Part shown: positions 1 to 64,000 of the stretch, in pieces
How the letters are laid out: the number at the start of each line of letters is the position of its first letter
How positions within the stretch are numbered: the stretch's first letter is position 1
NCBI GenBank assembly: GCA_018343915.1
Contig: JABRWF010000003.1
Location: 5,084,001 to 5,148,000, forward strand
DNA: 64,000 nucleotides
Reading direction: 5' to 3'
From: Agroathelia rolfsii
Lineage: Eukaryota > Basidiomycota > Agaricomycetes > Amylocorticiales > Amylocorticiaceae
Notes under the pieces: model-generated
What the model saw: only the letters and a program-made list of their open reading frames with translations
Databases searched by the model: none
What the model was told of the DNA's origin: nothing
Made by a program: the position numbers and the translations under genes

Positions 1-1610
1 TCACGTCTAATCCCTCCGCCTCCGCGTGCTGCTTAATAAGGCCTGATCCGGGGACGATCATGGCGTAAACGCTATCCGGGACACGAACATCCGGGCCAGC
101 GGCGAGAACGATGCGAGCGGCGGAACGAAGATCTTCGATTCGGCTGTTGGTACACGAGCCAATGAAAACCTTGTCGACCTTGACTTCCTCCATAGGTGTG
201 TTGGGCGACAATCCCATATATGCGAGCGACCTTTCTGCAGAAGCCCGCTGCGTCGCATCGGTGATCTTCGAGGGATCGGGGACGGTGCCAGTGATAGGGA
301 CCACATCTTGTGGTGATGTTCCCCAAGTGACGGTGGGCGCAATGTCCTCAGCACGAATGTTGACTTCAATGTCGAATTTGGCGCCATCGTCGCTCTTGAG
401 CGTACGCCAGTATGCCTCGGCGCGATCCCAAGCCTCGTCCTTGGGTGCCAAGGGCCGATTGCGGAGGTACTCGAAGGTGACTTCATCTGGAGCAACCATA
501 CCAGCACGAGCGCCAGCTTCAATGCTCATATTGCAAACACTCATTCGCGCTTCCATGCTGAAACCACGGAAGACCGATCCAGCGTACTCGATCACGGCAC
601 CCGTACCGCCAGCAGTGCCAATGACACCAATGATATGCAGAATAACATCCTTAGACGTGACACCCTCTGCGAGGTTACCATCAACGGTGATGCGCATGTT
701 CTTGCCCTTCCTCTGGAGAAGAGTCTGTGTGGCGAGAACGTGCTCGACCTCGGATGTGCCGATACCGAAAGCCAGAGATCCGAATGCACCATGTGCTGCA
801 ATATGGTTGTAAGTGCCAAAGACCAAATGTCAGCTGTGACAAAGAAACTTACTGGATGTATGCGAATCGCCACATACACAGGTGATTCCGGGAAGCTATC
901 GTCTATACTGAGTGATCTGTCTTGTGATCATGATCAACATCTACTAACCGTAAACCCTTGTTCGGGGCCGATGATGTGGACTATGCCTATAATACAATTA
1001 ACACATGATTTGTGTAAGGATTATATCGAAACTTACCTTGTCTCCGATCTTTCAAGCCGAAATATGTCAACCCAAACTCCTTGACATTCTCCTCCAGAGC
1101 AGCACACTGGGCTCTTGAATCTGGCTCGGCGATGAAAGACTTGATATCTGTGAGTGTCTTACGTGATACCGTGCTATTGCCAGGTCGATTAACATGTGCG
1201 GAGATTGGACACTTCGGCGACTCGATGTAAATAACTCACGGAACGTTGTGATCAACTGTCGCCAGAGTGCAATCTGGCCTTCGCACTGGCCGCCCAGCTA
1301 CCCTCCTGTTCAACTGCTTTAATACGACGTGCCGGCACAAAAAAGAGGTAAAAAAACGCACAATCCTTCGAAAGCCTGAGGGCTGGTAACCTCATGTACC
1401 AAGTGTCTGCGGAGTGCATTAGTATATGCAAGTGTTGTAAGAATGTTATCGTTCACCTGTCAATGTAGATAAGAGCTAGGCCATCCTCGTTCACGTCGCT
1501 GTGTTATAAGGTAAGCTAATCGCAATCGTATGAAAATATCCACGACCATACATAACATGATCATCCCAAATCTTGTCGTAAAGCGTTCTTGGTCCCGGTG
1601 TAGCAGACAT
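1..1610 (-). CDS. LEU1: 3-isopropylmalate dehydratase (isopropylmalate isomerase), 5' part; runs off the window
   Basis: Converts 2-isopropylmalate to 3-isopropylmalate in leucine synthesis; a [4Fe-4S] enzyme, fused large plus small subunit in fungi. Seen on the minus strand: ATG at 1610 opening [17 protein letters not shown], then [60 protein letters not shown], and the cysteine motif [13 protein letters not shown] near 110-180. About seven exons are visible. Checked junctions include exon 1 at 1557-1610, exon 2 at 1457-1498 and an exon ending at 1362 that rejoins in phase. Only the LeuC-type half lies in the window; the LeuD-type swivel domain should lie to the left. The set of motifs separates it from aconitase and homoaconitase. 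No stop or frameshift was seen. It shares a roughly 420-bp divergent upstream region with the eL29 gene. Confidence 0.93.
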
Positions 1611-2029
1611 TACTGAGAGTCGGTTGGGGTGGTGGTAGTAGTGATGAGCGTCAAGATAAACCAGCAGGCGTCCAATCAGGGAATTATTAATGTAAACGTC
1701 GTGGGGAAGGCATGGCCGCACCTGCAGGTCTCTGTATTTGAACTCTCTTTTCGTCTGTGATTAGGCGTCCTTTCGGCCGACGAACAGCTCAGTCTTCGTC
1801 GGCTCCATCGGCGTTGCTCGGCCCTCGGTCTCAAGAGCACTTACATAACCGAGGTAACTGTGGCTGCAGTGGCTGGCTGAATGCTCGCACGTGACTCAGA
1901 GCTTAGCCACTTTTGTCACGCTGTATAGTACCGACTCTCACGCCACAACGCCGGAAGCAACTTTCCCATCGTCATCGTCGTTGAGCGTATCCTCAAGACC
2001 GCCCCCGACTCCCCCGCCCTTCGTTCGCC
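1611..2029. promoter_or_regulatory. Divergent promoter between LEU1 and the eL29 gene
   Basis: The 419 bp between two divergent start codons must hold both promoters. The eL29 side (about 1970-2029) is C- and T-rich just before the ATG, a common look for strongly expressed fungal genes. I saw no clear TATA box and no gene in it. Confidence 0.5.
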
Positions 2030-2479
2030 ATGGCCAAGTCCAAGAAGTGCGTACTTATGTCTCTGGCTATGTGGAAACGAGCCCGTGTCTTATTAGCTTT
2101 TCCTTGTTATCAGCCATACCAATCACAACCAGAACAAGAAGGCTCACCGTAACGGTATCAAGAAGCCTCAATCCAAGGGCAAGACTCCTTCTCTGCGCGG
2201 CGTGCGTATAGGGGGAACCTATGCTGATTTATTTCATACTGATAAAATTAATTTTTCTTAGGTCGATGCCAAGGTCTGACATATTTACGCTGCATACTTG
2301 CATCTTGCAAAAGGAAACTCACCAGTATAATTGACAACAGTTCCGCCGCAACTCCCGGTACGCCCTGATCGGCTCGGTACGTATCAAGATTCCTGTAATG
2401 CTCTATATGGAATCTTACTGTGAATATATCTATGCAGTACAAAGCCCGTGCCGCACAAAAGGCAGAAGCAGCATCATAG
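2030..2479 (+). CDS. RPL29: 60S ribosomal protein eL29
   Basis: Small basic protein of the large ribosomal subunit. Five exons: 2030-2046, 2114-2201, 2262-2273, 2341-2376 and 2438-2479. All junctions are GT-AG and the total is 195 nt, giving 64 aa plus stop. The protein opens MAKSKNHTNHNQNKKAHRNG, the signature of eL29, and ends in a short Ala/Lys/Arg tail. Length matches the family. Exon 3 is only 12 nt, which is why no single long reading frame shows the gene; a minus-strand frame at 2248-2631 is its shadow. Intron density in such a small gene is typical of basidiomycete ribosomal-protein genes. Confidence 0.97.
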
Positions 2480-3426
2480 TCACGATCATCGGTTTCGTTT
2501 TGATTAATGATGACGCCTTGGTCAACCACACTATTCTGGCCTGCCCATTCTTCCATCCTCGCAAGATCTGCTTGGAACATGGCCTTTATGCACTTTTTGT
2601 ACCAATATCCATGCACTATAGGCTCATGCATACTGTGTCTTCTGCGATGAAACTCTTTTTTTCTCTGGATATACGACTGTAAGAAACTTGTATTACTGAA
2701 CTCCCTCCAACAATTAAGGATTCAAAGTCAAGATAAGGGATTACTGGTCTACTAGCCCTCCCCCTTTTCCGCCACCTCAACTAGTATATCCAGCCCATGA
2801 ATTATTTTGTTTGCTTGGGTGCCAGTGACTGAGATAGCATCCAAAATGCGGGGATGCGACCAATAAATCGCCAACGTTATTGTGCTCAGAAAGTAGTCCG
2901 GATGGGCATTCTTCACGACGAACACCAATAGATCTCCCATAGTGAACAAAGCGTGTATTCGGACAGGTGCTGATGAGGTTGGTATCCTGCATGCGTTGAA
3001 CCACTGGCAGCAGAAATACCTCAATTGCTTGTATCAATTCCTAGTCCTATATACCCACGTATGCATGAATTACCTCAGAGAACAGCTGGAATCATGTAAT
3101 ATGTATCTGATGACGAGAGTTATTAAAATCAGGTTTGGTCTTCAAAATTTGTTTGTTGATTGATAGCTGGGTGGAAGAGGCTCTTCAATAATCGCATCTA
3201 TCAGGTTAAAATCTGACGAGACTCGACTTGCAAGCTCGCAAGGTTCGCAAGTCACACCGAGAAAGCACAATGTTGCCAATAGTCCATATCATATCATGCG
3301 ATGCATGACCATCCTAAAGTATATAGAACGAGAGCAATTACGAGCAGCATACCGTATGCATCAATTACACAGAAAGAGAGGGGAAAAAAAGACCAAATGT
3401 GATGCTGGAAGCCTCTACATGACAGT
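2480..3426. other. Intergenic DNA between eL29 and RER1, with a weak minus-strand reading frame
   Basis: No family recognised. A minus-strand frame (2752-3024, 90 aa) has ordinary-looking helical, hydrophobic composition. The overlapping frame at 2777-3037 begins with similar helical text (around AIEVFLLPVVQRMQD), so together they could be the last exons of a HEAT-like or transport-type protein, or a relic. There is no start or splice set I can defend. The 3' regions of eL29 and RER1 both end in this gap. Confidence 0.3.
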
Positions 3427-4324
3427 CTAATGGCGGTTTGCGCCATAACGCGCCTTGCGTCCGATGTCGAAAGGGACGTATTTGTACTTGATCATATGCC
3501 TTGACAACAAGGATCAGTATTCCAAAAATTCTACCCCGGGGGAACAGCACGTACTGGATCTGCCTGCGCATAGTGAGGGCAAACAGGACAAAGAAGTAGA
3601 CAAGAAGGATGGGCCAGTAGACAGGCACATCGAACATCTCAAAAAATGTGCAGAATAGAGCGACAGCCGTTGCACGAGTAGAAGAGAGCCTGTGAAAATG
3701 TTATAAAAGTCGGTGAAGGGGCAAGTCTCATCGATAACGAACCAGAACTGCCATTCAGGCAACCGGCGCACAAATGGCCTAAATTCATCGTCGCGTTGTG
3801 AGGGTAGCTCAGAAGGACCATCTTCTACGCCGCCTTCGATCTCATCAGCTAGCAAATCCTCTTGAAGGGATGGGTCAAATCGTGGCTGGAGGAAGGCAAG
3901 CAGGAGATTGAGAAGGTAGATGCCGAGGGCGTCTTAGTTGTGTGAGACAGAAATGAGTTTAGGCACAGATCATCCAAGAAAAAGATGCTTACAGCATACT
4001 AGAGTAAGATATTAGTAAAGGGATGAAAGACTAAGTTTTTGTAAAAGAACACACCAATGTACCACTGATTTGCATAAAACAATGAAATAATGCTTCAGCT
4101 AAAGTGATTATTTTCAGAATACCTTAAACACTCACGCCCTGGGCTAGCACTATCCTTAGCATAAAGATGGAAACAAGACCGGCAGTCCCAAGCCATCGGT
4201 GAAGAGTAAAAGGCGTCCACTTGTCCAGTATGGCTTGGTGTTGGCGTTGTGTCTTGTAGAGGAAGTCCCGAACACTTTGCAGAGGCGCTGGTCCGTCTGC
4301 GCCTGGATCGGTAGAGTCCATCAT
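3427..4324 (-). CDS. RER1: Rer1 family Golgi-to-ER retrieval receptor
   Basis: Four-span membrane protein of the cis-Golgi that returns escaped ER membrane proteins through COPI vesicles. Six exons on the minus strand: 4136-4324, 4055-4064, 3993-3998, 3743-3932, 3555-3689 and 3427-3499; the sum is 603 nt, giving 200 aa, the family length. Family motifs in order: [35 protein letters not shown] (across three introns), [50 protein letters not shown], and a basic tail ending KARYGANRH. The second and third exons are 10 and 6 nt, yet the reading frame and the conserved WYIVCYALG text need both. Promoter side: the LINE insertion begins 271 bp upstream of the ATG. Confidence 0.95.
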
Positions 4325-4594
4325 TGTAAAAGCGTTAGCAACGTAAGAGTGTGTATACCGAGACTCAGGCCAGGTCGTTTAACCAGAGAAGAAGGCGTTG
4401 TGGTTGGTCCCTCGGTGTCGTGTTGCAGCGCAGTGCACACATTTGGGTCGGAGACTGAACGACGGAGGCTGTCTGCTCTCGTCTCAGAGAAGGTTCCTGA
4501 GAAACGTCTATGGCCTTTGTAAACTTGAAATAATCAATCGTTACGTCAATTATGGAAATAGTCATAAATCATTCACTTGTGCTCCCATAGCTGC
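4325..4594. promoter_or_regulatory. RER1 upstream region, left half of a split divergent promoter
   Basis: Before the LINE inserted, this 270 bp and 41613-41769 formed one intergenic region of about 427 bp between the divergent RER1 and N-acetyltransferase genes. No specific binding site recognised. Confidence 0.5.
4583..4594. repeat. Left target-site duplication of the LINE
   Basis: TCCCATAGCTGC here is repeated exactly at 41601-41612, straight after the TAA tail. A 12-bp match in this place is the expected footprint of target-primed reverse transcription. Confidence 0.9.
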
Positions 4595-4698
4595 AAAACC
4601 TCTTGCCTCCCGACCATCACCACGTCGAGTGAGGTAGCACTACACTTTACTGTACACATCACATACTCTATCAAAGAAATTTATCACCAATTCAGTCA

Positions 4699-5351
4699 AT
4701 GACGGCTGCGTCTCAGGGCACGATAAGTGCCAGGAGCAAAAATTCGGCAACCCCCACAAAAAACGCCCAACAAAACACCACGCCCGACACAAACACAGAC
4801 CAAGCAACCACAGCCATTGATGATGACCTACTCAATGCAGGCTTAAGCAATCCTATGGCTGCCTTGGATATCATAATCAAAGGCATGGATGACAAGAGCA
4901 TCAACACCCCTAAGAAAGCTACATACAAGCAACTTGCAATGTTTGTCAAGCATCACCTCTCGCAAAGTGCAACAAGTGCTATCCAGCCAGCTGGGTCCAC
5001 CATGCCAGAACTCACGTACCAATCCATGAAGGGCCTTCTCCAGGAAAAATTCCAGGAGCAGGAATCCAGGCTTCGAGAAGTGCTACGCAAAGCACCTGGC
5101 CCAATCCAAGCATCAAAGACAACTGCACCAAGCTATGCTTAAGTGGCAGCAGGAGCAGTGAAAACCAAGCCCCGTGAGCATGAGGTCTTCCTGTTAATAG
5201 ACAAGGTAGATGCCAACAATGTCCTTAGGACTGGCTCACACAAGGATATATGCCTTGCTGTGCAGAAAGCCCTACATAAAGTGGACAAGGCCAGATTCCC
5301 TGTAGACTTCAGTCTATAAGGGGTACATCACACTCAATATAGGAAACTAGT
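4699..5351 (+). pseudogene. LINE ORF1 (gag-like), N-terminal part
   Basis: ATG at 4699 opens 147 aa before a TAA at 5140-5142. The same frame then reads on through recognisable gag text (HEVFLLIDK, then LRTGSHKDICLAVQKAL) until the LTR at 5352. Residues 1-60 are Thr/Asn/Gln-rich and disordered-looking. Residues about 100-140 are charged and helical, probably a multimerisation segment. The rest of ORF1, with its Cys-rich knuckles, lies 31 kb away at 36033. The role in the family is RNA binding during retrotransposition. Confidence 0.7.
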
Positions 5352-6384
5352 TATTGAACTATGGTAGTTCTTGGGTTGTATAGTGTGGCTATATGCTAGC
5401 TCACAAGTTACCTGTTATGAAGCAAACACTTACTTGTAAAGAAAAGTGCAGGCTTGAATTGTTTCCTAAGATTAGGCAAGGTTTCCTAGGTAGGAAGCAA
5501 TTAGTAACTTTGCTATACTTAAGATAAGATTGTAGCTAGTGTCCCTTTGAGACTACCTACTTGTTTTCCCTTGGGAAAGGCTTGTTTTCTTATCTTGTAG
5601 ACTTGGTAAGTCTGGGGTGAAGTTAGTACCCTAGGAGCTAGTCTTGTAGACTATTTAACTCACTATTTTCAAGTGAAATAACTTATCATTTCCAGCCAAA
5701 TTTGCTAGTGCTTATATAATACAAAATATTCTAATTTCTATAAGATTAGTAAGCCAATCCTGTGCTTATCTAATCCGCTTAGTAAGAAGAATTGCTTACA
5801 AATCAGCTTATAAATCAGCTTAGTAATATTCCTATTTGCTAAATAATATGCTTGGTAAGCAATCTGTATGCTTAGTAAGTAATTTGTATAGTATTAGTAA
5901 GTGAAAATGTCTATTTATCTCAATATCCTATTATTAGATCTGTATTAGTAATATTTTATAAACATTACTAATATTATGAATTTGCTTAGTAAATATTTTG
6001 GTGATTTATAAGCAAGGATCTAGGGCGTGAAAAATCAATTAGTAATATTCACAATGATTATTGAGAAATAAATATTTAAATGGAATTGTTTAATATTTAT
6101 GAAAAAGATATTCATAAATGATAAAGTCAAGTGACTTCAGATATAATAATCTTATCTCTGATAAGATTAGATATAATGAAATATTGAAAATATTAAATAA
6201 AAGAATATATGCATATTATTTCAATAAATATATGCATGTAAAGAATTGTTAATATCTCAACAATGAACGGTTGTAAAATCATGAAATAAATAATCATGTA
6301 TGACATGATGTTAAATAATTATTTGAAGTATTCATTGAAATTATTGGAAAGATATAAAGCCTGTAAATATTCAATCTTTCAACA
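5352..6384 (-). repeat. LTR A: LTR of the Copia-1 family, reverse orientation
   Basis: About 1,033 bp, matching the 5' LTR of Copia-1 (23071-24098) in reverse complement, including the diagnostic CATGTC variant near its U3 end. Its outer end reads TATTGAACTATGG rather than TGTTAAAC, so the terminal dinucleotide is TA. Flanks are CTAGT and CTATT, an imperfect 5-bp duplication. LINE sequence lies on the left and Copia-3 coding sequence on the right, so it may be a recombination product rather than a simple solo LTR. Confidence 0.8.
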
Positions 6385-6950
6385 CTATTAGCATTTACAA
6401 TTCCAGAATTAGAAAGTGTACTTTTAGAAGAGTCTAAAGTAAGGGAATGGACCTTTAAAGATATTGAGAAATTTAGTATCAATAATTAGAAAGATTGGAA
6501 GGAAGCATGCCGCAAGGAGCTATCAGCCCTCAAACACCGTAAAGTCTTTAAGCTGGTTGCTCTCCTAAAAGGGAAAAAGACCATTAAGAACTAATGAGCA
6601 TTTGACATTAAGTCAGATGGCTGGAAGAAGGCCTGCTTAGTAGCTAAAGGGTTCTCCCAACAAGAAGGAATTGACTTCAATGAAATCTTTTCCCCCGTTG
6701 TCCAATTTAAGACTATACGGCTAATACTAGCACTGTTGGCCCTTTAAAGCTGGCATATTATAGGTATTGATGTATATAATACATACCTATATAGTAATCT
6801 CAAAGAGGAAATATATATAGAGCAACCCAAAGGGTTCAAAGTAAAAGGGGGAGAATACATGGTAATACAATTACATAAAGCCTTGTACGGCCTAAAACAA
6901 GCCAGCCTTGCTTGGTAGAAGATGTTATCCTCATTACTCAAAGAAATGGG

Positions 6951-7831
6951 TAATAAAAGGGTTATGATATAGAATGTAATGCACGTATGTACTACTGTAA
7001 ACTTTGTTTAAACCAAATACTTACTTATTATAGAAAAGTGTAGGGTTGGTTATCTTGTTAGATAGGCTTGGATCTACAAGAAATTAGAAGCAATTAGTTT
7101 ACTTCTATATCTTTAATATAAGACTTAACTGGTGTCCCTTTGAGACTATCTACTTGTTTTCCCTTTAGGAAGGCTTGTTGTCTTATAGTATACTTAGTAA
7201 GTCTGTTAGTAAAGTTAGTACTCTAGGAGCTAGTCTTGTAGACTATTTAACTCACTATTTTCAAGTGAAATAACTTATATTTTACAGCTGATTTAGCTAG
7301 GGTTTATATACTACAAAATATTCTAATTTCTGAAGGATTTATAAGCAATGTCTTTACTTAAGTAATCTGCTTGGTAAGCAAAGAGCATAAGGTTTATGCT
7401 GACAAATCTGCTCTGTAAGCTAAGTATAGTATTTGTAAGTAAATTGAATATTTGAATGAATAGGAAAGTGATATTAGTAATATATCTCAAATATTACTAA
7501 TATCTTTAAAGGTGATTACTAATTTATTTGTGTGATTTATAAGCTGATTTATAATCACAATTGTGTATTAGTAAGTAAAGTGAATTGTTTAAACAAAAGA
7601 TATTTAAAATGAATATTTAAATGATTTTAAGAAATAAATATTGAAATATAAATATATTTTGGAAATATTCAGAATAAAGTAAATGAATAATTGCTTTATA
7701 TCTCCACAACTAATAGTTGTAAATTCTTGAAATAAATAATAGTGATAGATAAGATATAAACTAATTTATTAAAGTGTTTATTGGAATATTTGGAAAGATT
7801 GAATATATTGAAATATGCATATCTTTCAATA
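6951..7831 (-). repeat. Solo LTR B (diverged Copia-1 family), reverse orientation, inside Copia-3 RT
   Basis: About 881 bp, clearly related to the Copia-1 LTR but more diverged and shorter. It is flanked by ATGGG at 6946-6950 and 7832-7836, an exact 5-bp duplication, and removing it rejoins the Copia-3 reverse transcriptase frame at KEMG / GYQQ. Its ends read TAATAAAAG and CTTTCAATA, the TA-type ends also seen in LTR A and D. Confidence 0.85.
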
Positions 7832-8934
7832 ATGGGGTATCAACAACTTCTCTTCAACATAGGGGTTTTCCTGTACAAAGACAAAAAGAGTAATAAAATT
7901 GCCCTAGTCATATACATTGATGATGTCCTATTCTTTGGATCAAATTGGTCTGCGGTTGAGACTTTCAAAGCCCACATAATAAAACTTTGGGAATGCTAAG
8001 ACCTTGGTGATGCATGTGAGTTCCTCTGTATATATATCAAGAAATAAGGCAATAAAATCTGCCTGGATCAGATTCCATATTTGGAAAAAATTATCCAGTG
8101 GTTTGGTCTTACCAACTGTAGAAGGGTATATACACTGCTACTGGATAGTTATAGGCCCACCTAAACACTGGTCAATCTTAAAATAGATCCTAAACTCTAA
8201 CAGTACTTCCAATCTGTAATTAGAAGCCTTCTTTACATTATACTAGGTACACACCTAGACGTAGCCTTTGCGGTGACTAAGCTAGTATAATTTACCACTA
8301 ACCTAATACAAGAGCACCTGGACAAAGCATTATTTATAGCAAAGTATCTATGGATAATAAAAGACTACTAGCTAGTCTACAATAGGGATTCCAATAGTAG
8401 CTTAATTGCCTATTCAGACTTTGACTATGCTGGTAACCTAAATAACCATCACTCTATTACCAGCAATATATTTATGCTGGCAAATAGAATCTTCTCATGG
8501 AAGTCACATGCGCAACGTATAGTTGTACTCTCTTTGACCAAGGCCAAATATATAGCAGTGTTAGATTATGCCAAGCAAGTACTGTGGATTTGAAACATCC
8601 TTTCTAAACTCAAGCTACCCATGCTCCTTCCAACGCCAGTATGCTATAACAACATAGGCACCAACTTCTTAGCAGCAAATAATATAACCAATCAGAAGTC
8701 AAAATACATTGACACATAATACCATTATATTAGAAGCTATATTAAAGATGGAAAGGTTACAATCTTCTTTATAGAAGGGAATCTTAACCCCGTCAATATG
8801 TTCACAAAGAACCTGGCATTTAACAACTTCCATAAGTGCCGGCTCTTTACCGGACTTAAATTCCTAGAGCTGATTCTTCAGTACAAGATGTCCCAGTACG
8901 TTAAACAATAGAGACTATGCAGAACAAGGAGGAG

Positions 8935-9299
8935 TGTTGCAACTGTACAGAATGCCCTAGCGGCTGTGCTAAAGATACAACAAGGAAAATTAGAGCAGAG
9001 CTCCAATATTTAGTAGGAGATTAAAATACAGTATATATATAAGGTAGTAACATATTTTAATAACAACGGTTTTTCATACCTGAACTACCACCACTACCTT
9101 GCACTCATACACATACTTAAGCCTCACTGTTTATTATCTATCACCCAAGTAAGTCTAATATATAGATTATATTAGCTAGTGTGTATAGTATAGTATATAA
9201 GTATAAGTACATAGTGGTAGTATACTATGTAATATAGTATATAGTGTAGTAGCGGCCAGATGTATACACTGCTAGTCTTAGGACTGGCGCCGTTTATCA
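8935..9299 (+). repeat. 3' LTR of Copia-3
   Basis: 365 bp, from TGTTGCAACTG to GCCGTTTATCA, preceded by a purine-rich tract (GGAGGAG). It is homologous to the Copia-2 LTRs at 19855-20215 and 33490-33850. It abuts Gypsy A gag sequence. Confidence 0.88.
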
Positions 9300-9400
9300 T
9301 AGGTCTGATGGTAGATAGTGCAACCATATGGTTAAGCCTATGGTATGACAAGATCTAACGTGCAGGAGAAGGTTAAAGGGCAGAAGGCCTAGTAACATTT

Positions 9401-10140
9401 GTGGAGGTCCTACAAAGTTTCAAAACACTGTTTAGAGCTTTTGACAAAAAAGTAGCAGTACAAGATCAGCTGCAAAACCTCAAGCAAGGGTCTACCTCCA
9501 CTCAAAACTTTGGAATGGCCTTTATGCTACTAGGAAGAAGAACAGGATTATTAGATGATGATCTGAGAGAGAAGTACCTAGAAAGAATGAACATTAAACT
9601 CAGATGTATCATTACAGGTTGGGATAGGGATACATCCACCCTTCAACTTCTTATGAGTACAGCACATAATGCCAAAGTCAACCTTATAAAGGAGGAAATG
9701 TTGTCTAATCAAAGATATTGGTACAATAATAACCCACAAACAGATCTTCAAAAAAGTAATCCAGATGCTATAGATATTTTGGCAACTATCTTAGGAGAGA
9801 AATCCAAGTCATCAAAAAACCTATTTATGAGTGCAGGATCTACTCAGCAGTCCTTCCCATTGCAAGTAGCTACAATGCAAAATTAACCTGCTACAATATT
9901 AAATAACCCCTTCCAATAAAATAATATTGTATGTTACAATTATCAAAAGAAGGGATATATTGCACAGGATTGTTGAAGCCCCAAAGTAGACAGAGTTAGA
10001 ACTAATAACCCATTTCAAAAAGTAGCTGTAGCTTCATCAACAACGCCAATACTAACACCGGCAGTGGATGGCCAGAATTTATCTACCATGATATAGCAAG
10101 ACATGCTCAATATGCTACAAGAACAGGGCTAAATAATTGC
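9401..10140 (+). pseudogene. Gypsy A gag
   Basis: Open for 161 codons to 9886 and then continuing past stops. It starts VEVLQSFKTLF with no ATG, because the true N-terminus is missing. The family knuckle CX2CX4HX4C is broken: around 9930-9975 it reads CYNYQKKGYIAQDC, so the second Cys and the His are both Tyr, each explicable by one transition. The normal role is the capsid and nucleocapsid. Confidence 0.75.
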
Positions 10141-10249
10141 GGCTCTTAAAGACAAATTAGGTTTTTAGAATGGTCAGAGTATGAGGCCAATGCTTCTAAC
10201 CAGTATGTACAAAATAAAATTTCCTCTTTCTCTATTTCTTCCTTATTTT

Positions 10250-10477
10250 CAATTTCTTCTTCTACTATACAAGGTATGAATGGACAACACCTGAAAATTC
10301 CTTTCATGTTCCATAGACATTTCTCTACCATTTCTATTTCTGTAATGATTGATTTAGGAGCTTCTTCTACTTTTATTAACAAAAAATTTATAGACAAAAA
10401 TAATATAAAAACACTAAAATTACAAAAACCAATTCCTCTGTATAATATTGATAATTCACCTAATGTAATTGGATTTA
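10250..10477 (+). pseudogene. Gypsy A protease, N-terminal part, interrupted by Gypsy B
   Basis: The aspartic protease active site is seen as MIDLGASSTFI, where the family has D-S-G; the Ser to Leu change is a single C to T. Text before and after parallels the intact protease of Gypsy B (FHRHFS, then PIPLYNID). The frame breaks at 10477 where the Gypsy B LTR begins and resumes at 17535. Confidence 0.75.
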
Positions 10478-11314
10478 TGTTAAGGGTACTTCTTGACTAG
10501 ACGTAGACGTTTGGGCTTAGTGTGCCTACTTTATCTTTGTACAAATCAAAGGGCACACACTTAACACAAAATTAAAGTACCTAAGTAATAATAATTTTCC
10601 CACGTAGGTATACCCTATTCTATTGGGGGCCTACAGGTACTCTCTTACTATTCTTACGGAAGCTTCTTGCTACAAGTTCACACGCTTATGCCGGGATTTG
10701 CACCATGGCCTATTATAAGGAAAAAGGAGGTAGCTAGGACAGGGAAGGCTAGGCCTTGGTTGGAGATACCCTGAAGGCAAAGTTGTTATTTAGTAATTTA
10801 TTAGCTAATGAATACAAAATGTTTACTTGCCTGAAGGCAAAGAGGTCAAAGCTGAGCTCTTCAGGACAAGTTACATGCTTTATTTATACTGTTTGTTAAT
10901 GGCCCGTGCACAGCTTTGGGGGTCTGTGCGCAGTCAGGAATAGAAGTATGAAATGTGGCAATGCAGGGGAAGAACATTTACCCTAACTCCACTAGGCATT
11001 TGTATGGAGCTCCTTGTGGAGTGGAACCAGTATCCGTTAGGAATTATTCTTAGTAGAAAGGCTGTGCTTTCTAGGCTATGCGTGATGATGAAAGTGAAGG
11101 CGCACAGCCCCAAGATTACTCCTGTGACATGCGGCTTGGAACACATGAGGGCCAATCAGGTGATTGCTGCACTGCCCACAGTCCATGCCCTAAAGGGTAA
11201 TTAAAATAAGAAAAATAAGGAAAGAAACAGAGAAAATGGTAAAACAAAAGAAATACAAGTCCAAATATTACAAGAAATATACCAAAAAATTGGCAAAATT
11301 TCTATCTCATGACA
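10478..11314 (-). repeat. Gypsy B 3' LTR
   Basis: 837 bp; read on the plus strand it runs from TGTTAAGGGTACTTC to CTCATGACA. It is the downstream LTR for the minus-strand element, next to the polypurine tract at 11315-11328. Confidence 0.92.
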
Positions 11315-11409
11315 TTACCCCCTTCCTAGGGGGATTTTCTCCGGAACATCCCTAGTTCTCACGCTCCTCCAATTTTCTCCGTGGGTCCGTCTGTAAAGTT
11401 TTCAAGTGG

Positions 11410-14400
11410 CTAAAAAGGTAATTCCGCAAAGGCTGCAGCGGTTAGGCGTTTGGGCGCTTTGGGATTCTTCCAGTGAAAGTCCTTCAATAACCGGGGTGCG
11501 TTGGCAATATTTTTTTCTGGTTCTCATGAGTTCTCTCCTGGGTAGCCCTTCCATTCAACAAGGTATTCAAGTTTCTTGGTTTGCAGGCTAAGGCGGCTAT
11601 CTTTGATTTTTAATACTTTGTATTCTTATTCTCCTTCAATTTTGACCGGGGGTGGAGGTGGCGGGGCTGGTCTAGACTCCACCTGGACATATAGTTTGAT
11701 AAGTGAGACATGGAAGACATTATGAATAGTCCATCTCTTTGGGATAGCTAAACGTAATGTGCGGTTCCCAACTTTTTCCGTAACTTTGTAAGGGCCAATC
11801 CATTTGGCAGATAATTTCTTGGATGGTTGTGCAAGACAGATATTCTTGGTGTTTAACCAAACCTTATCTCTAACGTTGTATTTTGGAATTTCTGCCGCAT
11901 GTTTGTCAAAGAAGTATTTCATTTGGTCGGCCGTATGATCTAAGGCTGCCTTGGCGTCTTTTTGTAGTTCTTTAACCTTTTTCAGCCAGTTTTGGGCTCC
12001 TTTCGTATGCAGGATTCCTGCTGTTGTTAAGTCCATTTTGGGAGAGAACCCGTAGTTCATTTCAAAAGGAGAAGACTTAATGGTGGAATGTTGTTGGTTG
12101 TTAAGTGCAAATTCAGCCAATGGTAGAAGACCGGACCAGTTATCTTGTCGATGAGAGACGTAGTTTCTTAGGTAGACTTTGACTTCCTGATTCATTTGTT
12201 CAGTCTGTTCATCAGATTGAGGATGATACGCAGTGGATAAGGATGTCTTAATGTCCAATTTCTTGTGAATCTCCCTCATTACTTTACCAGCAAATTAGGG
12301 TCCTCTATCGGAAGTCCAAGTTTTAGGAAGGCCATGTAGTCAGAAAATGTTTGTTAAGTAGAGATTGGCTATTTCAGAAGCCGTAATTGCTTTGATGCAT
12401 GGTATAAAGTGTGCTATCTTTATCAGCCTATCTACCACCACTAAGATTGAATCAAAGCCCTGGGATTCTGGAAGTTTTACAATTATATCTGATGTAACGT
12501 GTTCCCAGGGTAAATCTAGGGTGGGAAGTGGAGCAAGCAGTCCGGCTGGCATTGACCTAGACTTCTTATTGGCCAAGCACGTGGGGCAAGAATCAATGTA
12601 GTCATTGATGTTCTTGGTTATTCCTAGCCACCAGTAGTTACGCGAGGTTAATTCCAGAGTCTTATGTCTGCTGGGATGACCGGCAGCCGGGACGTTATAG
12701 TGGAGTTATATAATGTCATTGCATAATGTAGTATCCCTTGGTACATAGACCTTGCCTATGTGGAGGATCAGCCTATTTTCTTCATTCCACTCTTCTAGCC
12801 CTTTTTAGAGTTTGATCGGTCCGAGTTCTTTAACCAGTGCTAGTACTTTGGCGATTTTGGTGTCCCTTCCTTTATTCCTAATCTGGTCTAGAATTTCTTT
12901 TTCTCCGTTGATTTTTACATGACCCCTTCTTGCGGCGTTAATTTAGAACAGTTTAGGATCCAAGACTACTTGGTCTAGATTGTCTTGTTCATCGGACCGT
13001 TGAAAGTCTGGGCGCCAGGAAAGGGGGTTTGCACGGCCGTTTTTGGATCCTCGGAGGTAAGAGATGACAAAGCAAAACTCAGATAAGAAAAGGGACCATC
13101 TGGCCTGTCGGCGGGTGAGGTTCTGGGCTGTCTTCCAATATTCTAAGTTCTTGTGATTAGTCCAGATGTTGAAGGGGTGTGGAAGGCCAATAAGGTAATA
13201 GCGCCAGGAATCAAGGGCTCAAATGATTGCCAACATTTCTTTGTTCCAGATGTTATAGTTCCTTTCAGCATCATTCATGGCTTGTGAAAGGAATGCAATG
13301 GGGTGCCAAGAACTGTCTGCTTGCTTCTGGAGGAGTACGGCTCCTGTTGCAAAATTGGATGTGTCCGTTTTGATCTATGTTTTGGCATGTTGATTGTACA
13401 CTCCAAGGACTAGTGCTGTTGTAAATGTCTTTTTCAGTTTGTTGAATGCTTCTTGTTCTTTGGCTTCCCATTTCCATTCAGTTTTACCGGTTAGCTTGTC
13501 CAGGGGTTTGCAGATTCACGCAAAGTCTTTGATAAATCGGTGATAGTAGTTAGCTAGCCTGCGGAACTTCCTGATGTCCAAAACCTTTTTTGGGGTTGGC
13601 CAATCTAGTACTGCCTTAACCTTTTCCGGGGTTATTTTGATAGAACCAAAAAAAACCAGGGCGCCCAAGATGTCTACTTCTGGGACGTTGTATTCGAACT
13701 TTTCCAAGTTAGCAAACAAGTCGTTGGACTTAAGGACACCCAGTGCTTTTTTAACGTATAATCTTAGTTCTGGTTCTGTCTGCGCCCCAATGATTATATC
13801 ATCAATGTAGTGGACCAACCATCCTTTCTGGTTGAACTTGTAGAATAGGTCATCTATCATTGTTTGTATGGTAGCTGGGGTATTACAGAGTCCAAACATC
13901 ATAACCGTAGGTTCAAAGAGACCTTTGTTGGTAATGAAGGCGGCCTTGTGCTTGTCACCTTCTCGGATACGGATGTTATTAAATCCCCATCTAAGGTCTA
14001 TTTTTGCAAATGTTCTGAACTGGGTCATTTTGTCTTGGAGTTCTAAGATCAAGGGAAGCGGGTACGCATTTTCTACTGTTTCAGCATTAAGCTTTTGGTA
14101 ATCCTGGACGGGCCGAAGAGAACCATTCTTTTTTGGTACAAAAAATATTGAGGCGGCGATTGGACTTTTGGATTTGCAAAGATAACCCTTTTCTAAGTTC
14201 TCCTTTAGGTAGTCTACAAGTGCTTCTTCTTCTTTTACTGAAAGAGGGTATGCCTTGCTTCTATGTAGTTAGGCGTTGTCTTTTAGGATAATTTTGTGGT
14301 CCCATGGCTTTTTTAGTGGCATGCGCTGGGATGCTTCCTTGGAGAATACGGATGAAAATTTGTTTGCCCATTCTGGTAGGAGTGAGGACAAGATTTGTAG

Positions 14401-14856
14401 GGTTTTTCCAGGTTCAACTTTTCCTGCTGACCAGTCAATAATTGGGTTTTCCAACCTTAACCAATCTATTCCTAGTATAACGTTTTCTGGTCCTATGTCT
14501 GTGACCAGGAACGGCAACTTCTTTCTTATGCCTACTATTGAGGTTTCTAACACTGCAATTTCTGTAATGGCTCCTTGGGCATTTGTTGAATTGTCAATGT
14601 TAAATAATGGGATGGGACAAGGTAGTTTTTTTGTATGTATGTTATTTTCTTTAATAAAGCAGGAATGTAAAAATGAAGAAGAGGCGCCAGAATCAATCAT
14701 AGAAACCGTGACTAAGGAGGAGAAATGTCTATGGAACATAATAGGTATATAAAGGTGCTGTTCATGCGCACCGGAAATGGAAACTAATTTACAAGAAAGG
14801 AAAGAAGAAAAACGATTACATAAGTAGAGGTTGGCCAAAATAGCCCTTTCTATCAA
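11410..14856 (-). pseudogene. Gypsy B pol: protease, RT, RNase H, integrase, chromodomain
   Basis: Near-complete polyprotein. Protease active site MIDSGASSSF is intact (about 14690). The RT has LVHYIDDIII (about 13800), followed by RNase H with TSNFATGAVL. The integrase has its zinc region (HPSRHKTLEL, CPTCLANK), catalytic core (SDRGP, STAYHPQSDEQ) and a C-terminal domain (HNVFHVSLIK). A chromodomain at about 11440-11625 (LEYLVEWKGYPGENS, with the next Trp changed to stop) marks it as a chromovirus, which would steer integration to marked chromatin. I count about ten in-frame stops, mostly at Trp or Gln positions. The frame opens with a TTG, so the true pol start is not defined; these elements usually make pol by frameshift or as one polyprotein. 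Confidence 0.88.
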
Positions 14857-14861
14857 CCCTT

Positions 14862-16220
14862 CTAAAAACCCGCCTTGTCTTTGAATGCGGCAAGTGCCAT
14901 CCCTTGTTGCTCCACGATAGCTTGGAGATTGGTGATTGTCAGAGCCAAGGCTTCTTCATCTGGCGTAATGTGGGGAATGCCCTGCTGTTCTTGCAAGGGC
15001 GCGGAGGGAGAGGTAGTAGTGGTTGCTTGGACCCGTGGCTGATTTCCTTGGTATCTAGATACCTAAGGGTTGGTGCATGTAGAGGCAAAGTGCCCCCATT
15101 GTTGACAATTATAGCACTGGACAGTGCTAAGATCCCTTTTAGGCCTGGATAGGCCGGCACCATCTGCCAATAGTCTTGTACTGCCCCCAGTTCCTTGTGC
15201 AGTATTGATTACAATAGGGTTGCTTGCACTTCCCTGAGTGTTAGGTTGCTGCTGCTGAAAACGGGGGCAAGGTTTCTAGCCGTCTATCCATATGCCTGCA
15301 TCTTGCAGGCCTTCTTCTGCATCCACGGCAGCTTTCATGAGACTTTCAAGGGTCTTCTTCCTCTTTTTTGGGTATCCGGCAATGACACCCCGAATTTTTG
15401 GTGATAATGCATCCCAATACCGGACACGTAAGTCCTCACCAGAAAGTTTAGTTTTTGTGGCGAGGGCAGAGAAAGCCGCTGTAAAGTCTGCAATAGACGT
15501 TGTTCCTTGCTTGAGATCTTATAGCTTTTGAAGAGCAAGTCTCCCAAAGTCGCGAGCCCCGTACAAAGCTTTGAATTTATCGTACAGGTTCTTTTCAAAT
15601 TTGAAACCCTTGATTTTCATAGCGGCATTGAACTTTCTAGCCCAAGCTTTAGGTGGTCCATCTAAAAGGCTGACAAAGAAGCAGGCTTTCAATTCTTCTG
15701 TGTTGTAAATCTGTGGGTTCATGCGGAGGTAGTTATCAAACCCAAAGATGAAGGACTAATACTTAGTCCAGTCACCCGTGAATTTTTCTGGGGTATGCCC
15801 TATTTCCTTGGGGGTGCTTGTTGATGTGGTGGTTACGGGTTGCGGAGTTTGCTCAAAGATTCCGGTCATTTGGGCCTGGGTTTCTTGGACCAGACGTAGG
15901 GTTTCCTTCATGCGTGATTAATTTGCCTGGAGGGTGGCAAGAATGTTTACAAGTTCTTAAGAAGCTATTTCTTCTTTGGGCAACTCAAGGGTGGGGGAAG
16001 GAATAGGGGAGGGTACAAGGGAGGCAGGTTGTAAGGGGAGGAGGTCCTTAATTTCTTCTTCTGAAGCTTCTTTACTTCCGGATTTGTCTTCATCTTCTTT
16101 TTCTGATTTGTTTTTGGAAGAGGATGGGTCTTCTTTGAAGAACGGTAGTTGTTCTAAGAAGATAAAGGAGAGGGCTTGATCTTCTGTGGGTTTGTAGCTT
16201 ACACCGCTGCGTGTGCTCAT
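14862..16220 (-). pseudogene. Gypsy B gag
   Basis: ATG at 16220 (MSTRSGVSYKPTEDQAL). An acidic Ser/Glu-rich N-terminal region is followed by a capsid-type domain (LDGPPKAWARKF, then TSIADFTAAFSALA), and a zinc knuckle CYNCQQWGHFASTC at about 15100. It ends at the TAG at 14862-14864. Several stops (first at about 15958) and at least one frame change break it. The intact knuckle here contrasts with the broken one in Gypsy A. Confidence 0.85.
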
Positions 16221-16697
16221 ATACTAGAGCAAGGGTGGTTCAGTCTTCTTTGTCACTGAAGGTTTCTGGTTACCTATGCGGTGGATGGGATTTTTCTTCT
16301 TCTTCCGGGGCTAGAGCTTGCCCATATAGTGTCATACAAAATAATTGCACAAAAATGTTCAAAAGTAGGGAAGGGTAGAAAAGATGCTTCTCACGCTTAA
16401 CAGTGATAAATTTTAATTCCTCGAAAGGAACTCCTAGAACACAAGACTGTTTAGGTCTTTAATGTGCTTTGGATACAGCCACCAAATTGGGTAGGGCGTA
16501 TACCCTATTGGTGTCTAGACAGGGTTGCAAATGAGATTTGGAGGTCTACATACAATAGCTTCCCAAAATAGTTCACTGCTTACGTGCTTAGAAAGATTGT
16601 CTGTTTTGTAAAAAATTGAAAAGGCTCTTCATAAGCAATTGTCACTTGCTTCTTCTCAGACCGTGGAAGTCCAAGGGATCTGGTAGCTTTGACCTAA
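16221..16697 (-). other. Gypsy B leader between 5' LTR and gag
   Basis: About 480 bp of untranslated leader. I did not find a convincing tRNA primer site next to the LTR; chromoviruses of this kind can self-prime, which the sequence neither proves nor excludes. Confidence 0.5.
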
Positions 16698-17534
16698 TGT
16701 CAAGGGTACTTCTTGACTAGACGTAGACGTTTGGGCTTGGTGTGCCTACTTTGTCTTTGTACAAATCAAAGGGCACACACTTAACACAAAATCAAAGTAC
16801 CTAAGTAATAATAATTTTCCTACGTAGGTATACCCTATTCTATTGGGGGCCTACAGGTACTCTCTTACTATTCTTACGGAAGCTTCTTGCTACAAGTTCA
16901 CACGCTTATGCCAGGATTTGCACCACAGCCTATTATAAGGAAAAAGGGGGTAGCTAGGACAGGGAAGGCTAGGCCTTGGTTGGAGATACCCTGAAGGCAA
17001 AGTTGTTATTTAGTAATCTATTAGCTAATAAATACAAAACGTTTACTTGCCTGAAGGCAAAGAGGTCAAAGCTGAGCTCTTCAGGACAAGTTATATACTT
17101 TATTTATACTGTTTGTTAATAGCCCGTGTGCAGCTTTGGGGGTCTATGCGCAGCTGGGAATAGAAGTATAAAATGTGGCAATGCAGAGGAAGAACGTTTA
17201 CCCTAACTCCATCGGGCATCCGTGTGGAGCTCCTTGCGGAGTGGAACCAGTATCCGTTAGGAATTATTCTTAGTAGGAAGGCTGTGCTTCCTAGGCTGTG
17301 TGTGATGATGAAAGTGAAGGCGCACAGCCCTGAGATTACTCCTGTAACATGCGGCTTGGAACATGTGAGGGCTAATCAGGTGACCGCTGCACTGCCCACA
17401 GTCTACACCCTAAAGGGTAATTAAAATAAGAAAAATAAGGAAAGAAACAGAGAAAATAGTAAAACAAAAGAAATACAAGTCCAAATATTACAAGAAATAT
17501 ACCAAAAAATTGGCAAAATTTCCATCTCATGACA
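16698..17534 (-). repeat. Gypsy B 5' LTR
   Basis: 837 bp, same length as its partner at 10478. On the minus strand it begins TGTCATGAGATGG and ends ACCCTTGACA. It would carry the element promoter. Confidence 0.92.
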
Positions 17535-19854
17535 ATTCATCTTGGAATATATTATACTTTTAACCTAGATAGATACAGAACAACAAAGGCTAGTCTTCTT
17601 AGTAATAGATATTAGTACAGAGGATGTAATCCTAGGTATTGATTGGCTACAACTAGAAAATCCTCTTATCAACTAGAAAAAAGGGCATATTATCCTAATA
17701 GACAATTTATTAAAAGATGAGGAATATAAAAAAATAAATAAAATCATAAAAGACAAGGACTCTCCTCCATTATTGGCAGTAACCTTAGAATTACTGCCTC
17801 AATACCAGAAATATACCAAAGTCTTCTCCAAAGCAGAATCTCAATGGTTCCCCACTAGCAAACCCTATGATTACAAAATAGAGTTAGTAGAAGGAGCTGA
17901 AATGAAAAAGGCTAAGGTATACCCATTATCAATCCCAGAGTTGAAAGAATTAGATGCGTATTTGGAGGAAAACTTAGCCAAAGGATACATAAGAAAATCA
18001 TAAAGTCCTTATGTATTTCCCTTTTTCTTTATCCCAAAGAAAAACAAGAAACTCAGGCCTATAGTGGATTATTGTTGACTCAACAATATTACAATAAAAA
18101 ACTCCTATCCGCTCCCTCTAATCTCCTCTATTGTGGATGGACTCTCTTGGGCAAGAGTGTTTACTAAATTGGATTTACAATGGGAATACAATAATATCTT
18201 GATTAAAAATGAACATCAAGAACAAGCAGCCTTTATAACACCCCAAGGACTGTTTGAACCCCTAGTAATAACCTTTGGTCTATGCAATACCCCAGCTACC
18301 TTCTAAGCTATGATAGACAAAATATTTATAGACCTAATTGCACAAGGATTAGTATATGTCTATATTGATGATATTATAGTTGCTACTGCCAGCCTAGAAG
18401 AATACCAGCATTTAGTACATGAAGTACTCAAGAGATTAGCAGAAAATGATCTTTTTGCAAATTTTGAAAAATACCTATTCAAAGTTACTAAAGTAGAATT
18501 CCTAGGTATAATAATTGGCTACAATTGAGTATAAGTGACCAATAAAAAAGTACAAGCCATTCTTGACTGGCCAACCTCTACAATAGTCAAGGATGTTCAG
18601 AAGTTCAGAGGACTAGCTAACTATTATTGATGATTTATTAAAGGATTCAGTAAGATTACTAAACCCCTAGATAGATTAACTAGCAAAGGTACTTAGAAAT
18701 GGGAAAAAGAGAAATAAGAATTATTTAACTATCTTAAGAAGGCTTTTACTACTGCCCCAGTATTAGCTATTTATAATCACCAGTGAGAAAGTTGGATTGA
18801 AATAGATGCCTCAGGATATGCAATAGGAGGAGTATTCTCCCAGTTGCAGAATGACAATGAATGGCACCTTATTGCCTTCTATTCCAAATCCATGGATAAT
18901 GCACAAAGAAATTATAACATCTAGGATAAAGAAATGCTTGCAATTATTTGAGCACTGGAAGAATGGTACCACTATATTATTGGGTTACCTAAACCAGTAG
19001 AGATCTGGTCTGACCACAAAAACCTGGAATATTAGGCAACAAGTTAATACCTAAGTTATTGATAAGTACGTTGGTATTGAATCCTATAAGAATATAATTT
19101 TGTATTGTGTTATAAAAAAGGATCAACCAATGGACAAGCTAATGCCCTATCCAGGAGGCTAGATTTTTATACAGAAGATTCCCAGGATAATCTCAATATC
19201 ACTGTACTCCAATCCTTCTACTTCAAAGTAATGGCTGCTAAAAAAGGACATATACTAGTTGAAGGCAAAAAGGAGATCTTAGCAGAAATTAGAAGGGAGA
19301 GCACTGAGTTGCTAGAATCCCTCTATCAGATTGTCAAGATTGGCCCATGACGGATTACACTAGGATTGCAGGATTGGGAAACAGAGGATGGATTAGTTTT
19401 ATACAGAGAAAAAGTCTTTGTACCCCTAAAAAAGGAACTCAAGGAAAAGATTATAGCTAAATACTATGATTCAGCCCTTGCTGGTCATCCTGGGTATACA
19501 AAAACATTAGAGCTTATTAGCAGAAACTACTACTGGATTAATATGACAAAAGAAATAAACCAGTACGTAGACTTTTACTTATTCTGTCAAGCAAACAAGC
19601 TAAGCCGATAAGCATTACCTAGACTCCTCCAACCCTTACCTGTACCTAGAAAACTATAGGAACACATTACCTTAGATTTGATAGTCAAACTATCTAAGTC
19701 ACAAGGGTTTGACTCAATTTTAATAGTAGTAGATAAGCTTACAAAATTGGCATATTTCATACCAACCAACAAAAATATATCAGCTAAGGATATAGCCGAT
19801 CTCTATGTCAAAAATATATTTAAACTACATGGTGCCCTATTAATATAGACATCA
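17535..19854 (+). pseudogene. Gypsy A pol, protease end to integrase core
   Basis: Continues the protease broken at 10477, then RT (YVYIDDIIV at about 18355, AKVYPLSIPELKELDAY before it), RNase H (IDASGYAIGGVFS at about 18800), and the integrase zinc region (HPGYTKTLELISRNYYW at about 19480) up to the core, cut at 19854 by Copia-2. Open stretches of 60-80 codons alternate with stops, so it is non-functional. Confidence 0.85.
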
Positions 19855-20215
19855 TGTTGCAACTGTACGGAACACCCTAGTGGCTGTGCCAAAGATGCAA
19901 CAAGGGAAATTGGAGCGGAGCTCCAATATTCAGTAGGAGATTAAAGTAGACTATATATATAAGTTAGTAATGAGCTTTAATAACAACAGTTTTAACACCT
20001 GAACCATCACCACCACCTTGCACCTATATATACACATAAGCCTTACCACTTATCCACCCTTACCTATGTAAGTCTAATACTATATATTAGCTAGTGTGTA
20101 TAGTGTAGTACATAAGTATAAGTACAATAGTAGTAGTACACCATGTAATGTAGTATATAGTACAGTGGCGGCCAGATACATACGCTACCAGTCTTAGGAC
20201 TAGCGCCGTTCATTA
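19855..20215 (+). repeat. Copia-2 5' LTR
   Basis: 361 bp from TGTTGCAACTG to GCCGTTCATTA (terminal CA now TA). The partner is at 33490-33850. Confidence 0.9.
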
Positions 20216-20229
20216 GGTTATAAGCCCTG
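20216..20229 (+). promoter_or_regulatory. Copia-2 primer-binding site (initiator tRNA-Met, internal)
   Basis: GGTTATAAGCCCTG directly after the LTR. It differs by one transition from the complement of the anticodon arm of initiator tRNA-Met, the same site as in Copia-1. Confidence 0.7.
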
Positions 20230-20416
20230 TATATGCAGGATGTGCAACCTTGCGCCCTTTGGGCAGCAGGGTCTGAACTCCCGTGCATGCAGTCTAGGCG
20301 GCTATACTTCTTAGCATACCGCTTAGGTGGTTCTTATTTTTAATTCTATTTTGTGTGATTCTTTTATGTATACCTAGGCTAATTAAATGTTGTGCTTTTT
20401 ATAGAACACATTTAAC

Positions 20417-21589
20417 ATGTCCTCTGGCACCACCTCCCTTCTTTTGACCATGCCCACCCTTACTAGTACCGGCAACTACCTCAACTGGTTAAAGAAGATG
20501 CAGATATATCTTTAGGCCACGAGCAACTGAATCTATGTCACTAACAAAGATTTTGCACCTGTTCTATTTATCAAAGTAAAAGATAAGCTAGCTGCCAAAA
20601 GAGCAGCACAACAAAAGAAGTGGAAGGTGATAAACAAGGAATGGCTAGTTGCCAATTCCTCTACCTTAGGATGCATTAAGGCCAAACTCACACCATCACT
20701 AGTGAATAAGTGCAAAACCCTTGGGCATATCTACCTTGTATAGGTGCACCTGAAAGAGAAGTTTGGTCGACCAGGTCCCATCCTAATCTTCCAACTTTGG
20801 AAACATACAGCCCACTTCACTATCAACCCAAATAAGGATATCATGGTTCAAGTTCAGGAATTGGCTGACCTAATTAGTCAAATTGATGCACAAGGAGTTA
20901 ACATGCCTAAGTTTGTCAAGGGTATATAGCTCATTAACATACTGCCATGGAGCCTGGACTCCGTAAAAGAAATCATTCTAGCAGGAATTGAGAAGTACTC
21001 AAACATTATATTTGAGAAAATCCAGGAGAAGCTCTAGATGTGCTCCAAGATCCAGATAACATCTGGGGTGGATAAGTTGCAGGAGAAGGCCCAAAAGGCT
21101 AGTGCAGTGCAGAAAAAGGGGAAGGACCCCAAATTCAGCCAGCAAACTGATCAGCAGCAGCAGCCCCAAAAACAGCAGTAGCAGAAAGGCAATGACAAGA
21201 AAAAGAACCATTGTGGCAAGAAAGGCAAGGGCAAGGCCCAAGCCAAAGTAGCCAATGACGATTCTGACTCCGAAATAGGTGATTTTGCCAACATCGTTAT
21301 ACTGGATGGTCCCCCCACGCTTCCCGCACCCACCAGCACCTCTATCACAAGCTTCTTGGCTACCAAACCAAGCACTTAGACCCAATTCTTTGGGACTCTG
21401 GCCCACCTGCACTACGCAGGTGGCCCATTCTTCCCTAGCATCCAAAACGCTATCTCCCAACTCTACTCTAAGAAAAAGGGCGTTTCTACTCAGAAGTGTC
21501 ACAGGTCTATAACTGAAGGGCAAACTATGACTATGAATACTATGAATATTGTAAAGAATTACTATGAAAAGACTGTAGATAAAGCTTAA
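20417..21589 (+). pseudogene. Copia-2 gag
   Basis: ATG at 20417 (MSSGTTSLLLTMPTLTSTGN, with NYLNWLKKMQIYL after), 390 codons to the TAA at 21587-21589 in one frame but with about seven internal stops. Typical Copia gag: an N-terminal GNYLNW-type motif and a central helical region (HLKEKFG, LADLISQID), then a Gln- and Lys-rich tail in which the zinc knuckle is reduced to NHCGKKGKGK. Confidence 0.8.
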
Positions 21590-22351
21590 GGAAAAAACAG
21601 TAGGTTACCTAGCCTAATCCAAGACTAGAAATGACGCTCTTAGGGTTTCCAACCCTAATGTTGATTATAAGGGAGTCTACTATGACTTTGACAACTATAA
21701 TGCTATAACTATGACTTAGGACAAGGAAAGCAATACAGTGGGAACTTAGGGGCTTAGAGGAAGCTTAGGACAGTAAATAACAATGATGGTATTGACGAAA
21801 GAGGTCTGTGAGATGGGGAACATCTCTTAGACCTTAAAGGTTTAAATACATGGCTGTACACTATTGTTCTCTACTTTGGTACGCTCTACTGACTTCTAAC
21901 CTTTACTAAATAATCCAATATAATCCCTAAGTTCCTCCTTGATTGTTCCAGTGATTATCAGCATGTGTTGTAGTTCCTGTGTACCTGTGATAGTGCCTGA
22001 AGATAGGAAAATGTAAAGTTACGCTCTTTTGTGTGACGTGACCGTGACATGTCACAACCAGCGCGGCAGTGATAGTAAGGGAGCGGAAGTAACAATAGGC
22101 TTATTTCTGAGCCTTAGCTCAGAACTAAGCTATAGCTAAGTAGTGAACTATGATCCACTATAATATACTGTGACTTAGAAATAATATACTATGACTTATA
22201 CTTTACTATGGCATCTATAGTTTGATTTATAGCTTGATAAAATAAAACTTAAACACCTAAGTAATTCCATAGCTATCCTGAATAAACCTAGGTATATACT
22301 TGGTAAACCTGGATATATGCTTGGTAAACTTGAATAAATGCTATTGAAGCT
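21590..22351. other. Unassigned stretch inside Copia-2 between gag and protease
   Basis: About 760 bp without coding sequence I recognise. It holds repeated CTATGACTT-like words (about 21530-21720 and 22150-22210), a TACTTGGTAAAC-type repeat at 22280-22340, and a palindrome GTGACATGTCAC at about 22044. A small insertion or decayed sequence is likely; I could not define ends. Confidence 0.35.
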
Positions 22352-23070
22352 ATGATATGGCATAACCAGGGTTGTGACAAGAAGGTCATTGACATTGAGA
22401 TGGCTGAGTGTGATAAGCAAGTAAAATTGCTCATAGAGATTCTAAAGAAGCCCATCCCTGAAGAAGGATGCCCACTCAAATATTGCAGAAGCATGCCATT
22501 TGAAGAAAGAATTTCTTATGGCTCTAATGACAAAATTGAGTGGGAATCAACGCAAGTATATTCCCTTGCCACTAAATTCCCCATACTAATGACACATCCA
22601 ATAGATGATAACGTAGCGTACCTCATAGAATATACTGTCCCTGACAGCTTTTTTATAATAAATTGTATTCATTTAGTTGATATTGTAAAGTGTATAAAAT
22701 GTAAGGGAAAAGAAAAACAAGAATCATCTAGATGGATGCTAGATACCGGAGCATTGCTCTACTTTACCCTCTACAAGAGCAACTTAGCGGATAAGGCACT
22801 GCTAAATGAGTCTATCTCTGTGTCAACTATGAAAGGACCCATGATAGTGTCCAAAATAGGAACCATCTTCTTAGATGTAATAAACAAAGGTGTGTAAAAG
22901 AGAATTTGGCTGTACCCAGTATACATTCTTCCTAGTGGTACAGTACATTTACTCTCCATAGAGCAATTTTTACAAAACGGGTTGACCCTATCAGGTAATG
23001 TTGAAGGGCTCAAGCTCTTCCTACAAGGCAGACCTTCTGGCCTTTACCTCTCCACTTTTATCCTAGACAC
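22352..23070 (+). pseudogene. Copia-2 protease and pre-integrase region
   Basis: Open for 181 codons to 22897 and continuing after one stop. The protease active site is WMLDTGALLYFT at about 22735. The pre-integrase region (LYPVYILPSGTVHLLSIEQFL) follows. The frame is cut at 23070 by the Copia-1 5' LTR, before the integrase zinc region. Confidence 0.8.
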
Positions 23071-24098
23071 TGTTGAAAGATTGAATATTTACAAGCTTCA
23101 TATCTTTCCAATAATTCCAATGAATACTTCAAATAATCATCTAACATCATGTCATACATGATTATTTATTTCATGATTTTACAACCGTTCATTGTTGAGA
23201 TATTAACAATTCTTTACATGCATATATTCATTGAAATAATATGCATATATTCTTTTATTTAATATTTTCAATATTTCATTATATCTAATCTTATCAGAGA
23301 TAAGATTATCATATCTGAGGTCACTTGACTTTATCATTTATAAATATCTTTTCATAAATATTAAACAATTCCATTTAAATATTCATTTCTAAATAATTAT
23401 TGTGAATATTACTAATTGATTTTTCACGCCCTAGATCCTTGCTTATAAATCACCAAAATATTTACTAAGCAAGTTCATAATATTAGTAATATTTATAAAA
23501 TATTACTAATATAGATCTAATAATAGGATATTGAGATCAATAGACATTTTACTTACTAATACTATACAAATTACTTACTAAGCACACAGATTGCTTACCA
23601 AGCATATTATTCAGCAAATAGGAATATTACTAAGCTGATTTATAAGCTGATTTGTAAGCAACCTTCTTACTAAGCGGATTAGATAAGCACAGGATTGGCT
23701 TACTAATCTTATAGAAATTAGAATATTTTGTATTATATAAGCACTAGCAAATTCGGCTGGAAATGATAAGTTATTTTACTTGAAAATAGTGAGTTAAATA
23801 GTCTACAAGACTAGCTCCTAGAGTACTAACTTCACCAATAGACTTACTAAGTCTACTACAAGACAACAAGCCTTTCCTAAAGGGAAAACAAGTAGGTAGT
23901 CTTAAAGGGACACCGGCTACAGTCTTATCTTAGGTGTAACAGAGTTACTAATTGCTTTTACAAATAGGTTTTATTGCCTTTAAACCTATAACACAACAGA
24001 CCATTAACTTTTCAAACAAGTAAGTTAGTTGTCTTTTAAATAGGTAACTAGTAGATTACAAGTAGTCTACATTACACCATTACCACTAACTTTTAACA
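23071..24098 (+). repeat. Copia-1 5' LTR
   Basis: 1,028 bp, from TGTTGAAAGATTG to ACTTTTAACA, AT-rich. The first 870 bp or so match the 3' LTR at about 98 percent by eye; the last 160 bp (from about 23945) are clearly different. Confidence 0.92.
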
Positions 24099-24113
24099 GG
24101 TTATGAGCCCTGC
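24099..24113 (+). promoter_or_regulatory. Copia-1 primer-binding site (initiator tRNA-Met, internal)
   Basis: GGTTATGAGCCCTGC directly after the LTR is the exact complement of the anticodon arm of yeast-type initiator tRNA-Met (GCAGGGCTCATAACC). Priming from inside the tRNA, by its 5' half, is known for Drosophila copia. Confidence 0.85.
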
Positions 24114-24168
24114 CTAAAAAGGCAGTCAGTATAAAAACAGGAGTAACTAACACAAATTTGTTATTCTA

Positions 24169-25688
24169 GTGTCTTCCTTCAACACCAAGATCTCCAACAC
24201 ATTCACCACTGTTGCCCAGGCAATCAACTTTGCCAACAGTAACCCCACCACCTCCATTGATCAATCAGAGATTGACAAGCAGTGGCAAAAAGATCTCAAG
24301 AGTAAAAGCCTACTGATTAAATAAATCAAAAGAATTACTAATAAATTCTTTATAGGCACTGAAATCCTCTGGTCACCCTCTAAACCCATCAAGCAAGAAG
24401 AAGATATCGATCTCCTTCAGGCCTTTTTAGACTCAGACAACAACATCAAGGAAAAGGAAGACAGTAAGAGAATTATAGTATAAAAAAATCCGAAAATAAA
24501 GGATAAAAAATACTAATAAAATTCTCTAGGCCTCAATAATATCAACCAGGCCCTCAGCAAATTTACAATCAACCCAGAAATCAACTGGGAAACTTACCAA
24601 GACTTCACAAATAGCTTCAAGGATATCAGGAAGGAATCTCCAGCTACTTACATATCCATAATCACAGATATTGAGGTCAACAAGGACCAGTACAATCTTG
24701 ATCACGACAAGATCACCTCTTATATCACAGCTGAAATAACACATCAGCAAGACATCTGGTGTAAACATTTCAATATTCCCTCCACAGGACCTTGCTGGAC
24801 TGTGCAAGACATATTCCAAGAAGCTGCTAGGTATAACCTGGAAGAAGAATTTGTGTACCCAGGAGAAGAAGATTCAGAACCCTCTGATATCAATATTTCT
24901 GACACCTCCTCCCCCTTCACATTATCTCCCTTGGTCAGTAGTGCCAATCTAGTGGAAAGAAGTCCCCTAGATAAATCAATTGGTGATCTTCAGGTAAAGT
25001 AAACAAAACTTTATCATTTCACCATCACTAACACATTTTTTAGGAGCTTAATAAACTCCCTGAAGAACCCATTGACAAAACCATCGGTTGGGGCACAGAA
25101 GGTCAGCAAAAATCAACTGCTCCACCTTCAAATCATTCATATACACCCTGGTCAATAGGAAATCACAAGCTCAACAATTGGGCAAAGATTCTAACCCCAC
25201 AAGAAATTCCTGAACCCGGTGAAGGTATTTGATTTATTAAATTAAATACATCTCAACCTCACTAACAACCAGTCTTAACATTACCACTAGAACTCCTCAA
25301 GTTTGCTCTTAAGACAGTTGACGTTCTAGAGCAAACTATCCAACACCAATCCTCACAGCTTTTGTGGTACAAGTCTTCCTTAGAGGACCTTACCAGAAAA
25401 GTCCGGGGCCTCCAATACACTATTGGTTGGACCAACAAGATCTAGAAGGCAAAGGAGATCAAGACCCAGGAGGAACTTGAAAATCTCAAGAGATTGGTGA
25501 ATACCCAGAGTAGGAGACTTGTTGATATTGATCTACACCAGAGAAATTTCAGCAGGAGACACTCTGGAGAGTTGAAGGAATTCAAGGACAGGTTTGAGGC
25601 ACAGATCAGAAAGATTCTAGAAAATCAGACTGGTATATCACACAGAGGTGGCAGGAGAAACAGGGAGTATAGATTCACTCCTTTTTGA
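24169..25688 (+). CDS. Copia-1 ORF0: spliced upstream protein of unknown function
   Basis: Unknown family. Five exons: 24169-24301, 24356-24463, 24530-24993, 25044-25224 and 25291-25688. They total 1,284 nt and encode 427 aa in one frame with a single TAG at 25443-25445. The introns are 50-66 bp, GT-AG, with branch-point words TACTAATA, TACTAATA, CACTAACA and CACTAACA. There is no ATG: the frame begins at GTG (VSSFNTKISNTF), one change from ATG, 70 bp after the primer site. Visible parts: a Trp-rich helical middle (INWETYQDFTNSF, then GPCWTVQDIFQEAARY), an acidic Ser/Asp stretch, a heptad-like coiled coil near residues 290-390, and a basic tail with HRGGRRNREYR. Coiled coil plus basic RGG tail would fit a second gag-like or RNA-binding protein; this is inference. 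Confidence 0.65.
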
Positions 25689-25973
25689 ACAATTTTTTAT
25701 ATACATCAGAATTATCCTCATTCTAAATAAATTTTTCTATCTCTTTTTGTTGTTTGGAGCCCTTGTATCTTTTATACAGCTCTATTTTCTTTCAAAGATC
25801 TTCTTCTATTTTTTAAATCTCTTCTATCTGTATTTTTTGTGAAAGTAACTATAGCATTTAGTTACCACAAATATTCATTGTATTCTATTTCTCTGAATTC
25901 CCTTAAAATCTGCCCAACATAAGTTTTTATAAGCTCATCATTTTAATTTTGGTTTGTATTGAGCTTTACCTGA
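25689..25973 (+). other. Very AT-rich gap between ORF0 and ORFx of Copia-1
   Basis: 285 bp, T-rich. It contains a short frame (25648-25842) rich in Phe, Leu and Tyr that looks like membrane text but is explained by T-rich composition. It may be a fifth intron joining ORF0 to ORFx: a GTATAG follows at 25666 and CAG acceptors lie before 26005. Not proven. Confidence 0.35.
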
Positions 25974-26732
25974 AACTTTGGCATAAAAACCTTTATTCTG
26001 GATTCAGATCAGGAAATAGAAACTTACTTATTTGACACAGGTGAAGAAGATACACAGACTCAGAAACCTTTTGAGTTTGAAGAAGAAAAACCTTCTAAGA
26101 AATTAAGCAAAACTGCACTTAAGCTCTTAGAAAAGAAAAACAAAAAGAAACTTCAAAGAAAAGGACATATCACCCTTAAATCTTGTTGGGAAACATACCA
26201 CAAAGATTTCCCTACACCATCCAGAAACCCAGAATTATACCTGGAAATAAAGAAATTCCTATTTGATAGTACCAAATATAATTGGGAAAAAGTCAGTCAG
26301 GATTTCCAGAACAAATTCTTCACTCTCTGTGCAGAAAGAATAATTCTTGCAAGAGTATTCAGAAGATTTGACAAAGTCAAACCTTTCACATTTCCAGACG
26401 AAGAAGTAAGAGAAAACTCTCAAAACCATACAAGGTATCTTATCAAAATCACTCCAATGCCTCATAATTGGAGTATACCATACTTCACACCAGAGGAAAT
26501 TGGAGACAAAGTTAGTCTTACAGATATAGAGAGATTAGACGATATAATCTACCTCTATAATTCAGGACATTGGGATAGCATACATCCAGGTCCAAACCTT
26601 AAAGACTTTAAGGAATTCCTAGAAAATCATCACAAGGAATACCTTGAAACAAGCCTCAACAGGATTATAGAAAATTATAGCATATATCTATATCCTATCA
26701 AAGACAGCTTTATATCCTGGGATTTTGTATAA
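25974..26732 (+). CDS. Copia-1 ORFx: second unknown upstream frame
   Basis: Open for about 250 codons between a TGA at about 25971 and the TAA at 26730-26732, with no ATG before 26457, so it probably begins by splicing from upstream. Acidic N-terminus (LFDTGEEDTQTQ), a Lys-rich segment, then a conserved-looking part (NWEKVSQDFQNKFFTLCAE, then PHNWSIPYFTPEEIGDK and LDDIIYLYNSGHWDSI). It shares an NWE-x-x-QDF pattern with ORF0, which may mean the two are related or parts of one protein. It ends 7 bp before the gag ATG. No stop interrupts it. Confidence 0.6.
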   Translation, partial: NFGIKTFILDSDQEIETYLFDTGEEDTQTQKPFEFEEEKPSKKLSKTALKLLEKKNKKKLQRKGHITLKSCWETYHKDFPTPSRNPELYLEIKKFLFDSTKYNWEKVSQDFQNKFFTLCAERIILARVFRRFDKVKPFTFPDEEVRENSQNHTRYLIKITPMPHNWSIPYFTPEEIGDKVSLTDIERLDDIIYLYNSGHWDSIHPGPNLKDFKEFLENHHKEYLETSLNRIIENYSIYLYPIKDSFISWDFV

Positions 26733-26739
26733 GTCAAAA

Positions 26740-29700
26740 TGACTGAAATACTTATAAAAGATATACCCTCAGGATTTCCTGTTTTCAATGGCTCAAATTA
26801 GGCTAAATTCTTAGTTAAATTTTATTTCCTAGCCAAGTCATTGCGCATTTGGACAATGTTCTCTAAAGGATTACCCAAGGATGATCCTACTCCCTTACAA
26901 AAACCAGATCTCAAGCCAGCAGAAATTCTACCACAAGAATTAGCTTCAGCTGCAGGGATTTCTTGGGGAGAAGACAAAAAAATCATTCTAGCTAATGCAT
27001 GGGATCAAGCAGATAATCGTGCAAAGGGTTTACTTGGAGGATGTGTAAATGAGACTTGGGCAAATATTTTAATGGCTGAAGAAACAGCTGCTAAAATGTG
27101 GAATAAAATTTATACAGTGGCAAAAGCTCAAAGACTTGCAGAAGGTCAAAGATATCATACTGAGTTCTACTCCTACAGACTTAGGACTGATAAATCAATG
27201 GCTACACAAATCTCTGAAATGCAAGAAATACAGATAAGAGCCAATGCTACAGGATTATCTATTGGTAAAAAGGATTTCATCTTACGCATAGGAGAAATAC
27301 TTCCAGATTCATACCGCATGATTTGGGGTAGTATCTTAAGAGCAGTGGGAGGTTACAAGAAGGCCACAATAGACTTAATCTGAGGAGAATTACAGTAGGA
27401 ACAAACCATATGTGAATCTCTCCACACTAATAATAAATCTCAAAGCAGGTCCAATATGTCTAAAGGCCAAAGAAAATTCAAAAAGAAATTTAAAGGTCAA
27501 GACAAAACAAATAGTCAGGAGTCAGATAACAAAAACTATTGCAAAAAATGCAAAAAGTATGTTAAACATACTACTGACAAACACATAGACAATTGGAAAC
27601 CTCCTAATCAAAAAAATGCAGGAAAGAAAAACTATGGTGGAAAATCCAAAACAAATCAAAGAACAGAGGAAGTTGAAGGCTCTTCTGATGAAGAAACAAA
27701 TACTTCACTCTCTCTGTATCAAACAGAAAAAACACAGGATGATGAATTCTTTTACCTAGTTGATTCAGGTACTAGCCATCACTCCATATTTGATTTAAAG
27801 GATTTTCACCAGTACAAACTATTCCCTCCTGAAAAACAAAAATACACAATCATCTCAGATGGAACCAGACTCCCAATTAAAGGGATAGGTACTGTCAAAA
27901 TCAAACACATTGATTCCAGTGGGAGAATACATGTACTCGACATTACAAATGTCAGGTATATTCCAGACACCAGAGAAAGATTACTATCCCCTCAACAAAT
28001 TTCACAAAAAACAAATGGGATATGGATCATTGGAAAATCTGGAAAAACCATGGAATTGATGATTAACAAGAAAAAGATCCTAAGCGTATATATCAATCAA
28101 AACAATAATTTTGAGCTTAGAAGATCAATTACACAAAGTCAACATACAAAATCTTTGCATAGCTCAGAAGAAACACCCTATGAATTAATTCATCAAAGAT
28201 TTGCACACTCAGGTAGTGATGTTATCCATAAAATCTTAGGAAACACCATAGGTGGACCTAGAAATATAGGAAAAACATCTTATGAAACCTGTGAAGGTTG
28301 TGCACTAGGGAAATCTATCAGAGCACCACATTTTCCATCTCCAGAGTGTACTAAAAACCCAAATGATTTGGTACACTCAGACTTATACTCACTTCCAGTA
28401 AATGCCATACGGAGTAACATAAAATATGTTGTGACATTCCTAGATGATGCCACTTCATATTGCACAATGTACTTCATATCATCAAAAGATGAAACCCTTG
28501 AAGCATTTAAGAAATATGTTACATGGTCAGAAAGGCAATTTGGAAATAAGTTAAAAACTATCAGATCAGATAGAGGTGGGGAATATATGTCAAAAGATTC
28601 TGACAAATTTCTCAATGACTTTGGTATTTCTAGAGAAACTTCTATTCTGCATACACACCAACAAAATGGCAGAGCAGAAAGAGTTTAAAGAACCATCCAT
28701 GAAAAAGCTGAAGCCATTAGGAAAACTGCTTGAATAAAAGAAGGATTTTGGAAAATATCCATGGAAGCGGCACTATACACCTATAACCGTACACCTACCA
28801 GAGTTCAATCCTGGAAAACTCCATATAAATCTTGGTATAGAAAACAACCAGATATATCAAGGATACGGGTATTTGGATGCCAAGCATGGATGACTATTCC
28901 AAAGGAAGGTAGAAAAAATAAACTTTCAGACAAAGCCAGAAAAACAATTTTCATAGGATACCCAGAAGGTTCCAAAGGTTGGAGACTTTATGATCCAATT
29001 ACTGGAAAGATATGGGATTCATACAATGTTAAGTTTGATGAATACATATTTCCTATGAAAGAAAAGAAAAAGGCTCAATATATGCTACCTCAAAACAATG
29101 AGGCAGATGTATCAGGCTCTGAAACTACCTCAGAAAAAATACTTTATCCTCGAAAACAAGATGAATACATAGACATAGGGAATATAACAAACCCTATCTC
29201 TACAACAGATGATGAAGAAGATATTTCATATCTTGAAGAGTTAAGAGATACTGAAATACGTGATGAAGAACTAGAGCCAGATAGTATTTCTGGAGTACTT
29301 GGAAGAACAGGCAGATTTGGACCACTTGGAGATTTTTCTGAAGAATATTTCCCAGGTGAATTCCCAACACCAGAAGCAAACATAGATCCTGAAGAAACAA
29401 GTCGACCTAGAAGAGAAAAGAGACCTAATCCCAGATATAAAGACTATGTCACTTCAAGCCAAATCGAACCGGTTCAATCAACCATAAATCATCTGCTAAC
29501 ATTGGCTGCAGACGTCAAAAATATTCCCAGAACATATAAACAAGCAATGAATTCACCAGACCATGAAAAATGGGAAGAAGCTATAAAAAAAGAAATGGAT
29601 TCATTAAAATCTAGGGATGTTTACGATCTGGTTAATAGACCCAAAAACAAGACAATCCTCAAAGGAAAATGGGTTCTAAATATTAAATCAGATGGACGTT

Positions 29701-31085
29701 ACAAAGCTAGATATGTTGCTAGAGGAGATTTACAAACAAATGATACATTTGATGACACTTGGTCACCAGTCGCAAGATATGAGGCATTCAGAGTTTTACT
29801 TGCAATAGCCACATATAGTGATTGGGAAATTGACCAAATGGATGTTACCACTACATACCTTTATGGAAAACTTGACCATGAAATTTATATGGAACAACCT
29901 ACAGGTTTTTCAGTCAAAGGAAAAGAAGATCAAGTCTGCAAGCTTAAAAAATCCCTCTATGGATTAAAACAAGCAGGTAGACAGTGGAATTTTGAAATAC
30001 ATTCAACACTTGAAAAAATGAATTTCAAAAGAACACACTCAGATGCAGGTATCTATATAAACCATCAACAAGTGGGAGACCCAAATGATAAAATCATTCT
30101 CATTTTATATGTTGATGATTTATTAATCATGGGAAAAGTGAAAAAGCGAATTCAAGACTTCAAGAAAAAACTTATGGAGAAATATGAAATGAAAGATCTT
30201 GGAGAAGCTAAATCATTCCTAGGCGTCAATATCAATAGAAACAGGAAAAAGAAATTACTGTCTATTGATCAAAAAGATTACTGTAAAGGTATCCTAAAGA
30301 AATTCCAAAAGGAAAAATCAAAAGGATATTCTACACCAATGTCAGCAAGCATCCAACTCAAATCCAATCCTAACCAAGTGACAGAGGCCAATAAAACCCA
30401 CTACAAAAGTATGATTGGTTCACTCACATTTTTAACCATCATAACTAGGCCAGACATCACTTTTGCTGTAAACAAATGTGCAAAGTACAGTGAAAATCCT
30501 AGAAAAGAGCATTTCACTGCAGTAAATCATATATTCCAATATCTATCCAAAATCCCGGATAAAGCCATTGTCTACCAAGGACAACACCCAAAAGAATTAA
30601 CCGCATATTCAGATGCAGATTGAGCAATGGACTTAGATGACCGGAAATCTACAACTGGATACATTACTATGATGTGCAAAGGTGCAACTTCCTGGTCAAC
30701 CAGAAGACAACACACTACTGCATTATCCAGTGTAGAAGCTGAATATATGGCTCTCACAGAAGCAGCAAAACAAGTTAAATGGTTACGGAAACTACTAAAT
30801 GACATAGGTGAAGATATATCTAATCCAACAACTATTTTCACAGATAATCAAGGAGCCATTAGCCTAGCCAATAACCCTAAACATGGTGGTAGAGGTACCA
30901 AACACATCGAAGTTAGGCATCACTTTATCAGAGAAACAGTCTCCAATGGTACTGCTAGGACTGAGTATATTAATACTAACCAACAGCTAGCAGATGTTTT
31001 AACCAAGCCTTTGGCAGAAACAAAGCACAGCTATTTTTCAAATTTAGCTGGACTAACAAATGATCTTAGATGGTTAAAGCAATAA
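26740..31085 (+). pseudogene. Copia-1 gag-pol
   Basis: One frame in several open blocks. Gag at 26740 (MTEILIKDIPSGFPVFNGSN, one Trp to stop at about 26800) up to about 27450. A Cys/His motif CKKCKKYVKHTTDKH at about 27540 stands in for the usual knuckle. Protease LVDSGTSHHSI (about 27760). Integrase: zinc region HQRFAHSG and CEGCALGK, core VHSDLYS and FLDDATSY and GGEYMS. RT with ILYVDDLLI (about 30105). RNase H with AYSDAD, SSVEAEYMALT and FTDNQGAISLA. Stops at 27379 region, 28686, 28732 and 30621 are mostly former Trp or Gln codons. Catalytic residues are all kept, so loss of function is recent. Confidence 0.93.
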
Positions 31086-31104
31086 AGCATTTATTGAGTG
31101 GGAG

Positions 31105-32130
31105 TGTTGAAAGATTGAATATTTACAAGCTTCATATCTTTCCAATGATTCCAATGAATACTTCAAATAATCATCTAACATCAAGTCATACATGATTATT
31201 TATTTCATGATTTTACAACCGTTCATTGTTGAGATATTAACAATTCTTTACATGTATATATTCATTGAAATAATATGCATATATTCTTTTATTTAATATT
31301 TTCAATATTTCATTATATCTAATCTTATCAGAGATAAGATTATCATATCTGAAGTCACTTGACTTTATCATTTATGAATATCTTTTTCATAAATATTAAA
31401 CAATTCCATTTAAATATTCATTTCTAAATAATTATTGTGAATATTGATTTTTCACGCCATAGACCCTTGCTTATAAATCACCAAAATATTTACTAAGCAA
31501 GTTCATAATATTAGTAATATTTATAAAATATTACTAATATAGATCTAATAATAGGATATTGAGATTGATAGACATTTTACTTACTAATACTATACAAATT
31601 ACTTACTAAGCACACAGATTGCTTACCAAGCATATTATTCAGCAAATAGGAATATTACTAAGCTGATTTATAAGCTGATTTGTAAGCAACCTTTCTTACT
31701 AAGCGGATTAGATAAGCACAGGATTGGCTTACTAATCTTGTAGAAATTAGAATATTTTGTATTATATAAGCACCAGCAAATTCGGCTGGAAATGACAAGT
31801 TATTTCACTCGAAAATAGTGAGTTAAATAGTCTACAAGACTAGCTCCTAGAGTACTAACTTCACCCCAGACTTACAAAGTCTACAAGACAAGACAACAAG
31901 CCTTTCCTAAAGGGAAACAAGTAGGTAGTCTCAAAGGGACACTGGCTACAGTCTTATCTTTAGTATAGTAAAGTTACTAATTGCTTCCTATCCTAGGAAA
32001 CCTTGCCTTATCTTAGGAACAACTCAAAGCCTGTACTTTTCTTTACAAGTAAGTATTTGCTTCACAACAGGTAACTTGTGAGCTAGTATATAGCCACACT
32101 ATACAACCTAAGAACTACAATAGTTTAACA
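31105..32130 (+). repeat. Copia-1 3' LTR
   Basis: 1,026 bp, from TGTTGAAAGATTG to TAGTTTAACA. Its last 160 bp differ from the 5' LTR but match solo LTR E (37002-38027, same length) and LTR D, including a CAAGTC variant near the start that the 5' LTR lacks. Confidence 0.92.
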
Positions 32131-33466
32131 AATAGATCCCAAACTCTGATAGCACTTCCAATCTGTAATTGGAAGTCTTCTTTATATTATGCTAGGTACA
32201 CACCCAGATATAGCCTTTGCAGTGACTAAGCTAGCACAATTTGCTGCTAACCCAATACAAGAGCACCTGGACAAAGTGCTATTCATAGCAAAGTACCTAT
32301 AGACAACAAAAGACTACCAGCTAGTCTACAATAGGGACTCCAATGGTGGCTTAATTACTTATTCAGACTCTGACTATGCTAGTGACCCCAACAACAGTTG
32401 CTCCATTACTGGCAATATGTTTATGCTAGCAAATGGAATCTTCTTATGAAAGTCACATACGCAATGCATAGTTGCACTTTCTTTGACAGAAGCTAAGTAT
32501 ATAGCAGTGTTAGATTGTGCTAAGCAAGCACTGTAGATTTGGAACATCCTTTCTGAACTCAAGCTACCCATACTCCTTTCAATGCCAGTGTACTACAATA
32601 ATATGTCACGACCCCTTCCGTATACAAGTGGCTCCCACTCCGACATTTCCAACATGTCCCCACTCACCCTCACTCACTACCATCCAATAACCAAAGACAC
32701 CTCTCTGGCTCCCAACTTCCGCTCTCCACCCTCTGCAATTCGGGCGTTGGAACTAGCGACCCCTTGCTCAGCGCCCAACCGGAGTCCCAGAGTCTTTTCC
32801 TCTTCTCACGTATCCTGTTTTCCCATCATTTTCCCCACACGTTCTAGTACCCTTATTCACATACATAGTTTTAGCTCATTTGCGCCCCGTATTCTGTTTC
32901 CCACTCTCCATCTCACTTCATTTCTATTTCTCTTGGTATCCTCCTGCTACTATAGTATTTATACCGACCTAGCATATACCTAGCTACCTCAGTTTGGAAA
33001 TCAACTTAGTTCCCCTTCTCCTATCTAACTCCTGTCCCGAACCACAATTAGGTAAGGGCCTGACACATATATCTTGGCCAAGTCCGGTCACCCCTCTCCT
33101 TTCCTATCTACTCTCCCATCTCTACTCCTGTTCACTCCGTCTCTGCTTCCGTTCTACTCCGCCCCTTCCCTTTTCTGCTATCCCCGTCCATCCGAGACTT
33201 AACATAATATAGGCACCAACTTCTTAGCAGCAAATGATATAACCAATCAGAAGTCAAAACATATTGACATACAATATCATCACATCAGAAGCTGTATCAA
33301 AGATGGAAAGGTTGCAATCTTCTTCATAGAAGGAAACCTTAACCCTGCCAACATGTTCACAAAGAACCTGGCATTCAATAACTTCCACAAGTACTGGCTC
33401 CTTACTAGACTTGAACTCTTAGAGCCAACTCTTCAGCACAAAGTGTCCCAGCACGTCAAACAATAG
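32131..33466 (+). pseudogene. Copia-2 RT end and RNase H
   Basis: Resumes Copia-2 after Copia-1: SVIGSLLYIMLGTHPDIAF, RNase H (YSDSDYASDPN, LTEAKYIAVLD), interrupted by LTR F at 32604, then the HID-type end and a TAG at 33464-33466. Close match to 8190-8911 of Copia-3. Several Trp codons are now TAG or TGA. Confidence 0.85.
32604..33204 (+). repeat. Solo LTR F, GC-richer, unrelated to the other LTRs
   Basis: 601 bp from TGTCACGACC to GACTTAACA, flanked by an exact TAATA duplication (32599-32603 and 33205-33209). Its C-rich plus-strand composition stands out from the AT-rich surroundings. Removing it restores the Copia-2 RNase H frame at the point matching Copia-3 about 8655. The TGTCACGACC start is common among fungal Gypsy LTRs; the strand is arbitrary. 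Confidence 0.88.
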
Positions 33467-33489
33467 AGACTGCATGGAACAAGGGGGAG

Positions 33490-33850
33490 TGTTGCAACTG
33501 TACGGAATGCCCTAGCGGCTGTGCCAAAGATGCAACAAGGGAAATTGGAGCAGAACTCCAATATTTAGTAGAAGATTAAAGTAGACTATATATACAAGTT
33601 AGTAACAAGCTTTAATGACAACAGTTTTAACACCTGAACCACCATCACCACTTTGCACCCATACACATACATAAGCCTTACCGCTTATCCACCCTCACCT
33701 ATATAAGTCTAATACTATATATTAGCTAGTGTGTATAGTGTAGTACATAAGTATAAGTATAATAGTAGTAGTATACCATATAATGTAGTGTACAGTACAG
33801 TGGCAGCCAGATGCATGCACTGCTGGTCTTAGGACTAGTGCTGTTTATCA
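33490..33850 (+). repeat. Copia-2 3' LTR
   Basis: 361 bp, from TGTTGCAACTG to CTGTTTATCA, preceded by a purine tract. Same length as the 5' LTR. Confidence 0.9.
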
Positions 33851-34762
33851 CATTGGACCAAGGATCTTAGTTTGCTAGTCAAGTAATGAAAAATATACAT
33901 GCTAGTTTACACATCAAAATAGCCTTGTCTACTGCATATTATCCACAAAGTGATGGATAGACTGAACATGTTAATCAAGAAGTAGAGCAGTATCTAAGAA
34001 TCTTTTGTAATTACAAGCAAATAAATTGGGTAGAATTGTTACCTTATGCGGAATTTATGCACAACAATAGAAAAAATGAGAGTATATATACTAGTACTTT
34101 TAAACTAACCTATAGCTATATTCCAAATTGGGAAGTAAAGGACATTCCAAATCCGACTCTAGCAGCCTTCAATTAGATTGAAAATTCCAAGGAAGTACAA
34201 AAAGAGGTATAGGTAGCATTAAGTTTGGCAAAAGAATAAATGGAACAATTATACAATAAAGGAAAAAAGATGTTTCCAAATTTAGAAGAAGGATAAGAAG
34301 TTTGGCTAAATATACAAAATTTAAAGCTTGATAGACTATCCAAGAAGTTAAGTTAGAAATAGATTAGCCCCTATAAAGTAGAGAAAAAGCTAAACAACTT
34401 GAACTATTAACTGAATCTTCTGGCTAATCTCAAAATCCATAATGTATTCCATGTTCACTTGTTAAAACCACATTATACCTTGAATCAGCACCAAAAGCCT
34501 TTACCTCTAGTAGAAGTAGAAGGAGAAGAAGAGTACAAAATGGAAGAAGTACTCAACTCAAGAATGTGGTGGAGAAAACTAGAATTTCTAGTAATATAGA
34601 AAGGATACCCAGGGGAACAAATATGGGTTAGAGAATTGGATATACATGTAGACAATGCAATCAGAGAATTCTATAAGTCCAATTCTAGTGCTCTAAGAAA
34701 AATTAGTGCTACATTATTTAATCTCCTTCTATTTCAAAACTGGGATAATCTAACAGAATAGA
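33851..34762 (+). pseudogene. Gypsy A integrase end and chromodomain
   Basis: Continues from 19854: DQGSQFASQ, STAYYPQSDG, EVEQYLRIF, ELLPYAEFMHNN, then HNVFHVHLLKPHY and a chromodomain (KLEFLVI, stop in place of Trp, KGYPGEQIWV) at about 34530-34690. About eight stops. The frame ends before the polypurine tract at 34782. Confidence 0.85.
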
Positions 34763-34796
34763 AACCCAAGGCAGATTGCCCTTAAGGAGGGGGTAA

Positions 34797-35430
34797 TGTT
34801 ACAAGATAATCACTGTACTATAAATTTATTTAAGATTTCTCATTATTTTTCTGATTTTTCTCCAATTTTTCTCTATTTTTTGGTGTATAATATATATATT
34901 ACATAAGCAGACATTACATAAGTACTCTGATAACTAAGCAAAGTTATGTGATCAGTCATTATGTGACTGGCCATTATATAACCACTAGTTATATAACTTA
35001 TTATGTAAAGCAGGTTTAGAGCATAGGTCTAGAACATAACACCATTATAGACTCACTATAGTGCAATATTGCATTATACTTAGCACCTCTGTATACAGAC
35101 CATGTACCAGGTACACAGACCAGGTAGAATTAGTATATAATCCTATAGTGCTTTTACCTGAAGACCCCAGATTTGTTCTCTTTGTCTTCAGATAAGCACA
35201 GTAGTGCTTTGTAGTAAATAAATAACTAACATAATAAAACTTTGTCTTCAAAGTCTCTATCTCTCTCTCTCTCTCCTCCACCAAATCCTCTCTGCTCAGT
35301 GCTAAGAGGTTATGAGCATGCTTTGTGCTGCTTATAGAAGAGATAAGCTTAGTGTAAGTCTCTATGTATGCATATAAGATAGGTCTAGCCCTAGTGGTGA
35401 CCATTTGCATCTGTAATAATATGACAAATA
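34797..35430 (+). repeat. Probable 3' LTR of Gypsy A
   Basis: Begins TGTTACAAGATAATC right after TTAAGGAGGGGGTAA. With no second copy in the window the right end is a guess (a TGACA near 35425). It contains repeated ATTATGTGA / TTATATAA words (34900-35010) and a CT run at 35261-35275. Confidence 0.55.
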
Positions 35431-35753
35431 TAGTGCTCAGTGCACTCAAGCAAGTAAAGGCTCTGTCCTGTACTTGTTGCAGTTAAGATACCCTGCACCC
35501 CTATTAGTATACACAAGACCTTTAGTATTGTAACAGTAGACCTTGCTTGAAAGTTTAGTGAACTTAGAGTAAAGCTTGGTAACTAGAACACTCTGAAGCG
35601 AGTAACAGTTAAGATAGGGCACAAGGTATATATACCTGTACATCCCAGGCCTTGGGAGTTGTAAAACAGCCATTACAGGCTACTTTGCATCTTAGAGAGG
35701 TTTATGTAGGCACTGGTTGAGTTTTGGTGATAAGAGTCAGGTGTGCTCTTGAC
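35431..35753. other. Unassigned sequence between Gypsy A LTR and LTR D
   Basis: About 320 bp; may still belong to the Gypsy A LTR. No coding sequence recognised. Confidence 0.3.
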
Positions 35754-36032
35754 ACTAGGTGGGAAGTAATTAGTAACTATACTATACTTAAGATAGGGGA
35801 ATAAGCCTTTCCTAAGGGAAAACAAGTAGGTAGTCTCAAAGGGACACTGGCTATAGTCTTATCTTAAGTATAGCATAGTTACTAATTGCTTCCTACCTAG
35901 GAAACCTTACCTAATCTTAGGAATAAATTCAAGCCTGCACTTTTCTTAAAAGTAAGTGTTTGCTTTATAACAGGTAACTTGTAAGCTAGCATATAGCTAC
36001 ACTATACAACCAAGAACTACCATAGTTCAATA
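35754..36032 (+). repeat. LTR D: Copia-1 family LTR fragment with a short inverted piece
   Basis: From about 35811 to 36032 it matches the end of the Copia-1 LTR in plus orientation, ending CTACCATAGTTCAATA, the exact mirror of the outer end of LTR A. The 45 bp before it (35757-35802) are the same LTR in minus orientation, giving an inverted repeat with 35860-35905. Confidence 0.75.
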
Positions 36033-36436
36033 AGCTCATCCTAAACAGGACATTAGTCCTAGGTAAGATGTGTACAACAGAGAAGTTCATTCCTTCCCTA
36101 ATTTAGTGCTACCACTGTCAGAAATTCAACCACATGACCTACAAGTGCCCTGCAATGAAAGAACTACCCTTTAGCATTGTCTGTGCTTGGTGCGCAGGCA
36201 ATCACAATACCAAAGCATGCGAATGCACACACAGCACCAAATGTATGGACCCACAACAATGTAAATACATCAAGGCCAAATGCAGTAACTGCGGCGGAGC
36301 CTACCGCGCCTTCAACAAGATCTGCCCAGTTAAGGCTGTAGAAACCGCTAAGATGCGAGTGCAACACGGCGGGGACTACCTGTACTTTGACCCAAATTTC
36401 CTCTTCTTGGCTGAACAAGCCGAGGGGAGACATTAA
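36033..36436 (+). pseudogene. LINE ORF1, zinc-knuckle part
   Basis: Three Cys-rich units: CYHCQKFNHMTYKC, CAWCAGNHNTKACEC and CSNCGGAYRAFNKIC, typical of LINE gag proteins that bind RNA. The TAA at 36434-36436 ends ORF1. A TAG just before the first knuckle (36104) breaks the frame. Continuous in design with 4699-5351. Confidence 0.82.
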
Positions 36437-39400
36437 ATAGAACCTCAAGGTATAGGGTTGCACATCAAATCACTAAACTGCCATAAAAGCAGCAATGTCA
36501 TATACAGCCTCATAAACAATACTAGCCCGGATGAGTGGGATATCATTTGCATCCAGGAACCACCAGCCAACTTCAACACACACGCATACTGGAGCAAACA
36601 CTGGGTGGTAGTTGCCCCCTCGCCAACTACCTCATCTAATCTCCCCACCCAAGCAGTAACCCTAGTCAATGCCAATATACAAGCTGATGCGTACAACCCT
36701 ATCTTAGTCCCACACCATAATATAGTGGGACTATCCCTTAGCACTAGCTCCTCCCTCATTAACTTATATAACATCTACAATGATGTTCAACATAATAACT
36801 CTATAACTGCCATTAGCCGCAGCCTAGCCCAACACCCTCCCTCCTCCAACCATATTCTTATTGGCGACTTCAACCATTACTCACCCCTCTGGTCAGGCTC
36901 TGACCGACTAGCCCGCACGGACAATGCAAAAAACCGTGAACTTGCCAAACCACTTCTCCAGCTCCTAGGAACATTCCACCTAGAATGCCATACCTTACCA
37001 GTGTTAAACTATTGTAGTTCTTAGGTTGTATAGTGTGGCTATATGCTAGCTCACAAGTTACCTGTTGTGAAGCAAACACTTACTTGTAAAGAAAAGTGCA
37101 GGCTTTGAGTTGTTCCTAAGATAAGGCAAGGTTTCCTAGGATAGGAAGCAATTAGTAACTTTACTATACTGAAGATAAGACTGTAGCCGGTGTCCCTTTG
37201 AGACTACCTACTTGTTTCCCTTTAGGAAAGGCTTGTTGTCTTGTCTTGTAGACTTTGTAAGTCTGGGGTGAAGTTAGTACTCTAGGAGCTAGTCTTGTAG
37301 ACTATTTAACTCACTATTTTCGAGTGAAATAACTTGTCATTTCCAGCCGAATTTGCTGGTGCTTATATAATACAAAATATTCTAATTTCTACAAGATTAG
37401 TAAGCCAATCCTGTGCTTATCTAATCCGCTTAGTAAGAAAGGTTGCTTACAAATCAGCTTATAAATCAGCTTAGTAATATTCCTATTTGCTGAATAATAT
37501 GCTTAGTAAGCAATCTGTGTGCTTAGTAAGTAATTTGTATAGTATTAGTAAGTAAAATGTCTATCAATCTCAATATCCTATTATTAGATCTGTATTAGTA
37601 ATATTTTATAAATATTACTAATATTATGAACTTGCTTAGTAAATATTTTGGTGATTTATAAGCAAGGGTCTATAGCGTGAAAAATCAATATTCACAATAA
37701 TTATTTAGAAATGAATATTTAAATGGAATTGTTTAATATTTATGAAAAAGATATTCATAAATGATAAAGTCAAGTGACTTCAGATATGATAATCTTATCT
37801 CTGATAAGATTAGATATAATGAAATATTGAAAATATTAAATAAAAGAATATATGCATATTATTTCAATGAATATATACATGTAAAGAATTGTTAATATCT
37901 CAACAATGAACGGTTGTAAAATCATGAAATAAATAATCATGTATGACTTGATGTTAGATGATTATTTGAAGTATTCATTGGAATCATTGGAAAGATATGA
38001 AGCTTGTAAATATTCAATCTTTCAACAACCAGGCACCCACACCTGCTTCTCAGATAGTCATCAATCATAGTCAACAATCGACCTTGTCTTTATGTCGGAA
38101 GAACTCAGCGATGCTTGGGTTAAATGCTCAACAGAATACGGCCATAGATCAGACCATTCTGCAATAACAATAACACTGGATACCAACCTTATAAGGTCAA
38201 CATTTTCCCCACGTCCTCTTTTCCACCTGGTTGACTGGCTCGAGTTTCAACAATGCTTTGATGAGAAGCTAAAATCCGAATACAGAACTACATCCTTACA
38301 AAGTGCCGAAGACGTTGACCATGCAGTGAAAACAATCACCCATATATACCAGTCCATGCTTACCCTAATCACCCCAGTCTCTAACCTAGCCAATATGCAA
38401 AACAATGGTAGTTAGAAGACCTAACAAACCTCTGCCAGGAACACAAAAGAGCTACACAAAGAGCGAGCCGACCACAGGCATCCGATGAGGATAGACAATA
38501 TGCAACAGCCATCAAACGCCAATACTTTTCAGCAATCCGCCAACAGAAAAGAGCCCATTGGAACAACTGGCTGGCTGAGATTGATGAGCAAAGTATCTGG
38601 ACGGCAAACAAGTTTGTTACGGCAGCCAGTGAAAATAATACATCAACAAAAATCCCCCCCCTTCAATCCGGTTCAGGCCTAGCTACGAGCAGCGAGGACA
38701 AATGCGCAATCTTACTAGACACCTTTTTCCCTACCCCACCCCAGGCATCACTAGAAGATACGGTGAACTTTACATACCCCTCAGCACTACCAGACGAGCT
38801 TTTCACCCTGCAAGATACAGTAGCAGCTATACATAACCTGAGCCCATACAAAGCACCAGGGAACTCAGGTATTCCCAATATGGCTATCTAACAGACATGC
38901 AAGACCGCCGCCCCAATCCTCACCAACATAGCAAACGCATGCTTCCGGCTGGGATACCACCCCCAGACATGGCGTATTTTCACAACAATCACACTTCGGA
39001 AACCAGGCAAAGATGACTACTCTATTCCAAAAGCCTACCGCCCTATAGCTCTAGAAGATACTCTCTCTAAAGTTATTGAAGCAATAGTCACAAATAGACT
39101 TTCGCACCTAGCAGAGACCTATAACCTAATCCTACCAAATCACTTTGGTGGCCAGCCAGGCCGTACTACTACTGATGCTATACTACTCCTCACGCAATGC
39201 ATCAAGGACACATGGTGCAAGGGTCAGGTTACCTCTGTACTGTTCTATGATATATTGCAGGCTTTCCCCACAGTCTCACATGAACGACTACTGTATAATC
39301 TTCACAAGAGACAGGCCCCACAGCAGCTGGTAAACTGGGTGGCAAGTTTCCTTCGCGGCCGCCTTACAAACCTCAAGTTTGATGACTATACCTCGGATCT

Positions 39401-41294
39401 ACGCCCAGCAAGCTATGGCATTCCTCAAGGCTCCCCACTCTCTCCTATCCTATATCTGTTTTACTTGTCGGATCTTCTGGAGATCTGTAACCCTAAAGCA
39501 CAGAATAAATTCATGGTAGGATTCATAGACGATACGGCACTAGCAGTATCCAGCTCATCTGTCGAAGAGAATATACACAGACTTGAACAACTTTCAGATG
39601 CAGCACTCCAATAGTCGTCAACACATGCATGCCGCTTTGATATCAAAAAATTCCAATTAATCCACTTTACAATCAACAAAAGCAAGTACACTCTAACACC
39701 AATTGTTATAGGAGGTATTCGCGTGTACGCACAGGAGAGTGCAAAATACCTAGGCGTTATCATGGACCAGAAACTACAATGGAAACAATACACTGAATCA
39801 GCCATCGCAAAAGGGACAGCGGCTACATTAGCCATAGCACGTCTAGCTCAGCCTATAGTAGGGGTGCCCCACTGCTTCATGAGACAGCTCTACATCTCTG
39901 TGGTCTTACCACGAGTGGAATATGCAGTGGCGGTATGGTACACCCCAGTACAAACAGTGGCAGGCATACGACGACAGTCAGGATCAGTAGGCATAGCCCA
40001 ACGCATTGCACGAGTCTAAAGAACAGCCGCACGACTCATCACTGGCGCTTTTCGCACCACAGCCACGGACGTATTGGAATACCATGCTGTTCTCCCAACT
40101 CAATTACGCCTCAACCAGGTAACCTTTAATAACACTGTTCGACTTGCGGCACTCCCCCCTTTACACCCTCTAAGGAAATACGTAGAAAGGTGCTCACGTC
40201 ACCTCCCGCGCCTCCACCACTCCCCAATACACAAGCTCTTCCATGCCTTCCCAGAAGTATATGGGGTTGAGACCATCAATCCTATTCCCCCGCCTGCAAG
40301 TTGGGCACCAAAATTCACACACTATATTGCACCAAACCGCGAAATAGCAATCGACTATGCCAATACCGGCAGTGGACACAGCCTAACAGTATACACAGAT
40401 GGATCGGGGTACAAAGGGGGAATCGGAGCAGCAGCGTTCGCTAGGGACAGACGGGGCAAAGAATATGTCCGCCGACTATACCTTGGGAACGACCAAACCC
40501 ACACAGTCTTTGAAGGAGAGGTGATAGGGGCCATCCTTGCCCTGGATATTATCCGAGCATGCCCGCGAACAGTGAGGGCCACAATCATGCTAGACAACCA
40601 AGCAGCAATCCACACATTATCCACAAGGAGGGGGAAAGTAGGGAGATACCTACTTGATCTCTTCCATAAGGAGCTCGAATCCCTGTTGAGAGTGCGATGA
40701 AGCCTACGCCTTTATATCCAGTGGGTCCTGGGCCACGAAGGAATCGAGGGGAATGAACGTGTTGACGAAGAAGCAAAGGCAGCTGCAGAAGGAGGCTCCA
40801 CAGAGCTAACACGACACATTGAGACCCTAGAAGGAGACCTCCCAGCAAGCACATCAGCGCTCAAGGCATGGCAGAAGAAGCAATCGTTCATCGAGTGGAG
40901 GCTCAGATGGCAGAATAGCAAGCAAGGGAAACAACTACAGCGAATTGACCCAACACCACCATCCAAACCAACCCTAAAGCTATACAAAGGCCGATCACAA
41001 CAGGCCGGAAGCATCATCACCCAACTCCGCTCGGGCCACTCAGCTCTCAATGCCTTCCTTCATAGAATCAATGCAGTCGACTCGCCGCTGTGCACTAGAT
41101 GCCAAACACCAGAAACGGTCGAACACTTCATTCTTACATGCCAGAGGTACACAATGCTCCGCCATTCACTACGCACAGCCATAAAAGGCCCCTTCTCACT
41201 TTCAAACCTGTTGTCAAAAAATTCAAATATTTCAAAAACACTTGCCTTTGTCCAAAACACCAAACGCTTCCCACATTATGCAAACCTTATATGA
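36437..41294 (+). pseudogene. LINE ORF2: endonuclease, reverse transcriptase, RNase H
   Basis: Endonuclease (LNCHKSSNVI, CIQEPP, LIGDFNHYSPLW), split by LTR E and resuming with TIDLVFM and GHRSDHSAI at 38080-38165. Reverse transcriptase at about 38800-39620 (SYGIPQGSPLSPILY, then GFIDDTAL), thumb region to about 40080. RNase H at about 40384-40640 (VYTDGSGYKGGIGAAAF, EGEVIGAILAL, LDNQAAI). Near the end is a Cys/His motif CTRCQTPETVEHFILTC, and a TGA at 41292-41294. Stops at about 38412, 38889, 39612, 40018 and 40698, mostly at former Trp or Gln. FIDD and the endonuclease residues are kept. Confidence 0.88.
37002..38027 (-). repeat. Solo LTR E of the Copia-1 family, in the LINE endonuclease
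   Basis: 1,026 bp in reverse orientation with an exact ACCAG duplication at 36997-37001 and 38028-38032. Nearly identical to the Copia-1 3' LTR. Excising it rejoins the endonuclease frame (CHTLP / GTHTCFSDS). It is the remnant of a whole element lost by LTR-LTR recombination. Confidence 0.95.
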
Positions 41295-41580
41295 CCTCTT
41301 TTACCACTATACATATATCATGCAAACTACCTATTCATATCTAAATATCTCCACTTGTGTTACTTTCATTTTCTTCCTTTTATTTTCTTCCTTTTGCTAC
41401 CCTCTTACTAATTTCGAGCCTTCGGACTCCCCCATCGCAGGGCACTCATCCCACCAGCATCGCAATAAGTTTTACACCTACTCTATTATATGCAAACCCC
41501 TTATGTACTTCTCGTCACACGTTAATAGTGGTAACATAGGCCTATCAGGCCTGACACTGCGACTATAAATAAATGGATTT

Positions 41581-41600
41581 AATAATAATAATAATAATAA
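41581..41600 (+). repeat. LINE 3' tail, TAA/AAT repeat
   Basis: About seven AAT units close the LINE, followed at once by the right target duplication. Short-repeat tails instead of poly(A) occur in several LINE clades. Confidence 0.9.
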
Positions 41601-41612
41601 TCCCATAGCTGC
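41601..41612. repeat. Right target-site duplication of the LINE
   Basis: TCCCATAGCTGC, identical to 4583-4594. Confidence 0.9.
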
Positions 41613-41769
41613 TTAGTATGGCCACGTACACATGCATCCATGGTGAAAGAATCTGCCGGCGGAACGCTAGTCGAGTCATTATGCATCAATCGGCTGCTGC
41701 GCAGTATCGGCTTTGGTTACATAGACTTTAAAATCAATTCTCCAGCTTTATTGCATCCCCTACCTAAAC

Positions 41770-42603
41770 ATGTCTGCATACGGCTCCCTTCCAACAAGGC
41801 CAGAGAGTGCTCCTCTTCCGACCACAATCTATACTTTGCCAAAGGCACCTAATAATGACTACCTTTTAACACTGCATCATCTCACACTCTCGCGCGCATT
41901 AACTTACCCTGGCATCATCGACACACTTCACTCTGCCTTTGCAGCCGAGCTTGAAAGAGGGCTCACCTATCCACAAGAGGATATTAATGCTGATAGCTTC
42001 AATTTATACTTCTTTGCGGCCGATGTGATCGTGGGCATCCTTACGCCTGCTGATAAAGTCTCGAGCAAGATCAACGACGGAGATGAGATCGAGATTAGCA
42101 TTGATGAAGCTCGAGGGGACAAAAGCTGGGAAGAATGCATTACCGGCTTTTACTATGTCAAACCCAATTATCCAGGTCGATCTTCACATGTATGTATACT
42201 TCGGTCTATTAATTGCTGGGTCGATGAACATTCACACATAGCATTGTATAATGTAGCTGTGCAATGGTGGGTTCGTCGTACCATACGTACATAGGGCAAA
42301 AGGATACGGTTTTGTTCTGGCACGCTCCTTCCTATATTATGCACCGAGACTTGGGTATCGAGGAAGTGTCTTCAACCTTGTCTACATCAATAATCTTGCT
42401 AGTGTCAAGTGCGATATCTTTTCTTCGTTGAACTAATATCGGGAATACTAATAGTTCATCTTTTCTATAGAATGTGGGAGAAGCTAGGGTTCACTATCGT
42501 TGGGAAAATTCCAGGAGCTGGTCGACTCAAAAAGTCTGATGGGACTGACGGGGAGGAGTATGTCGATGCGTATGTGATTTACAAGAGCTTTGTTACGGAG
42601 TAA
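41770..42603 (+). CDS. GNAT-family N-acetyltransferase (Mpr1-like)
   Basis: Transfers acetyl from acetyl-CoA to an amino group; the closest type I recall is the fungal group that includes yeast Mpr1, which acetylates toxic proline analogues, but the substrate here is not shown. Three exons: 41770-42189, 42257-42408 and 42471-42603, total 705 nt, 234 aa. The N-terminal part (PNNDYLLTLHHLTLSRAL, HSAFAAELERGLTYPQE) precedes the GNAT core. Acetyl-CoA loop: RAKGYGFVLARSFL; C-terminal beta and helix: LVYINNLASVKMWEKLGF, then IPGAGRLK. Both introns keep phase. The LINE ends 158 bp upstream of the ATG, so its promoter now lies next to transposon DNA. Confidence 0.88.
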
Positions 42604-43001
42604 GGATAATAAAGCTTGCCCCGGAACTTGTACCTTGTCAAATACTGGCGTACATATATCGTGTGAAACTTTTCTGGATGGCTACATCTGAGGTGCTATT
42701 TTTGCAGCCCAGATTTTCTCAGAAAGCTTGGACCTAGCAATGAGCGATGTATACATATGTAGGCAAAAGTATAGCCATCAAACATGCTTACACTGCCGCT
42801 CAAGTGGTCTATGCTTTCATTGAACATCATAGTCAGTGTTCAATCACAGTCCAGTTTAATTAGGCATCTCTATAACCTGCTTCGGCTATGGTTCTTGGGG
42901 AGTCAATATCCAATCATTATAGCGACGTAGTTGAGCTCGAAGGTGCCTTTCAATGTACAGGTCGGTATTGACTGAAAATTGGTCCCATTCCAGCGTATAT
43001 A
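42604..43001. other. Intergenic: 3' region of the acetyltransferase
   Basis: About 400 bp up to the MITE. No gene or repeat recognised. Confidence 0.5.
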
Positions 43002-43696
43002 CAGTGTGCGCCAAAAGTCTATCACGCTTTCTATTTTCTACATTTCGCCCACTTCCACATTGTTTTGTCGCAGATAAAAATTCATGTAGATTTTTTAAAG
43101 TACTCCTTATAAGCCAGTAACATTCAATTTTGAAAAAAAAATTGTGGCTGGCCGTTAATGTACAAGATTCACTATTACTGCTAAAGCTGTCAAAACCTAA
43201 CTCTGTAGATCTGACCTATTTTCAAAGGTTGATAATTTTCCTATAAACCAGCCCTAAAATACATTGAAATCAAAGAAAGTTTTGAGTGAATTGACTAGCT
43301 GGATGATGTACTAGAAATTCTGCAAGTTGGCCACTTTGGCAGTGTTTTAGCAGTGTTTTCGGTCTTTCCTGCCAAAACACCGTCAGCATGACCAACTTGC
43401 GGAATTTCTAGCACATCATCCAGCTAGTCAATTCATGCAAACCTTTTTTTAATTCTGATTTACTATAGGTCTAGTTTACGGTAAAAATACTTATATATCA
43501 AAATAGCTTAAATTCACAGAGCTGGTTTTTATAATCTGATCAGTTTGCTCATCAATGTCCAACCACAAGATATTTTTAAATCTGACATTGCAGGCTTTCT
43601 CAGAATACTCAAGGCATGCTACCCAAAATTTTGTTTGAAGCAAATCAAGGTGGAAGTAGGTGAACCCAAACCGTGACAGACTTTTGGCACATACTG
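43002..43696. mobile_element. Tc1/mariner-type MITE
   Basis: Terminal inverted repeats of about 25 bp: left CAGTGTGCGCCAAAAGTCT and the reverse complement at 43675-43696 with a few changes. The element is flanked by TA on both sides (43000-43001, 43697-43698), the target of this superfamily. 695 bp, AT-rich, no transposase domain seen, so it is non-autonomous. It holds a second long hairpin at 43287-43435. Confidence 0.82.
43287..43435. repeat. Long inverted repeat (hairpin) inside the MITE
   Basis: Arms of about 55 bp, from TGAATTGACTAGCTGG inward and its complement ending TAGTCAATTCA, with about five mismatches around a loop of some 35 bp. It may be a separate small foldback element nested in the MITE. 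Confidence 0.85.
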
Positions 43697-43936
43697 TAAA
43701 TGTCTTAGCAACATAACCAAATGTAAACCCGAAAGATTCCAACATTCAATATCAACTCCTTTGTGGAGCTGCACAATAATCATACACAGGTCGCCTTGAT
43801 CTTGACCCTGTCATGCACATGTATGTTCTTCAATTTTCATTGATCATACCCAATCGTTATGCAATGGTAATTTTACATTTGTTGTTTTGAACACTAAAGT
43901 AAAAGGAAGTCTGACATGATGTTATACATTGATTAT

Positions 43937-44624
43937 TTATGCAATGGCGTGACTGAGCCTGAGATCGGCGAACTCGCGTCCGCTGAGGCTGAACTTGCCA
44001 GGGAGATTGCTGGAGCCGCCCGACAGAGCCTGCTTGCGCGCAGAAATGAAGTCAAGAGCAAGTTGCTAGATATTATAAGGGACAATCAGTCACTAGTGCG
44101 ATACACCAGTCTAGCTAACAACATACGCTGTTCTCCTCAGCAGAGAGTTTTTCGAGTAGTTGTGGAAGCTGCAGAGTCTCCTCCTCCTGGGCATGCTCAA
44201 GGAAGGTAGTGACGGCCCGAACGACGAGAGGGTCCAAGCTCACATGGTCAACGTCGGACAGATTAGACTCCAGGTCGTATAGCAACTTCCTGACCTGATT
44301 GTGCTCTTCTCTGTCCTTCTGGGCAAGTGGTTCAGGGAGTCGGGTGTAGATGGTTACCTCCCTGAAAGCAAGCACAGACATGAGTGTAGGTTTGTAAATA
44401 AACAAGACAATTGAACTCACTCAGCATCAGAGTGGATCGTGGCCTCACGGATGAGGGTGTTAGCGAGCCTAATCTTCTCTGCGACGTCATTGGTGGACTT
44501 GTAACTGTCGAACAATATGAGCGAGGGTTATTCAAGATTCAGGTGAAATCCTGTCTCACCGCTCGAAGAGGTCACGAATGTTATCGTGATCAACCTTGAT
44601 CTCAGCGAGAATGTTGAAGGACAT
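43937..44624 (-). CDS. Hemerythrin-like HHE cation-binding domain protein
   Basis: Small helical protein that in this family binds iron through His and Glu; its role in fungi is unclear (metal or oxygen sensing is possible). ATG at 44624 (MSFNILAEIKVDHDNIRDLFER). Four exons joined in phase: YKSTNDVAEKIRLANTLIRE, ATIHSDAEEVTIYTRLPE, HNQVRKLLYDLES, FLEHAQEEETLQLPQLLE, and a last exon ending REFADLRLSHAIA. The HD (residue about 13), HSDAEE, EEHNQ and HAQEEE positions provide the metal ligands. About 170 aa, the family length. The stop is TAA at 43937-43939. Confidence 0.88.
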
Positions 44625-45318
44625 CTGTTGTAATTATTTAACAAGTCGTAATGGGGAGAGGGGAAAGGAGGAACGCATACTGTGTGCGTTGGCAAGGGGG
44701 TGAAAGTGATTGAGAGAATGAAATGCGTGTGATATGGACATTATTGCGTTAAGCTGGGGTCTTTTATATGCAAATGGAGAGCAGATGAACATGCATAGGA
44801 CACATGTTCAAGTTCTTTATCAGACTGAGTATAGAAGATCAACAATTGACCAATGGCGATGAAGGGATTTGAGGAATGGTGTCATTCGACTGGAAAGGGT
44901 ATTGCTTGATGACCCGAAGATAATATCACGACGCGATTAGTAGCCATGATATAGAATTGGAATGGCCATTATGAGGTGCGTCCCGCATGCCGTCATCCTC
45001 ACGAAAAAGGCATTGTGTATGCTATGCAATGGAAAACCAGAAGCATGATGCCAAATAAGTCCAGATCGGTTCCTCCACAGCAAGAGACAAACGGCGATTT
45101 ACGGCAGGGGGCCGTCGATAATCATGAGATCGCAGAGATATAATTTCGGTATTCAGTCAGGACGACTGCGCAAAAGGCTTGAGTGGTGTTCATGACCATA
45201 AACGTGACGACCCCAGGGCTTGATGACGGCGGATGAACGGAAATAATGGTATCATTGTCATGTGATCGCGTCCCAATGGGGCACTCGAGGTCCAATGTAC
45301 TCTGTACTGTAAACAGGT
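44625..45318. other. Intergenic between the HHE gene and the Arg/Ser-rich gene
   Basis: 694 bp holding the HHE promoter (a TATATG word at about 44765) and the 3' end of the neighbour. No gene recognised. Confidence 0.5.
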
Positions 45319-46360
45319 CTACTCGTACGCAGAATTCAAAAACTGCAGTAGATTCTCGCGATTCTTATCCCGCTCTAAGTCGGCCGCGTTCTTATGGACT
45401 CTGAGTTTGATCTGCACAGATGTATAAGTAGATGAAAGAGAGATAGGCAGTGAACAGACACGTACTTTCTTGCCGGTGAGGGCACTTCGACGGTCATCGC
45501 GTTCGGAACCCTTTCTCTTACGTTTCTCCTTATCTTTTCTTCTTTTCTTTTCTTTCATGTCCTTATCTCTCTTCTTTTTCTTCTCTCGCCTTTCCTCAGC
45601 CTCAACCGTGCTTCGACTGTCATGTTGATCGCGACTACGACTACGGCTGTGTGATTCGTGACGGCGATGATGAGATTCATCGCTGTTATCTGATAAATAA
45701 TCAGATGAGTGGGGTGAGCGTCTTTCGTGGGCAGGGCCCCCATCCTGGCTCCTATGTGATGGCTGGATTTATCAGTGGCCAGAGAACTTCTAAGCTTAGA
45801 TAGGTGTTCTTCGTTATACTGATTGGGCTGTGCGCACCGACTCAAAATGCAGAGCAAGGCTGTCATGAGAAGAGTGGCTGACCCAATTTCGACTCCCACC
45901 TTCATACTACAATAATCATGTCACCCGAGACCTTGTGCAGATCAAAAGGAAATATCAACCTACATGATGAGAGCGTGTCACATCCATCAAGTCTTTTCTA
46001 TCATGGCGATGAGAGTGGTGTCTGCTATATGAATTACGGTGGTCCGCGCGACGGTTGTCGTCGTCGTCGTAACCACGCTCATGACGCTCACGACCACCAG
46101 AGTACGGGGACCTCGAGCGAGACCTGTGTCTCCCCCGCTCTGGTATGTATAAGTTTTTATGTTATGTTGGTGGCGTGAAGGAGATTAGACCGAAGTGCGC
46201 CGGGAGGTCAAAGCGTATAGAACTGTCGGGTCAGTTCTGCAAGCTCAGTTAAACGAACGTCGATGTCTGTCTCACCATAATCACGCCCATGTCCATGAGA
46301 AGAATATGCATATTTATCTGTGCTGCGACGTGGGGAGACGGATCGCCTTCGTTCGGGCAT
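45319..46360 (-). CDS. Arg/Ser- and Lys-rich nuclear-type protein, function unknown
   Basis: ATG at 46360 (MPERRRSVSPRRSTDKY). The first exon ends near LTELAELTRQ; the exact first donor is unresolved. Next exon: RGRHRSRSRSPYSGGRERHERGYDDDD then many His/Arg/Ser. Then a short exon (GSRNWVSHSSHDSL), an exon with RSQDGGPAHERRSPHSSDYLS and a long basic run (EKKKKRDKDMKEKKRRKDKE), and a last exon IKLRVHKNAADLERDKNRE with LLQFLNSAYE before the TAG at 45319-45321. RS dipeptides and a Lys-rich tail suggest a splicing-linked nuclear protein; the C-terminal helix looks like the conserved part. About 250 aa. Confidence 0.7.
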
Positions 46361-49390
<3,030 letters not shown>

Positions 49391-49720
49391 AACAGATATG
49401 AGTCTTTGGTTAGGGGGCAACGACGATGGGCTACAAGTGCTACTAGGCTCTATTGTTTCCATATCGTTTCCGTACAAGCTGCAAAGTGAAGTATTGTGCT
49501 TGCGACCGTGACAGGAACAATGGCCCACAGCCTTGGCCGCAAGGTAGACGCAAGGTTGCTGCATGGCCTCCAGGGCCAGCCACTATTTAATAAGGCTCTG
49601 CCACTTTCGTTACTTCCCCGACAAATCGACACAGACTTACGTCCTATTAGTACCACTACACCTCCTCCCTTACGAACCCCACGACCTGAAAGACGTACTT
49701 TGATGACCTTATCTACTACC

Positions 49721-50476
49721 ATGACTCTATCACCTACCAAACTTCGTCATGACGAACTCGTTGGCAGAGCGATTGCGGATGAGTCTGAGCTACAACTGGA
49801 TAGCCCAACATCCACAAGGAGCCTGACCTCCATCCTGCCCCGTCCAATTCCAAATTCATACTGGGCTACGCCTCTGCTGCTAGCATGCGAATACCCCTGG
49901 GCACCGTCCACCTCGTCGCCAAAGCTCGATAAGCTGCTGGAGGCTGGCGTCCGCACATTCATCGACTTGACTGAGTCCGGCGAGCTCAAATCCTATGCTG
50001 GGATTATACTGCGCGAACGTGCGGAACAACTAGGCATTGATTACGCCGAGATTCGGTACCATAATTTCCCCATTGCTGACAGGTGCCTTCCCAAGAGCAT
50101 AGCCTATGTCCACCAAATCCTTGATGTCCTCAGGCAAAACGAGCTCGAGGACAGGATTTCAGCGGTGCATTGCCGTGGTGGCATAGGTCGAACTGGCACT
50201 GTCGTCGGTTGCTGGCTAATTCAGTGTGGCCTGTCGGGGAATGGTGATGAGGCATTGGCACGTATCGCAAAGGTGAGCCGGTTTTCTTGCGTCATTGTTT
50301 TAACTCTTGTACCAGGGACCAAGGATACTAATATCAACATTTCTGTTTAGGAATGGAGAACTGTTGCCAAATACAAGAGGTACCCGCACAGTCCGGAAAC
50401 GGGTGCACAAGTGGACTTCGTCAGGAATTTCCATCGGGCACGAAGCTTGCGGAGCAGGGAGAACTCTGCACGTTGA
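49721..50476 (+). CDS. Dual-specificity / tyrosine phosphatase-like protein
   Basis: Exons 49721-50272 and 50351-50476, 225 aa. The phosphatase loop HCRGGIGRTG (about 50168) gives the HCX5R signature with Cys nucleophile and Arg. Upstream lie WATPLLLACEYPWAP, LLEAGVRTFIDLTESGEL and the general-acid region HNFPIADRCLPK (Asp). The last exon (EWRTVAKYKRYPHSPET) matches the usual C-terminal helix region of this fungal group. ATGs at 49496 and 49703 are in frame upstream; I chose 49721 because text before it is low-complexity and overlaps the 3' region of the glucosidase. The substrate is not predictable. Confidence 0.88.
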
Positions 50477-51388
50477 TCTTACTATCATTCTGGGGTAAGT
50501 CAGTTCCTAGTAGTTTCTTGTGATAGTATATTGGTACTAACTAGAACCAGTACTTCCTTCCGTTCATTCCTCCTAATCACATCGTCACCATTATCTTTAT
50601 TCCATTGGCCTTCTCTGCGCCGGACGCCCGCTTGATGTGGACTTTTTACAGACAAATCTGTTCAGCTTTCAGCCTGTGTCTCATTCTCTCGAATCCATCC
50701 CATTGTGTATCTATATTTCATGTTTTTCTTCTCTTTACATAGTTTCTTTCCATACCAAACGCAGGAATGGACTATGCATCTGCGCCTCTCTCTATACCTT
50801 TCAATGGCATCATGTGGATAGTTTGTCTCGTTCCTTCTCTCTTCTTTTGGGGCATTCTCGAGTAACCGTTATTGGTACCTGTAGTGTATTTACACTTATG
50901 GATCCAATCTCAATGTGATTCACTGTCCGTACCGTTTGGGAACTTAAGCTATCGAAACTAGAGATTCGATCACAGTATACTCCATATCCTTCCCTCCAAG
51001 ATTGGTTGTGCTAATTTCATGTGCGATTTTTCTTTATAAGAAACGACCAGTAAGTCCTGGATTGTCTCATCTATTCTACCCATGCCAGTGTTACCATACA
51101 ATACTCAATGACAATGAAAAGAATTCAGTCAAAGCAAACAACCTGACATAGCGCCACTGGAAAATAGTCAGAGTCTGGCATTTGCAGAAATGGTTTTCAG
51201 TTCAAAGCTTGTAAAATGTATTGGTGTGTAGACCGTCTATGTGATATATCGAAAGAGATTCAAAACGCTACTGGTACTCTTCTTCTACTTTCATGCTCTT
51301 GCTAGCCCCACAGTATGTATGCAATTGTTTCTAGTTCGTGTGCACTTGCATTCGTTGACGCCAACGATGAAAACGAGTATCAAGCTCT
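50477..51388. other. Intergenic, convergent 3' ends of phosphatase and GDPD genes
   Basis: About 910 bp. The frame at 50637-50918 has no family look. I see no gene, RNA or repeat here; it holds the two 3' untranslated regions. Confidence 0.5.
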
Positions 51389-52919
51389 TCATGAAGCAGC
51401 AATGGGTTCAACGACCGCAGCGGGCTGTTCAAAAGGCCCTTTGACGCTCTGGAGATACCTGGCCTCGATAGAGCTCCAAATTGTGCGCCAGGGCCAATAT
51501 GACATCTTGTTCGTCCAAAGGAAGTAACGTGTGTACTGGTTGAGGATGTTGTCGTAGTCCACTGATGAATCCGGTGCGCATTAGAATCAAGTAATGTGCT
51601 GGGATTGGTATCTCAGAGAGGATTTACCTTGAAGGGTTTTACGAAGATCGAGCCATGTCTGGGTCTTGTCAGTCAAGATAGCATCAACGCCCCATCTAAC
51701 GGCCTCCATCATTTCCTCTGGCTCATTGACAGTCCTATAGAGCTGATGTTTTAGAAAGCAAATATATTTCGCGAATACCACACAATACATACCAAACCAT
51801 AAGCTGTTTTCCAGCATCTCTACACTCTTGTATAAATCTTAGCGGGGGTTGTAAGAATCCACAACATATGCGCCTAATAATCAAGAAAAGAAAAGACTTA
51901 CTTCTTCCCATCTAGATCAGTCAAAGAGTAGAAATTGACCGAGAATGCATCGACCTCCTTGAAGAAGTACGTTCTCGCCGTGTAGAGATTCCGCCCAATA
52001 AATGCAGTACGGCAATATGGTAGACATTTCTTGGCGTGCGGAATGAAGGCCGGATGCCACATACCCAACAGGATACGAGGGGCAAGGACGGTCTGCCAGT
52101 CGGACTGCGCACGGATAATCTCATCCATGAGCGAAAACAGCCGTGCGGGGTCATTCTGTACTTTGATATCGACGTTGAACTTTACATGATGGTTCTCGGG
52201 CTATCAGAAGAAACAAGGCATTATCACGGCCGATAATCAATGCACACGTAGCAACACTATCATTATTCAAATGTAGAGTATAGACTTACCTGCATCAACA
52301 GAGCTACTGTCTCGGCGAAAGTCGGGATGGATTGCTTTGGCTCTGCGCGCGTACGAACGTGCTCCATGCCCGAGGGACCGTACCACGTATGCTCACTTAT
52401 CAATCCTGTAGTACCCAAACCATTGACATGTGCGCCGTGCAAGAAACGAAAAACGTTTGTGAATAGGGGTGATAGATAATAGTGGAGCCGGATGCGTACC
52501 GGTTCCGTCCGTGGTTCTATCAAGTGCTAAATAAATGCGTTAGATATTACAAGACAACAAAGAATCTTGAGGAAGACTGGCGTACATGGATCGTGAAACA
52601 TGAGCACGACGCCGTCGGACGATACATGTACGTCTGCGAGCGAGGTTACGACGGACAGCTATGCAAATGCAGATACTATACCGCTCTCTATGCCCTCTGC
52701 GCCATCTCGCATGGCGGCTTCGAACGAGGCAAGGGTGTTCTCTGGGAACCGCGCAGAGGCCTGTTTGCGATGTGTCAGGCCATATGACGTAATGTTTCCC
52801 TGGGAATGATTTTCTGCTTACACCGCGGTGGCCCCAACATTCTATGCACTGTATGAGCAACGCTGACAGCAAGACATATGAGTAAATACTTTACCAGGAA
52901 GAGCTTTGTTCAAAGACAT
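51389..52919 (-). CDS. Glycerophosphodiester phosphodiesterase (GDPD) domain protein
   Basis: Cleaves glycerophosphodiesters to glycerol-3-phosphate and an alcohol. ATG at 52919 (MSLNKALPG). About nine exons joined by eye in phase: PECWGHRGASARFPENTLASF with the GHRG His and Arg, EGIESDVHVSSDGVVLMFHD with the metal Glu/Asp, PSLDRTTDGTG, GLISEHTWYGPSGMEHVRT, ETVALLMQ, PENHHVKFNVDIKVQND, LLGMWHPAFIPHAKKCLP, RDAGKQLMVWTVNEPEEM, WGVDAILTDKTQTWLDLR. The last exon is VDYDNILNQYTRYFLWTNK to the TGA at 51389-51391. No signal peptide, so it is the cytosolic or vacuole-facing type. Confidence 0.9.
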
Positions 52920-53521
52920 GACGGAATAGAGCTGTCGGTGTTGGTAGAATGCACGACTAGGAGAATAATGTTTATGCTTTAAAACCGCTTGCCACGCGGG
53001 TCGAGAGTATGAGAGCAGACGGATGCTTGGTGGGGGGGGGGTGAAGAAAGAGATTGACGGTAAGCGGGCTGCGCTTTTACAAGTTTTGTGCGCCAATCGT
53101 ATACTCCATTTATATAGGCCTGAGAGAAGGGACGATCGCGATGCAAGTTACACAACGGGCCCGAATGCAGCAAACGTGGCTCCGAGGGTACAACGTGATA
53201 TGATAAGCGGCGGGAAAAAAGGTGAATTGCCTGCCATCATCCAAGGTCCCCATTTCTCTCGTAAAACTGTTCAACATCTCCAGCACAAAGCAACCGTCTT
53301 CCTTCTCTGCCTTCTGACCGTTTTATTTATATTGGATTTCCATTTATCCCAGTCAAATGACCCATTTATTACACGAACGAGAATGAATTACAAGTGTCCA
53401 AAGGCCATTCATGTTCATGTACACCGTACAATGAGCAGTAGCATTCCTTTAAGGAAATATCATCTGATGATGTGGTGTGCGCGCATAAGCAGTTGAAGCA
53501 ACGTTGAAGCTTTTAACTCTA
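52920..53521. other. Intergenic: GDPD promoter and acyltransferase 3' region
   Basis: About 600 bp with a G run at 53032-53041. No gene recognised. Confidence 0.5.
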
Positions 53522-54709
53522 CTAGCTCGTGCGAGGTCGTCCGACCAGCACCATGCCCTCGTCTTCCTCGGTTTCCGCCCCATTTTCACTTCCTTCAAAT
53601 CTACGCGAGTATGAATCAGCCGAGCTTGAGATAGCAGGTGATGAGGGCGCGGGCGTCGGGGTATCACGTGCAGGTTCTTCCAATGCAGCAGGCGCTGGCA
53701 CGGGTGGCTTATCCTGCACAGTTGATGCTGATGCTACTTTTGCCGGCAGTTGGACCTTGACCGAAATATCACGCAGAGCCTCCAACATCAGTTCGCGAAC
53801 ACGGACAGCAAGAGCAGGAATGTCTTCGGTTGTAAGACCTGCCGTAGGGACCGGTGGAAGTACTATATTTATATTATAAAAAAATTAGAAAATCAGTCAA
53901 AGTGTGTGACTACTAAATTTGTGACATTCTGTCCACGAACCTCGTACTCTGATCGTGCCCTCATCAAACACCCCTTTGTGATAGAGTCTCCAGTAGTTTT
54001 CGGTTACGACGGGCACGATGGGCAGGCCAGACTGTACAGCGAGATGGAAGGCACCCTTCTTGAATGGCAAGAGATCCGGAACTTCCTGACTATGACGTGT
54101 GCCCTCGGGATAGATAAACAATGATGTGTTGCGTGCTTTGATGGCCTCGCCAGCAGCCTCCAGCGACCGGTGTGCGGATGCACTGTTCCCCCGATCAATA
54201 AAGACGGTGCCAGACATGGTCATAAATGGGCCTAAGACAGGAGACCATTGAATCTCTTTCTTGGCCATGATAGATGCTTGCTTCGGGAACACCCTGAATA
54301 TGGTAAATTGAATTTGAATTATGGACGATTTGGGGGCATGTATTGATGCTTAACCTTACCTGCCAAGAATGAGGATATCTACCATGCTCTGATGATTGCC
54401 AACAAATACAGCAGGCCTCGACGACAGATGCTCTTCACCCTCAACCTCCACCTCCAGTCCCATAACCCGGCTAGCAGTAGCATAGAACGTCCTAGCCACA
54501 AACCAATTTACATTGTACTTCTGTCCCGCAAGCGACATGCCGATGGATCCTATGAACCCGACGGTGCCTACAAGTGCCAATGTTCCGGCGTACATGCCTA
54601 CACGCATGAAGTAATGAACAGCAGGCGATTGCGATGCGAGATATCGCAAAGCAAAAGCAGGCAAAGAGAGGTAGGCCAAAGGCCTGAAAAGCGAGACGAG
54701 AAAAGACAT
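53522..54709 (-). CDS. 1-acyl-sn-glycerol-3-phosphate acyltransferase (LPAAT)
   Basis: Makes phosphatidic acid from lysophosphatidic acid, in the ER or lipid droplets (yeast Slc1 type). ATG at 54709. Residues 1-75 contain two hydrophobic segments. Acyltransferase motif I NHQSMVDILILG spans the first exon end (54360); then VFPKQASIMAKKEIQW, GTVFIDRGN, motif III FIYPEGTRH (about 54110) and motif IV GLPIVPVV. The second intron is best read with donor GTTCGT so that TIRVRVLPPVPTAGL stays in frame. A Pro/Ala-rich, acidic tail follows, ending GRPRTS and TAG at 53522-53524. About 300 aa. Confidence 0.93.
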
Positions 54710-55249
54710 GTCGGCAGTACCCGCTAGCAGGCTGCTGTTCGTAAGGATAGATGGGAGACTAGAGCCAGAAAAGGCGTGGGGGAATACGAAACGCTTGAGA
54801 GACGAAATGATGACAGTCGTAGAGAGAGATCAGCTGTTTTCGGCCAGTCGGGCAGCGCAGTGTGCTGGCTGCTTCGGGCTCCTTGGGATTCCAGCGCTGA
54901 CGGCGACAGACACGAGATAATTGGGGATTGTTGGCTACCCGGTCGGACTTTGAACGCCCATGTCATATCACGTGTACGCCGTCACACATGCATCATGTCA
55001 CCCCGGTTCTCTACGCACTTGTGGTTGCTGGTACTTACCAAGTAATTATTTTAATATCCTAATGTTAATAAAATTATATAAATGCTCTTGAGACGTACAT
55101 CAAACACGTCATTGGGGTGTCGTTGAAGCAGAGCAAGCCAATATCAAAATAATGCATAGTTGTGCCCCCGGTTTCCGCGGAGATCATAATTTTCAATCTC
55201 TTCGGCACAAACCATTTGCTTGGTTTTCGACAACTAATCCTCTGCACTC
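54710..55249. promoter_or_regulatory. Divergent promoter of the acyltransferase and the Utp8-like gene
   Basis: 540 bp between divergent starts. No specific site recognised. Confidence 0.45.
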
Positions 55250-57868
55250 ATGGCTGCAACATTGGGAGACCCTTTTGTACTCACAACATATCCTATCTCG
55301 AAACGGAAGAAGACAGGTCATACTCATGGCGCCGCTCACTTGTATCCTTCGCCGGTAGCCAGTGCCTCGAGTAGTTCATCTGCTCTTGTCTCCATTGCGG
55401 TCCAGGGTGACGGTCTGCACATACTAGACGTAGGTCTCTCGTGATTTTAACACAGGACTATGTTTATCTCATATCTTGTGGAACCTCCAGACCGCTACGC
55501 TTCACCCGCTCTCGTCACACTCTCTGGGTCCATCAGTATCCTTCTCCTGTCCGCCAGCAACGAGAATGCAACTTGAATCGAAATCCAAGCGTCGAAGCAC
55601 GACCTATGCGGTTATTGAATCGGGGCCAGGAGTATCTAGCTCGGAGGCAGGTCGATTGATATGGACGTGGAGTGAAGACCTTTCCTCTGCTTCAGCTGAA
55701 CAGAGTGGCAAGTCGAAGCCGGGCCAAAAAGATAAAGAGCTGAAGCTTGAAGTGCGTCCCTGACAGTTTAAAAGCAATGAGAAAATATACTAAACATTCC
55801 TGAAATCTACAGTCATCCGAGAACAACCCAATAAGATGGATATCTGCTCCTGATTCACTACCCGACCGCTTAATCCTCTTGTCGCATAAAGGAGACCTAA
55901 CTGTACTCTCATCACAATTAGATATAAAATGGCCTCAGCAACCCAGTGGAAGCACAGAGGACCTACATCTTCTTGACGTTTTCCAATTTTCTCGACAGAC
56001 TTGCACATTTGTGCCATTGGATAAAACACCATCCCCTGGCTCGATAATTCTGGCCGTCCTAAAAAACGAACACCGCCTACTGCTCCGCCCTTTTGCTGTA
56101 TCAGAGGATGATGCAGTTGAATTGCTGAATGGTGTTACTCTTGAAGTAGGGAATGCAACCCATTGTTCATGTAATGAGACCGGGTTTTTCACTGTATTGA
56201 GTAAGTATGATGGTTATTTCTTTGGTCGTCATTCTAAAACAATAAAACCTCAGCACAAGGCGGTGCCTGGCATGCATTCCAACTCGAACTATCCGAAGAG
56301 GGTGAACCATCTGCGAGAGCAGTTTCCCAACCGTTCATGTTGTCCCGTCTACAGCTTAGTGCCGAGTCTCTAAGTTTATTGCCACTCTCATCGTCCCGCG
56401 TTCTGCTCGCTGGTATAACTATTTCTGAACCGGAAGTTGTATTATTATTATGGGACCTCCAATACTCTGTAGTTCTTGTATCACATACATTCGCTCCACC
56501 TTCTTCTCTATTCGGTTCTTCCAAACCATCCTCCTCTCCTGTTTCCATCCGTTTATCGGCCGTTTCCGAATCTCAGGTCGCTCTGACGCTTTCTCCTGCA
56601 TCTTCAGTCGCCATCACATCCTCACATCGATCCACCATTTACGGCGTTCCTTTCACACTCTCCGCCATCTCCACAGTTGCTGCTGCCCTCGGCAGGGCTG
56701 CTGCCACGTCCAAATGGCTCTCCGTGTCGTCAGGTCCAACCAAATCGACAACTATGGATAGCGATCAGAAACAGCTTCTGGAGAAACTGGGAAACCACTG
56801 TTCCCAAGGTCGACTAAATGACATGAAATCGGCGTACTATACTTTCATCAAGCAGCATCGCCCCACTGTAAGATCCATTCACTCTTATTGAGATGGAAGA
56901 ATTCACCATTGTACACTTAGGAGAGTCATGTCTCCTCCATGTCTGAGCAATTTGTCATCGAGCTCGTTTCTATGCTTGAAAAGCACTCGTCATCGCCCCA
57001 GGGGGCAGATGTGATGCACCACCTGATTTCCAATGGCTTCATCAGGCGAACTATGCTTCAGGATGAGGATGGTGCTTTATGGCTATGGAAATCGCCTAAA
57101 AATTGGGTACGTTGATACCTCGTTCTTCAAAGAAATATTTTGTTTTCGTGCTGACACATGTATGAAGAAACTTGTCCGTGCAGCGCTACACCACATACCG
57201 GATATGACCGAGGACGACGCTATGAACGCATTGCACGAGTTGATTAGCATCTGGTCAACAGAAGGCGCACAGTCTAAAGACAAAGAAGTACCCACTCTGC
57301 AAGAGTTCCTTTTCCAGTGTGTGAATACGGATACGACGCCCACCCAGCTTCGGATCGCCATCCATCGAAACTTGGCGTACACGCCCTCGGACTTGGTCGC
57401 TGTCTTGCGAATCTTCGAACGATGGCTCAAAAGTACAGTCAACGAGTCCAGTAGCCTGACGGCGCCAGAAAACCCGAACGGAAAGAGGATCCCGCCCTTG
57501 AGCAAGGTTTGCTTTTTCTAAAGGAAAAATCCTCCGTTGACTTGCTTAACACGGGTTTTCTTCAGATCCTCGCTTTCCTCCAGACTTTCATCGATGCATC
57601 ACTCGTCGCGCTTCTGCAGCACACTCCCGCTCACGCACGCCTGACGTCTATCCTGACCTTGCTCAAGCCTCAGCTCGAGCTCGTCGACGACGCGCGGACG
57701 CTGCGTGGACCTTTGGAACCGTTCGTCAAGGCCCACGAGCGCCATTTGCGTAAGAAGCAGAACCCCGATGAAAAGAAGAAGGAGAACAAGAACCATAAGA
57801 AGAAGGAGGCCAGGGAACGTTTCGAGACTGCGATTGGGTTGTATAGATTCGAGGAACTGCGTCTCTGA
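55250..57868 (+). CDS. Utp8/Nol11-like nucleolar protein (ribosome synthesis)
   Basis: Likely part of the U3 snoRNP / tUtp complex that links rDNA transcription to pre-rRNA processing; the family call rests on overall layout. ATG at 55250 (MAATLGDPFVLTTYPISKRK). Exons joined in phase: GDGLHILD / TATLHPLSSHSLGPSVSFSC, LIWTWSEDL, SSENNPIRWISAPDS, LILLSHKGDLTVLSS, LLRPFAVSEDDAVELL, HAFQLELSEE, VVLLLWDLQYSVVL (WD-like beta-propeller text), then a helical C-terminal half: EQFVIELVSMLEKH, LEEDEDG-type text at 57060, KKLVRAALHHIPDMTEDDAM, LLQHTPAHARLTSILTLL, LEPFVKAHERHL, a Lys-rich run, and IGLYRFEELRL to the TGA at 57866-57868. About 750 aa and six or more introns. Confidence 0.68.
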
Positions 57869-58291
57869 GTTATAAATGTCTATCGTGTTTTATTTTCCAT
57901 AAATTTTCTTGCCACAACTTAGGAGTTCGCTGATTAAGCCAGCTTTCGGTTGAATGAATTGATTGGGGTGTGGCGAAGGTACTTTTTGGTAGACTTTCAT
58001 ATGCCAGATAGACAGGCGATAGAACTCAAAGTTGGACGATGTGAATTTGAGGCTTTCGTCGCTCTTTCAATGATAAAGATTAAGTCCTAGTCCTTGAGTC
58101 GCCCAATTGCAGTGTGGATCATAAATTAATGTCATAGAACAGCCATATACCCTAAATAGATTTAACATAAAATGTGCATATATACAACTACTCCCAACAG
58201 AAGCCTCAATCCCACTTTCTTGTTCTTTTGCTATTGTCTATTTACATCTCTGCCTTCTGCCGAATGCGCTCTTGCCTATCTATTTGTCAGT
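57869..58291. other. Intergenic, convergent 3' ends
   Basis: 423 bp with two 3' untranslated regions. Nothing else seen. Confidence 0.5.
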
Positions 58292-59690
58292 TTATCTGCC
58301 GTTTTCCACCACCGTCATGGTCCGAGGAAGCACGTCATGCCATTGACCATTCACATCCAGATACCGGTACTGGCCAAAGCCCAACTCGTAATCCTGGATG
58401 AGATCTCCCTCTACATACGGCCTCAAATCATGAATCATGAACCCCCCTCTATACGCCCTCGCCTGCGGGTCGGACTTGGCAGCAAGCTGGGCAGACGTTG
58501 GCCAGGAGAACGCGTACTGCGTGTCGTCATGCACGAGACCGGAGGTGCCATCGAAGATGCTGAGCAGCATATCGGTGTTGGATTGTGCGCTCTGCACTCT
58601 CATCACACGCCCTCCGAGTCTGTAAAGCAGCTTGTGGTGTGCGGGCGTGAAGCGGGGCATGAGCTGGGCCATCGCGTCCAGCTGCGTTTCCTCCTCGGTA
58701 TGTGGCATGATGATGAGAGACCTTTCGTTGCGCGTCTCGAGGAGCGTTCTCGGTTGCTGGATCACGTCCGTCGACGTTTCGGAGCTCTGGGCCAATGGCT
58801 GTGGGATGGTCTGAGGCCATTCTATAGGTTCTAAAACTGCGAGGTCTGGGAAATCTGTAAAATCATGGCAAAATAAATAAATAAATGTTGATTAGAGTCG
58901 AGACTCTGATGATGAAGATAAAACGAAGATGGGGATGAGTGCACTCACCTGCATAATCTGGATTTTCTAGTGCGGTAGATTGCGCCCATCCTTCAAAGAA
59001 GTCCCTGAGGAGCTGACTATTAAATGATTGGGAAGGCGTGTCCAAGAAAGTAGGGAGTTCGCTGGAGGAGGTCTGGATATCGGGTAGAGAGTAACCGTCG
59101 GGGAACAAGTCCTGACTGCTGATGATCTGGCCTTCAGAAGAAGCACTACCGGTAGCATTGCTGGTAAACGATGAAAACCCGTCGGTGGAGAACAAGCCAG
59201 AGGTAGACAAATCAGCAGGAAGAGATGGGGGGTTGAAGAACTGGGTAGCAGAAGAGACACTAGCCCAAGACTGGCCACCAGAGGATTTGCTTGTTAATAA
59301 CAAAGACCGGACGGCGGGAGACAGAGTTTGAGATCGTCCTCCATCGGGGGAGGGCGCCTGTTGCTCCTCCTGCTCCTCCCCCACGACTGGTGGGGTCACA
59401 GTCTCAGCGCCGCTTGCGATGGACTGGTTGGACCTATTCATCACATTCAGGATGGTTTCATGGCGGCGAAGCTGACGTTTTGTCTTAGTGGCGCTGTAAG
59501 GCTTCGGAGTTGGTGGACGAGGTGTCGAGGATCTAGACCTAAACGTCGTCGATGAGGTGCGGGATAGTACCGGACCTGGCGTTAGAGCACGCGGGGTCGA
59601 TGAACGACTTGGTGGCGGCGTCGAGAGCTCGCGGTTGTACAAGAGCATTTCCTCGACCAAGGCCGGACTGGATCGGATGGAGCTGGTCAT
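58292..59690 (-). CDS. Fungal protein of unknown function with a conserved-looking C-terminal domain
   Basis: Two exons, 58949-59690 and 58292-58854, 434 aa. The first 230 residues are Ser/Thr/Pro-rich and disordered (PPPSRSSTPRALTPGP, RSSTPRPPTPKPYS) with several Ser/Thr-Pro sites, as in kinase-regulated proteins. Residues about 300-430 look folded: AQLMPRFTPAHHKLLYRLGG, FDGTSGLVHDDTQYAFSW, YRGGFMIHDLRPYVEGDL and YRYLDVNGQWHDVLP. I do not recognise the family. The intron is clean (GTGAGT to TTTACAG) and keeps phase. It could be a regulatory or chromatin-linked protein, but nothing here proves it. Confidence 0.75.
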
Positions 59691-61496
59691 GGCGTTTATA
59701 TCGGATGATAATACGGTGATGTGGCGAAAAGTATTGGGGTAAGGGAGCTAGTAGTTGGACGATGAAGGAGCACATGGAGCTGCCCGTATTATTTTATACA
59801 CGAGCCCATGAGCGGGAGTTGTGTGAATAAAAAATAATGAGTTTTTTTGCTTTACAAAGGGTGGTTGATGGTGGCTCGTGGTCGTGCTGCTTTGTACAGG
59901 CGGTGTGTACCGTAAACATGATTGCCATTTTTGGACGGTGGTTGTGCCAGTGGGTGCGTCGGTGATTTCATTCTGTGAATGGTTGGATCATTGCCTCTTC
60001 TTCTTTGTGTCTTAGACGGCAAAGAATGGTGAGACCACAGCTTGAAACCCCGTGCAAGACCATTTGCTAGAGAACATAAGTGCATATCTAAACACGGGCT
60101 GGGAATGTCGATATGAATATCATAGTTCTGTGAGTGCACGGGCCGCCGAAGTGGTACAGTCTCAAATCTGAGACGTTGTTGGTTTCTGATCAAATTGTGC
60201 ATTGTCATGGCAGTCATTAGTAAGCTCATGCCACTTGCGGATAGATACCTACTGCTGCATCAGTTGGCTTAGCCTGTCCTTGCAAACAATATGACCCTAG
60301 TAAAGACCGAGTTGTGCTAGTGCAGCAAGGTGCAGACTATCGGCATATCCGCAAAATCAATAGACAAATTTCTATGTGCGATAATGTGCAATAGAGTCAA
60401 GCACCAGAAGCCGTCTCCCGTAGTTTAGTAGCATTGTTGAGGGGGAAGAAAAATAAAAATCCAGTCGCCATGGAAAGTAGAGGCAACAGAGTAGATGAAC
60501 CACTGAGGCATGCTGATGTAGTGGTCAGCCAGAGCCAAGAGCTTGGCGCTTCGTAACGAAAAGCGATGATTTCTGAAAGAACAAAGCAGAATCCAAGCAG
60601 GATTAATATTTTATGTAGTATTATTCCCGGACTAGGCCGCAGGCAGTGCTCGTCTCACGTAGACTGAGTCCGAGCGCGGCCAGACCTGAATCTATTTGTC
60701 TGATTGGCAGGACAATCAGTGGAGCCGTTGCACATGCCCATTCATGCAATTTATGTTTACCCTGATATCCTTCTTCACCAGCAAATGACCCCCTGGTGGA
60801 CTGGGAGACCGTGACTTGGCTGGCATGAGTTTACTCAGAGGACAGAGGAAACTTGAAAGCGGTCCCGCGCTAGCAAGATTCCGAGTCGGAGTACTACTGG
60901 ATCGGAGTGGCTGAGAACAACTTGAGAACGTACCTACAGGACATCAACACTCGTCATATCTTCCATTGGATGCCCCTGCTTACTGGACTAATTTTCAGGC
61001 TACCAAACACTGCCAAGCTAGTTACTCGGCTCGTTTAACGACTTGCAACTGATGGCGCAGGCTTTACAGCGGCCAAAACAGGCCACTTTGCATTGTCTCG
61101 ACCACCATTGCCTCTCTCCTGCTCGGTTGTAGTGCATACGGCTTCACCAAACAAGCATTATGCAGGGGAATCTGATTCATCCATCTTTATGTGCCCGAGG
61201 ACGGCGGCGGACAGTGCCGGGCAGACAATGGTATGATCATGGGCCATGGCGGGGGTGGGAGGTTCTCCTACCATTCCTAGCTTGTCATCAACGTCAGCCT
61301 AATTTGGCGTTCTGGTATAAGAAGAATGCTCGAGTCCGTTCCTGTTTCCTTTGCCTCGAATTTTTTTTCTTTCTTCTTTGTTTCCCCTGCTGCTACTTGC
61401 TGCTTTGTGGGACGTCCATTCACTTGATATCTCTCCCTCTCTCTTAGGCCTTGCTACACACTCTTTTCAGTCTGCGTATTATCGTCTGAGTAAACC
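59691..61496. other. Long intergenic region upstream of the beta-glucanase
   Basis: 1.8 kb, the longest gene-free gap outside the transposons. A 125-codon minus-strand frame (59852-60229) has no family look. GCGGGG at 61249-61254 fits the consensus of the carbon-repressor Cre1/Mig1 and lies about 245 bp before the glucanase ATG; a 6-bp match is weak evidence. The last 60 bp before the ATG are pyrimidine-rich. Confidence 0.45.
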
Positions 61497-63893
61497 ATGC
61501 GTGGTCTTCTTCGGCTTGCATTAGCCGCCCCCTTCGTTTTCGCTGCTACTTCTGCCGTTGCTCGCGATTTGAATGGCAGTCCTTGGTCTCACCATAGAAG
61601 ACAGGCTCCCCCAAGCACTGCTGCGAAGAGAGGATCTTCGTCTTCTTCGAGCTCTCCCATACCAGTTGATACTGTCTATGGCGTGAATGTGGGTGTCTAT
61701 GCATATATTGAACATGAAGGACGGATTCTTAAAATTGACCTCTAGATTGGCAATTGGCTTATCATGGAACCTTGGTACGAATAATTGCATCCTGCCTGTA
61801 TGTGACCCATCCCCCATAGCTGACTCATAAATCATACAGGATGAGCCCGTCAGAATGGATCTCCATGCAAGGCGAATTCTGCGCCAACGGAGACTGCTCT
61901 ACCTGCCGTCAATCCGAATGGTCGCTTGCCACTTACCTCGGTCAAGAGCAGACGAACCAGGTCTTCCAGCAACGTACGTCGTCTCACATTTCTTTTTGTA
62001 TTTCTTCACTCTGAAAATTATTATTCTCAGACTGGCAAACTTGGTTCCAACAGAGCGATGTCGACAATATCGTTGCTGCTAACCTCAACACTGTTCGAGT
62101 ACCTATGGGCTTTTGGATCATCGAAGACCTTGTCGATAGACCAACAGAGCCTTATGCGCAAGGCGCCCTTGATGAATTGGTAAGATAACACTTATCTATC
62201 CTATGCGTATTAGGCTGAGGCGACACCGTTGTAGATCCGCGGCTTGAACATGTTCAAGAATGCCGGGTAACCGCGTTATCCCAGTACTTGTGTTTGTATC
62301 GATTCAACTCATCCATCTCAAAACAGAATCCATGTCATCCTCGATCAGCATGCTCTTCCCGGTGTTTCCGCCTGTAAGCTCTATTCCTCTCTCTTTCTTT
62401 CAACCCAAATCTGATCTAACTTGCCCTATCCCAGCCGACCAAATGTTCGCGGGCAACTGCACCACTGAAGTTAAATTCTACTCCTCCCCCAACGATTACA
62501 ACTACAAGCGCGCCGTCACCTGGTCCATCGTCATGACCTGGCTCATTCACACTCACCCGGCCTTTTCTACCGTCTTTGCTCTCGAGGCCGTGAACGAACC
62601 TATTCAGGATGCAACCCAGACTCCTGGCCTTGGTCGCTGTATGCTTCACTTCCCGTTCTCCACTTGCTTCTAAGCCAATCTCTGACCCTTGTCCTATCAC
62701 ACACACGCATACACACTCTCTCTAGACGAAACGGCCTTTGTCATTGGCGTGCGCGCTATTGAACTCGCGCTCGGTGTTCCCGGGGCGAATGTGACGCTGC
62801 CCGTGCTGCTCAACGATACGATCGCGTTCCCAGCGTTCCAGGCCGCTATCCCTATTATCGCCAAGCTCTCGGCCAAATACAACATTGGACCGTTCTCAAC
62901 AGTAAACATCAACACTGCGCTCTCGGCTATCCTCAATTTGAACGTTGGTGGCATCAGCTTACAAGCAAATGTGAATGCGAACGTGGCTGGTACATTGTCA
63001 GCGTTCTGTGGTAGCCAAGGATGGCAGCAGAAGCCGATTACGACGCAGTACGTAGCTTCAGTTTTTTTTTCTTCTTCTTTCTTTCTCTGTTACGATATCC
63101 TGATTGGTAATGAATAAAGATTCATGAACCGGGATTGGCAATCCAACGGACCCTCGAACCCTGCAGCAGCCGCACGTGGACCGCAGGTGATTACAAGGCC
63201 TATTATGATGCCTATCTGATTAGAAGTGGGACGTTGATATTGTTTTACAGTTCTACGACGGCCATCTGTACTTGAACTTTGGAGGTGTTGCCCCTGAGGC
63301 TACGGAGGACTCGTACATGCAGACCATTTGCAGTATGTTTTTCTGTATCTGTATTTTCTGTGGTGTTGTTGATATTGATGCATGTCATTTGATAGCGAGC
63401 ACTCGTGTCCACGATGCGATTGCTGTTGGTAATGGACCTATTGTGTTTGGTGCGTTGATTATTATTATTTCTGTCAATTGTTGCTCACTTGAGCCTTTTA
63501 GGTGAATGGTCCCTCGCGGTTGCCTTCAATACGACGAACGCGTTCCTCAAGCAATACGGCGATGCCCAGAAGCTACTGTATTCTACTGGCGGCGGTTGGT
63601 TGTTCTGGTAAGCCTTGATCTGTGCACATCAGGGAATAGGCTCTAACGCGGATACGGACCATCACTAGGAACTGGAAGATCGACCAGGACGCACAGACGT
63701 ACCCGATTGCTGGAGACTATCTCCAGTGGACATACATGGATGCGCTCTCCGCTGGACTTTTCACGTCCAATCCCGCGGATGTGTTCGATGAAGATGTCTG
63801 TGATGTAAGTTCTTGATTTTTTTATTTTTATTTTATTTTTTAAACCGTCCTTGATCGCGGACTGATCTCGTCGATTTTTGCCAGCAGCCTTAA
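61497..63893 (+). CDS. Secreted GH5 beta-glucanase (exo-1,3 / endo-1,6-beta-glucanase type)
   Basis: Acts on fungal wall beta-glucans. ATG at 61497. Signal peptide MRGLLRLALAAPFVFAATSA; a basic site (HHRRQ) and a Ser run follow, so it may be processed. About eleven exons. Motifs: NWLIMEPWMSPSEW, ANLNTVRVPMGFWIIED, IHVILDQHALPG, ALEAVNEPIQD with the acid/base Glu (about 62583), FYDGHLYLNF, VFGEWSLAVAF with the nucleophile Glu (about 63500), and GGGWLFWNWKI. The last exon gives DVCDQP and TAA at 63891-63893. About 560 aa. The first intron is ambiguous: donors at 61683 and 61695 both keep phase with the acceptor at 61745, giving different spacing before NWLIMEPW. Confidence 0.9.
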
Positions 63894-64000
63894 CGTGTAA
63901 GGAAAGACAAAGGCAGATTCTGTCCGAGTCTCGGGGTACGATGCATGATGCCCCACGAGCGGCACGGAAGAAGAAGGCTTCAAGTGGCCGTAGTGTGCGA

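What the first reader, a model, noticed from the sequence alone, without database searches (positions are those of the whole stretch)
24169..25688. A Copia retrotransposon with a spliced, unknown upstream ORF (ORF0)
Four short GT-AG introns, each with a TACTAAT- or CACTAAC-like branch point just before the acceptor, join five exons into 1,284 nt (exactly 428 codons) with one internal stop. Without splicing the region is full of stops. The frame starts 70 bp after the primer site and lies before gag. Copia elements normally have one gag-pol frame and no introns; known extra ORFs (Sireviruses) lie after pol. Introns in a retrotransposon should be lost in each round of reverse transcription, so their survival suggests that the unspliced RNA is the genome and the spliced one the mRNA for ORF0, much as retroviruses do.
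Basis: partly seen in the sequence, partly recalled or inferred. Interest (0 to 1): 0.88.

Follow-up and report, generated by a model that had tools for sequence, protein, structure and literature searches.

The report
Spliced gene inside a fungal retrotransposon
A fungal jumping gene of the Copia type carries an extra, many-intron gene in front of its usual genes, and the sequence suggests that splicing both creates that gene's start codon and removes the site needed for copying, which would explain how its introns survive.

Summary
ORF0 (five exons, four introns) recurs beside Copia gag-pol in three sequence types (55% and 33% protein identity). It is under purifying selection (dN/dS 0.06-0.22), introns lie at homologous places, and five copies lack one or two introns exactly, a genomic record of splicing. 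The reading changes in four ways. (1) ORF0 has no ATG. Exon 1 begins at a conserved branch point plus acceptor (24169/24170); a conserved donor (24019/24020) lies in the LTR before the primer site; joining them gives A|TG. This fifth intron holds the primer binding site, so spliced RNA could not be primed normally; pattern searches found no copy without it. (2) A second extra ORF (ORF0b, 25998-26732) lies between ORF0 and gag. (3) The 2.6 kb from primer site to gag ATG holds 1 ATG where about 31 are expected, and 0 in five copies with near-identical LTRs: unspliced RNA could be scanned to gag, as in tungro- and badnaviruses. (4) ORF0 is a cassette exchanged between elements with nearly identical pol. 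Splicing of intron 0, scanning and the functions of both proteins are inferred; no RNA was examined. Two other Copia families with the same primer site lack the cassette.

The parts
23071..24098 (+). 5' LTR (TGTTGAAAG...TTTTAACA)
24099..24113 (+). primer binding site GGTTATGAGCCCTGC, 15 nt complementary to the inside (anticodon stem-loop) of two tRNA-Met genes of this genome, so a half-tRNA primer as in Drosophila copia (recalled)
24103..24117 (+). 4-codon upstream ORF ATGAGCCCTGCCTAA that starts in the primer site
   Evidence: read
24020..24169 (+). intron 0 (predicted, 150 nt): donor ACAA|GTAAGT in the LTR, branch CTAAC, acceptor TTCTAG|TG; contains the primer binding site; joining gives A|TG
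   Evidence: no copy without it in pattern searches
24170..24301 (+). ORF0 exon 1
24302..24355 (+). intron 1 (phase 1); absent in L015 and L036
24356..24463 (+). ORF0 exon 2
24464..24529 (+). intron 2 (phase 1); exactly absent in L037, absent in type B
24530..24993 (+). ORF0 exon 3, holds a predicted helical domain
24994..25043 (+). intron 3 (phase 0); same place in types A, B, C
25044..25224 (+). ORF0 exon 4
25225..25290 (+). intron 4 (phase 1); exactly absent in L035, L036 and L023
25291..25688 (+). ORF0 exon 5 with the best conserved tail (ILENQTG.SHRGG), ends TGA; this copy has an internal TAG at 25443-25445
25998..26732 (+). ORF0b, second extra ORF (244 codons from a candidate near-cognate CTG start; no ATG start), stop TAA
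26741..31085 (+). gag-pol (ATG 26741), Copia RVT_2; broken into several frames by in-frame stops in this copy
31105..32130 (+). 3' LTR; its 3' part differs from that of the 5' LTR (161/235 identical)

Best explanation
A Copia lineage keeps a two-gene cassette (ORF0, ORF0b) between its primer site and gag and sorts its transcripts by splicing. Fully spliced RNA: an LTR exon joins exon 1, which makes the start codon A|TG and cuts out the primer binding site; introns 1-4 are removed too; this RNA makes ORF0 protein and cannot be primed for reverse transcription. Unspliced RNA: it keeps the primer site, has no ORF0 start codon, and its 2.6 kb leader has almost no AUG, so that ribosomes can scan to the gag AUG, some perhaps starting ORF0b on the way at a near-cognate codon; it is also the genome. 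Introns persist because only RNA that keeps intron 0 is a template; an RNA that keeps intron 0 but has lost another intron is copied now and then, which gives the exact intron-loss copies. Shown here: coding and selection of ORF0, conserved intron places, exact losses, ATG depletion. Inferred: splicing of intron 0, scanning to gag, near-cognate start of ORF0b. The function of ORF0 is a guess: a protein with an acidic front part, a helical domain and an Arg-rich tail, made only from fully spliced RNA, perhaps binding the unspliced RNA or the particle.
For: ORF0 dN/dS: within A 0.09-0.13 (6 of 6 pairs), within B 0.06-0.14 (3 of 3), A-B 0.19, A-C 0.22 (both with saturated dS; the B-C pair could not be computed); pol 0.08-0.19 (7 pairs). 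Types share introns: A has 1,2,3,4; B has 1,3,4 plus one more; C has 2,3,4. Six absences in five copies: L015 (1), L036 (1 and 4), L037 (2), L035 (4), L023 (4). Intron 0: A|GTAAGT within 110 nt before the primer site in 18 of 20 distinct loci that have the site, CTAAC-type branch plus YAG|TG after it in 19 of 20, also in L021 whose LTR end and leader are only 131/210 identical to the window's; two control families lack both. Joined exon0-exon1 pattern with up to 3 mismatches: type A 14 matches, 9 of them the unspliced CTAG|TG, the other 5 (each with 3 mismatches) at places without an ORF0 match; type B 11 matches, all CTAG|TG. ATGs in the leader: window 1 vs 31 expected (0 of 1000 shuffles as low); all 12 measurable copies (of 21 tried) lie below every one of 200 shuffles, five have 0 vs 23-28, the rest 1-7. 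ORF0 proteins of one copy each of three types have no Met, and ATGs in any frame are fewer than in synonymous shuffles (0 vs 4.7, 0 vs 5.9, 3 vs 7.4; 1, 0 and 27 of 1000 as low). ORF0b: NTG at one aligned place, CTG in 10 of 10 type A loci matched, TTG in 8 of 9 type B loci (L026, decayed, has TTA), GTG in C; each NTG has A at -3 and G at +4 (read).
Against: No RNA evidence at all. A|GTAAGT arises in 13% of shuffles of that 110-nt AT-rich stretch and the loci are related, so intron 0 rests on conservation in diverged LTRs and on the split ATG. Two loci (L017, L036) lack the donor motif, one (L020) the TG. The pattern search sees only copies within 3 mismatches and no type C. The primer site itself holds an ATG (4-codon uORF) that scanning ribosomes must pass; scanning 2.6 kb is long. 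Some copies have 2-7 ATGs in the leader, the only type C copy measured 5. ATG depletion within ORF0b alone is weak (0 vs 2.3, 31 of 1000; window 1 vs 2.7, 78 of 1000), and its dN/dS within the family is 0.18-0.52 on few changes. The junction of L015 is flanked by substitutions, so its exactness is by length. ORF0 and ORF0b have no known relative.
Confidence: 0.72

Rival explanations
1. ORF0 is a real intron-bearing gene of the element, but intron 0 does not exist: ORF0 RNA starts at an internal promoter behind the primer site (TATAAAA at 24130) and is translated from GTG 24169, or ORF0 is a separate transcription unit.
For: TATAAAA at about 24130 just before ORF0 and GTG in frame in types A, B and C; an RNA that starts behind the primer site would also lack it.
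Against: GTG has a poor context (CTA GTG T) whereas the spliced ATG has A at -3; the TATA-like motif is not in L021 or L016; it leaves the conserved LTR donor and the branch-acceptor at exactly A|TG unexplained.
Confidence: 0.17
2. ORF0 is a host gene caught by DNA-level capture, introns and all, and is only carried along.
For: A gene with several short introns is what host genes look like; no viral or retroelement relative found.
Against: 53 of 59 genomic ORF0 rows have an ORF0b row within 4 kb downstream; of the other six, most lie in elements cut by an insertion, in fragments or at a contig end as far as searches show, and none was seen as an intact stand-alone gene. Purifying selection holds between types at 33-55% identity. 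A host gene would have no reason to be free of ATG (inference). Capture as a remote origin is not excluded.
Confidence: 0.12
3. As function: ORF0 is an envelope-like protein made from a spliced RNA, as in retroviruses.
For: Spliced RNA with an LTR leader exon, as env RNA has (recalled).
Against: No membrane-spanning stretch in the copy tested (maximum 19-residue Kyte-Doolittle mean 0.47 in L009); position before gag.
Confidence: 0.02
4. As function: ORF0 acts like Rev of complex retroviruses, made from fully spliced RNA and binding intron-containing RNA of its own type so that it leaves the nucleus unspliced; the cassette is exchanged as a unit because protein and RNA must match.
For: ORF0 needs all introns removed, the genome needs them retained; Arg-rich tail; ORF0 with its introns is exchanged as one block between closely similar backbones; introns change no faster than fourfold sites in 8 pairs compared.
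Against: By analogy only; no RNA-binding test; the slow change of introns is weak once exon 3 is left out.
Confidence: 0.25

Closest known systems
Ty1/Copia (Pseudoviridae) elements with spliced subgenomic RNA: barley BARE1 and Arabidopsis EVADE
   Same: Copia element; spliced and unspliced RNAs have different roles; BARE authors argue that spliced RNA is kept out of replication (PMC3735527, PMC8892269, passages read)
   Different: There splicing favours Gag from the gag-pol frame; here it makes an extra protein from several exons before gag, and the first intron would hold the primer site
Ogre (Ty3/gypsy, plants)
   Same: Long extra ORF (550 codons) between LTR and gag, and an intron-bearing RNA (PMC1142308, PMC6317226, passages read)
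   Different: Ogre is gypsy and its intron lies between the gag-protease and RT frames; PMC1142308 (2005) says that no introns upstream of gag had been reported in any LTR retroelement
Tungrovirus RTBV and badnaviruses (Caulimoviridae)
   Same: Two accessory ORFs free of internal AUGs before the main polyprotein, passed by scanning; a non-AUG start (AUU) in RTBV ORF I (PMC5902531, passages read)
   Different: Plant pararetroviruses with other genes; ORF I starts at AUU, not at a spliced AUG, and their accessory ORFs are not split by introns (recalled)
Complex retroviruses (Rev/Tat logic; recalled)
   Same: Regulatory protein from fully spliced RNA with an exon in the leader, genome from unspliced RNA
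   Different: In retroviruses the leader donor lies behind the primer site, so spliced RNA keeps it (recalled); no sequence relation seen

Membership tests
Ty1/Copia LTR retrotransposon | RVT_2 reverse transcriptase, with the integrase-side domain before RT | tested here: met
   RVT_2 E 5e-69 at 286-528 and SH3_retrovirus at 26-98 of the same frame
Ty1/Copia LTR retrotransposon | LTRs TG...CA and a primer binding site | tested here: met
Ty1/Copia LTR retrotransposon | gag close behind the primer site, no extra ORF (usual form, not a strict criterion) | tested here: not met
   gag ATG is 2.6 kb behind the primer site; 77 and 90 nt in the two of six other Copia loci that had the same primer site
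Sirevirus (Copia with env-like ORF) | extra ORF between pol and 3' LTR | tested here: not met
   19 nt between the gag-pol stop and the 3' LTR; extra ORFs lie before gag
Ogre/Tat (Ty3/gypsy) | gypsy-type reverse transcriptase | tested here: not met
   RVT_2 was the reverse transcriptase family matched
Caulimoviridae (tungro-/badnavirus) | accessory ORFs free of AUG before the polyprotein | tested here: met
   (works-like only)
Caulimoviridae (tungro-/badnavirus) | no LTRs | tested here: not met
   LTRs present, Copia pol
Env-bearing retroelement | membrane-spanning extra protein | tested here: not met
   hydropathy of one ORF0 copy

The most novel reading that the evidence does not exclude
A retrotransposon in which splicing of one LTR-to-ORF0 intron is a double switch: it builds the start codon of an accessory gene and at the same time removes the primer binding site, so that translation of ORF0 and reverse transcription exclude each other; the whole 2.6 kb leader is kept free of AUG so that the unspliced genome can be scanned to gag, with ORF0b started at a near-cognate codon. 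It would be a long-lived multi-intron gene in an LTR retrotransposon, exchanged as a cassette between elements.
Probability: 0.62. Interest if true: 0.9.

Novelty: new variant of a known kind. Interest (0 to 1): 0.84.

Why it matters
Introns are expected to vanish from elements that move through RNA. Here a gene with four to five introns has been kept across three lineages at 33-55% protein identity, with rare exact losses as a by-product, and the layout offers a simple testable reason: the spliced RNA loses the primer site. It also shows a retrotransposon with an AUG-free leader like that of plant pararetroviruses, and two orphan accessory genes that can now be tested for a role in RNA sorting.

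Tried and rejected

Rows dropped: the cross-table used 102 of 102 RVT_2 rows, 32 of 32 ORF0b rows and 40 of 59 ORF0 rows; one search used all 59. In one search, 21 loci with the primer site were tried (L019 repeats DNA of L015); 12 had the gag ATG motif and were measured, 9 not. One search leaves L019 out (20 loci). One search examined six other Copia loci; in four (L031-L034) the same primer site was not found and the leader was not measured. Spliced models of L018, L019, L020, L026 and L027 are disturbed by insertions and decay and were not used for intron comparison or dN/dS.

Full report
OBSERVATION. The window is part of a 37.7 Mb, 8-contig genome without name. LTRs lie at 23071-24098 and 31105-32130, the primer site at 24099-24113 pairs with the inside of two tRNA-Met genes of the same genome, and pol is Copia (RVT_2). 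The genome holds many copies of the region. In the 8 aligned first the differences behave as in a coding gene: third positions dominate, and the exon length stays 1,284 or 1,287 nt in 7 of 8 while introns 1-3 vary by single bases. Four of 8 are free of internal stops.

DEEPER RELATIVES. Other elements carry a diverged ORF0. Spliced alignment (L021 corrected by hand) gives type B (55% identical to A) and type C (33%). Type A has introns 1-4, type B has 1, 3, 4 and one more between exons 3 and 4, type C has 2, 3, 4. dN/dS is 0.06-0.14 within types and 0.19-0.22 between types (with saturated dS), like pol (0.08-0.19).

SPLICING RECORDED IN THE GENOME. Five copies lack one or two introns, exon joined to exon: L015 (intron 1; exact in length, with substitutions beside the junction), L036 (1 and 4), L037 (2), L035 (4), and the type B copy L023 (4). 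L015 and L036 may share one event; L023 is of another type. This is what reverse transcription of partly spliced RNA leaves. By contrast, pattern searches for the form with intron 0 removed (up to 3 mismatches) found 9 type A and 11 type B sites, all of which read CTAG|TG; five further type A matches with 3 mismatches lie at places without an ORF0 match. Diverged copies and type C are outside that search.

THE MISSING START AND INTRON 0. ORF0 has no ATG in frame and no Met in one copy of each type. Its 5' edge is a branch-acceptor pair CTAAC...TTCTAG|TG, found in 19 of 20 distinct loci with the primer site, and A|GTAAGT stands 74-85 nt before the primer site in 18 of 20. Joined they give ACA ATG TC. 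The same ten letters ACAAGTAAGT stand in L021, where LTR end and leader are 131/210 identical. Two other Copia families with the same primer site (L029, L030; two of six loci looked at) have neither, and their gag ATG is about 90 and 77 nt behind the site. The motif alone is not rare by chance (13% of shuffles); the case rests on conservation and on the split ATG.

THE ATG-POOR LEADER. From the primer site to the gag ATG the window has 1 ATG in 2,624 nt against 31 expected, none of 1000 shuffles as low; pol has 104 against 94. All 12 copies measured are below all 200 of their shuffles; L009, L012, L023, L024 and L025 have none, the others 1-7. The lack of ATG in ORF0 extends to the other frames (synonymous shuffles). 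A gene translated only from its own mRNA has no reason to avoid out-of-frame ATGs; a leader that must be scanned has (inference). In tungro- and badnaviruses the accessory ORFs are AUG-free for this reason (PMC5902531, passages read).

ORF0b. A second conserved frame, 32% identical between types A and C, precedes gag. It has no ATG start; the aligned place holds CTG in 10 type A loci, TTG in 8 of 9 type B loci and GTG in C, with A at -3 and G at +4. This is a candidate start, not shown. Selection on ORF0b within the family is less clear (dN/dS 0.18-0.52 on few changes). 26 of 102 RVT_2 rows have both ORF0 and ORF0b upstream, and 53 of 59 ORF0 rows have an ORF0b row within 4 kb downstream.

MECHANISM AND NOVELTY. 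The simplest account is given above: intron 0 as a switch between an ORF0 mRNA that cannot be primed and an unspliced RNA that serves gag-pol and replication. Spliced Copia RNAs are known in BARE1 and EVADE (PMC3735527, PMC8892269, passages), an ORF before gag and an intron elsewhere in Ogre (PMC1142308, PMC6317226, passages). PMC1142308 states for 2005 that no intron before gag had been reported in any LTR retroelement. Extra ORFs in plant elements are most often behind pol (PMC7264820, passages), those of rotifer elements are third ORFs (PMC5408684, passages). I therefore rate it a new variant of a known kind. What ORF0 and ORF0b do is open: no relatives, a helical domain in ORF0 without a known match, no membrane span in the copy tested, an Arg-rich tail.

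The odds of the host-capture rival were lowered from 0.15 to 0.12 because all 59 ORF0 rows were now placed; other odds stand.

Noticed in passing
window 25998-26732: A second conserved extra ORF (ORF0b, no ATG start; NTG at the same place in three types) ends 8 nt before the gag ATG (TAAGTCAAAATG; TAAAATG in type C). 29 of 32 ORF0b rows have an ORF0 match within 3 kb upstream.
   Followed up: partly
L023, L024, L025 versus window 24140-26060: Type B ORF0 sits in elements whose LTR plus leader start and gag-pol resemble the window element with type A ORF0: L023 and L025 95-97%, L024 90-93% identical. ORF0 dS (0.16-0.29) exceeds pol dS (0.06-0.07) for the same three type A pairs: cassette exchange between elements.
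   Followed up: partly
window 23071-24098 / 31105-32130; L009 17-1048 / 8051-9081: The two LTRs of one element are nearly identical in the 5' 770 nt (L009 770/770, window 747/763) but only about 70% in the 3' 240 nt, which reverse transcription should make identical (recalled); the window copy has no target duplication. Recombination between copies is likely.
   Followed up: partly
L024 131-9209: Identical LTRs (1011 of 1011 compared positions) and a 5-bp target duplication CTTTG, so the family moved recently.
   Followed up: no
window 31105-32130 and 37002-38027: A second LTR copy lies inverted 4.9 kb behind the 3' LTR, 99% complementary.
   Followed up: no
window 24103-24117: The primer site forces an ATG; a stop follows after 4 codons in 16 of the 17 distinct loci listed (not in L015), perhaps kept so that ribosomes can resume scanning.
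   Followed up: no
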